From an uncultured bacterium (GTDB taxonomy: Bacteria; Cyanobacteriota; Vampirovibrionia; Gastranaerophilales; Gastranaerophilaceae), in the NCBI GenBank assembly GCA_902766105.1, contig CACXCI010000023.1, positions 1 through 39,620 on the forward strand: DNA of 39,620 nucleotides, read 5' to 3'. A model generated the notes under the pieces. It searched no databases. It was not told where the DNA came from and saw only the letters and a program-made list of their open reading frames with translations. The position numbers and the translations under genes are program-made. Shown one piece after another: positions 1 through 39,620 of the stretch (its first letter is position 1; each line of letters starts with the position of its first letter).

Positions 1-646
1 AAATAACCAAACCGCAGTTGACATTAACGTACTTCAAGGTGAAAGACCAATGGCAAGAGATAACAAATCTCTAGGAATGTTCCGTCTTGAAGGTATCGCA
101 CCTGCAATGCGCGGTATTCCTCAAATTGAAGTAACATTTGATATCGACGCTAACGGTATTGTTAATGTTTCTGCAAAAGATAAGGCTACAAACAAAGAAC
201 AAAAAATTACAATCACAAATTCTTCTAACCTCTCTGAACAAGATATTGACAGAATGGTTAAAGAAGCAGAAGCAAACGCTGCTGATGATAAAAAGAAAAA
301 AGAAGAAGCTGAAATTAAAAACAATGCTTCAAGCTTAATCGGTTCAGCAGAACGCGTAATGAAAGACTTTGAAGGCAAAATTGATGCTGCTGACAAATCT
401 AAATTAGAAGAACAAAAAACAGCTTTAGAAAATGCATTAAAAGAAAACAAATCAACTGATGAATTGAAAAAATTATCAGACGAATTGCAACAAACAATGT
501 TTGCAATTTCTCAAAAAGCTTATGAAGCTGTTCAAAAAGAAGGTGAAACTGCTCAAAGTGCAAATTCTGAAAGTGCATCTTCTGACAATTCATCATCAAA
601 CAACAATGATGATGACGTAATCGATGCTGAATACGTTAAAGAATAA
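1..646 (+). CDS. dnaK: Chaperone DnaK (Hsp70), C-terminal part, cut by the window edge
   Basis: The reading frame is open from base 2, so the 5' part of the gene lies outside the window. About 214 residues are visible. They begin in the substrate-binding beta domain ([16 protein letters not shown], then [22 protein letters not shown], both hallmarks of Hsp70) and continue through the helical lid. The tail is Ser/Asn/Asp-rich and ends [12 protein letters not shown], close to the usual bacterial DnaK ending. DnaK is the cytosolic ATP-dependent chaperone working with DnaJ and GrpE. The ATPase domain, and any linkage to grpE or dnaJ, cannot be judged here. A hairpin with a T-run about 110 bases downstream probably ends the transcript. 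Confidence 0.97.
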
Positions 647-980
647 GGTGGGTAAATGTTACTACCAACCATGGTAACATTTTTTCACACTTAGGCGCTT
701 CGCATGGGGTAATGTTGCTATCAATTTTGGTAATATTTCCTAAACCGATATTCTAAAAAAGCCGTTCTGTCATTCTGAACTTGATTCAGAATCCGGAACG
801 GCTTTTGCAAATCTTCCCTCTTTTAAAAAGTAGGAGAATGTTAGGGTATTTATGAACTCTTACTTCCCTTATTAGGGGAGGTTAGGTGGGGTATCTGTTG
901 TTATCATTACGAAGAACGACAAAACTTAAGTTGGGCATTCCGGCTCAATGCTATTTTATATTTATCTCATTATTTTTGCG
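647..980. other. Gene-free spacer between dnaK and the GatD-like gene
   Basis: I find no supported gene here. It holds the nested hairpin at 757-806, and a second hairpin, CTTCCCT(863-869)/AGGGGAG(874-880), followed by a G-rich GGTTAGGTGGGG stretch. The latter resembles, in opposite orientation, units in the hairpin cluster at 34181-34546. The spacer therefore looks like a landing site for dispersed palindromic repeats. Confidence 0.6.
757..806 (+). terminator. Nested-hairpin terminator after dnaK, carrying a dispersed repeat
   Basis: The outer stem AAAAGCCGTTC (757-767) pairs perfectly with GAACGGCTTTT (796-806), and its right arm ends in four T. Nested inside is a second perfect stem, ATTCTGAA (772-779) with TTCAGAAT (785-792). 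The inner element belongs to a repeat type that recurs near 21944 and 34356. The arms are near-symmetric, so it could act in either direction. Confidence 0.7.
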
Positions 981-989
981 TGGTATAAT
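981..989 (+). promoter_or_regulatory. Extended -10 promoter (TGG-TATAAT) giving a leaderless start
   Basis: TGG at 981-983 is followed by a perfect TATAAT at 984-989. Exactly six bases separate it from the ATG at 996. Transcription normally starts about 7 nt after the -10 box, so the mRNA would begin at the A of the start codon. There is no clear -35 box at the right distance and no Shine-Dalgarno. Confidence 0.7.
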
Positions 990-995
990 CATTAT

Positions 996-1730
996 ATGGA
1001 AGAGAAACAGTTAACAATCTCAATAGCGCATTTGTATCCCAAGTTACTCAATTTATATGGTGATTTAGGTAATATTATTACCCTAAAAAAAAGATGTGAA
1101 TGGCGAGGGATTAAGGTTGAGTTTGAAGAAATCAATATTGGTGACAGTATAAAAGAGCATGATTTTTATTTTATAGGTGGCGGTCAGGATAAACAGCAAG
1201 AAGAGGTTGCTCAGGAACTTTATTCTCACAAAGCCGAGCTGACTGCTCAACGAGATGACGGCGCTGTATTTTTGGGTATTTGCGGTGGTTATCAGTTATT
1301 CGGGCATTATTATCAACCGCATGACAAAGATAAACTGTTAGGTTTGTCGTTGATGGATGCTTATACTGTTGCTGGGAAAAACAGATTTATTGGGAATGTA
1401 ACCGTCAAAACGGATTTTCTTGAGCCTTCAACACTTGTAGGATTTGAAAATCACAGCGGACTTACATATATTGAAGGGGACACAAAACCCTTGGGCAAAA
1501 CTGTTGTCGGAAATGGAAATAACGGACAAGATGGCTTTGAAGGCGGTCGTTATAAAAATGTTTTTGGAACGTATTTGCATGGTTCATTACTTCCCAAAAA
1601 TCCGCATTTCGCTGATTATTTAATAGAACTGGCTCTGGAAAGACGTTATGGTGAAAAAATTACTCTATCTAAATTAGATGATAAATTTGAGTATTTGGCA
1701 CACGAATCTGTTGTTGCAAAATCATATTAA
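996..1730 (+). CDS. gatD: GatD-like type 1 glutamine amidotransferase (lipid II isoglutaminyl synthase subunit)
   Basis: This class I glutamine amidotransferase of the CobB/CobQ-like type is 244 aa. Length and layout match GatD, which releases ammonia from glutamine so that MurT can amidate D-Glu of lipid II. The nucleophile is Cys96 in FLGICGGYQ and the catalytic His is His195 in GTYLHGS. The N-terminus (IAHLYPKLLNLYGDLGN) is typical of GatD. An upstream ATG at 948 is in frame, but it would add a poor hydrophobic stretch and lies upstream of the perfect -10 box at 984-989, so I chose 996. The usual partner murT is not adjacent. A cobyric-acid-synthase-like role is less likely because the synthetase domain is absent. 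Confidence 0.85.
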   Translation: MEEKQLTISIAHLYPKLLNLYGDLGNIITLKKRCEWRGIKVEFEEINIGDSIKEHDFYFIGGGQDKQQEEVAQELYSHKAELTAQRDDGAVFLGICGGYQLFGHYYQPHDKDKLLGLSLMDAYTVAGKNRFIGNVTVKTDFLEPSTLVGFENHSGLTYIEGDTKPLGKTVVGNGNNGQDGFEGGRYKNVFGTYLHGSLLPKNPHFADYLIELALERRYGEKITLSKLDDKFEYLAHESVVAKSY

Positions 1731-1739
1731 AACAGAAAT

Positions 1740-1761
1740 GCCGCAACCTTCCAGTTACGGC
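1740..1761 (-). terminator. Possible terminator of the sigma-factor gene
   Basis: GCCGCAAC (1740-1747) pairs with GTTACGGC (1754-1761) with one mismatch and a 6-nt loop. Read on the minus strand, the stem is followed by a T-rich ATTTCTGTTTT. It lies 34 bases past the sigma-factor stop codon and also just after the plus-strand GatD stop. Confidence 0.45.
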
Positions 1762-1794
1762 AGCGTACTTAATAAACACGAGGAGATTTTAAGT

Positions 1795-2706
1795 TTAGCA
1801 GATGTAACAAGATAGTAATGTTTCACCTGACATTTTCATCTTTTTTAAAGCTCTCATCTCTGTCTGGCGAATACATTCTTTTGTTACACCATAAATGTTT
1901 CCGATTTCTTCTAATGTGTAGCGTTCGGTATCACCTAAGCCGTAACGCATTTTTACAACCTCTTGCTCTCTTTCTTTTAAGGTCGAAATTACATTATTGA
2001 TATCATCTTTTAATGATTGGTATTCAATGTTTGCAGAAATTAATGTCTTATTATCTGCCAAAAAATCTGCAACATTTAATTCTTTTCCATCATTTTTTTC
2101 TAAACCGTTTTCTATTGAAAGGGTTTTTGTATATGCAGATAGGAAGGTCTCGATTTTTTCCGGTGCTATGTTCATTTTTTTTGCAACATCTTCTGTTCTT
2201 ACGGTTTCGTTAGTTTCTTGTTCCATTTGGGATTTGATTTTGGAAAATTTTGATAATGTTTCTTGAATGTATACAGGGATTTTCATACAATGTGATTGCT
2301 CAGAAATTGCCTTGAACATTGATTGCTTTATCCACCACCCTGCATAAGTTGAAAATCTAAAGCCGAGTTTATAATTAAATTTGTCTGCTGCAATCATTAA
2401 ACCCATATTGCCTTCTTGAATTAAATCTACCATTGGTAAACCTGACATGTGAATTGTTTTTCTCGCAATTGTAACTACGAGTCTTAAATTTGACTGAATT
2501 AATTGATGTCTTGCTAATACGTCCCCCTGTTCAATTTTTTGGGCAAGTTCAAATTCTTCTTCTGCTGTCAATTGCGGATATTGTGCAATTTCTTTTAAAT
2601 ATAGCTGCAAAGCATTGTCTGATGTTCCGGAAATTGCATCATTATTGGCAGGGTTTGAATTTTTGGGGGTAACCTTCATCTCAACCGGTGAATCTTCTCT
2701 TCTCAT
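1795..2706 (-). CDS. Sigma-70 family RNA polymerase sigma factor (alternative, group-2 like)
   Basis: The 303-aa protein has region 1.2 (residues about 30-62, ALQLYLKEIAQYPQLTAEEE), region 2 (about 65-145), region 3 and region 4 with a C-terminal HTH (TLEEIGNIYGVTKECIRQT). It lacks region 1.1. Promoter-contact segments are near-canonical but altered: YAGWWIKQSMF and EQSHCMKIPVYIQET replace the housekeeping YATWWIRQAIT and DQARTIRIPVHMIET, and VTKECIRQ replaces VTRERIRQ. This suggests an alternative factor rather than the main sigma. The ATG is preceded by AGAGGAG at an 8-nt spacing, which fixes the start. It diverges from the thioredoxin gene across a 218-bp AT-rich region. A heat-shock or stationary-phase role cannot be told apart from sequence. 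Confidence 0.92.
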   Translation of the reverse strand: MRREDSPVEMKVTPKNSNPANNDAISGTSDNALQLYLKEIAQYPQLTAEEEFELAQKIEQGDVLARHQLIQSNLRLVVTIARKTIHMSGLPMVDLIQEGNMGLMIAADKFNYKLGFRFSTYAGWWIKQSMFKAISEQSHCMKIPVYIQETLSKFSKIKSQMEQETNETVRTEDVAKKMNIAPEKIETFLSAYTKTLSIENGLEKNDGKELNVADFLADNKTLISANIEYQSLKDDINNVISTLKEREQEVVKMRYGLGDTERYTLEEIGNIYGVTKECIRQTEMRALKKMKMSGETLLSCYIC

Positions 2707-2862
2707 AAATTAAGCTCCTCTTATTCGCACGCTAAATCATTCCGGCGTATTGCCGAATTTTGGGGTATGTAACACGAGTTATATACAAAGTATATACCCA
2801 AATATATATCAACTGTTACATCATGTTAAAAAATGTAAACATATAATTTTGCAAATTGGAAC

Positions 2863-2892
2863 ATGACATGCATAATTGCTGAATTTTATAAT
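2863..2892 (+). promoter_or_regulatory. Promoter of the thioredoxin-like gene
   Basis: ATGACA at 2863-2868 and TATAAT at 2887-2892 are separated by 18 bp. A second overlapping TATAAT lies at 2892-2897. The downstream gene has a strong AGAGGAG site before its ATG at 2925. Confidence 0.55.
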
Positions 2893-2924
2893 ATAATGTT
2901 AACGGTAATAAGAGGAGAATATAT

Positions 2925-3476
2925 ATGGGTATGGATTTGAAAGAAAAATTTAAAAGCATAAATAAAAAGAATTTAATTATTGCTGTTTTAATTTTATTAG
3001 TAATCTTGTTGTGTTCAATTGGCGGATATGAATATTATCAATACAATAAATTCAAAACAGAAAAGCTAAAGCAAAGTCAAATGATGCCGCTGGAATTATC
3101 GGGCGAACCACGTAAACCGTCAGAGTATCCCGCAGGTATTGAATATAATGAAGCAATGAAAAGTAAAAAGCCAGTTTTGGTTTTGTTCTATGCGGATTGG
3201 TGTGGGTATTGTATAAGATTTATGCCTATATTCCAAGCATTATCAGAGCAGTATGATGATGATATGGTATTTTCTAAAGTAAATGTTGAAGATCCAAAAT
3301 ATGAAGAAATTATCAAGAAAACAGGTATTGGCGGGTTCCCGACAGTATACATATTTGATAATAAATACGATAACAAAGTATTAATTTCAAATTCTGATTT
3401 ATCTGAGTATGAAGGTCTTAAAGGTGAAATTGAAAGATTTTTAAGAATAAGAAAGTTATTAGATAAGAAAAAATAG
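2925..3476 (+). CDS. Membrane-anchored thioredoxin-fold protein
   Basis: The 183-aa protein has a basic N-terminus, one transmembrane anchor (residues about 17-36), and a thioredoxin fold from about 73 to 180. The active site is DWCGYC with Cys93 and Cys96, preceded by VLVLFYA. The cis-proline loop is GIGGFPT with Pro139. The fold would face outside the cytoplasm, so a thiol-disulfide or redox-partner role in the envelope is likely. The WCGYC dipeptide differs from the classic CGPC, so reductase versus oxidase activity cannot be assigned. AGAGGAG precedes ATG 2925; an in-frame ATG at 2931 is possible. The gene stands alone. Confidence 0.88.
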   Translation: MGMDLKEKFKSINKKNLIIAVLILLVILLCSIGGYEYYQYNKFKTEKLKQSQMMPLELSGEPRKPSEYPAGIEYNEAMKSKKPVLVLFYADWCGYCIRFMPIFQALSEQYDDDMVFSKVNVEDPKYEEIIKKTGIGGFPTVYIFDNKYDNKVLISNSDLSEYEGLKGEIERFLRIRKLLDKKK

Positions 3477-3524
3477 TTACATTTCTTTAATAAAGGCTTT
3501 TAAATGAAATATTTATAGGATATA

Positions 3525-3566
3525 ATTGCAGTGTTTCCTAAATTGAGGGGACGCTGCAATTATTTT
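3525..3566 (+). terminator. Hairpin after the thioredoxin-like gene, possible terminator
   Basis: ATTGCAGTGT (3525-3534) pairs with ACGCTGCAAT (3551-3560), all ten positions including one G-T pair, with a 16-nt loop. It is followed by TATTTT, a weak T-run. A TATAAT overlaps the left arm at 3521-3526, so a promoter for the downstream pair is an alternative reading. Confidence 0.4.
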
Positions 3567-3701
3567 AAAAGTGCGTGATATTATTTGCATGTATTTTATG
3601 TTTGGGGGTATTGTTAATATTTCTTAATAAATAATACGATAATTAGCAATTTTTTTAATGTTTGCAACTATATATATATAGAAGGTCATAGTAGGTGTAA
3701 C

Positions 3702-5306
3702 ATGGGTATCGAAAAGATTAAAGGTAATGTCGAAGGTATTCGAAGCTCCGTGCAAAATGCGGGAGTAAAGTCGAATAACAGAGTATATCTCGGTGTTCCG
3801 CACGACAGTACAAGTTTTACAGGGGCGGGAGTTGCTGCAGAAAAAGCAACTAAGTCTTTGTCAGAATTTTTATTAGATATAATGCCAAACTCTATCAAAC
3901 GAATGGTTGGTTTGCATGAAGGTATGGGTGAAGTCCAAAACCAATTGATTAACGCAATAGGTACAGGTATGGTGGCACCACTGTTTATCAAGTATAATCC
4001 AATTTCAGATACTGATAAAGATACAAGAACATATACGGCATGGAGACAACCGGTTTCTGCTGTATTGGCTGTATGTACGCAGGCAGCTATTGTTGTTCCG
4101 TTTAACAAATTAATCAAAAATTTATCAGACATAGGTTATTTGGGAACGAGATACAATGCTTCATTATTCCCTTCTGATGATTATGTTAAAAAATTAGTAA
4201 TGCAGGAAAATCCAAATAAAAAATATACAAAGAAAGAAATGAAAAAAGCTATTGAAGAATACAATAAAACTCATTTCGCTCCAAAATTAAAAGAGATGAT
4301 TGAAAACGATAAAATTGTATTCAACACGACAGATGGCAAAACGGTTTCTAAATTAGAAATGCCAAAAGCTGAATTTAAAAAATTGTTCTTAGAAACCATT
4401 GATGGAATTATTGCAGATGAAAAACTTGATAGAGATAATTTATTAGAAGTTCAATTTAAAAAGAAAATGCAGCGTTCAATCTTCTACAAAGAACATCCTG
4501 AAGAAGCAAGAGAAGTTCTTGAAAGATTGCAAAACAAGCTTTCAACTTTGTTTGTAAGATCTGATTACAGCATAGATTCTTCGAGTGTTGCAGCTTCTAA
4601 GAATAAAGAATTCGACAAAGCCTGCAAAGAATTAATAAAAGAAATTAAGAAGGATTCTTCTAAAAAAGGTGTCAGAGATAATCTGATTGAAATAGTGAAA
4701 GAAATTCAGCGTAAGAATACAACCTCTGATACTGAAACACTTAGAATTATTCAAGATAAAATATCAAAAATGCTTGATAGTGTATCTCAGATGGAAGGAA
4801 TGAAGGATAGTAAAGAAATTATGGAGCATGTAGGCAAAGTAATTTCAAGAAGGACTTCTGCAATTGATCAAACAATTGCACCGTTGCAACAGATTAGAGA
4901 AAGACTTTTAAAAGGCGAAATAACAGTAAAAGAAGCACAAGAAATCATAAATAATGCAATATCAGTATCAGAAGATGCCGTAAAACAAAAACTCAGAGCA
5001 GGCGAGACAAAAGAAGCTGATATTACAAAACACGTAGAATGGGTTGAAAGTGCAGCAACAAGATTGAAAAGTAAAGCTCAATCACTTGCAAGTTGTATTG
5101 CCGATAACCTGAAAAAACACGTGAAATCAAATATAGACGGGTACAAACGCTGGACAGGTTTAGCGGTATCATTAGCAATACTACCTGTAACCTGTTGGTT
5201 GTTAAACAGAATTTATCCTTGGTTTATGGATAAAGCTTTCCCTGAGCTGTCAAACAAAGCAGCTTCAGCAAAAGCAAATAAAAACCAGAAAGCTGAGGTG
5301 AAATAA
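3702..5306 (+). CDS. Large helical protein of unknown function with hydrophobic segments
   Basis: I do not recognise this 534-aa protein. The N-terminus is polar with an SFTG motif near residue 38. A hydrophobic region follows (about 80-140, GTGMVAPLFI and SAVLAVCTQAAIVVPF). Next comes a long charged, mostly helical section rich in Lys/Glu with coiled-coil-like stretches (about 150-475). A C-terminal transmembrane segment (about 487-505, TGLAVSLAILPVTCWLL) leads to a Lys/Ala-rich tail. The hydrophobic region resembles a segment in the next gene, which overlaps by one base, so the two are probably co-translated and may form one membrane complex. The start is ATG 3702 with AGGTG just upstream. 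Function is unknown. Confidence 0.8.
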   Translation: MGIEKIKGNVEGIRSSVQNAGVKSNNRVYLGVPHDSTSFTGAGVAAEKATKSLSEFLLDIMPNSIKRMVGLHEGMGEVQNQLINAIGTGMVAPLFIKYNPISDTDKDTRTYTAWRQPVSAVLAVCTQAAIVVPFNKLIKNLSDIGYLGTRYNASLFPSDDYVKKLVMQENPNKKYTKKEMKKAIEEYNKTHFAPKLKEMIENDKIVFNTTDGKTVSKLEMPKAEFKKLFLETIDGIIADEKLDRDNLLEVQFKKKMQRSIFYKEHPEEAREVLERLQNKLSTLFVRSDYSIDSSSVAASKNKEFDKACKELIKEIKKDSSKKGVRDNLIEIVKEIQRKNTTSDTETLRIIQDKISKMLDSVSQMEGMKDSKEIMEHVGKVISRRTSAIDQTIAPLQQIRERLLKGEITVKEAQEIINNAISVSEDAVKQKLRAGETKEADITKHVEWVESAATRLKSKAQSLASCIADNLKKHVKSNIDGYKRWTGLAVSLAILPVTCWLLNRIYPWFMDKAFPELSNKAASAKANKNQKAEVK

Positions 5307-6049
5307 TGTCAATTATTAGTCCAATTGTAAAACCAATAGCAAAAATTCTCAGATGGGGTTCTGAAAGCAAGGTAGCTAAAAATGCCGGAGAACATGTATA
5401 CGCTAATAATCGTAAGTATATTGACGGACTTGGTGTTGCATCAATTATTGCAAAAGATGGTTTGGGTTGCTATCTTTATGTAACACAAAGTTTGAACAAC
5501 AAAGATATTCCTGATGATAAACGTAAATTCGTTGCATCATTAGACTTAACAAACGGTGTTTTGATGATTACATTACAATTATTGATGTTCTTCACTGTTT
5601 CTCATAAAGTATGTCAAAGCAAGATGTTTAACAAATTCTTCGGAAAAATGTTTGACAGACCAATTGAAAAAACATATAGAGCAATCACAAAGCGTAATCC
5701 TTTGTATCAAGATGTTGGTGATATTAAATTCAAGAAAGAATTTATGAAAATCAGAAACAATGTTAAGGACGCATTTGGCGGTTTAACATCATTGGCTGCG
5801 GCTACAATTGTTGGTAAACGTATGTTAGTTCCGTTTATTGCAACACCTTTGGCTGGAAAAGTTGAAAAGAAAATGAATGAACGTGAAGCTATAAAAAATG
5901 GAACAGCGATTTCTGAGGACAAAAAAGATAAATCAAATCCTTCTATGAAGGGGGCAGAAACAGAACAACCTGTACAAAAAACTCAAGCTGCACCTCAAAC
6001 ATTTGATACCGGAAGTACAAACTTATTAGATAAATATAAACAGCAATAA
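5306..6049 (+). CDS. Membrane-associated protein of unknown function, paired with the preceding gene
   Basis: This 247-aa protein starts in the last base of the upstream stop codon (TAATG), which implies translational coupling. It has a hydrophobic core (about residues 45-105, including GLGCYLYV and LMITLQLLMFFTV), a basic middle part, a second moderately hydrophobic stretch (about 155-185), and a polar Lys/Gln/Thr-rich tail. The first hydrophobic region follows the same order of features as residues 80-140 of the preceding protein: Gly-rich start, Asp/Lys-rich turn, then an aliphatic helix and a basic exit. Divergence after duplication is my inference from reading, not an alignment score. 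I know no function for either. A hairpin with a T-run ends the transcript at 6074-6112. Confidence 0.8.
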   Translation: MSIISPIVKPIAKILRWGSESKVAKNAGEHVYANNRKYIDGLGVASIIAKDGLGCYLYVTQSLNNKDIPDDKRKFVASLDLTNGVLMITLQLLMFFTVSHKVCQSKMFNKFFGKMFDRPIEKTYRAITKRNPLYQDVGDIKFKKEFMKIRNNVKDAFGGLTSLAAATIVGKRMLVPFIATPLAGKVEKKMNEREAIKNGTAISEDKKDKSNPSMKGAETEQPVQKTQAAPQTFDTGSTNLLDKYKQQ

Positions 6050-6073
6050 TTTAATTTTACATCTACAATGATC

Positions 6074-6112
6074 GGAGCTGAACTAATCTTAGTTTGGCTC
6101 TTTTACTTTTTC
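6074..6112 (+). terminator. Rho-independent terminator after the tandem pair
   Basis: The arms at about 6074-6086 and 6089-6101 form a long stem (AGCTGAACTAA against TTAGTTTGGCT, with two G-T pairs). The run CTTTTACTTTTT follows. It lies just before the convergent TPR gene, whose stop is at 6114, but has no T-run on the minus strand. Confidence 0.65.
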
Positions 6113-6113
6113 G

Positions 6114-6692
6114 TTATTCTTCATTATTTATGTTATCAATAATTTTTTGAATATAATTTTTAACTGCAGGTGTAATTACTAAATCGGGTTCGGACATGGC
6201 AAATTCGTCTAAAACAATAATAGCCTTCTTCTTATCGTTACTCTGTTCATATAAAAGTCCCAACATGACAAGATCCATCGGGTTATTTTGTTTGTTCTTA
6301 TAATTTGCAAGCTGATTATCTGTCTGTCCTAAGGCTTTATAACAATTAACCAGATTTTGATAATATTCAAAATTTAAACTGTACTGCGTAATTGCATTTT
6401 TAAAACAATCTAAAGCTAAATTAGGATATCCGATAGTCATATAGACTTTCCCAAGATTGTTGAAATAAACTGCGGTTGCCTGAGTTTTTGGGTTCAGACT
6501 TATTGCAATCTTAAATTCCTGAATTGCTGCATAATAGCATTTTTCTTCCACATACATAAGTCCTAAATTGTTGTGTTCAAAAGCATTCTTTTCAGGATCA
6601 ATTACATAAGTTACGCTTGTTCCTCCTGCGCTATAGACAGGAAGTCCCATTAAAATTATTAGTATTAAAGCAAAAAACTGTTTCATTATCAT
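6114..6692 (-). CDS. Exported TPR-repeat protein
   Basis: From ATG 6692 the protein is 192 aa. An N-terminal signal peptide (MKQFFALILIILMGLPVYSA) is followed by about three TPR-like helix pairs (NNLGLMYVEEKCYYAAIQEF, NNLGKVYMTIGYPNLALDCF, YYQNLVNCYKALGQTDNQL). TPR arrays bind protein partners; the partner is unknown. The frame extends to a TTG at 6731, but that would bury the signal peptide. At 6705-6700 a minus-strand TATAAT sits 7 nt before ATG 6692 with no Shine-Dalgarno, so a leaderless start here is possible; ATG 6686 is an alternative. The MBL gene lies 41 bases upstream on the same strand. Confidence 0.8.
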   Translation of the reverse strand: MIMKQFFALILIILMGLPVYSAGGTSVTYVIDPEKNAFEHNNLGLMYVEEKCYYAAIQEFKIAISLNPKTQATAVYFNNLGKVYMTIGYPNLALDCFKNAITQYSLNFEYYQNLVNCYKALGQTDNQLANYKNKQNNPMDLVMLGLLYEQSNDKKKAIIVLDEFAMSEPDLVITPAVKNYIQKIIDNINNEE

Positions 6693-6733
6693 CCGTTTAA
6701 TTATATTTCCATGAATTTCAACAATATACAATG

Positions 6734-7657
6734 TTAAATCAGTTCAAATTCAAATCCTTCATACGACATATAAATATTTTTATTATCAGTAACATAATGT
6801 TCTTTAATTTTGGCAAGTTTGTTATCATCATAAGACGGATCATAGTGGGTGAATATTAAATTCTTTGCTTCTGTCTGTTTCATAACCTCAACCGCCATAT
6901 CAAATGTTGAATGTCCGAAACCCTGTTTTGGAGAATATGGATTTAAGTAATCTTCAGTGGTATATTGGGCATCATGAATTAATAAATCACAATGTTTTGC
7001 AAATTTTACAAATTTTTTATCACCGCCGACATAACATTCCTTATCTGTTGCGTAAACCAAAGACTTTCCTTTGTATGAAATTTTATAGATGCTGACTCCT
7101 TCTTGCGGGTGAACATAAGATTTATAGAAGGTTATTAAAACATCATCATCACCTTGATTTACATTACACAAGCTTACCAATTGCGGTTTTTCATCAGGCT
7201 TCATAAGTATTGCCTGAGTATCTTCAATGTCGTTTATTTCAAGATTGCATGCGATATCACCTAAATCCAGAGGAAACGTTTTTCCAAAAACAAGTTCGGA
7301 TAAATCTTGTGATAAAGTCGAATTTTGCGGTTTTGCACCATAAATCAGCAATTTGGACGATTTCAGATGTAGAGGTTTAAAAAATGTTAAACCCAAAAGG
7401 TGGTCTTGATGAATATGAGAAATTAAAAGGGTAGCAAAAACAGGCTTTCTATCTTCCGGATTAATTGCCGAGCAAATATGTTCTTCCATCAAGTCATCAC
7501 CAATTCCGACAATGCCTGTTCCGGCATCTAATATTATTAAATGCCCACCTGCTATAACCTCTACACAAGACGTATTTCCGCCAAATTTGTAGAAATTTTT
7601 ATTAGCAACAGGAAAGCTGCCTCTCACTCCTCTGAATTTAACTTTAAATCCATCCAT
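6734..7657 (-). CDS. MBL-fold metal-dependent hydrolase
   Basis: The 307-aa protein has the metallo-beta-lactamase metal motif SHIHQDH (His81, His83, Asp85, His86). Further family ligands follow: Asp in YATDKEC, His in LIHDAQYT, His in GFGHST and a terminal FTHYDP. The N-terminus (KVKFRGVRGSFPVA, then GGNTSCVEV) matches the RNase Z / PhnP-like branch that acts on phosphodiesters. The substrate is not evident; a cyclic phosphodiester is possible. It is cytosolic, with no signal peptide. AGAGGA lies six bases before ATG 7657, which fixes the start. It follows the metallophosphoesterase gene by 26 bases and may share its transcript. Confidence 0.87.
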   Translation of the reverse strand: MDGFKVKFRGVRGSFPVANKNFYKFGGNTSCVEVIAGGHLIILDAGTGIVGIGDDLMEEHICSAINPEDRKPVFATLLISHIHQDHLLGLTFFKPLHLKSSKLLIYGAKPQNSTLSQDLSELVFGKTFPLDLGDIACNLEINDIEDTQAILMKPDEKPQLVSLCNVNQGDDDVLITFYKSYVHPQEGVSIYKISYKGKSLVYATDKECYVGGDKKFVKFAKHCDLLIHDAQYTTEDYLNPYSPKQGFGHSTFDMAVEVMKQTEAKNLIFTHYDPSYDDNKLAKIKEHYVTDNKNIYMSYEGFEFELI

Positions 7658-7683
7658 CTTTAATTCCTCTTATTTATCAGAAA

Positions 7684-8670
7684 TTATTTTTTTATTTCAT
7701 ATACTCCGCTTCGGTCTTTTTGTTCGCCAGAATAGATAGAAGTACCAAAGACAAGCATTTTTGCCATTTTTTGAATTGTTGTTTCTCTTGTTTCTTTCCA
7801 TTCAAAATTAAATGTAACTTTATCTTTAGAATTTGTTACTGTTACTATTCTAAATGCGTTAGGATAAGATACAAGAGCCGGAGAACTTACGTATAAAACA
7901 TTATCATGCTGAGTTATTTTTGCCGCATGATAGTGTCCCTGAAAAACACCTATCGGATTTTTATAACTTTCAATTAATGTTTTTACGGCATAAGCGTTAC
8001 GCAGTTTATGATTAGGACTTGCAAACGGTTCTACAACAGGAACATGCATATATATCAAAACTACATCATTTTTTGAACTGTCAAGTTCTTTTTTTAGCCA
8101 TTTCATTTGTTCTGTATCAATATTTCCGTTAGATGTAATTTCATCAGTAATAATATCATCCAGTACAATTACTTTGTAATTCTTTTTAGGTGAAAAAGAA
8201 TAATATGCCTTTTTAAATTTAAAATTTTCATTAGCATTTCTCACCATATCAAGATATACCGGGGTTGTTAAATATCCGCCAACACATCTGTCATGATTTC
8301 CAAATGAGAAATACCACGGGGCATTCAAATCTTGAAGATGAGGAAGAAAAGCTTTTAATTCCTTTTCAAAGGATTTATCTATTAAATCACCTGTAAACAT
8401 GACAAAATCAATATCAGCTTGTTCATTTATTTGTTTTACAGCGTCATCTAATAATCTTGGAGATTCGCCTGTCATTTTGTACGTGGTGTTTGAACCATTT
8501 TCCAAAAAATGAACATCACTTACCTGTGCAAACTTTAAACTCTGTGAATTTACACCTGAGCATGCCTGTAAACCCCACAACATTCCTGCTGTCAGGCATA
8601 GAGTAATCATGCCGTTGATAATTTTGGTAAACACACCTTCTTTTTTCTTTTTCATTGATTTTCTACTCAT
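7684..8670 (-). CDS. Exported calcineurin-like metallophosphoesterase
   Basis: The 328-aa protein begins with a Lys-rich stretch and a hydrophobic export segment ending WGLQACSG. Cys37 could be a lipid-modified lipobox Cys, although Gln at -2 is unusual. The metallophosphoesterase motifs are in order: SDVH (Asp52, His54), FTGDLID, FGNHDR, YMHVPV and QGHYHAA. Such enzymes hydrolyse phosphomono- or diesters with two metals; the substrate is unknown and the likely location is the envelope. The ATG overlaps the stop of the upstream TPR gene by 8 bases (ATGAGTAG), so the two are translationally coupled. Confidence 0.88.
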   Translation of the reverse strand: MSRKSMKKKKEGVFTKIINGMITLCLTAGMLWGLQACSGVNSQSLKFAQVSDVHFLENGSNTTYKMTGESPRLLDDAVKQINEQADIDFVMFTGDLIDKSFEKELKAFLPHLQDLNAPWYFSFGNHDRCVGGYLTTPVYLDMVRNANENFKFKKAYYSFSPKKNYKVIVLDDIITDEITSNGNIDTEQMKWLKKELDSSKNDVVLIYMHVPVVEPFASPNHKLRNAYAVKTLIESYKNPIGVFQGHYHAAKITQHDNVLYVSSPALVSYPNAFRIVTVTNSKDKVTFNFEWKETRETTIQKMAKMLVFGTSIYSGEQKDRSGVYEIKK

Positions 8671-9577
8671 TTGGACTGCTTTCCAGTATCTTCTTTATTT
8701 CATTGTACTTACTTTCAAGATATTCATCATTATTAGACAAAATTAACGCTTTATCAATATTATTTAAAGCACTTAAATAATCTTTTAATTCATAATCACA
8801 AAGTCCCATATATTCATATATTTTTGAGGTTTGAATATTTGGTAAAACTTCTGTGAATAAATCTTTTGCACCTTTAAAATCACCTGTTTTGTACAGAATT
8901 TTAGCTTTATCAAATTTGTATTCAGGGCAATTATTTAATTCAAGAGCTTTGTCGTTATCGGCTTTTGCCTGCTCTATCATTCCCAATTGAAATTCAATTC
9001 TTGATTTAACTGCATAAGCCAAATCATCTTCTTGATTAAAAGTTAAATATTTATCTACAGGATTTATTGCAGAGCTATATTTACCTTCGTCATACAGCGT
9101 TATGGCTAAAGCTAAATAGCATTGTGCAAAATCCGACTTTGCAGAAACGGCGCTGTTATATGCGTCAATTGCTTTAGTATATTCCATCCTGTTTCTGTAG
9201 TAATTCCCGAGATAATAATATGCAAGATAACTGTTTGTACTTTGTGCGCCATCCAATAATGTATTTAATTCCATTTTTTCATTACCGGTGCGTTTGTATT
9301 CCTGAGCTTGTTTCACATAAGGATTTACGGCAGAAACGTAGCTTTTTTTATCCTGTGCAATAATATGTGATAAGCCTCTTTTTAGATCAGAAACCTTTTT
9401 GTTATCCGGCTGCATAACCAAAAGTTTGTCAAGATAATCTATTGCAGAATTGTAATCCCCTTTGATACAATAATCTGCTGCGATATCAAGGTAATCTTCT
9501 TCAATTTCGTCAGCATAAACAGGTGAGATGCCGTTTGCAAATATTAACAACATTAAAAATAATAAAAGTTTTTTCAT
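8663..9577 (-). CDS. Exported TPR-repeat protein coupled to the phosphoesterase
   Basis: The 304-aa protein has a signal peptide (residues 1-22, ending SPVYA) and then TPR-like units along most of its length, for example YCIKGDYNSAIDYLDKLL, YYLGNYYRNRMEYTKAIDAY and YLALAITLYDEGKYSSAI. It probably acts as an envelope scaffold. Its stop overlaps the start of the metallophosphoesterase, so it may recruit or organise that enzyme; this is an inference from context. No Shine-Dalgarno precedes the ATG. Instead a minus-strand TGA-TATAAT lies exactly six bases upstream, which predicts a leaderless mRNA. Confidence 0.87.
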   Translation of the reverse strand: MKKLLLFLMLLIFANGISPVYADEIEEDYLDIAADYCIKGDYNSAIDYLDKLLVMQPDNKKVSDLKRGLSHIIAQDKKSYVSAVNPYVKQAQEYKRTGNEKMELNTLLDGAQSTNSYLAYYYLGNYYRNRMEYTKAIDAYNSAVSAKSDFAQCYLALAITLYDEGKYSSAINPVDKYLTFNQEDDLAYAVKSRIEFQLGMIEQAKADNDKALELNNCPEYKFDKAKILYKTGDFKGAKDLFTEVLPNIQTSKIYEYMGLCDYELKDYLSALNNIDKALILSNNDEYLESKYNEIKKILESSPNE

Positions 9578-9583
9578 AATCGC

Positions 9584-9592
9584 ATTATATCA
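9584..9592 (-). promoter_or_regulatory. Extended -10 promoter (TGA-TATAAT), leaderless TPR gene
   Basis: On the minus strand TGA TATAAT occupies 9592-9584, followed by six bases and the ATG at 9577. The spacing is identical to that at the GatD-like, comF, ribE and serine-hydrolase genes. No ribosome binding site is visible. Confidence 0.7.
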
Positions 9593-9624
9593 CAGTGAGA
9601 AATTTTATTCAAAGATTTGTTATA

Positions 9625-10818
9625 TTACGGTAAAGTAACATTTTTGTTGTAAATACAGCTTTCATTTATTTTTTTGTGTATTTGCAAAATATCAGATAAA
9701 TTTTTATTTTTATCTTTTAGATAATTGTCGATTTTTTGAATATCATTATTATCAATTTTACATTCAGCTAAAATTTCATTATTAAATGTGCTTAATATTT
9801 TTACTCTATTCATAATTTCATATTGTTTTAAAGCATCTCCGTTTAAAACATCATTAAATGAATTTTCTTTAATGAGTGCGTAGTTTATGGCGTTTCTTAG
9901 TGTTGCCTTTTGTATATAATCTGCCTGCCATTCTTTGGGGTTAATATAAAAATAATATTCATTATTATTTTTTTCTATTTTGTCAAAAGTTGCTTCTAAG
10001 GCTTTGGTTTCATAATTTTTAAATGATTTTACGATTATATGTTTTATTTTGGGATTTTGTTTTGTATATTGATAAAAAATGTTTCCTGCGCCGGCAAATA
10101 TTGCAATCAATATTATAGATGTTACAAGTGGTGTTATTAGAGAAAATACTATTGTTTGGGTTTGCTGTGCATTATGAAATGCTTCATAAGATTCGTATTT
10201 GTCTTTCTTTTTATTATATGCCCACTCGTTACCTTTAAAACCGCAAATTAGCATAAAGGGAAACCAACCGGTTGTGAAAATTAACGGAAAAATCAAAAAG
10301 GTTATCGGCTTTTTGTTAAATATACCCCAAAGCCATGTTCCTAAAAAAGCTCCCCAGTTGAATTTTATGATTTCGCTTTTAGGTTTTTGAGAGGAGATTT
10401 TTCCTTCGAAAAAGATTAAACTAATTAATATAAGCAATCCGATAAATCTTCCGGATAAAATATTTCCGGCAGGGGTATATCCCATAAAAATCAAAACGGA
10501 TAAAATTGTCGAAATCATATAGATTTTATTATTATTTTCTTCTCCAAGAATATCTCTTATTCTGCGGACTATACTTGAAAAATATAAGCAGCATGAAAAA
10601 ATACCGATTATTCCTGTCCATACAGAAAAGCAGAAAGGATTTGTTCCGGATTGAAATACGGATATCAATTCTGGTTTGGTAAAAAGCATATACAAAATAG
10701 GTGTTGTCCAAAAAATTGCTTCAAAAATTTCTATGAATAAGCAGTTAATAAAGAAATCTCTCCTGCCTAATATACCGTTTAGTCCTATAAAATTTCTGTT
10801 TTCTGTAAATTCGTTCAT
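9625..10818 (-). CDS. Multi-pass membrane protein with DUF805-like and DUF2628-like parts
   Basis: This 397-aa protein has an N-terminal DUF805-like region: GILGRRDFFINC leads into several hydrophobic helices with SIVRRIRDI, the usual position of the family Arg-Asp motif. A second region (about residues 150-205, FNWGAFLGTWLWGIFNKKPI) resembles the DUF2628 'FNWaAF' type. One more transmembrane helix near 225-245 leads to a polar C-terminal domain of about 150 residues. No enzymatic motif is evident. AAGGAT precedes ATG 10818. The gap to rmuC is only 10 bases, so co-transcription is likely. Confidence 0.75.
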   Translation of the reverse strand: MNEFTENRNFIGLNGILGRRDFFINCLFIEIFEAIFWTTPILYMLFTKPELISVFQSGTNPFCFSVWTGIIGIFSCCLYFSSIVRRIRDILGEENNNKIYMISTILSVLIFMGYTPAGNILSGRFIGLLILISLIFFEGKISSQKPKSEIIKFNWGAFLGTWLWGIFNKKPITFLIFPLIFTTGWFPFMLICGFKGNEWAYNKKKDKYESYEAFHNAQQTQTIVFSLITPLVTSIILIAIFAGAGNIFYQYTKQNPKIKHIIVKSFKNYETKALEATFDKIEKNNNEYYFYINPKEWQADYIQKATLRNAINYALIKENSFNDVLNGDALKQYEIMNRVKILSTFNNEILAECKIDNNDIQKIDNYLKDKNKNLSDILQIHKKINESCIYNKNVTLP

Positions 10819-10828
10819 TTATTTATCC

Positions 10829-12028
10829 TTATACGTTTGCGGTTTCCTGCTCTGTTTCTTGTTCATTGTTTTCTAAAAATTCTGCAGGGATTGTGTTTAC
10901 GGCTATTTTTTTACCTGTTTTCACTTCTTTTGATGAAATTCCGAATTCTTTCAATTTTTCAGCTTCTTTAAAGATGCTGCCGTTATGTTTTGAAGTAAAT
11001 CTGTTTATTTCAGTTTTAATTGAAGAGGCGGCTTTATCAATTGTTTGCTGAATATTTATTAGATTGTTTGCGTGTGTTGCAATGTTGTTATACAGATTTT
11101 CGCCAACCTTTATAATATTTTGAACATTATCGTATTGAGTTTGTGAAGCCCATAACTGGTTAATTAAGCGTAAAGTAACCAATAATGATGATGTTCCGGA
11201 AATGATTATATTTCTTGAATTTGCGAGTTCTATAACTTTTTTAAAATCGTAATCGGTGTAAATCATATTTACGCAATTTTCAATCGGGATGTACATAAGG
11301 ATAAATCCCGGTTGATTTAACTCGTCAATTTCTTCATAGTTTTTCTTTGCAAGGATTGAAATACAGTTTGATAAATCATTTATGAATGCCTTTTTATCAA
11401 GTTCATTTTCACTTTGCTGAAATTCTATAAAGTTTTTAAGAATTACTTTTGAGTCAATAATAATATTTTTGTTGTTTGGAAGCTTTACGATAAAATCAGG
11501 TTTTGCACCTTCTGAAACAAATTGTTTGGTGTAGTGGACATTTTCTTCCAAATTGGCAAATTTTAGTATCTGTTCAAGCCATTGTTCGCCAAATTCACCT
11601 TTTGAATTTTGGCTCATTGTAAGTGCTTTTGCATATTTTTCTGCAGTAGATATTGCGTTTTTAATTTCTAAAGATTCTTCTTTGTGTGATTTTTGGTAAT
11701 TATCAATGCTGTCTTTAAATTCTTTCAGCAGACGATTAATCGGGGTTATTTCTTCTGCTTTGAAAAGATCCATTTTATTTAGCAAATCCTTTGAATGTTC
11801 TGATAAAAGAGCCTCTTGCTGATTTTTTAATGAATCCTGTGCAATTTGTGTAAATGCAAGCTTAACCTCATTGATTATGTTTTCATTTAATACAGCTTTA
11901 TTTTTTAATTCGTTATTTTCCTCTGTAATTTTGGATAATTTTTTTTGATAATATGCTGATGTAATAATCCACGCCAATAATCCTGTTAGGATTATTGATA
12001 ATATTAAAACTGTGATATTTAATGTCAT
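10829..12028 (-). CDS. rmuC: RmuC-family DNA recombination protein
   Basis: The 399-aa protein has an N-terminal transmembrane helix (about 5-25), a coiled-coil segment (about 30-150) and the RmuC nuclease-like core. The core shows GEFGEQWLEQIL, then PDFIVKLPNNKNIIIDSK, the PD-(D/E)xK-like signature with Asp and Lys in place, followed by PGFILMYIPIE. RmuC limits sequence inversions at short repeats in E. coli. Here it lies in a region with palindromic repeats, but no functional link is shown. GGGGGAT stands before ATG 12028. A small XRE regulator lies directly upstream on the same strand. Confidence 0.9.
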   Translation of the reverse strand: MTLNITVLILSIILTGLLAWIITSAYYQKKLSKITEENNELKNKAVLNENIINEVKLAFTQIAQDSLKNQQEALLSEHSKDLLNKMDLFKAEEITPINRLLKEFKDSIDNYQKSHKEESLEIKNAISTAEKYAKALTMSQNSKGEFGEQWLEQILKFANLEENVHYTKQFVSEGAKPDFIVKLPNNKNIIIDSKVILKNFIEFQQSENELDKKAFINDLSNCISILAKKNYEEIDELNQPGFILMYIPIENCVNMIYTDYDFKKVIELANSRNIIISGTSSLLVTLRLINQLWASQTQYDNVQNIIKVGENLYNNIATHANNLINIQQTIDKAASSIKTEINRFTSKHNGSIFKEAEKLKEFGISSKEVKTGKKIAVNTIPAEFLENNEQETEQETANV

Positions 12029-12093
12029 GCAAATATCCCCCTATACTATTATTATATACAATATAGTAACATCCTTTATCCGCTTGTGTAAAG

Positions 12094-12111
12094 TTAGATT
12101 TATAAATCTAA
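12094..12111. promoter_or_regulatory. Perfect 18-bp palindrome at the regulator stop codon
   Basis: TTAGATTTATAAATCTAA reads the same on both strands. It covers the last codons and stop of the XRE regulator and lies 66 bp upstream of the rmuC start. It could be an operator bound by the dimeric regulator or a simple transcript-end hairpin; there is no T-run. Confidence 0.4.
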
Positions 12112-12312
12112 AAGTTCCGACAAACTTATATTTAAACCTCGGGCTATTTTATCTAATATTTCTAAGCTTGGATTTCGTTTCAAGTTTTCTATTCTTCCAA
12201 TGTATGTTCTGTCAATATCACAAAGTAAAGCCAGAGCTTCTTGTGATAAACCTCTATCTTTTCTGATTTTTTTTAATCTGTTTGCAAAACGTTCTAAAAT
12301 ATCACTCACCAT
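12100..12312 (-). CDS. Small XRE-family (Cro/CI-type) transcriptional regulator
   Basis: The 70-aa protein is essentially one helix-turn-helix domain: RFANRLKKIRKDRGLSQEAL, then LLCDIDRTYIGRIENLKRNP and SLEILDKIARGLNISLSELL. It resembles the controller proteins of restriction-modification systems, but no such genes are nearby. It is presumed to bind as a dimer to a palindrome; a perfect one sits at the end of its own gene. It lies upstream of rmuC on the same strand and could control it. The ATG overlaps a TATAAT-like sequence and has no good Shine-Dalgarno, so the start is less certain than the domain. Confidence 0.88.
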   Translation of the reverse strand: MVSDILERFANRLKKIRKDRGLSQEALALLCDIDRTYIGRIENLKRNPSLEILDKIARGLNISLSELLDL

Positions 12313-12453
12313 TATAAAGATAATTTAAAGAATATGGTGACAATAGTCCACAGCCTATAGGCACATTTAAGGTAGTATAATCTTAAACAAACTTGCATAG
12401 AGTTTCTTTTTCATTTAAAATATTGTTAATTTAGCATATTAAGAAGGAATATT

Positions 12454-13824
12454 ATGGCAGTAGAAAGACAAAGAGTACAAGAACAGGACAAAATTCAAAG
12501 AAGAACAAATTTTAATCCGGTGGAGAGCAATTTAACAGCCGAACAAGTAAAGCTTGAAGCGTCAAGATGCTTAAATTGTAAAAATCCAAGATGTGTTCAA
12601 GGGTGTCCCGTCAATATAAAGATACCTGATTTTATAAAGGCATTAAAAGAAGATAATATAGATGAAGCAGGCAGAATAATCAGACAAACCAGCATGCTCC
12701 CTTCTGTTTGTGGCAGGGTTTGTCCTCAGGAAAGACAATGTGAAGGAAATTGTATTTTAGGTATAAAAGGAGAGCCTGTTTCTATTGGTGCATTAGAAAG
12801 GTATGTAGGGGATAATACATCTGCTGATGTACCTCAGATTAAACCTTCAGGTAAAAAGGTTGCCGTTGTCGGTTCCGGTTGTGCCGGAATTACTGCTGCT
12901 GCCGATTTGAGGAAAGCCGGTCATGAAGTTGTGGTATTTGAAGCTTTGCATAAGTTAGGCGGAGTGTTAAGATATGGTATCCCGCCATTCAGACTTCCCA
13001 GAAAAGTTTTAGACAGAGAAATTACCAATTTAAAATCTATGGGGGTAGAATTTCATACAAATGTAATTGTCGGAAAATCAATAACCTTAAAACAACTTAA
13101 AGATGATGGTTTTGATGCTATATTCATTTGTTCGGGGGCAGGTTTGCCAAAGATGATGAATATAAAAGGTGAAAATTTAAACGGTGTATTTTCTGCCAAT
13201 GAGTTTTTAACAAGGGTAAATCTTATGGGTGCAGGACAGGGTAATTCTGTAACTCCGCTAAAAGTTGGCAAAAAAGTTGCAGTAATAGGCGGTGGAAATG
13301 TTGCTATGGATGCTGCAAGAACAGCTGTCAGAGTGGGTTTTGAAGAGGTTTCAATTCTTTACCGAAGAACAGAAAAAGAATTACCTGCAAGATTAGAGGA
13401 AATTCGTCATGCTAAAGAAGAAGGTGTTATATTCAAATTTTTGCATGCTCCTGTTGAAATTTTGGAAAAAGACGGTTATGTTGCCGGAATGAAATTTGAA
13501 ATAATGGAGCTTGGAGAACCTGATGCTTCAGGCAGAAGGCGGCCTGTCGGCACAGGAGAATACGTAGTTGAAGATGTAGATACCGTAATTGTTGCACTTG
13601 GTACAGGTCCAAACCCTATAATACAGCGTTCGGCTCAGGCAGAAGGATTAGAAATTATAACTGACAAAAAGGGTTATATTGTTGTAGATGAAGAAAACAG
13701 ATCAACAAATATTGATACAATCTACGCCGGTGGTGATGTCGCTCCTGTTGGAGAGTCAAATGCAATCAATGCAATGGGGGCAGGTAAAAAAGCCGCAAAA
13801 GCTATAAACCAAATTCTTGGATAA
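12454..13824 (+). CDS. gltA: NADPH-dependent glutamate synthase small-subunit type flavoprotein (GltA)
   Basis: The 456-aa protein has the GltD/GltA layout. The N-terminal cysteine motifs for Fe-S clusters are CLNCKNPRCVQGCP and VCGRVCPQERQCEGNC. A FAD-binding Rossmann motif (VAVVGSGCAGITAAADLR) and an NADPH site (VAVIGGGNVAMDAARTA) follow. The C-terminal IDTIYAGGDVAP closes the FAD site. It transfers electrons from NADPH for glutamate synthesis, or acts in a related NADPH:acceptor oxidoreductase (for example NfnB-like). No large glutamate synthase subunit is in the window. AAGGA precedes ATG 12454. A TATAAT at 12376-12381 is a candidate promoter. The next two genes follow within 15 bases. 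Confidence 0.92.
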   Translation: MAVERQRVQEQDKIQRRTNFNPVESNLTAEQVKLEASRCLNCKNPRCVQGCPVNIKIPDFIKALKEDNIDEAGRIIRQTSMLPSVCGRVCPQERQCEGNCILGIKGEPVSIGALERYVGDNTSADVPQIKPSGKKVAVVGSGCAGITAAADLRKAGHEVVVFEALHKLGGVLRYGIPPFRLPRKVLDREITNLKSMGVEFHTNVIVGKSITLKQLKDDGFDAIFICSGAGLPKMMNIKGENLNGVFSANEFLTRVNLMGAGQGNSVTPLKVGKKVAVIGGGNVAMDAARTAVRVGFEEVSILYRRTEKELPARLEEIRHAKEEGVIFKFLHAPVEILEKDGYVAGMKFEIMELGEPDASGRRRPVGTGEYVVEDVDTVIVALGTGPNPIIQRSAQAEGLEIITDKKGYIVVDEENRSTNIDTIYAGGDVAPVGESNAINAMGAGKKAAKAINQILG

Positions 13825-13835
13825 AGGAGAGTTTT

Positions 13836-14288
13836 ATGGAAGAGGGAAAAAATATTTTTTTGTTAGATGGTCCTATAGGGCGTAAAAAGTTACTTATTTT
13901 TCTTATAACAGTTATTGTGTATTCAATTTTATTCGCTCTTTTGTTGAGTGTAATTTTGGGTTTTGTGGGTGTAAATATATATACCAAAATGATTACAAAA
14001 ATTTTATATATAATATATCTTGTTGTTTTCTTCTATTTACTTATAATTAACTATTCAAAAAGATTATCTGATATAACAAGCTGTACAAAAGGAAAAGCCT
14101 TGTTATATATGATATTGATTTTTATAGCTACATCGGCAATGGAATTTATACCTATTATAAAATATATAGGTAAATTGGTCGGTTTTGTTTTCTTTGTATG
14201 TTTATTGTTGGTAAAAGGTCATTTACATGGTTCGGGCGAATCTGTTGCAGAGCATCAGGTTGTTGAAGAAAATCAAAATCAGGCATAA
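13836..14288 (+). CDS. DUF805-like membrane protein
   Basis: The 150-aa protein has about four transmembrane helices (roughly 20-45, 55-75, 88-105 and 112-130). It also carries the DUF805-type elements GPIGRKKLLIF at the start and SKRLSDI between helices 2 and 3. Its tail is Glu/Gln-rich. The same family type occurs at 9625-10818. Function is unknown. AAGGAGA lies just before ATG 13836, 11 bases after gltA. Confidence 0.78.
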   Translation: MEEGKNIFLLDGPIGRKKLLIFLITVIVYSILFALLLSVILGFVGVNIYTKMITKILYIIYLVVFFYLLIINYSKRLSDITSCTKGKALLYMILIFIATSAMEFIPIIKYIGKLVGFVFFVCLLLVKGHLHGSGESVAEHQVVEENQNQA

Positions 14289-14291
14289 GTT

Positions 14292-15128
14292 ATGAATAGC
14301 ATAAGACTTACAATATTCAGCTTTTTATTTTTGCTTGCGACAAATTCGTCCTTTGGATATCAGCTTGATATGTCGGTTGATGAAGAAATTCAAAAGAAAT
14401 ATAATTCTTCAAAATTGAATTATGAGGTTTTGCCAAGCTTGCCAAAAGTTAATTCCCCTTCCTCCTCACAAGCAAATTCAAATCCTCCTAAAGCTCAATT
14501 AGACTATTCAATTACAGCGCCAATCATAACCAAAACGGATAAATCAAGTGCAATAAAACTTTCCCGTTGGACAAAATTTTCCGCAAAATCAAATCAGAAT
14601 ATATCAGACAGATTAAGAGTGGGAACTTATATTTCATTTACCACGGTTTCTCCTGTTTACAAAAAATATGTAACAATTCCTGCAGGAACAAAATTAACAG
14701 GGGTAATTACAGATTCTCACACTCCTCAAATAACGGGTAATGGTGGACTTGTTGTAATAAGAATTACGAGTTTGACAATGAATGGAAAGACTTATGGAGT
14801 ATCAGGCAGAATAACTAAAGCAAATGCCAAAAATATATTTTTAAACAATATAAAAGGAAAACATCAATACTGGCAAGGAGTTGATAAACAAATTAATAAG
14901 GGCGAAAATTTCTATAATAAATCAAAACGACTTTCAAATAAATTCTCAAATAATCCTATTTTAATGCTAATATCTCCTGTTCCGACAGTTGTTGGGTTTG
15001 TCGGGTATGCGGTTAATACCGTTGTTTCTCCTGTTACAGGAGTTTTTTCTAAGGGAGGTTCTTTATCAATTCCTGCGGGTAGTCAGTTTGAGATAAAATT
15101 AACTGATGATGCTTACATTAATAAGTAA
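14292..15128 (+). CDS. Exported protein of unknown function with a beta-rich C-terminus
   Basis: The 278-aa protein has a signal peptide (about 1-22, ending SSFG), a Ser/Pro/Asn-rich linker (about 50-70) and a C-terminal domain. That domain contains IPAGTKLTGVITDS and VVIRITSLTMNGKTYGVSG. The pattern 'PAGT-x-LxGxV ... I-x-x-LxxNG' resembles the beta domain of TrbI/VirB10-type proteins, but without secretion genes nearby this is only a fold-level suggestion. A second IPAGSQFEIKL near the end repeats the motif. It starts 3 bases after the DUF805-like gene, has no good Shine-Dalgarno and is probably coupled to it. Confidence 0.75.
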   Translation: MNSIRLTIFSFLFLLATNSSFGYQLDMSVDEEIQKKYNSSKLNYEVLPSLPKVNSPSSSQANSNPPKAQLDYSITAPIITKTDKSSAIKLSRWTKFSAKSNQNISDRLRVGTYISFTTVSPVYKKYVTIPAGTKLTGVITDSHTPQITGNGGLVVIRITSLTMNGKTYGVSGRITKANAKNIFLNNIKGKHQYWQGVDKQINKGENFYNKSKRLSNKFSNNPILMLISPVPTVVGFVGYAVNTVVSPVTGVFSKGGSLSIPAGSQFEIKLTDDAYINK

Positions 15129-15141
15129 ATTTGTTTATTGG

Positions 15142-15150
15142 TGCTAAAAT
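15142..15150 (+). promoter_or_regulatory. Extended -10 promoter (TGC-TAAAAT), leaderless comF
   Basis: TGC TAAAAT at 15142-15150 is followed by exactly six bases and ATG 15157. No Shine-Dalgarno is present. Confidence 0.6.
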
Positions 15151-15156
15151 TTATAT

Positions 15157-15810
15157 ATGAAAGATTTGTTTATTGGTTTATTAGACTGGATTTATAAAAA
15201 GAAATGTTATTTTTGCAAAAGTTCTAAAGAGTCTGTTAAAATGTGTTCAAAATGTTTTGACGAATTAGAATTTCTCCCCGTAAAAATAAATCGCCATGTC
15301 AATAATACCGAAATATATTGCGCAGGTGTTTATGACAAAAATCTTCAAAAAATGATTAGAGGATTGAAATATCACAGACAAAAGGATTTAGCATATTATC
15401 AAGCAAAATTTATGTGGCAATACTGGCAGAAATTAGACTTTTTAGAAGATGATTTTCAGATAGTTCCTGTTCCGATATTTCCAAAACGTCAAAAACAGCG
15501 CAAATATAATCACATGGAGCTTGTTGCAATTGAATTTGCAAAATTGTCAGGTTATGAGGTTAATTTTAGTTTAATAAAAAGGATAAAAGACACAAAACCA
15601 CAGTATAAATTGAATAAAGTTCAACGGATGATGAATTTATCAAATGCTTTTGAGGTTTATCCTCAAAATATAATTCAGAATAAAAAAATTCTAATAATTG
15701 ATGATATTTGTACAACAGGTTCAACATTTGAAGAAATGGTAAAAGCCTTTAACAATGTCGGCATTTGTGATATAACATGTTTTGCAACAACGACTCCTTG
15801 GGAAGGGTAA
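15157..15810 (+). CDS. comF: ComF-family phosphoribosyltransferase-like protein
   Basis: The 217-aa protein has the ComF layout: an N-terminal zinc-binding CYFC (Cys17, Cys20) and CSKC (Cys30, Cys33), then AGVYDKNLQKMIRGLKYHRQ and VPVPIFPKRQKQRKYNHMEL. The PRPP-binding loop KKILIIDDICTTGSTFEEM lies near 178-196. ComF proteins support DNA uptake and recombination in naturally competent bacteria. No other competence gene is in the window. Promoter spacing predicts a leaderless transcript. Confidence 0.92.
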   Translation: MKDLFIGLLDWIYKKKCYFCKSSKESVKMCSKCFDELEFLPVKINRHVNNTEIYCAGVYDKNLQKMIRGLKYHRQKDLAYYQAKFMWQYWQKLDFLEDDFQIVPVPIFPKRQKQRKYNHMELVAIEFAKLSGYEVNFSLIKRIKDTKPQYKLNKVQRMMNLSNAFEVYPQNIIQNKKILIIDDICTTGSTFEEMVKAFNNVGICDITCFATTTPWEG

Positions 15811-15842
15811 AGGGATAAATATAATAATTGTTAGGTGATTAT

Positions 15843-16160
15843 ATGATACTGGCTGAATATGCAAAATATTTACAAGAACATAATGACGAGTTGCTTAAAA
15901 AACAAACAACTCCGCTAAAGTTACTGCATAAATGGTTGGAAACAGTAATATATAAAAACCCAAAAAATAATGCAGAAAAAATAATTCATAAAGAAATAAT
16001 GTATGCAAAAAATGAAAACGGAGATTACATTATCGTAGGAAAGTCCGATAGCGGCAGGGTTTTGGTAAGTGCTTTAATAAAGTTTGCAAAAAGTTATGAA
16101 AATTATACTCATTCAAAGTGGCTTGAAATGACCGAAAAATTGTATCATAAAGAGCAATAA
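15843..16160 (+). CDS. Small hypothetical protein
   Basis: I do not recognise this 105-aa protein. It is helical and rich in Lys, Glu and Tyr, with no transmembrane segment or cysteine pair. I chose ATG 15843 because AGGTG lies six bases upstream; a TTG at 15828 would add five residues without a site. A TATAAT at 15820-15825 may be its own promoter. It sits between comF and a glycosyltransferase, in the same direction. Confidence 0.7.
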   Translation: MILAEYAKYLQEHNDELLKKQTTPLKLLHKWLETVIYKNPKNNAEKIIHKEIMYAKNENGDYIIVGKSDSGRVLVSALIKFAKSYENYTHSKWLEMTEKLYHKEQ

Positions 16161-16182
16161 TATATACAAAATCTTTCATTTT

Positions 16183-16191
16183 TGATATAAT
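16183..16191 (+). promoter_or_regulatory. Extended -10 promoter (TGA-TATAAT) for the glycosyltransferase
   Basis: TGA TATAAT occupies 16183-16191. Unlike the leaderless cases, the start codon is 26 bases further on and has an AAGGAG site, so this mRNA has a normal short leader. Confidence 0.6.
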
Positions 16192-16217
16192 GCCTCTATA
16201 AACAAGGAGTTTTGGTT

Positions 16218-17816
16218 ATGAAATTTGGTTTTGAGGTTAAAAATTCGGTATTGTATATCAACTGGGATGATGTAAATGCTGATTGTTATAAAATTTATGT
16301 GAAAACAAATGACGGGTTTACGGAATGTGCCAGTGTTTCAAATTCTACTTTTACTTCAATTTCAATGCTTCCCTCCGGTGAAAATGAATGTTTTATAAAA
16401 GCCTTGAAAAATGGGGTTGTTAAGGATCAAACTCCTGCTATTTTTTTTAATATAGATAATATTGATGGAATTTGTTTTGCTAATGATGAAAAATACACAA
16501 CAATAATATGTTCTGAACAAGAAGAAGCTTATGGTTACAGATTGTATAAATCCGGAGATGGAGTTAATTTTTCAGGAGTTCAGAATTTTGATCAAAATGG
16601 TGTTTCTTTAAAATATGAAAATGGTGCAAGTTATAAAATGAAACCATACAAAACAAAAGAAGGTGAAAGAATTATTCTATCTTCTACAAAAGCTCTCTGT
16701 CCTTATGAGAATAATTTTGAGAGTTTGACTATATATAAATCTTATGGAGAAAAAATGTTTTTATCTTGGATTTATAAAGGTCGTGCCGATGGTTTTTTGG
16801 TTTATCCTAAAAATTCCGATTATCCGATATTTGAAACAAATGACGGACTTTGTCATTTTGCATATTTAAAAAATTACAAAGAGGATACCGAATTTTTGGT
16901 TAAAGCGTTTTTAAATACTCCAAACGGAAAAATCGTAATTTCTCAGTCTGATTTTGTCAAATTGTCTGAACGGAAATATGAAAGACCGACCGTATCTTTA
17001 ATTGTTCCTGCATATAATGCGCAAAATTATATTTCAAGGAGCATCGATAGTGCTTTAGCTTCAAATTTTGATGATTTGGAAATCGTAATTGTAAATGACG
17101 GCAGTACTGATAATACTCAGGGAATTATTGATTGGTACAGTAAAAATTATCCGAATGTTATTTCATTACAAAAATTAAACGGTGGTGTTGCTGATACCAG
17201 AAATGTGGGAATAGCGAATGCAAAAGGTGAATATATTGCCTTTATGGATAATGATGATATGCTTCGTCCTGATATGATCAGCTCTTTATATAATTCAATT
17301 AAAGAAAATTCAACCGATGTTGCAATCGCACCATTATACAGATTGGTTGATAAAGGTTATACAATTCACTGTAATCTTCCGTTTGTAGAAAATAAAGCAA
17401 TTGATATAAAAGACTATTTTGAAATTATGTACACTCCCGGGTATTACAATTGTGCTATCTGGAACAAGTTATATAAAGCAGAACTTGTGAAAGCACATCC
17501 TCTTGGAATTTTGAAATATGAGGATGTTTCGTGGACTCCTTGTATATTATCTTGGGCAAAGAATTTCAGCTTTATAAAAACTCCGTTTTACGAATGGGAC
17601 AGAAAAACAAGACCTGAAACATTCGGTGATGTTTTGGCAAAAATGCCCGAGGATGATTTGTTTGAACACAGAAAACAGGCGATGATGTTTTTTGTGGAAA
17701 ACGGTAATCCCGAAATGAAAGAAATTCTTAAAGTTATTGCTCAGCGCAGACTTCAGCGTTATGCCAAAAACTCTAATCATGTCGGATATAAAATGTTAAT
17801 TGAGAATTTGAAATAA
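16218..17816 (+). CDS. Family 2 glycosyltransferase with an N-terminal beta-repeat region
   Basis: The 532-aa protein has a C-terminal GT-A fold glycosyltransferase (about residue 257 onward). It shows VSLIVPAYNAQNYISRSIDS, the nucleotide-binding IVIVNDGSTDN and the metal-binding FMDNDDM. The first 255 residues hold about three beta-rich repeats with the spacing of fibronectin-III-like domains (starts near 1, 78 and 170). That is unusual at the N-terminus of a GT2, and they may bind glycan or protein. There is no signal peptide, so it acts at the cytoplasmic side. The start is ATG 16218 with AAGGAG eight bases upstream; TTG 16212 is too close to that site. Confidence 0.88.
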   Translation: MKFGFEVKNSVLYINWDDVNADCYKIYVKTNDGFTECASVSNSTFTSISMLPSGENECFIKALKNGVVKDQTPAIFFNIDNIDGICFANDEKYTTIICSEQEEAYGYRLYKSGDGVNFSGVQNFDQNGVSLKYENGASYKMKPYKTKEGERIILSSTKALCPYENNFESLTIYKSYGEKMFLSWIYKGRADGFLVYPKNSDYPIFETNDGLCHFAYLKNYKEDTEFLVKAFLNTPNGKIVISQSDFVKLSERKYERPTVSLIVPAYNAQNYISRSIDSALASNFDDLEIVIVNDGSTDNTQGIIDWYSKNYPNVISLQKLNGGVADTRNVGIANAKGEYIAFMDNDDMLRPDMISSLYNSIKENSTDVAIAPLYRLVDKGYTIHCNLPFVENKAIDIKDYFEIMYTPGYYNCAIWNKLYKAELVKAHPLGILKYEDVSWTPCILSWAKNFSFIKTPFYEWDRKTRPETFGDVLAKMPEDDLFEHRKQAMMFFVENGNPEMKEILKVIAQRRLQRYAKNSNHVGYKMLIENLK

Positions 17817-18956
17817 CTATTCCATATAATCAGGGTGCGATGCTATTCCTTGTGTTTTATTGTTATCAATTTCTATAACATTTTTTATTATAGAATGTGC
17901 CATCAATAATAAATACGGGTTAATCTCGTTTGTTTTTGACATATTGATATTGGCTGATTGTTTGGTGTGTTGTTGCTCTTTACTTGTATCTTTTGAGTTA
18001 AAACTCAAAACAGAATCCATTGAGTAGTGTTTTTGTTCACCTTCAATTCTTGCTTGCAGCTCTTTTTTAGGGAACTTTTCATCACATTCTATTGCAACCT
18101 GAACAGAGTTTGAGGATTCTAAAAATATTGAAGCACTTACTGTTCCGTAATTTATTGTAGTAACAGTTAAGGTAAGAATGCTATCACCTTCTTCATGATT
18201 TTCTGTTTGTTGAACATCCAAGTCAAAATCAACTCCGTCTTCTAATGGCAGCCAAGGAAGATACAACATTAACAATAATTTTAAAGTTTTCTGAGGATTG
18301 TTTTCTGCTGCAACCGAAATACTGGCATTGATAAATTTAGCCATTTCTTTTAATTGTGATACATCTGTAATGCCGGCTTTTGCGGCCTCTGTCATTGCCA
18401 TTATGAGTTTTGGAATGGCTTCTTTCCCGTTTTTTTGTATCAATAATGCAACTTGATTAAGATTAATCATGCCGTTAGATAAAATCTCAAGATTTCTAAT
18501 TGAGCCTTGTACTTGAGCGCCTAGTCCTGCATTTACCATTTCTTTTGCAGCATTGGTATCAAGTCCTTGTAATTGAGCAAGAATTTGTGCCTGCATTTGA
18601 GAAATGTTTGCTCTTTGTGTTATCATTTGGTTTGCAAACATTTGATTAAATTGAGCCTGTGTCATTCCACGCTGAACCATATAAACAAATTCATTGGCGT
18701 TTTTGGGAAAACCAAGTACGTCTTTGGCAAATGCAGCTTGTGCCTGCGGCGTATTTTGTGGCATGGCAAGTGGTGCCGTATTTGCCGTTGGTGTTGGGGT
18801 TGGAATATCCGGTGCTTTTGGTAGTGGTTGAGGGGTGGCAGGTGCGGGGTTTGCCGGAACAGAAGGTGCATTAAATGTGCCTTTGGCAGAAAAAGTCTGC
18901 TGGTGGTAATTTTGCCCGAAATTATTTAAAAATCTTTTTATATCAATTCCTGCCAT
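17817..18956 (-). CDS. Pro/Gln-rich protein of unknown function, weakly FliK-like C-terminus
   Basis: The 379-aa protein has a Pro/Thr/Ala-rich N-terminal linker (about 28-75), a Gln/Met-rich helical middle (about 95-215) and a beta-rich section (about 225-310) that begins LLMLYLPWLPLEDG. That order recalls the hook-length protein FliK, whose C-terminal domain follows a 'LPLPL' type entry, but no flagellar gene is near and I would not name it. The stop codon directly abuts the stop of the convergent glycosyltransferase with no bases between. The ATG has AGGGG only one base upstream, too close to act normally. A weak TAAATT lies six bases before it, so a leaderless start is possible. Confidence 0.7.
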   Translation of the reverse strand: MAGIDIKRFLNNFGQNYHQQTFSAKGTFNAPSVPANPAPATPQPLPKAPDIPTPTPTANTAPLAMPQNTPQAQAAFAKDVLGFPKNANEFVYMVQRGMTQAQFNQMFANQMITQRANISQMQAQILAQLQGLDTNAAKEMVNAGLGAQVQGSIRNLEILSNGMINLNQVALLIQKNGKEAIPKLIMAMTEAAKAGITDVSQLKEMAKFINASISVAAENNPQKTLKLLLMLYLPWLPLEDGVDFDLDVQQTENHEEGDSILTLTVTTINYGTVSASIFLESSNSVQVAIECDEKFPKKELQARIEGEQKHYSMDSVLSFNSKDTSKEQQHTKQSANINMSKTNEINPYLLLMAHSIIKNVIEIDNNKTQGIASHPDYME

Positions 18957-18996
18957 ACCCCTAATTTAAATGATTTTTTAAATAAAATCAATATAT

Positions 18997-19030
18997 GGAT
19001 GCAAAGATGCTTGGAGGCACGGATGCAAAG
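18997..19030. repeat. Short direct repeat GGATGCAAAG, two copies
   Basis: GGATGCAAAG occurs at 18997-19006 and at 19021-19030, in the 90-bp gap upstream of the unknown minus-strand gene. This gap otherwise shows nothing I can name. Confidence 0.5.
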
Positions 19031-19046
19031 CTGTCTACATAATTAG

Positions 19047-20024
19047 CTAAGCCTCAATAGGCAAATATGATTGAGGATAATTGTAATCCTCCAAAAATCC
19101 TAAGTTTTTGTATAATCTTAACGCCTGAAGGTTATTTGTTTCTGTTGTTGTATTTATTTCAGCCAATGGTGTTCCATGTAATTTTACAGCTTTTAGTACA
19201 TAATCCATGGAGTGTTTCAGCATAATAGTTGATAAACCTTTGCCCTGATGTTCTTCTTTTATGCCGACAATAGGAATATTTACAATTGTGCCGCCTGTTA
19301 AGTTCATAAAAGCAAAGCCGACAGGTTTTCCTTCGTATAATAAAACGCTTGTCGAATTGGGCATAAATTCAGCATAAACATCTTTTACAATTTTTGTAAT
19401 TATGTCCCTTGTTCCTTCTATTGTCGTAAATCTTGGGTCAAACAGGGCATCAGAACTTTCTTTAAATGCTTCGTGTATAACTTCGACCGCATCTTCAAAA
19501 TAAGATTTATTCCAAGAAACAACCTCGTATCCGTCAGGAATTTTTACAATTCTTGCGTGATCAAAAATTTCTTGTGATGCGTTTGTATCAAATTTAAACC
19601 TTAAAACTTCAATTCCGATAAATTTGAATCCTAATTTTGCAATTACACTAATAAGATTTTTTTGTTCACCTAACATAGGGTAGCAAACTATTTTGTTACG
19701 TCTTAGAGTTTGCGTGAGTTCAAGGAATTTTTCAAGTAATTCTTGAGCTTTTTGATTGAAATTATCTTTATCATTACTGTGAATGATATTTAATTCAACA
19801 GCTTCTGAAATTGCCGTTGTATAGACTAAAAAAGCTGATGGCATGTTATTATCCATTAGGACAATACATTTGATTAAATCTTTATCAATTGCTTCCAAAA
19901 ATCCGTCATAATCCAGCGGTTCTAATTCAAAATTGTATTCTGTTAAAGCTTTGGTACGAAAATCTTCATATAAATCTTCAAATTTTTCATAATCATCAGC
20001 TGTTAAAAGTTTGGTATAATACAT
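19047..20024 (-). CDS. GNAT-family N-acetyltransferase, apparently two-domain
   Basis: The 325-aa protein has a clear C-terminal GNAT domain (about 165-320). Its acetyl-CoA motif is IVGIKEEHQGKGLSTIML, followed by NTTTETNNLQALRLYKNLGF, the typical end. The first 150 residues have a GNAT-like pattern (FLVYTTAI, VIAKLGFKFIG) without the Gly loop and look like a degenerate second copy. The substrate is unknown. It is the third gene after ribE and ribBA, 11 bases downstream, with AAGGAAT before ATG 20024. Confidence 0.85.
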   Translation of the reverse strand: MYYTKLLTADDYEKFEDLYEDFRTKALTEYNFELEPLDYDGFLEAIDKDLIKCIVLMDNNMPSAFLVYTTAISEAVELNIIHSNDKDNFNQKAQELLEKFLELTQTLRRNKIVCYPMLGEQKNLISVIAKLGFKFIGIEVLRFKFDTNASQEIFDHARIVKIPDGYEVVSWNKSYFEDAVEVIHEAFKESSDALFDPRFTTIEGTRDIITKIVKDVYAEFMPNSTSVLLYEGKPVGFAFMNLTGGTIVNIPIVGIKEEHQGKGLSTIMLKHSMDYVLKAVKLHGTPLAEINTTTETNNLQALRLYKNLGFLEDYNYPQSYLPIEA

Positions 20025-20035
20025 CTTTTTATTCC

Positions 20036-21247
20036 TTATAAATAGTGGTGCATCTTTTCTTTTTTAGTATCTAAATATCTTTGGTTGTACGGTGTAACCT
20101 CTGAGGATATTTTAATCAAATCGTTCACCCTCAATCCGTAGCCTTCAAGACCTTTAATTTTTTTAGGATTGTTTGAAATCAAGTTGAAATTAGTGTAACC
20201 CAAATCAACCAGTATTTGAGCGCCGGTTCCGTAATCTCTCAAATCTGATTTAAAGCCGAGAGAAATATTGGCTTCAATTGTGTCCTGTCCTTCCTCTTGC
20301 AATTTGTATGCTTTAATTTTATTGCATAGACCAATGCCTCTGCCTTCATGATCCGTTAAATAAACAACAGCGCCTTTGCCGTATTCGTCAATATATCTCA
20401 TTGCATTGTGCAATTGTGAATTGCAATCACATTTAAGACTGTGAAAAGCATCTCCTGTCAGGCACATACTATGTACTCTAACGGCAGGAATTTTATCAGA
20501 GCCGTCGTCTTTTACTAATGCAACATGTTCTGTTCCGTTAATCTTGTTACGATACGCGTATAATGTAAAATCACCGTATGCTGTAGGTAAAAATGTTTCA
20601 GCTTCTCTTGTTACGAGTTTTTCTGATTTTAGTCGATATGCAATAAGTTGAGCGACTGATATAAACTTAAATCCGTGTTTATCGGCAAATTTTCTCAAAT
20701 CATCACGTCTTGCCATGTGTCCGTCAGGAGCCAAGACCTCACACATCACACCTGCCGGTCTGTGATTGCAAATCTTTGCCAAATCAACAACGGTTTCTGT
20801 ATGTCCTGTCCTTTCTAATACTCCGCCTGCTTTTGCTACACATGGAAATAAGTGTCCGGGCTTTCTCAAATCTGACGGTACAGCATCGGGTGCTGTTGCG
20901 ACCTCGACTGTTTTGGCTCTGTCAAATGCGGAAATTCCGGTTGTAACACCATATTTTTCATCAGCATCAATACTTATTGTAAATGCTGTTTTCATTTCTT
21001 CTGTATTTTTTTCAACCATCTGCGGTAAGTTAAGCTGTTTTGCAATTTCAGGTGATATTGCAAGACAAATCAAACCTCTAACCTCTGAGGCAAGAAAATT
21101 AATAATTTCCGGCGTTACTTTTTCTGCAGAAACAATAACGTCGCCTTCATTTTCCCTATCTTCATCATCTGCCACTATGATAGGTTTACCTTCTTTATAA
21201 TCTTTTATGGCTTCTTCTATATCATCAAATCTGAACATATCTTCCAT
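20036..21247 (-). CDS. ribBA: Bifunctional RibBA: DHBP synthase / GTP cyclohydrolase II
   Basis: The 403-aa protein makes the two entry precursors of riboflavin. The N-terminal RibB domain (about 1-200) carries the acidic loop IIVADDEDRENEGD and GHTETVVDLAK. The C-terminal RibA domain (about 205-400) has the zinc ligands CLTGDAFHSLKCDC, plus DHEGRGIGL and LISNNPKKIKGL. ATG overlaps the ribE stop by one base, so the two are coupled. A second ATG three codons in is possible. The ribD and ribH genes are not in the window. Confidence 0.95.
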   Translation of the reverse strand: MEDMFRFDDIEEAIKDYKEGKPIIVADDEDRENEGDVIVSAEKVTPEIINFLASEVRGLICLAISPEIAKQLNLPQMVEKNTEEMKTAFTISIDADEKYGVTTGISAFDRAKTVEVATAPDAVPSDLRKPGHLFPCVAKAGGVLERTGHTETVVDLAKICNHRPAGVMCEVLAPDGHMARRDDLRKFADKHGFKFISVAQLIAYRLKSEKLVTREAETFLPTAYGDFTLYAYRNKINGTEHVALVKDDGSDKIPAVRVHSMCLTGDAFHSLKCDCNSQLHNAMRYIDEYGKGAVVYLTDHEGRGIGLCNKIKAYKLQEEGQDTIEANISLGFKSDLRDYGTGAQILVDLGYTNFNLISNNPKKIKGLEGYGLRVNDLIKISSEVTPYNQRYLDTKKEKMHHYL

Positions 21248-21888
21248 TACACAAATCCGTTTTCCTGTAAAAATTCTAAACTTATATCACTTTTATTATC
21301 ACGCACAGATAACATTTTTTCAACATATTTGCCTAAAATATCCGTTTCAATGTTTACATTATCTCCGATTTTTAAATATTTCAGGTTTGTATTTTCAAAA
21401 GTATGAGGAATTATTGCAACTTTAAATCTATTATCTTTTATATTTGCAACAGTCAAACTAATGCCGTTTATTGTAACAGAACCTTTATAGACTATGTATT
21501 TTGATTGTTCCTTTGGAATTTCAAATTCCATATTATAAAATTCTGAATATTTTTCAATATTTAATAATATTCCTATGCAGTCTACATGACCGGAAACAAT
21601 GTGTCCGCCTAATCTTGAATTTAATGTTAAAGCACGTTCAAGATTTACGATATCTCCAAGTTTAAAATTTTTGAAGGTTGTAACATTTAAAGTTTCATCG
21701 CTTACTTTTGCAGTAAATGAATTTGTAGAGATTTCTGTTACGGTTTCGCAGACGCCATTGATTGAAATGCTGTCTCCGATTTTGGTTTCTTTTAAAACTT
21801 TACTGCAAGTAATTTCTATTGCTGCACCATTAGACATTTTATTAAAAATTTTTAATATGCCTGTTTCTTCAATAATTCCCGTAAACAT
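21247..21888 (-). CDS. ribE: Riboflavin synthase, alpha chain
   Basis: The 213-aa protein begins MFTGIIEETGIL, the standard start of riboflavin synthase. It has two homologous lumazine-binding barrels: the first ends near residue 95 (LERALTLNSRLGGHIVSGHV), the second near 190 (GSVTINGISLTV; NIETDILGKYVEKML). It catalyses dismutation of 6,7-dimethyl-8-ribityllumazine to riboflavin. No FMN riboswitch can precede it: a minus-strand TGA-TAAAAT stands six bases before the ATG, predicting a leaderless transcript. It is the first gene of ribE-ribBA-GNAT. Confidence 0.96.
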   Translation of the reverse strand: MFTGIIEETGILKIFNKMSNGAAIEITCSKVLKETKIGDSISINGVCETVTEISTNSFTAKVSDETLNVTTFKNFKLGDIVNLERALTLNSRLGGHIVSGHVDCIGILLNIEKYSEFYNMEFEIPKEQSKYIVYKGSVTINGISLTVANIKDNRFKVAIIPHTFENTNLKYLKIGDNVNIETDILGKYVEKMLSVRDNKSDISLEFLQENGFV

Positions 21889-21894
21889 AAGTAA

Positions 21895-21903
21895 ATTTTA
21901 TCA
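21895..21903 (-). promoter_or_regulatory. Extended -10 promoter (TGA-TAAAAT), leaderless ribE
   Basis: On the minus strand TGA TAAAAT occupies 21903-21895, then six bases to ATG 21888. No Shine-Dalgarno is present. Confidence 0.65.
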
Positions 21904-21943
21904 TATAATTTACCTATATACAATAGGGAGTATATGAAATCGT

Positions 21944-21974
21944 GTCATTCTGAGGGCAAAACCCGAAGAATCTC
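21944..21974. repeat. Dispersed palindromic repeat between divergent promoters
   Basis: GTCATTCTGAGGG and CCCGAAGAATCTC form an imperfect hairpin with two tandem G-A mismatches in the stem. Related elements starting TCATTCTGA occur at 770-793 and 34357-34381. It lies between the ribE and serine-hydrolase promoters. Confidence 0.6.
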
Positions 21975-22004
21975 ATTAACTTTAATGACTTTTGGTTTTT
22001 CTTG

Positions 22005-22013
22005 TGCTAATAT
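22005..22013 (+). promoter_or_regulatory. Extended -10 promoter (TGC-TAATAT), leaderless hydrolase gene
   Basis: TGC TAATAT at 22005-22013 is followed by six T-rich bases and ATG 22020. No Shine-Dalgarno is present. Confidence 0.6.
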
Positions 22014-22019
22014 TTTTCT

Positions 22020-23213
22020 ATGAAAAAGATTATTATAACATTGGTTTCATTATTTCTTTTACAGCTTGTGGTACCGGCTCAGGACACGAATCTGACTTTT
22101 TTGTATATAAACGGCTCTAACAATAATGATAAAAAAATGAAGGATTGGTATATAAAAGGTGTCAACAAGCTTCATCCTGTTATGAAACGTAAGTTTGAAA
22201 GAAATCTTTCAATCAAAAAATGGACAAAGGATAATAAGCTTGTTATAGGCGAATCTCCGGCCATTTTTTTCTGGGGATATGACAGCAAAACCGATTTGGA
22301 TTTTGTAAAAGACAGAATAAATATTTCAAAAGCTTTTAGCTCGACATTGGCTTATGAAATAAGGAGCTTATTAACTCAATTTATGCATGATGCAATTTGG
22401 GTGCAAAAAACTCACAATATGCAGCCAATTCTTGACGATTTGAATGAAATGGTAAAAGCTCATGCTCAAGACGGACAAAATGTTATACTTTTTGGGTATT
22501 CTGCCGGAACTTTTGTAAACTTTCAATATATGATGTACAAATTCAGATATATAAATATGTATGAATTGTTTAAGACCTTGGGTGCAGATGAAAGTTTTCT
22601 GAAATTTGTTGAACAAAACCCCAGAAAAGATACGTGTTTATCAGCATTATCTTATGATAAAGGAAATATTGGCGTAATTTCCAACACTGAACATCTTGTT
22701 TTAAATCAGGATAAAAAACAATTGATGGAAAATTATCTGAATATGGATAGTGCAACTGAAAAATATTGTGCGCCACCGGATAAAGTTAAGGGTGTTGTTA
22801 ATTTTGCAAGTCCAATACCTTTATTTTATTCAGATATGGCAGAAGATCGTTATGAGTATAATTTTTACGGTAAATATATGATTAAATATATATTTGAAAA
22901 AGGAATATATTTTCTAACCGTAAATTTCAGAGAAGATCCTTTAGGTTTTCCGACAAACAGAAATATGACAATAGAACAAATTGAAGAGCTTGCAGATATA
23001 AAAATTGAAAATCCTACAGGGGTTATTTATGATAATTCTCATGTCTGGTCAAAGCGTTCGGCATTTTTGGCTCATACATCTTATTGGTCTGCAAGAGGAA
23101 CTTTTGCAAACGCCGTTGTAAAAAGTTTTGTGAATGGTACAAAATTCCAGTATAATGAAAAATATCAGCAAAGAGTTTTGAAACACAAAAGTAAAAAATC
23201 AGAGGTATTATAA
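22020..23213 (+). CDS. Secreted serine hydrolase (alpha/beta-hydrolase, lipase-like)
   Basis: The 397-aa protein has a signal peptide (about 1-20, ending VPAQ). The nucleophile elbow GYSAG stands in NVILFGYSAGTFVNF (about residues 158-172). This, with the N-terminal LTFLYINGSN strand, fits an alpha/beta-hydrolase. An Asp in NFREDPLGFP and a His in the DNSHVWSKR or AFLAHTSYW segments are candidates for the rest of the triad. The substrate is unknown. The next gene begins at the base after its stop, so they form an operon with NagZ. Confidence 0.8.
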   Translation: MKKIIITLVSLFLLQLVVPAQDTNLTFLYINGSNNNDKKMKDWYIKGVNKLHPVMKRKFERNLSIKKWTKDNKLVIGESPAIFFWGYDSKTDLDFVKDRINISKAFSSTLAYEIRSLLTQFMHDAIWVQKTHNMQPILDDLNEMVKAHAQDGQNVILFGYSAGTFVNFQYMMYKFRYINMYELFKTLGADESFLKFVEQNPRKDTCLSALSYDKGNIGVISNTEHLVLNQDKKQLMENYLNMDSATEKYCAPPDKVKGVVNFASPIPLFYSDMAEDRYEYNFYGKYMIKYIFEKGIYFLTVNFREDPLGFPTNRNMTIEQIEELADIKIENPTGVIYDNSHVWSKRSAFLAHTSYWSARGTFANAVVKSFVNGTKFQYNEKYQQRVLKHKSKKSEVL

Positions 23214-23810
23214 ATGACAAAAACACAAGAAAAGTTTGTATTATTTGATCCGGGGTATGCTCAGCATACAACAATTTTATCAATCAGCGCAGAGTATATA
23301 TATTCGCAGCTTTCACAATACAAAAATTTCGGGCAAAAGAAAATGCAATTTAAAATGAATTATCCGAGATTGATTCACATGGCGGATAATAATGTCGGTT
23401 TTTGTCTGGGTAGTTTGTTATGGGCAACATATATTAAATCTCTTGGAGATATAAAAATAGAGGGTAATCCTTGTCTTGGCGGTGAATATGATGAAGCAGA
23501 AGCCGTTGAAGAAATTGATTATTCAATAGAATTTTTTGAACGTCTTAAAAAAGATGCAAAATACTATATTTCAGAAGATTATAAAATTGACCCTCTAAAT
23601 GTTAAAATTCTTTATCTGTACAAAGAATTTTTGATTGCCAACAGAGGTTTTGTAGATACAAAAACAACAGAAGATGTTGTTTTACCAAAAGGTTTTTCAA
23701 TTCCTGATAAAAAGGATTGTGAAATTATACATGAAAAAATTCAGGAAGTTATTAAATCAGGCATACTTTTGGATTTGAAAAATGTTTTAAAACTTGCATA
23801 CAAAGGTTAA
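23214..23810 (+). CDS. Hypothetical protein in the hydrolase-NagZ operon
   Basis: This 198-aa protein has no signal peptide or transmembrane helix and I do not recognise it. It is acidic in the middle (GGEYDEAEAVEEIDY) and helical towards the end. The start directly abuts the previous stop, with GAGGT upstream. The one-base gap to nagZ suggests tight coupling. Confidence 0.72.
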   Translation: MTKTQEKFVLFDPGYAQHTTILSISAEYIYSQLSQYKNFGQKKMQFKMNYPRLIHMADNNVGFCLGSLLWATYIKSLGDIKIEGNPCLGGEYDEAEAVEEIDYSIEFFERLKKDAKYYISEDYKIDPLNVKILYLYKEFLIANRGFVDTKTTEDVVLPKGFSIPDKKDCEIIHEKIQEVIKSGILLDLKNVLKLAYKG

Positions 23811-23811
23811 G

Positions 23812-24789
23812 ATGGAAGATATAAAAGCACAGTTATATCAGATGTTTATTCTCGGTTTGGATGAAGAGGGTAAATATGAAAAACTTTTAGAAAATGGGCT
23901 AGGCGGAGTTATATTTTTCACAAAAGATATCAAATCTGCCAAACAATTTTCTGATTTGATTTGTAATATTAAAGCAAAAAGTCAAATTACTCCGTTTCTT
24001 TCTATAGATCAAGAAGGTGGTCGTGTTGAAAGAACTGAAAATATTCATAAAGGTAAAAAATATTTATCTGCCAAATATGCTTATGAAAAGGGAAAAAAAT
24101 TTCTTGAAGGACAAACACAAGAAATTGCAAAAGAACTAAAAACTTATGGTATTAATCTGAACTTTGCACCCTGTATTGATACAAATACAAATCCCCAAAA
24201 TCCGATAATTGGAGAAAGGGCATTTTCGTCCAATCCAGATGATGTTATTGACGGTGGTAAAATAGTATCAAAAATATACCGTTCAAACGGTATAATTCCA
24301 TGTGCAAAGCATTACCCAGGTCATGGAGATGCAAATGCCGACAGCCACCTGACATTACCGGTTATTGACTTGCCGTTATCTGATATGGAAAAAATACATA
24401 TTAAACCATTTAAAGCTGTTGTTGATGACGGAATAGAAATGATTATGGCGGCACATCTTCATTGTACGTGTTTTGAAAAAGAACCAATCCCGACGTCATT
24501 GAGTAAAAATGCAATATCATACTTACGTGAAAAATTACATTTCAACGGTGTAATAATTTCTGATGATATGGTTATGAAAGGGGTTTCAAATTTTGGAGAG
24601 CTACAGGCATGTGTTATGGGGATAAAAGCGGGCATTAATTTGTTTATCTACAGAAATTGTGATGACAAAACCATTGATATTATTGAACAAGTTTATAAAT
24701 TGGCATTAAAAGATGAAGAACTTGCAAAATGTATAAAATTTTCATATAACAAGATTATGGAATTGAAGAAAAAATTTGATTTATTATAA
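23812..24789 (+). CDS. nagZ: NagZ-like beta-N-acetylhexosaminidase, glycoside hydrolase family 3
   Basis: The 325-aa protein has the single-domain GH3 layout of NagZ. Its hallmarks are SIDQEGGRVER near residue 64, the flexible-loop His-Asp pair in KHYPGHGDANADSH (residues about 166-179) and the nucleophile Asp in VIISDDMVMKG (about 240). It removes N-acetylglucosamine from peptidoglycan fragments in the cytosol as part of wall recycling. It has no signal peptide. I chose ATG 23812 because AAAGG precedes it; the frame also opens at a TTG at 23794 that overlaps the upstream gene. Confidence 0.93.
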   Translation: MEDIKAQLYQMFILGLDEEGKYEKLLENGLGGVIFFTKDIKSAKQFSDLICNIKAKSQITPFLSIDQEGGRVERTENIHKGKKYLSAKYAYEKGKKFLEGQTQEIAKELKTYGINLNFAPCIDTNTNPQNPIIGERAFSSNPDDVIDGGKIVSKIYRSNGIIPCAKHYPGHGDANADSHLTLPVIDLPLSDMEKIHIKPFKAVVDDGIEMIMAAHLHCTCFEKEPIPTSLSKNAISYLREKLHFNGVIISDDMVMKGVSNFGELQACVMGIKAGINLFIYRNCDDKTIDIIEQVYKLALKDEELAKCIKFSYNKIMELKKKFDLL

Positions 24790-24799
24790 GGTGAATTTT

Positions 24800-25384
24800 A
24801 TGGGTTTAAATAAAATTGAAAAATATTGTATTTTAGGGGTTTTTATTCTTGTATTGGTCGCAATCTTGTGTAATTTGAACTCTATCAGGTCTAATGCCGG
24901 TAAATATAGCAGTACGGAAGCTATTATCCCTGATACCCCGCATCCTGTTGATATGATTGAGCTACCGAAAAATATTAAACAGATTTCAAAAAAGTATAAT
25001 GCGTTTAATGAAATATACAATTCTGATGAATTATTATTGGTATACGGATATATACCTTTATCCATTGAAGAAAAAGAGAATAGAATATTTCATAAAGAAA
25101 TGAATAACCTGCTAAAAGAAAAAGATATAAATATAAAAGTATTGCCATATAAAAACTGGCGTGATGTTTTAGAGCAGGCGCAAGTGGAAAACGGCAAAGA
25201 TCCTAATGCTTGCACTTTATTTTCAGCTAGCGAAAAGAATTTGCAATTAATAATTGATACAACAAAGGATTGCTTTTTAAATTCCTGCGTAGTCGATGCG
25301 AAAAATAACAAATATGCATCATTATGGAAAAATCCAGCAGATATTGTTGCCACTATAGAAAAATATATTGGCAAGCAAGAATAA
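24800..25384 (+). CDS. Membrane-anchored hypothetical protein
   Basis: From ATG 24800 (AAGGTGA upstream) the protein is 194 aa. A transmembrane anchor (about 8-28) leads to an extracytoplasmic domain. The section LLLVYGYIPL, then a helix, then INIKVLPYKNW is compatible with a thioredoxin-like fold, but there is no CxxC. Three Cys lie in the outer part (in PNACTL, KDCFLNSC). No function is assigned. It sits between nagZ and glyA in the same direction. Confidence 0.72.
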   Translation: MGLNKIEKYCILGVFILVLVAILCNLNSIRSNAGKYSSTEAIIPDTPHPVDMIELPKNIKQISKKYNAFNEIYNSDELLLVYGYIPLSIEEKENRIFHKEMNNLLKEKDINIKVLPYKNWRDVLEQAQVENGKDPNACTLFSASEKNLQLIIDTTKDCFLNSCVVDAKNNKYASLWKNPADIVATIEKYIGKQE

Positions 25385-25416
25385 CCATGATATAGTTATA
25401 AAAAGGGAGAGTGTAA

Positions 25417-26655
25417 ATGAATATAGAGAATATAAGAAAAACAGACCCTCAGGTCGCAGAACAAATTGAGTTGGAATTAAAACGTCAGCAAGAAACTATC
25501 GAGCTTATTGCAAGTGAAAATTGTACATCTTTGGCTGTTATGGAGGCATGTGGAAGTGTTTTAACTAATAAATATGCCGAGGGTAAACCTCACAAACGTT
25601 ATTATAACGGTTGTGAGCATATAGATGTGATAGAAGAATTGGCACAAAAGAGAGCATGCGAACTTTTTGGCATGGAGCATGCCAATGTTCAGCCACATAG
25701 CGGCGCTCAGGCGAATATGGCAGTGTTCATGGCTACAATGAAGCCCGGTGACAGAGTCTTGAGCATGGATTTGTCGAATGGCGGACACCTTTCTCATGGT
25801 TCACCTGTTAATTTTTCGGGTTTGTATTATAATGTGAAATCTTATGGAATAAACGAAAATGGCGAAATTGATTATGAAGATGTTCGCCAAAAAGCTATTG
25901 AGCATAAGCCAAAACTTATTATTTGCGGAGCAAGTAATTATTCAAAAATTATTGATTTCAAAAAATTCAGAGAAATTGCAGATGAGGTTGGAGCATTACT
26001 GTTAGCTGATATTGCGCATATTGCAGGACTTGTTGCAGCCGGAATACACCCATCTCCTGCGCCATATTGTCATTTTGTAACTACAACCACTCATAAATCC
26101 CTAAGAGGTCCAAGAGGCGGAATAATTATGTGCAAAGAAGAATTTGCGCAAGCCATTGATAAAGCAGTTTTCCCGGGATTGCAAGGTGGTCCGTTAGAAC
26201 ACATTATTGCAGGCAAAGCGGTTGCATTGTTAGAAGCATCAAAACCGGAATTTAAGCAATATGCCGAGCAAATTGTAAAAAATGCAAAGGCTTTGGCGCA
26301 AGGGTTGATGGACGAAGGTATGGATATTGTAGGCGGAATGACTGAAAATCACCTGATGACTCTTGATTTGAGAAAAACAGGTAAAACAGGTAAGGATATG
26401 GCAAATGTTTTAGAGCGTGTCGGCATTACTGCAAATAAAAATACTGTTCCAAATGATCCGCAAAGTCCGTTTGTAACGTCAGGTATAAGACTTGGTACAC
26501 CTGCAGTTACAACCAGAGGGTTTAAAGAAGAAGATATGATTGAGGTTGCAAAAATTATTGCATCCGCAGTATTTTCGTCAGATAATGAAATTGCACTTAA
26601 TAATTTGAAGGAACGTTCATTGAAATTATGTGCAAAACACCCGTTGTATAACTAA
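25417..26655 (+). CDS. glyA: Serine hydroxymethyltransferase
   Basis: The 412-aa protein is full length. It converts serine and tetrahydrofolate to glycine and 5,10-methylene-tetrahydrofolate with pyridoxal phosphate. Hallmarks are [31 protein letters not shown], the cofactor Lys in [16 protein letters not shown] and [15 protein letters not shown] near the end. GGGAGAG precedes ATG 25417. It is followed 14 bases later by the WecA-like gene. Confidence 0.97.
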
Positions 26656-26669
26656 AAGGAGAAAACACT

Positions 26670-27710
26670 ATTATAATAAAGTTAGCTCATTCTCAAATAT
26701 TAGGGACGATTTTAGCCTATATCTTTGGTGTATTTTTGGTTCCAATGGTAATAAGTTTTTCCAAAAAAGAAGGACTTGTTGATTTGCCGAACGAAAGAAA
26801 AATTCATACAAAACCGATTTCAAGAATAGGCGGGGTTGCGATATGGGCAAGTACTATGTTGACTTTTTTGTGTTTGGTGTTACTTAGTTATTACCCGTAC
26901 GGGAAATTGGTATCAGGGATTTTGCTCGGCGGCTCTTTAATGTTTTTGTTGGGTTTAATTGATGATGTATACGGTCTTGGTGCAAAATTTAAACTATTAA
27001 TACAGGTTTCAATTGCAACTATTGTGTATTTGCTGGGTGTTCAGATAAATAACCTTCCGTTTTTTGGCGGCATTGATTTGAATTGGTGGTTTTCATATCC
27101 TATAACTTTGTTGTGGATTGTCGGAATTTCAAATGCTTTGAATTTTATTGATGGTGTTGACGGACTTGCCGGTTCTGTTGTTACTGTAAATGCCATTACT
27201 CTTGCGATTTTGGCAATTACACTGAGTCCGCCAAATCCGATAAGTGCGTTGATAGGTTTTATATTAGCAGGTTCTATGCTTGCCTTTTTAACTTTCAATT
27301 TTAATCCTGCAAAAATTTTTATGGGTGACAGCGGAGCGTTGTTTGCGGGCTTTTTATTGGCGACAATATCTATAACAGGTGTTATGAAGGTTGCTACATT
27401 GGCAATTTTATTGCCATTTGTTGTTCTTGCCGTACCGATTATGGATATTACTTATTCATCTTTAAGAAGAATATTAAAGGGGCAATCACCATTTGTTGCT
27501 GATGCTGAACATATCCATCACAAACTTTTGCATGCAGGATTTTCACAAAAGAAAACCGTTGTAATTTTAACATCTGTTGCAATTATTGCAGGTGGTTTAG
27601 CTTGTTTGTTTGCAAGCCATAACGCAATAAAATATGATTTGCTGCTGACTTTGGTGCTTGTAGGCATCATGATTTTATTAAATTTATTTAGGGTATTGAC
27701 AAAAAAATAA
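26670..27710 (+). CDS. WecA/MraY-family undecaprenyl-phosphate sugar-1-phosphate transferase
   Basis: The multi-pass membrane enzyme belongs to the polyprenyl-phosphate phosphotransferase family (WecA/TagO type). Motifs are DLPNERKIHTKPISRIGG, GLIDDVYGL (Asp pair), NALNFIDGVDGLAG (the substrate Asp), FMGDSGALFAGF and the terminal AEHIHHKLLHAG. It starts lipid-linked glycan synthesis. An AAAGGAG site sits at 26654-26660, but the only NTG downstream in frame is TTG 26736, which would delete half of helix 1. The frame is open from before the site, so ATT 26670 (or ATA 26673) is my proposed start, giving 346 aa. If TTG is real, the protein is 324 aa. Confidence 0.88.
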   Translation: MIIKLAHSQILGTILAYIFGVFLVPMVISFSKKEGLVDLPNERKIHTKPISRIGGVAIWASTMLTFLCLVLLSYYPYGKLVSGILLGGSLMFLLGLIDDVYGLGAKFKLLIQVSIATIVYLLGVQINNLPFFGGIDLNWWFSYPITLLWIVGISNALNFIDGVDGLAGSVVTVNAITLAILAITLSPPNPISALIGFILAGSMLAFLTFNFNPAKIFMGDSGALFAGFLLATISITGVMKVATLAILLPFVVLAVPIMDITYSSLRRILKGQSPFVADAEHIHHKLLHAGFSQKKTVVILTSVAIIAGGLACLFASHNAIKYDLLLTLVLVGIMILLNLFRVLTKK

Positions 27711-27724
27711 ATTCGTAGTACAAT
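27696..27724 (+). promoter_or_regulatory. Strong sigma-70 type promoter before the leader RNA
   Basis: A perfect TTGACA at 27696-27701, a 17-bp spacer and TACAAT at 27719-27724. It overlaps the last codons of the WecA-like gene. Transcription would start near 27731, giving a leader of about 148 nt before the next gene. Confidence 0.75.
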
Positions 27725-27730
27725 GCGTAA

Positions 27731-27878
27731 AAAATTAGGATTTGATTACTCAGTTTTATAACGATTATTACTAATCCGCATAGAATATTTAAGTGCAAAT
27801 CCTTACATAATGACTCAATTAAGTATATAAACTTAATCTGACACCGTATTGTGTGATAAGGCATAAGGATTTAGAACT
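27731..27878 (+). promoter_or_regulatory. Structured leader with competing SD / anti-SD / anti-anti-SD pairings
   Basis: The SD region TAAGGATTT (27864-27872) is perfectly complementary to AAATCCTTA (27797-27805). The overlapping CAAATCCT (27796-27803) is perfectly complementary to AGGATTTG (27737-27744) near the 5' end. The two helices exclude each other, as in a translational riboswitch or thermosensor. Two further hairpins lie between: TTAAGT/ACTTAA (27819-27836) and ACAC/GTGT (27841-27854). I recognise no known riboswitch class. Confidence 0.5.
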
Positions 27879-28442
27879 ATGAAAGTAAACGCAGTAGAAG
27901 GAAATCAAAAAAGACATAGTGTGTTTGTACCAATTATTGAAGGTGCAGCTATAGGTACTGTTGCAGGATATGCAGGTAAATATGCGCTCCCTTTAACTCA
28001 TGAAGAGAAAAACAGTGATGAGTACGTTAAAGTAAGTAATAAAGTTGCCAGAGAAAAAACTCAGTATAATTTCAGAACAGATAAATTTATATCTTCTTTG
28101 AAAGCAAAAGAAGAAAAAACAGCAGCAGAAGAGGCTTTCATCAAATTATTTGACGGACTAAAAGATGGTGATAATGTTAAAAAGAGCAACATTAGAAATG
28201 CAATAAAAGAATTAACCGAAAAATATCCGGATCAGGTTGTTGCTTTCAAAAGATTGTGTAAAAAAACATCAGAAATAGCCGAAAAAACAGCAAAACAATG
28301 TATGAACGCTTATGATTTAACCACAAAACACATCAGACCAACAGGATTTTTCCTTGTTGCGGGTGCTGTTGTCGGTGGTTTTATCGGATTAGCTCATGAC
28401 ATTATGAAAACAGAAATAAAACCCTCCTTCAAGAAGGGGTAG
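27879..28442 (+). CDS. Protein with two glycine-zipper hydrophobic segments, unknown function
   Basis: The 187-aa protein has a hydrophobic glycine-rich segment near residues 14-32 (IIEGAAIGTVAGYAGKY) and a second near 150-168 (FFLVAGAVVGGFIGLAHD). They flank a charged, mostly helical middle of about 115 residues. Glycine zippers of this kind usually pack helices in membranes. I do not recognise the family. AAGGA at 27865-27869 serves ATG 27879 and can be hidden by the leader structure. A bidirectional terminator follows at 28479. Confidence 0.75.
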   Translation: MKVNAVEGNQKRHSVFVPIIEGAAIGTVAGYAGKYALPLTHEEKNSDEYVKVSNKVAREKTQYNFRTDKFISSLKAKEEKTAAEEAFIKLFDGLKDGDNVKKSNIRNAIKELTEKYPDQVVAFKRLCKKTSEIAEKTAKQCMNAYDLTTKHIRPTGFFLVAGAVVGGFIGLAHDIMKTEIKPSFKKG

Positions 28443-28478
28443 GAGATAATTTTTATTTTAATTGAGTCAAATAAAAAT

Positions 28479-28510
28479 AAAGACAGGTTTCACACCCCTG
28501 TCTTTTCTTT
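28479..28510. terminator. Bidirectional terminator between convergent genes
   Basis: AAAGACAGG (28479-28487) pairs perfectly with CCTGTCTTT (28497-28505). The run TTTTCTTTTT follows on the plus strand, and TTTATTTTTATTT follows on the minus strand, so both the glycine-zipper gene and the small minus-strand gene can end here. Confidence 0.8.
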
Positions 28511-28526
28511 TTGTATTATAGATATT

Positions 28527-28679
28527 TTATTCAACAAATAAGCGGCTTCTGTTTTGAGCCATATCTTCTTCCAGTTGCATTTCATATTCACGAATTTTTT
28601 GTTTTAATTCTTTATCTTCTTTTGGAAAAAGTTTGAAAATTTGTTGTAAATCAAACAAGAAAAAACTGATTTCAGGCAT
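28527..28679 (-). CDS. Small 50-residue protein
   Basis: A complete minus-strand reading frame encodes 50 residues. It starts MPEISFFLFDLQQIFKLFP and has a charged helical second half (KEDKELKQKIREYEM) ending RLFVE. An AAGGAGA site stands eight bases before the ATG, better than for many larger genes here, and the terminator lies just beyond the stop. It follows lgt by 77 bases. The hydrophobic-amphipathic start followed by a coiled-coil-like helix would suit a small regulatory or partner protein. The function is unknown. Confidence 0.7.
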   Translation of the reverse strand: MPEISFFLFDLQQIFKLFPKEDKELKQKIREYEMQLEEDMAQNRSRLFVE

Positions 28680-28756
28680 ATTAATATCTCCTTATTTAAA
28701 CTTCACATCTATATAAAGTTTTAAATCGGAAACGAATTTCACAAATCGAATAAAAT

Positions 28757-29560
28757 TTACAAACTCTTAACATTATTTTTAATAACAATGCAAGAACCTA
28801 TTATCCCAATGACAAATAATATTACTGAAATAATTTCCGCTATTGGAACAGAGCCAATATTTAGAGCGCTGTCTATACGTATTTGTTCAATAGAAAATCT
28901 TATTATTGAGTACAAAATCAGGTAAATAAAAAATACGATACCTTTACAATCATGTGAAACTTTTTTAAAAATATATAAAAGCAGACAAAAACTGATTAAA
29001 TCCAAACAACTTTCGTAAAGGAACGCAGGGTGAAAAAGACTAAAATCAGAATATTGTACGGGGCGAAGATTTTGCGGAACAAATAAACCCCAATTTTGGT
29101 TTGCAACAGGTAATCCAAATGCTTCCGAGTTAAAATAATTCCCCCAGCGTCCGATTGCCTGTCCTAAAAAAGTTGCGCAAGCTGTTGAATCCATAAGTGA
29201 AAGAAATGATATTTTTTCTTTAAATGCAATAATAACCATGCTTAAAAGACCACCGGCAATACCGCCATGTATTGAAAGTCCGCCTTGTCTGATATCAATG
29301 ATTTCAAGTGGATGAGAAAAATAATAACCGGAATTTAGCAGACAAAAATACATTCTTGCGCACAAAATCCCTAATATTATTATAATAGGTGCATATTCTA
29401 TTATAATATCTTTTTTCAATACTTTTTTATCGGAATTAAACAGTTTATTGGCTACCAGTATAGCAACAAAAATTGCCAGCGCCATTATAACACCATATTT
29501 GTACACAGGAATACCAAAAATATTAAAAGCTATAGGTTTTGGTGCAGGTATAATAAACAT
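28757..29560 (-). CDS. lgt: Prolipoprotein diacylglyceryl transferase
   Basis: The 267-aa multi-pass membrane enzyme attaches diacylglycerol to the lipobox Cys of prolipoproteins. It starts IPAPKPIAFNIFGIPVYKYG, the typical first helix. Other marks are GGLSIHGGIAGG and the signature GRWGNYFNSEAFG, where Arg, Asn and Glu match the family's conserved positions, then HPAFLYES and FSIEQIRID. The start overlaps the preceding stop by one base. The upstream coupled gene encodes a probable lipoprotein, a likely substrate. Confidence 0.95.
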   Translation of the reverse strand: MFIIPAPKPIAFNIFGIPVYKYGVIMALAIFVAILVANKLFNSDKKVLKKDIIIEYAPIIIILGILCARMYFCLLNSGYYFSHPLEIIDIRQGGLSIHGGIAGGLLSMVIIAFKEKISFLSLMDSTACATFLGQAIGRWGNYFNSEAFGLPVANQNWGLFVPQNLRPVQYSDFSLFHPAFLYESCLDLISFCLLLYIFKKVSHDCKGIVFFIYLILYSIIRFSIEQIRIDSALNIGSVPIAEIISVILFVIGIIGSCIVIKNNVKSL

Positions 29561-30135
29561 TATTCCTCAATTGAGTGATTTTGGGCATCTGTTATTTTAT
29601 TTATTTGAGCTTCCACCTCAGATTTATCTGATGCGTTCGGGTTTAATTCCAAATACTTTTGATAATTTTGTACAGCATAATCATACAATTCCGAAATATA
29701 AGCCTTTTCTTTTTCGCTCAACTCTTCAGTTTTGTTATTTTCATCTTCTTTTGGAGTGTACAGACTGTCATCAATTTTGTTCATTCTGACTCTGCCCTGC
29801 TCCATATCAACAGCAAGATTATTTTCTGCTGTTGCCAGAGAATAGTATGAATCTGCGTTATTTGGTTTCATTTCAATAACTTTTTTGTATTCCTCAACGG
29901 CATTTATGTAGTCTTCTGCCTGAGTGTATACTATTGCCAAATTATAATGAGTTTCAAATACAGACGGATCCAAGTCAATACTTGATTTTAATCTTTCTAT
30001 TGCCTGAGTATAATCTCCCTTATCCGCATATACTTTTGCTTTATTGTTCAAGTCCTGAACCGCTAAATTATTGATACAAGCGGTAGATATAACTGCAACG
30101 CACAAAACACTTGCAATCAAAATAACTTTTTTCAT
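29560..30135 (-). CDS. TPR-repeat probable lipoprotein
   Basis: The 191-aa protein has an export signal ending CVAVISTAC, with Cys20 as the likely lipidation site, although Ser at -3 is not ideal. About two classical TPR units follow (YADKGDYTQAIERLKSSIDL; YNLAIVYTQAEDYINAVEEY), then an interrupted third unit with an acidic insert. The role is probably as a protein-interaction scaffold in the envelope. AGAGGG precedes ATG 30135. It is the first gene of the operon with lgt. Confidence 0.87.
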   Translation of the reverse strand: MKKVILIASVLCVAVISTACINNLAVQDLNNKAKVYADKGDYTQAIERLKSSIDLDPSVFETHYNLAIVYTQAEDYINAVEEYKKVIEMKPNNADSYYSLATAENNLAVDMEQGRVRMNKIDDSLYTPKEDENNKTEELSEKEKAYISELYDYAVQNYQKYLELNPNASDKSEVEAQINKITDAQNHSIEE

Positions 30136-30175
30136 TTATATCCCTCTTTGATAATGTAAAGATGATGTTAAACTA

Positions 30176-30204
30176 ATTATAATTTAATTACAAAAATATG
30201 GCAA
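30176..30204 (-). promoter_or_regulatory. Promoter of the lipoprotein-lgt operon
   Basis: On the minus strand TTGCCA (30204-30199), 17 bp, then TATAAT (30181-30176). The transcript starts about 40 bases before ATG 30135. A plus-strand TACAAT at 30222-30227 would be the -10 for the opposite ClpX-domain operon. Confidence 0.65.
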
Positions 30205-30253
30205 ATTTAATTAATTTAAGTTACAATAATTAAGTAAATAAAGGAGAATTTAT

Positions 30254-30520
30254 ATGTCAGATGACAAAGTGGTCAGCTTAGGTGCAAAGAAAAAGGCAGC
30301 AGAAGAAAAGCATGCAGAAGAAACAACAGGAACAGAACCTGTATATTGTAGTTTCTGCGGCAGACCAAATACAGAAGTTATAAAAATGGTAAAAGGTCCT
30401 GGGGTAAATATTTGTTCAGAATGTGCAATGATTGCTCTACAATACTTAATTTTGCAGGATAGAATGCCGTCTGCTGAAGCTCAGCAGATTTTGGATGCTT
30501 TTTGGGGAAAGGCAAGATAG
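30254..30520 (+). CDS. Stand-alone ClpX zinc-binding domain protein
   Basis: The 88-aa protein has a Lys/Glu-rich leader followed by a complete ClpX-type zinc domain. Cys32-x2-Cys35 and Cys54-x2-Cys57 are spaced by 18 residues, exactly as in ClpX, and the context (YCSFCGRPNTEVIKMVKGPG, then ICSECAMIAL) matches. There is no AAA+ module: the protein ends 30 residues after the last Cys. In ClpX this domain dimerises and binds substrates and adaptors. The free form may be an adaptor, a decoy or a subunit of something else. AAGGAG precedes ATG 30254. It is the first of five tightly packed genes. Confidence 0.9.
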   Translation: MSDDKVVSLGAKKKAAEEKHAEETTGTEPVYCSFCGRPNTEVIKMVKGPGVNICSECAMIALQYLILQDRMPSAEAQQILDAFWGKAR

Positions 30521-30525
30521 TATAA

Positions 30526-32121
30526 ATGAGCGCCAAATTTAAACAATTAAATCCCTTTGAGTTAAAATTTGCTGTTACTGATTTGTTAGATAAAATAAAC
30601 GCAGTAAGCGATATTCAGAATTGTCTTGATGATTTTGAGCTTCTTGATGCGCAAGAAGATAAGAAAATTATTTCAAAGATTTTGTTTAAAGAATTAACAA
30701 AAGTCCAAAAGGATAAAACCCCGATTATATGCTTTTTGTTAGAACATTTTGTCCCAAAGGATGAATTGGTTAACAAATTATGGGAAACATTAAAAAATCC
30801 AAATCTTCAAACTGAGGTTAAAATAACAGTTTTGAATTTATTAAGAGAGTTAGATGCAGATTGGTCTTATGAAGCAGCAGAAGAATTAGAAGACGGGAAT
30901 GAGCTGCTGGATGCCCATACCAAACAGTTATTAAATACGGCAATTATAAACCCAGAAATTCAGATAGATTTTCTCGATTTTATGGCAACAATCAGAGTTC
31001 AGGATAAAATTACTCTGTTAAACTCGCTGAGTGAAGATTTTTCATCAGATGCTTTAGCAAATATTTTAATTCCTGTATTTATGTCAGATCCTGACAGTCC
31101 GGCAGGAAAAGAGGCTCTTAAACTTTTGGCAGATACAAAGTCTGTTTTGGCTTTTCATGTTTTGGAAGAAATGAAAAATATGACAACAGGTGAACTTTTA
31201 CAGGAAATCAAAAGAAGTCTGTCGACCATAAAAATTTCAGGCATGAGGGAAGATAAAACAAAAGAATTTTACAAAGAAATTTTATCAAACAGCAAACCTG
31301 ACAAGTTCTATTTGACATATCCCGATGGGCATGGTGATGTTGCCATGATTTTTACCAGAAAAACCGAAGAAGGTAAAATAAGGTTTGTATCTATTGTAAT
31401 AAACGTGGCAACCGGTATAAAAGATTGTTTTGGATTTTTTGAAATTTCAGAATTTGAATGTAGTAAAATTTTAGAAAGATTTCTTAAAAATGAAAAAACT
31501 GTTGATATTGATTCAAAATCATTTAAGACAATTTTGTACAATGCAGAATTGACAACGATAAAAAATAATCAAAATTCTTGGAAATTACCTTATGAATATG
31601 TTTGCTGGAAAAGTTTGCTGGTAGATATAGAGTATGAAAGTCAAACAATTGAAGAGCTTTTACAGGAACAGATTTTACCTGCAAAAGTAAATAATGATGC
31701 AATAACAAATCTTTTGCAGATGGGAGTTTCTACTCATTGGTTTTTGGATTACAAGTATAGTGATGAATTTGAAAATCTTTTAAAAGCCCTAAAAGATACA
31801 AAGGATATAGACAGTTTGTTAGAACAAAATATTGATAAAGTATTTTATTCAGAAGAAAAAATAGAATGGATTAACAAATTAATTTTATCTGCATATATAA
31901 AATCAGTTATCGGAAAAGATGAACAAGCGCAAATTTTATACGGTATAACACAAGATGATTTGGTTTTGAAAGAGATGTTCGGGCAAATATTACAACGCAG
32001 TATTTATGAATATCTTACGGTTGTTAAATATGATAAAAATATCGAATCCTTTGGTTTGACATACGAGGATATCGAGGGTAAAATCAAATATATTGAAGAT
32101 AAGTGGGTGCAAAATGTATAA
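30526..32121 (+). CDS. Large helical (solenoid-like) protein of unknown function
   Basis: This 531-aa cytosolic protein is not a family I recognise. The first 230 residues are a run of short amphipathic helix pairs reminiscent of HEAT-type repeats (FLLEHFVPKDELVNKLWETL, VKITVLNLLRELDADW). The central part (about 255-345) is beta-rich, beginning FYLTYPDGHGDVAMIFTRK and continuing RFVSIVINVATGIKDCFGF. The final third is helical again. It starts 5 bases after the ClpX-domain gene and overlaps ruvX by 8 bases. Close packing suggests a shared function, perhaps protein quality control, but that is inference. Confidence 0.75.
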   Translation: MSAKFKQLNPFELKFAVTDLLDKINAVSDIQNCLDDFELLDAQEDKKIISKILFKELTKVQKDKTPIICFLLEHFVPKDELVNKLWETLKNPNLQTEVKITVLNLLRELDADWSYEAAEELEDGNELLDAHTKQLLNTAIINPEIQIDFLDFMATIRVQDKITLLNSLSEDFSSDALANILIPVFMSDPDSPAGKEALKLLADTKSVLAFHVLEEMKNMTTGELLQEIKRSLSTIKISGMREDKTKEFYKEILSNSKPDKFYLTYPDGHGDVAMIFTRKTEEGKIRFVSIVINVATGIKDCFGFFEISEFECSKILERFLKNEKTVDIDSKSFKTILYNAELTTIKNNQNSWKLPYEYVCWKSLLVDIEYESQTIEELLQEQILPAKVNNDAITNLLQMGVSTHWFLDYKYSDEFENLLKALKDTKDIDSLLEQNIDKVFYSEEKIEWINKLILSAYIKSVIGKDEQAQILYGITQDDLVLKEMFGQILQRSIYEYLTVVKYDKNIESFGLTYEDIEGKIKYIEDKWVQNV

Positions 32122-32512
32122 AGTTATGGCACTTGATGTCGGAACAAAAAGAATAGGAATTGCGCTTAGTGATTATCTTCTAATGCTTGCAAAAGGTCAT
32201 TCTTACATACCAAGACAGCCTGAAAATAATGCAATAGATACTATTTGCAAGATTGCAAAAGAAAATAACGTTCAAAAAATTGTTGTAGGTGTTCCATATA
32301 ACATGGATGGGACAAAAGGCTCTCAAGCACAGGATTGCGAAAATTTTGCAGCAAAAATTAAAGGATATGAAATAATTTTTGAAGATGAAAGGCTTACATC
32401 TGATACAGCTGAAGAAAATCTCAGAAATAAAAAAATAGATTTCAGAAAAGATAAAGGATTAGTTGATATTGAAAGTGCTTGTATTATACTGGAACAGTAT
32501 CTTGCAAGATAA
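32114..32512 (+). CDS. ruvX: RuvX (YqgF) Holliday-junction-resolvase-fold protein
   Basis: From ATG 32114 the protein is 132 aa. It has the YqgF RNase-H-like motifs MALDVGTKRIGIALSD (first Asp), KIVVGVPYNMDG, FEDERLTSD and a terminal Asp in KGLVDIESACIILEQYL. The family processes the 5' end of 16S pre-rRNA. The frame opens upstream at 32093, but the start inside the overlap matches the family's N-terminus. It precedes the DUF1292 gene; yqgF and a DUF1292 gene are also neighbours in Firmicutes. Confidence 0.94.
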   Translation: MYKVMALDVGTKRIGIALSDYLLMLAKGHSYIPRQPENNAIDTICKIAKENNVQKIVVGVPYNMDGTKGSQAQDCENFAAKIKGYEIIFEDERLTSDTAEENLRNKKIDFRKDKGLVDIESACIILEQYLAR

Positions 32513-32528
32513 GTATAAGGAGAAATTT

Positions 32529-32801
32529 ATGGCTATTGATGAAGAAAACATTATTGAAATTACCGATGAAGATGGTGATGTGATTAAATGTGAACTTTAT
32601 GACATTGTTGAATTTGAAGGTAAACAATATGCACTATTGCTTGAAGCTGATAGTGATGAAGAAGAACCTGAGGTTGTTTTAATGCGTTATACCGAAGAAG
32701 GCGAAGACGTATATTTTGAAACTATTGATGATGATGATGAATTTAATAAAGTTCAGGACTATATAGAATCATTAGAAGAAGAAATTGAAGACGAAGAATA
32801 A
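32529..32801 (+). CDS. DUF1292-family small acidic protein
   Basis: The 90-aa protein starts MAIDEENIIEITDEDGDVIK and ends in a very acidic tail (EDEE). Its order of short beta strands, YALLLEADSDEEEPEVVLMR and FETIDDDDEFNKVQDY, matches the DUF1292 (YrzB) family. The function is unknown. ATG 32529 has AAGGAG close upstream. The frame also opens at 32463, but that would overlap ruvX without a site. Its neighbour ruvX is the usual partner. Confidence 0.88.
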   Translation: MAIDEENIIEITDEDGDVIKCELYDIVEFEGKQYALLLEADSDEEEPEVVLMRYTEEGEDVYFETIDDDDEFNKVQDYIESLEEEIEDEE

Positions 32802-32812
32802 GGAAAAAAATT

Positions 32813-34180
32813 TTGTTTGAAAAATTCACTGAAAAAGCTGTTAATGTAATAGTTGAGGCTCAAAATATTGCTATATATGACCATTCTGATAAGGTATTGG
32901 CTGAACACATGCTTTTAGCACTGGTTAAAGAAACTAAAGGTTTTTGTGCAAAAATTTTTAAAAACTACAATATAACCTATGAACGATTGGCTCAGGAAAT
33001 TTATATGAGTATACATATAGAAGAGGCTGATTTAACCTTTTCTGTTTCGTTCAGCGAAGATTTTAAACGAATTTTGGTTAATGCTCTGAATTTGATTGAA
33101 AAATCGGGTAATCCTACCGTTCATTATGAACATCTTGTTTTGGCGGCCATTACTGATGAAAAAGCAAAACTGTATTCCTATTTGGAAAATCTTGGTTTTG
33201 ATTTAGAAAAATCCCTGCCATTGATAGAAAAGCTTGTACAAAGAAAAGTGAAAAAAGATTATCACCCTGAGCTTGATGAAAATAAAGAGCCGGAAATAAA
33301 TTTAACTCAAGAAACAGATTCTTTGTTCGATAATGAAAAATCAGCAAAAGTGTTTGAAAGAGCCGTTTCCAAACTTTCAACATCAAACTATGAAATTATG
33401 GGAACAGAGCAAATAATTTCTTCAATTTTGGAAGATAAGGAATCCGATTTGGCAAAAATATTATCTGATTTTGGAATTACGGCGGAAATTTTTGAAGAAA
33501 AATTATCACAGGTTAATTCTCGTCAGGCAGAATATGAGGGCAGACAAATTGTGTTTACACCAAATGCCTTTAGCGCAATGAGTTTGGCGCTGCAAACAGC
33601 AAAAGAGCTTGGTTCATCAGAGGTTCTTCCTGAACACATGATTTTAGGTTTGTTAAAGACTAAAAAAGGTGTTGCGTATAATATTTTCAAAGAGCTTCAT
33701 ATTAATGATGATGATTTGGCACACGGTATTATTAAACCTATAGAAAAACAAATGCCGGAAACTCTTACTATCTTGCGTCTTGCGAAACAAGAAGCACGCA
33801 GAATAGGTAGAGGTGTTGTCGGAACAGAAATGTTTTTGCTTGGTATAATAGGAGAAGCGACCGGTATTGGTGCAGTTGTTTTGAATGAACTTGAAATTAA
33901 TATTAAAGATGCTCGTATAATTGTTGAACGTATAATCGGCGGGGCAAACGAGTATACAGACAACGAGGTTGTATTTACCAAAAGGGCAAAAAGAGTTCTT
34001 GAAACTGCGTGGGAACATGCAAAAAAACAAAACAAAACAAAAATTGAATCGTCAGACTTGTTGTGGGCAATAACAACTGAGCCGACATCTTTGGCTATGC
34101 AGGCTTTAGAACAGCTTGGAACTGATGTTGTTGAAATCAGAGAAGGTATTAAAAAGCATACAAGTGTAGATAAAGCATAG
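32813..34180 (+). CDS. Free-standing protein of three Clp_N (ClpC-type) domains, no ATPase
   Basis: The 455-aa protein is made only of ClpA/ClpC N-domain repeats: about 2-145, 172-305 and 312-448, each formed of two copies of a helical motif. Unit 1 opens FEKFTEKAVNVIVEAQ and unit 2 has LPEHMILGLLKTKKGVA. Unit 3 (RLAKQEARRIGRGVVGTEMF, then INIKDARIIVERIIGG) is closest to cyanobacterial ClpC. No Walker A or B motif follows. Clp_N domains recognise substrates and adaptors, so a decoy, adaptor or assembly role is plausible. It starts at TTG 32813 with AAGGA eight bases upstream; no ATG fits better. Confidence 0.87.
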   Translation: MFEKFTEKAVNVIVEAQNIAIYDHSDKVLAEHMLLALVKETKGFCAKIFKNYNITYERLAQEIYMSIHIEEADLTFSVSFSEDFKRILVNALNLIEKSGNPTVHYEHLVLAAITDEKAKLYSYLENLGFDLEKSLPLIEKLVQRKVKKDYHPELDENKEPEINLTQETDSLFDNEKSAKVFERAVSKLSTSNYEIMGTEQIISSILEDKESDLAKILSDFGITAEIFEEKLSQVNSRQAEYEGRQIVFTPNAFSAMSLALQTAKELGSSEVLPEHMILGLLKTKKGVAYNIFKELHINDDDLAHGIIKPIEKQMPETLTILRLAKQEARRIGRGVVGTEMFLLGIIGEATGIGAVVLNELEINIKDARIIVERIIGGANEYTDNEVVFTKRAKRVLETAWEHAKKQNKTKIESSDLLWAITTEPTSLAMQALEQLGTDVVEIREGIKKHTSVDKA

Positions 34181-34546
34181 TAATGACATATTATATTTAC
34201 CCCTAAAAAGTAGGTCGGCGTTGCCACGCCGACAAAGTATAGCAGGTTTGGTGAAACCCAACAATTTTCTCCCCTAATGGGGAGATAAAGAGGGGTGCTG
34301 TCTTATGATTTATAGTACGTTCCCCACCTACCCTCCCTAACGAGGGAGGGAACATGTCATTCTGAGCGTATGCGAGGAATCCAGCTTTTGTAAATTCAAC
34401 TCATACCTCACTCTACCCCTCTCCTATTCTTTAGGAGAGGGAATTATCATTAATACCAATTACTACCCCTAAAAAAGTCTGCGAGAAACTCGCAGACAGA
34501 AACGTTAAGTATTTAGTGCCTAAGGCACTGTTTTATTAAGTTTTTT
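34181..34546. repeat. Cluster of palindromic repeat hairpins, no gene
   Basis: This gap between convergent operons is almost entirely hairpins. GTCGGCGT/ACGCCGAC (34214-34233), GGTTT/AAACC (34245-34258), CTCCCC/GGGGAG (34269-34284), CCCTCCCT/AGGGAGGG (34331-34350), a TCATTCTGA repeat (34357-34381), CCCTCTCCT/AGGAGAGGG (34417-34441), GTCTGCGAG/CTCGCAGAC (34477-34497) and AGTGCC/GGCACT (34515-34529). The last is followed by GTTTTATT and could terminate the plus operon. Confidence 0.8.
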
Positions 34547-36490
34547 CTAAAACCAATGAATATACTCGTTATTAATGCTTGTAATAACAAGCTGTGTTTT
34601 TAAACCAACTTTATAAGATTTTTTGTATTTTATATTATTTTCATCCAATTTTTTGAATATAAGATTTGCAGTATTTTTCTCCCCTTGTCTTTCTGCATCA
34701 TCAAGGACAATAACAAAATCTTGTGCCAAATTTTGTGGTATCAATTCAAGAATATTTGTCCTTGGATAAGTTCTGCTATAACCAAATGGTCCATCAATTA
34801 TTACCAAATCAAATCTTTTATCTTGAACAATATCATCTAATGAATCATATTTATCAGATTCAACATCATTTAGAATAAATTTGACTAAATCTTTATGGTG
34901 AACTTGAATATTACTTGTTAAATTTAATTTTTGACAAAAAATATTAATCCAATCTTGATTATGCTCTACAACATTTAGACAAGAATCTTGATAAAAATTC
35001 GCATATTGGCTTGTTAATTTTGTTGTTTGACCAAGCCCCATTTCAAGTATATTTTGGGGTTTAATTTCGTCCAGTATTTTAAATAAAATAAAAATAAATG
35101 AATAATTAGCTGCCCCAAGAGTTAATGTAAAATCTTGTTTTTTTAGCCAAGGAGAATTTTCTGTACAATTTTTCATAACCTCAGCATACATAATTTCTTT
35201 TGATCTGATTTGTAAATCATTAGAAATAGTTTTTATTTGGCTTATTTCTTTTGTTGTGAGCGAAATATCTTGTTGTAAATTATTAATATATTTATTTTGT
35301 TGTTCAAGTTTTTGCTCTTGTTGAGATAATTTTACTGCTGCTTGAGAAATCTGTTCTTGCTGCTGTGATATTAATATTGAAGATTGAGAAATTTGTTCTT
35401 GTAATTTTTTTATTACTTTTTTCTGGGATTGAACAGATTTTAATATTTTGTCAATTTTTTCATTTTTCTTTTTTTCTTCTTGGCGTTTGATAAGCTTCTT
35501 ACTTTTGAATTTGAACTTAATGCCAAAAATTGTGATAACCTTGCGCACACCCTCGTTTTTAATTGAAAACATTTTTTCAAATATATTTTCCGGTCGTTTA
35601 ATTTTTTTTAAAAATTCAGGATTATATATTTTACAAAATTCCTTTATTGATTTGTAATACTGTCTTTTATATATTTCATCATATTTATTATAGTTGTTTA
35701 CAACTGTATTACTATAAGATTTTTGGTATTGACTATAGATTTTTTTATCAATCTTTATTGATTGTAAATAATCTAAAACCATCCCTGCTATTTTTACAAA
35801 GTCAAGGTGATTTTTTGCCCAATTTTGAGTAATAGATTGGCTGTGAATACGTCTAAAATATAATGTATCTTTTAAGATTCCACATTTTTGAGCATTCATT
35901 AATGCTTTGCAAAAAAATACATTATCTTCAAAACATAAATGTGGTGGAAACTCGATATTATAATCTTTTAAAAATGAATGTTTATATATTGTTAGACAAG
36001 AACTAACTGCCATTTTTGTTATGAAATTAGTACACTCTTTATAGTTAAAACAATCTGTACTAAAATCTTCAGGTAAATATCTGAATTCATAATACGGATT
36101 ACCTAAAATCTCTCTTGTCATATTATCAAAATTTGTACCCCCAAAAGACAGCATATCTAAATCATTTTCTTTTGCTTTTTGATATAGCTTTTCCAAAGTA
36201 TCTTGTCTTATATAATCATCCGAATCGACGCACAAAACATATTCACCTGTTGCAATTTTTAAGGCATTATTACGAGAACAAGCTAACCCTTGATTTTCTT
36301 GTGTTATGATTTTTATTCTACTATCTTTTTGAGCATATTCTTCTAAAATTTGAGAACAGCCATCATCAGAACCATCATTTACACAGATAATTTCAATATC
36401 TTTTAGAGTCTGATTAACAACTGAATCTAAACACTCTCTTAGGTATCTTTCAACATTATATACAGCGATAATCAAACTAATTTTAGGCAT
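34547..36490 (-). CDS. GT2 glycosyltransferase fused to a coiled coil and a methyltransferase-like domain
   Basis: The 647-aa protein has three parts. The GT2 domain is at about 1-240 (ISLIIAVYNVERYLRECLDS, IEIICVNDGSDDG, VDSDDYI). A linker ends in the shared VRKVITIFGIKFKFKSKKL motif, followed by a Gln-rich coiled coil (about 335-440). The C-terminal domain (about 455-647) has a SAM-methyltransferase-like fold: PQNILEMGLGQTTKL, VVEHNQDW, FDLVIIDGPFG and VIVLDDAERQG. It would act on a surface-glycan lipid intermediate at the cytoplasmic face. Whether the last domain binds SAM is unproven. AAGGAG precedes ATG 36490, which overlaps the epimerase stop by 8 bases. Confidence 0.88.
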   Translation of the reverse strand: MPKISLIIAVYNVERYLRECLDSVVNQTLKDIEIICVNDGSDDGCSQILEEYAQKDSRIKIITQENQGLACSRNNALKIATGEYVLCVDSDDYIRQDTLEKLYQKAKENDLDMLSFGGTNFDNMTREILGNPYYEFRYLPEDFSTDCFNYKECTNFITKMAVSSCLTIYKHSFLKDYNIEFPPHLCFEDNVFFCKALMNAQKCGILKDTLYFRRIHSQSITQNWAKNHLDFVKIAGMVLDYLQSIKIDKKIYSQYQKSYSNTVVNNYNKYDEIYKRQYYKSIKEFCKIYNPEFLKKIKRPENIFEKMFSIKNEGVRKVITIFGIKFKFKSKKLIKRQEEKKKNEKIDKILKSVQSQKKVIKKLQEQISQSSILISQQQEQISQAAVKLSQQEQKLEQQNKYINNLQQDISLTTKEISQIKTISNDLQIRSKEIMYAEVMKNCTENSPWLKKQDFTLTLGAANYSFIFILFKILDEIKPQNILEMGLGQTTKLTSQYANFYQDSCLNVVEHNQDWINIFCQKLNLTSNIQVHHKDLVKFILNDVESDKYDSLDDIVQDKRFDLVIIDGPFGYSRTYPRTNILELIPQNLAQDFVIVLDDAERQGEKNTANLIFKKLDENNIKYKKSYKVGLKTQLVITSINNEYIHWF

Positions 36491-37415
36491 TTACATATCT
36501 CCTTTTGCTGAAAAATATTATCGTTTTACTTAAACCTTCTTCCAAACTCGTACCAGGTTCAAATCTTAGCAATTTTTTTGCTTTTTTGTTATCTAACACA
36601 CTTCTATATATATCCCCTATGCGCTCTGGGGTATAATGCGGTTTTAACTTGTATGCGGTAAAATTTTTAATTATTTCAAACAATTCATTGATTGTACATT
36701 CCGTATTGGCGGAGATATTTATCGTTTCATTGCAAATATCTGATTTAAGCCCAAGCAATATGGCATTTACTATATCTTTTACATAAATAAAATCTCTCGT
36801 TTGATTCCCTGTTCCATTTATTTCAACAGGCAAATTTGAAATCATTCTATCTATAAATATTGAAACAACCCCTGCTTCACCTTTACTATCCTGTCTTGGA
36901 CCATACACATTTGAAAACCTGTATATCAAATAATCAATACCGGAAATTTTTATATATTCTTCCATTGCATGTTTTGAAATTGCATATGGAGATAAATAAA
37001 ATGTCGGATGAGTTTCATCAACCGGATAATATTGTGGACTTCCATATAAGGCTGCTGATGATGAGGCAATTATTTTTTTTACATTATATTTTTTTGCCAA
37101 CTCTATAATATTAATTGATCCGATAATATTATTATGAGCATCCTCTAACGGTATTCGATTGGATACACTGACAGATACCTGCGCTGCCAAATGTATAATA
37201 ACATCTATATTATTTTCTATAAAAATTCTTTCCGTATCGCTTGATGCAATATCTAGTTGATAATACTTGGCTTTTTCATTTTTATATTTTGGACTGACAA
37301 TATCTGCAACGATTACGTTATACCCACTTTGGCACAATAAATCTACCGTATGTGAACCGATAAACCCACACCCGCCTGTTACCAAAATCGTCTTTTTTAG
37401 ATTACTGTTGTGCAT
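36483..37415 (-). CDS. NAD-dependent sugar epimerase/dehydratase (extended SDR)
   Basis: The 310-aa protein has TGGCGFIGSHTVD for NAD binding, IIHLAAQVSV, SSSAALYG and the catalytic YAISK. Its RFSNVYGPRQ and TRDFIYVKD are typical of UDP-sugar 4-epimerases. The likely role is nucleotide-sugar conversion (for example UDP-Glc to UDP-Gal) for the surrounding glycosyltransferases; the exact sugar cannot be read. The ATG lies inside the previous gene (14-bp overlap) with AAAGGA upstream. Confidence 0.92.
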   Translation of the reverse strand: MHNSNLKKTILVTGGCGFIGSHTVDLLCQSGYNVIVADIVSPKYKNEKAKYYQLDIASSDTERIFIENNIDVIIHLAAQVSVSVSNRIPLEDAHNNIIGSINIIELAKKYNVKKIIASSSAALYGSPQYYPVDETHPTFYLSPYAISKHAMEEYIKISGIDYLIYRFSNVYGPRQDSKGEAGVVSIFIDRMISNLPVEINGTGNQTRDFIYVKDIVNAILLGLKSDICNETINISANTECTINELFEIIKNFTAYKLKPHYTPERIGDIYRSVLDNKKAKKLLRFEPGTSLEEGLSKTIIFFSKRRYVNA

Positions 37416-38535
37416 TTATCAATTCCTTTACAGCTTTTAATTCTTTACTTAACTTTTTAATTTTTTTGTCCAAATCGTTATAACGTTTTTTCTCAACCAA
37501 TTTTTTGCTTTTTATTTTTAACTTGATACCCAAAATACTAACAACTTTATGTATGCCTTCATTTCGTATTGACAATATAAAATTATCCTTTTTTGTGATT
37601 TTAATAATTTGTTTATACCTATTTTTTAATTCGGGATATTTATTTAACTTGTCTTGAAGTTTTATTTTTTGCCCCCAAAATATAAATTCATTAATAAATG
37701 ATTTTTGTATTTTTTTATTTAAAATTCGATTTGAGTGATAATATGCCTGATTGAGAACAAAAATACAAAATTCTTTTTCTATTTCAGGCAAAACTTCTAA
37801 TTTATTCAAAAAATTATAAACAGATACAAAAAACTTAAAAACATCAAATACTTTTTCTGAATTTTTAGACGATGACATTATAGAATCTGTTCTGTCACAC
37901 CTATATATGTATAGCCTTTCATCTAGAAAAACAATTGTACTTGCTAAAATTATTGATTTTACATGAGGGACAACGTCTTCAAAATATACACCTTCTTCAT
38001 AGAATAGATCATTTTTTATAAAAAACTCTCTATTATAAAATTTAAGAACGGCACCAAATCTTTCAAATATTGAGGATTTTATGTCTTTGTAAGTACACAA
38101 CTTATTTATGCAATCACCATACAAAGATAAACCAAAATAATCATCTATTATATACTCTTTTGATTGCTCTTCATATTTTTTCAACCCATAAATACAGATA
38201 TCCGCATCTACAAGAGTAATTTTATTGTACAATTTTTCTAAACAATCAACTAAAATCCAATCATCAGAATCAATGAAAAATAAATATGGTGCATGTGCAT
38301 TTTTTATACCTGTGTTGCGTGCACCACCAAGTCCTTTATTTTCTTGATGTATAACTTTTATTCTGTCATCTTTTGCAGCATATTCTTTTAAAATATTCAC
38401 AGAATTATCTGTTGAGCCGTCATCTATGCAGATTATTTCGATATCTTTTAGTGTCTGATTAACCACGCTATCAAGGCATTGTTTTAAATAATTCTCAACA
38501 TTATATACAGGTATAATTACACTAACCTTAGGCAT
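37402..38535 (-). CDS. Family 2 glycosyltransferase
   Basis: The 377-aa protein has VSVIIPVYNVENYLKQCLDS, IEIICIDDGSTDN and the metal-binding FIDSDDWIL. A helical domain follows, and the end is the shared motif GIHKVVSILGIKLKIKSKKL plus a short coiled coil. It transfers one sugar to a glycan acceptor in the cytosol; the specificity is unknown. GAGGGAG precedes ATG 38535, which directly abuts the stop of the upstream GT2. That upstream GT2 shares this C-terminal motif at DNA level. Confidence 0.93.
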   Translation of the reverse strand: MPKVSVIIPVYNVENYLKQCLDSVVNQTLKDIEIICIDDGSTDNSVNILKEYAAKDDRIKVIHQENKGLGGARNTGIKNAHAPYLFFIDSDDWILVDCLEKLYNKITLVDADICIYGLKKYEEQSKEYIIDDYFGLSLYGDCINKLCTYKDIKSSIFERFGAVLKFYNREFFIKNDLFYEEGVYFEDVVPHVKSIILASTIVFLDERLYIYRCDRTDSIMSSSKNSEKVFDVFKFFVSVYNFLNKLEVLPEIEKEFCIFVLNQAYYHSNRILNKKIQKSFINEFIFWGQKIKLQDKLNKYPELKNRYKQIIKITKKDNFILSIRNEGIHKVVSILGIKLKIKSKKLVEKKRYNDLDKKIKKLSKELKAVKELINAQQ

Positions 38536-39620
38536 TTATACTCCCTCTTTTTCTTTTATTAAACTTTTTAATTCTGCAAACTCTTTTATTATTTTGTTCA
38601 AGCGCTTTTCAAGTTTTTTGTACCGCTCACGTTCTACAAGTTTTTTGCTTTTTATTTTTAACTTGATTCCCAAAATACAAATAACCTTATGAACTCCGAT
38701 ATTTTGTATTGAAAAGATATTTTTAAGATAATTCCTTCTTTTTTCAATTTGGTCATTCTTAAGATTTATCGCCCGCTTTGTCCAATATTTTTCAGGTAAA
38801 AATTTATAAAGTTTTAATGTCCAATAATCTTTTAATTTTGGCTCATTTACTTTGCCTATTTCGTAATTAAAACAGGCTTTTACTTTTTTATAAAAAGTTT
38901 CACTCAATAACTCAAAATCTTGTTTGCTAATATCTTTTTTTATAGCTTTAAATGCCTGTAATATACAATAAACATATTTACCCCTTGTCGCTGTCGTACA
39001 AGAATGCTCCGTTCGCCATGTTAATAGGGTTTCGTTCAAAAATGTTATGGAATTTGCCTTAACTAAAGTTATATAATTGAAATAAACATCATTACAGGTT
39101 TTTAGATTTTGAAATTTTATTTTTTTGTCCTTAATAAAAGAAGCTTTATATATTTTTGACCAAGCCGGAACATTACAAAACTGAAAAAACACCTTAGGGA
39201 TATCGTATTTATTAAAAGTTTCTTTATTTGGAATATTCAATATAGAATTTTCCCAATCACAAGGTTCAAATATACCTGTAGTTTGATGATATTTACCATT
39301 TTTAAATACGCATATTTCAGCATTTGTTTCTGTAATTTTCTTGTATAATTTTTCAAAAGCATCTAATTCTAAATAGTCATCACTATCGATAAAATAAAGA
39401 TATTCACCGTTTGCAATTTCTAAACCCTTATTGCGAGCAGTTGCCGCCCCATTATTTTTTTTGCTGTATTATTTTCATTCGACTATCTTTTGAGGCATAT
39501 TCTTGCAAAATTTTTAATGAGTTATCAGTGGAGCCGTCATCTATGCAGATTATTTCTATATCTTTAAGTGTCTGATTAACTACGCTATCCAAACATTGTC
39601 TTAAATATTTCTCAACATTA
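38536..39620 (-). pseudogene. Family 2 glycosyltransferase with a +1 frameshift in an A8/T8 run; runs off the window
   Basis: The 5' part is outside the window. Reading from 39619, residues (NVEKYLRQCLDSVVNQTLKD, IEIICIDDGSTDN, RMKIIQQK) match a GT2 N-domain and stop at 39454-39452. Immediately downstream, in another frame, NNGAATARNKGLEIANGEYL and YFIDSDDYLELD continue the same GT2 to 38536, with the family tail GVHKVICILGIKLKIKSKKL. One extra base in the 8-T run at 39455-39462 accounts for the shift. This can be a pseudogene, a phase-variable gene or a sequencing error. The gene otherwise looks intact. Confidence 0.85.

Follow-up and report, generated by a model that had tools for sequence, protein, structure and literature searches.

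A five-gene operon from an uncultured member of the Gastranaerophilales encodes the N-terminal recognition domains of two Clp ATPases as free-standing proteins: ZBD, a ClpX-type zinc domain, and ClpN, a tandem of three ClpC-type N-domains. The two are best read, with a confidence somewhat below even, as trans-acting, largely independent Clp recognition modules whose place in a common operon results only from a late relocation. The Gastranaerophilales are gut-associated, non-photosynthetic relatives of the Cyanobacteria, and no paper on their Clp proteases was found in the literature searched.

Operon organization

The window (39,620 nucleotides of contig CACXCI010000023.1) carries the genes ZBD, HEL, RuvX, DUF1292 and ClpN on one strand with intergenic gaps of at most 16 bases (Table 1). 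The successive junctions are a 5-base gap, an 8-base overlap, a 16-base gap and an 11-base gap, in agreement with a preliminary description that had placed the middle genes within 16 bases of each other or overlapping. RuvX is identified by PF03652 (E-value: 1e-36) and TIGR00250 (108.7 bits, cut-off 43), and the DUF1292 protein by PF06949 (50 bits, cut-off 24). Among 80 relatives, all whose contig is long enough keep the order of the five genes, and median dN/dS is low (0.12 for ZBD, 0.08 for HEL and 0.04 for ClpN), so the operon is not a chance arrangement.

Table 1. Features of the operon and its flanks (positions in the window)
Feature	Position	Strand	Description	Evidence
Region 5' of operon	30136..30253	.	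between operon and divergent TPR lipoprotein/lgt pair	
ZBD	30254..30520	+	88 aa, ClpX-type C4 zinc domain standing alone	Pfam, PDB matches, order-wide alignments
HEL	30526..32121	+	HEAT-repeat + novel alpha/beta domain, 531 aa	AlphaFold2 model
RuvX (YqgF)	32114..32512	+	overlaps HEL end by 8 bases	PF03652, TIGR00250
DUF1292 protein	32529..32801	+	acidic, 90 aa	PF06949
ClpN	32813..34180	+	455 aa, tandem array of three N-domains of ClpC type, lacks AAA+ domain, TTG start	Clp_N, fold matches
ClpN domain 1	32813..33250	+	aa 1-146	ClpC N-domains in PDB, E=7e-14
ClpN domain 2	33317..33748	+	aa 169-312	ClpC N-domains in PDB, E=1e-13
ClpN domain 3	33749..34177	+	aa 313-455	Arabidopsis ClpC1 N-domain, E=2e-28
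Terminator-like hairpin 3' of operon	34417..34441	+	10-pair stem	

The operon promoter presumably sits in the intergenic region upstream of ZBD, where a sigma-70-like match (30198-30227, plus strand) is weak and within chance expectation. A candidate internal promoter before RuvX (32056-32084, 11/12 match) was rejected: such matches fall within chance numbers, and relatives have no consistent match there. Terminator-like hairpins are enriched in the region (7 observed, 2.0 expected). An Rfam scan of the window gave no match.

Free-standing Clp recognition domains

ZBD has the conserved domain zf-C4_ClpX (49.5 bits, cut-off 27) and no AAA+ domain, and so is, as initially described, a complete ClpX zinc domain alone. 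Its cysteines are arranged as C32-x2-C35-x18-C54-x2-C57. The nearest solved structures in a PDB search are the E. coli ClpX zinc domains (1ovx and 2ds5-2ds8). The ClpX AAA+ module, with its Walker motifs and ClpP-binding loop, is missing; after the zinc domain the protein has one short conserved stretch and then ends, scoring 29 bits against a ClpX equivalog cut-off of 359. Outside the zinc core, order-wide alignments show a conserved N-terminal K-[VI]-[VI] tail, a variable linker and a conserved C-terminal helix (SAEAQQILDAFW). ZBD is present in 56/59 and 82/85 genomes of the order in two sets. It lies immediately 5' of HEL across the order, mostly 8 bases or less apart or overlapping, and its strict partners are HEL and RuvX, not ClpN.

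ClpN scores 138.7 bits to Clp_N over five stretches, and this is its sole Pfam domain above the cut-off. The preliminary reading of the last gene as three ClpC-type Clp_N units without an ATPase is correct: each third of the protein matches a complete ClpC N-domain, which itself comprises two Clp_N repeats, while the two AAA+ modules and ClpP-binding loop of ClpC are absent. A fold search with the ClpN model likewise returns ClpC N-domains. Domain 3 is the best conserved and most ClpC-like (mean pairwise identity across the order 57-62%, compared to 49-59% for domain 2 and 38-41% for domain 1). The GTEH motif of ClpC is lost from the second half of domain 3, so binding by ClpN may differ. A glutamate position that we take to lie at the ClpC phospho-arginine pocket is kept in most ClpN half-repeats. 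It was judged too general among Clp_N proteins to serve as a test of phospho-arginine binding, and a search for the phospho-arginine kinase McsB gave no match in this genome, but none in the control genomes either. ClpN was found in 142/144 and 16/19 genomes of the order in two sets. Its TTG start codon recurs in 63 of 80 relatives, which hints at low expression.

ZBD and ClpN accompany complete Clp machines. The preliminary description had asked whether clpX and clpC are intact elsewhere; both are found in the same genome, as tig-clpP-clpX and as a clpC frame of 847 aa, and ZBD and ClpN are therefore additional to the full machines. These intact copies, along with purifying selection, exclude a decayed or truncated clpX or clpC, and the presence of both genes across the order excludes an oddity of one genome's lineage. 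Both proteins are also closely homologous to the domains by which Clp proteins bind substrates or adaptors. Replacement of a lost ClpS by ClpN or ZBD is unsupported, since the loss of ClpS is wider than the gain of these proteins: ClpS is missing from 15/15 sampled genomes of the order and also from sampled genomes of six other families, which have neither ZBD nor full-length ClpN.

HEL and RuvX

HEL, previously noted as a helical unknown, is indeed without a Pfam family, but its AlphaFold2 model (mean pLDDT 84) shows HEAT repeats and, centrally, a four-stranded sheet. A HEAT-repeat scaffold (aa 1-240) is followed by a novel alpha/beta domain (aa about 245-350) carrying TYPDGHG...GIKDCFGF and by a helical C-terminal part. 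A PDB fold search with this model gave no significant match. HEL homologues adjoin RuvX in two further families of the class (6/6 loci), where the zinc gene is absent. The HEL-RuvX adjacency therefore predates the order and is the oldest part of the operon, making HEL an uncharacterised HEAT protein that is a long-standing genomic partner of RuvX. The in vivo role of RuvX is debated; what is known of its role in RNA comes from other bacteria (PMC9601230).

Assembly of the operon

Across the order, the operon core is ZBD-HEL-RuvX-DUF1292. In the early branches (ten loci) ClpN stands by itself at a distance from the operon, and none of its neighbours is a recognised Clp gene. The operon-linked copies form one clade (100/99): ClpN joined the operon once, and late. 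A search for the gene pair across relatives, as first suggested, thus has a divided outcome, the two genes sharing an operon in all long loci of the derived clade yet unlinked in every early branch examined. Losses are also independent, with three genomes lacking ZBD and keeping ClpN and one lacking ClpN and keeping ZBD. With ClpN alone in early branches, a single linkage and separate losses, the view of ZBD and ClpN as one evolved unit is not supported. Both genes are near order-wide, but having come together a single time, and late, they are not bound to act jointly; the independent losses and single late linkage favour two modules over one. In one genus, 4 of 6 loci have ClpN and clpP-clpX on one strand, with ClpN 2-4.4 kb upstream.

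Proposed model

The proposed two-module model runs as follows. ClpN, being motorless, would bind ligands of the ClpC N-domain, whether substrates (unfolded or marked), adaptors or small molecules, and would hold them, compete for them or pass them to ClpCP. By analogy with mycobacterial ClpC2, which binds drug, ClpN probably binds ClpC substrates or adaptors. ZBD would be a dedicated partner of HEL and RuvX, with protein-protein docking as its likeliest chemistry; it may dock with ClpX zinc domains or ClpX adaptor tails or, alternatively, may be the peptide-binding subunit of a HEAT-RuvX complex. On this reading ZBD serves the HEAT-RuvX module, possibly by way of ClpX. We infer all of these binding partners, as well as the effect on degradation. 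Against the model, domain homology is no proof that the old partner is still met, and HEL and RuvX, the genomic partners of ZBD, have no known Clp role. A bolder form, in which the derived operon is a hub coupling ribosome maturation to two proteases in an order without detectable ClpS, is quite improbable. In such a hub the HEAT-RuvX complex would sense or process immature 16S rRNA, ZBD would bring ClpXP or withhold its adaptors, and ClpN would deliver substrates to ClpCP.

Other explanations place the two proteins differently. ZBD may be a repurposed zinc ribbon that makes no Clp contact and acts only with HEL and RuvX, in 16S rRNA processing or ribosome quality control, with ClpN an unrelated passenger of the operon. 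The age of the HEL-RuvX adjacency, the order-wide position of ZBD directly 5' of HEL and the report of zf-C4_ClpX on cyanobacterial sigma factors (PMC11119718) are all consistent with this, but it leaves the uptake of a ClpX-type finger, and ClpN itself, unexplained and borrows its RNA role for RuvX from other bacteria (PMC9601230); it is unlikely, with an appreciable chance nonetheless of being right. The preliminary description had proposed a single regulatory operon in which ZBD and ClpN act together, as a pair of adaptors or decoys, to redirect ClpXP and ClpCP, with RuvX as the link to ribosome maturation. Both genes are near order-wide, they share one operon in all long loci of the derived clade, and one genus has clpP-clpX downstream as well. 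Against it, the pair was linked once, the two genes lie apart in every early branch examined, and either can be lost without the other; the explanation is improbable.

For ClpN on its own, a role like that of ClpT, as an accessory subunit seated on the ClpP ring that would stabilise or activate the protease core, is improbable. ClpT subunits do associate with the ClpP ring (PMC7966870), Arabidopsis ClpT2 (4y0c, E-value: 6e-5) is among the fold matches of ClpN, and ClpN is near clpP in one genus; in sequence, however, ClpN resembles ClpC N-domains far more than ClpT, and the match to ClpT2 covers one unit of 158 residues whereas ClpN has three. It is very improbable that ClpN is a sponge for antibiotics aimed at the ClpC N-domain. 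The order-wide housekeeping distribution and the low-expression hint of the TTG start are unlike an inducible resistance gene, and we know of no antibiotic of this kind active against these bacteria. What such a sponge has in its favour is the logic and fold shared with ClpC2 (PMC10030653) and phenylalanines in ClpN domain 1 where ClpC1 has its cyclomarin-site residues F2 and F80.

Comparison with known systems

Free Clp recognition domains are already known in a few cases, ClpC2 and ClpT. In the literature searched, neither a strongly constrained, order-wide triple ClpC N-domain protein nor a ClpX zinc domain that stands alone and is tied to RuvX was found, and stand-alone ClpX zinc domains received one passing mention. 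ZBD and ClpN, both small and well defined, offer a way to ask whether such recognition domains work in trans, be it as decoys, adaptors or storage.

The RuvX-DUF1292 pair corresponds to yrrK-yrzB of Firmicutes, where the same two families are adjacent in the same order; here ZBD-HEL precede the pair and, in the derived clade, ClpN comes after it. ZBD shares its cysteine spacing and core residues with the N-terminal zinc-binding domain of ClpX, but differs in having no AAA+ motor, in its own N-terminal tail and C-terminal helix, and in its position directly upstream of HEL. Isolated ClpX zinc domains form dimers and bind adaptors (PMC9035409). In some cyanobacterial sigma factors zf-C4_ClpX is, as in ZBD, separate from the ClpX motor (PMC11119718), indicating that the finger travels outside ClpX; unlike these fingers, ZBD is a complete small protein, order-wide and tied to HEL-RuvX.

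Mycobacterial ClpC2 is an ATPase-less homologue of the ClpC1 N-domain that binds a ClpC1-targeting drug and shields ClpC1 (PMC10030653). As with ClpN, the N-domain fold of ClpC sits on a protein of its own that has no AAA+ modules, and an intact ClpC is present alongside. ClpC2 carries one C-terminal N-domain after a 4-helix dimerisation domain (residues 4-72) and binds cyclomarin A (PMC10030653), whereas ClpN lacks such a leader, its chain opening at once with the first of three tandem N-domains; ClpC2 chains match it only weakly (E-values 4e-6 to 1e-3). ClpT1 and ClpT2 share with ClpN a free-standing Clp_N-like fold, as judged by fold matching, but are described as unique to algae and plants and of low sequence similarity (PMC7966870), while ClpN is triple and ClpC-like.

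Organization of the locus

As the preliminary description stated, five genes lie on the + strand with gaps of at most 16 bases; the spacing is, in order, 5 bases, an 8-base overlap, 16 bases and 11 bases. A divergent TPR lipoprotein-lgt pair is found upstream and terminator-like hairpins downstream. The genome (99.75% complete, 1.89 Mb) has its closest relatives in the genome collection among the Gastranaerophilales (Candidatus Melainabacteria), which are gut-associated, non-photosynthetic relatives of cyanobacteria. A nearby sugar gene cluster encodes a protein whose N-terminal part is a family-2 glycosyltransferase, followed by a coiled-coil-like middle and a C-terminal third without assignment.

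Intact clpX and clpC are both present elsewhere. A separate contig carries tig-clpP-clpX, in which clpP (196 aa) and clpX (435 aa) are complete; the open frame of ClpC is 847 aa long and includes a normal N-domain. A third Clp_N gene is ClpB-like (868-aa frame).

Features of the five-gene run (30254-34180) and other loci discussed
Feature	Sequence	Position	Strand	Protein or frame
ZBD, ClpX-type zinc domain	window	30254-30520	+	88 aa
HEL, HEAT-repeat protein	window	30526-32121	+	531 aa
RuvX	window	32114-32512	+	132 aa
DUF1292	window	32529-32801	+	90 aa
ClpN, triple ClpC-type N-domain	window	32813-34180	+	455 aa
ClpN start codon (TTG)	window	32813-32815	+	
Glycosyltransferase protein	window	34547-36490	-	647 aa
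Short-frame zinc finger match	G059, C6	10801-10938		147 aa
Short-frame zinc finger match	G088, C22	264-539		111 aa

Stand-alone zinc domain

ZBD matches Pfam zf-C4_ClpX (49.5 bits; cut-off 27), and its nearest solved structures are E. coli ClpX zinc domains. It shares their cysteine spacing (x2, x18, x2) and core residues but has, order-wide, its own N-terminal K-[VI]-[VI] tail, joined to the remainder by a variable linker, and, near the C-terminus, a stretch of its own around SAEAQQILDAFW that is probably helical. The N-terminal tail loosely resembles the tails with which SspB and UmuD bind ClpX, a likeness useful only as a lead. By hand tally from listed profile scores (as for ClpN), ZBD occurs in 56/59 genomes of the order in one sample (the remaining three genomes being 66-84% complete) and in 82/85 in another (here the exceptions are three genomes of genus g30, each 99% complete). 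Its median dN/dS is 0.12 (here and below, only pairs with unsaturated synonymous change). Among 23 genomes outside the order, a wider zinc profile found additional short-frame fingers in only two, and ClpX-type frames alone in the rest. Two short frames with ClpX-type zinc finger matches (G059 and G088) belong to another family of the class, and one holds two fingers in tandem. Because isolated ClpX zinc domains dimerise and serve in the docking of adaptors and substrates (PMC9035409), contact between ZBD and ClpX is plausible.

Triple N-domain protein

ClpN matches Clp_N in five stretches (138.7 bits), with no AAA domain above cut-off in the Pfam search. Every third of the protein matches a full ClpC N-domain in PDB. 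Domain 3, the most conserved across the order, has the best match (Arabidopsis ClpC1, E-value: 2e-28); domains 1, the least conserved, and 2 give E-values of about 1e-13. Foldseek of the ClpN model (mean pLDDT 77) retrieves ClpC N-domains, with rmsd values of 1.2-1.5 A for many of them, and places ClpT2 lower. The weak TTG start is conserved in 63/80 relatives. ClpN is present in 142/144 and 16/19 genomes of the order in two samples, and a search of 96 genomes of the class outside the order turned up no full-length copy. Median dN/dS is 0.04 (29 pairs).

HEAT-repeat protein and RuvX

The HEL protein of the window has no Pfam match. Its model (pLDDT 84) shows HEAT-like helical pairs at residues 10-240, followed by a novel alpha/beta domain, whose four-stranded sheet carries the conserved motifs TYPDGHG and GIKDCFGF, and by a helical C-terminal part; a PDB fold search with it gave no chain at an E-value below 0.05. 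Median dN/dS is 0.08 for HEL (14 pairs), 0.13 for RuvX and 0.30 for DUF1292. In families f9 and f15, which belong to the class but not to the order, HEL directly precedes RuvX in 6/6 loci (L190, L203-L207), with neither ZBD nor DUF1292 alongside; in family f14 HEL is present and RuvX was not seen adjoining it. HEL is older than the Clp-like genes and may be an unrecognised RuvX partner, an unexpected lead that is perhaps more tractable. In E. coli, RuvX/YqgF takes part in 16S rRNA processing, and in Deinococcus it digests rRNA (PMC9601230); the proposed ribosome link of the operon would rest solely on these roles.

Assembly of the operon

ZBD-HEL-RuvX-DUF1292 is kept together in every Gastranaerophilales branch examined, except in one genome whose contig stops right after ZBD and where ZBD is lost in g30. 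Genomic evidence ties ZBD to HEL and RuvX. In early branches (L182-L189, L200, L201) ClpN stands alone among varied neighbours. A single branch separates the 31 operon-linked ClpN proteins from the rest (support 100/99; one change; 100% of bootstrap trees), and therefore a single relocation of ClpN to the operon end is the most economical reading. In g30, as seen at L181, L192, L193 and L195, tilS-hpt follows ClpN and clpP-clpX lies further downstream on the same strand, at 2.1-4.4 kb in 4/6 loci of the genus; several g30 genomes have lost ZBD. The preliminary description had suggested that the operon may supply adaptors or decoys redirecting two Clp machines, a view that finds partial support. 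ZBD and ClpN are real, constrained and old in the order, but behave as two modules in evolution; that they form one evolved unit is not supported.

Relation to known Clp recognition domains

A search of this genome found no ClpS, with five control genomes positive. In a survey of this genome and 29 others, ClpS was absent from 15/15 sampled genomes of the order and from those sampled in neighbouring families f9, f10, f11, f12, f14 and f15; f8, f13 and Cyanobacteria have it. ClpS loss thus reaches further than the gain of ZBD and ClpN, and their role as a simple ClpS replacement is not supported.

The best analogue of ClpN is ClpC2 of mycobacteria, which has one N-domain and competes through it with ClpC1 for a ligand (PMC10030653), whereas ClpN carries three on one chain. 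Such an array suggests that substrates, adaptors or small ligands are bound avidly in trans, which may either help or hinder ClpCP. ZBD and ClpN would be a variant of already known trans-acting Clp recognition domains.
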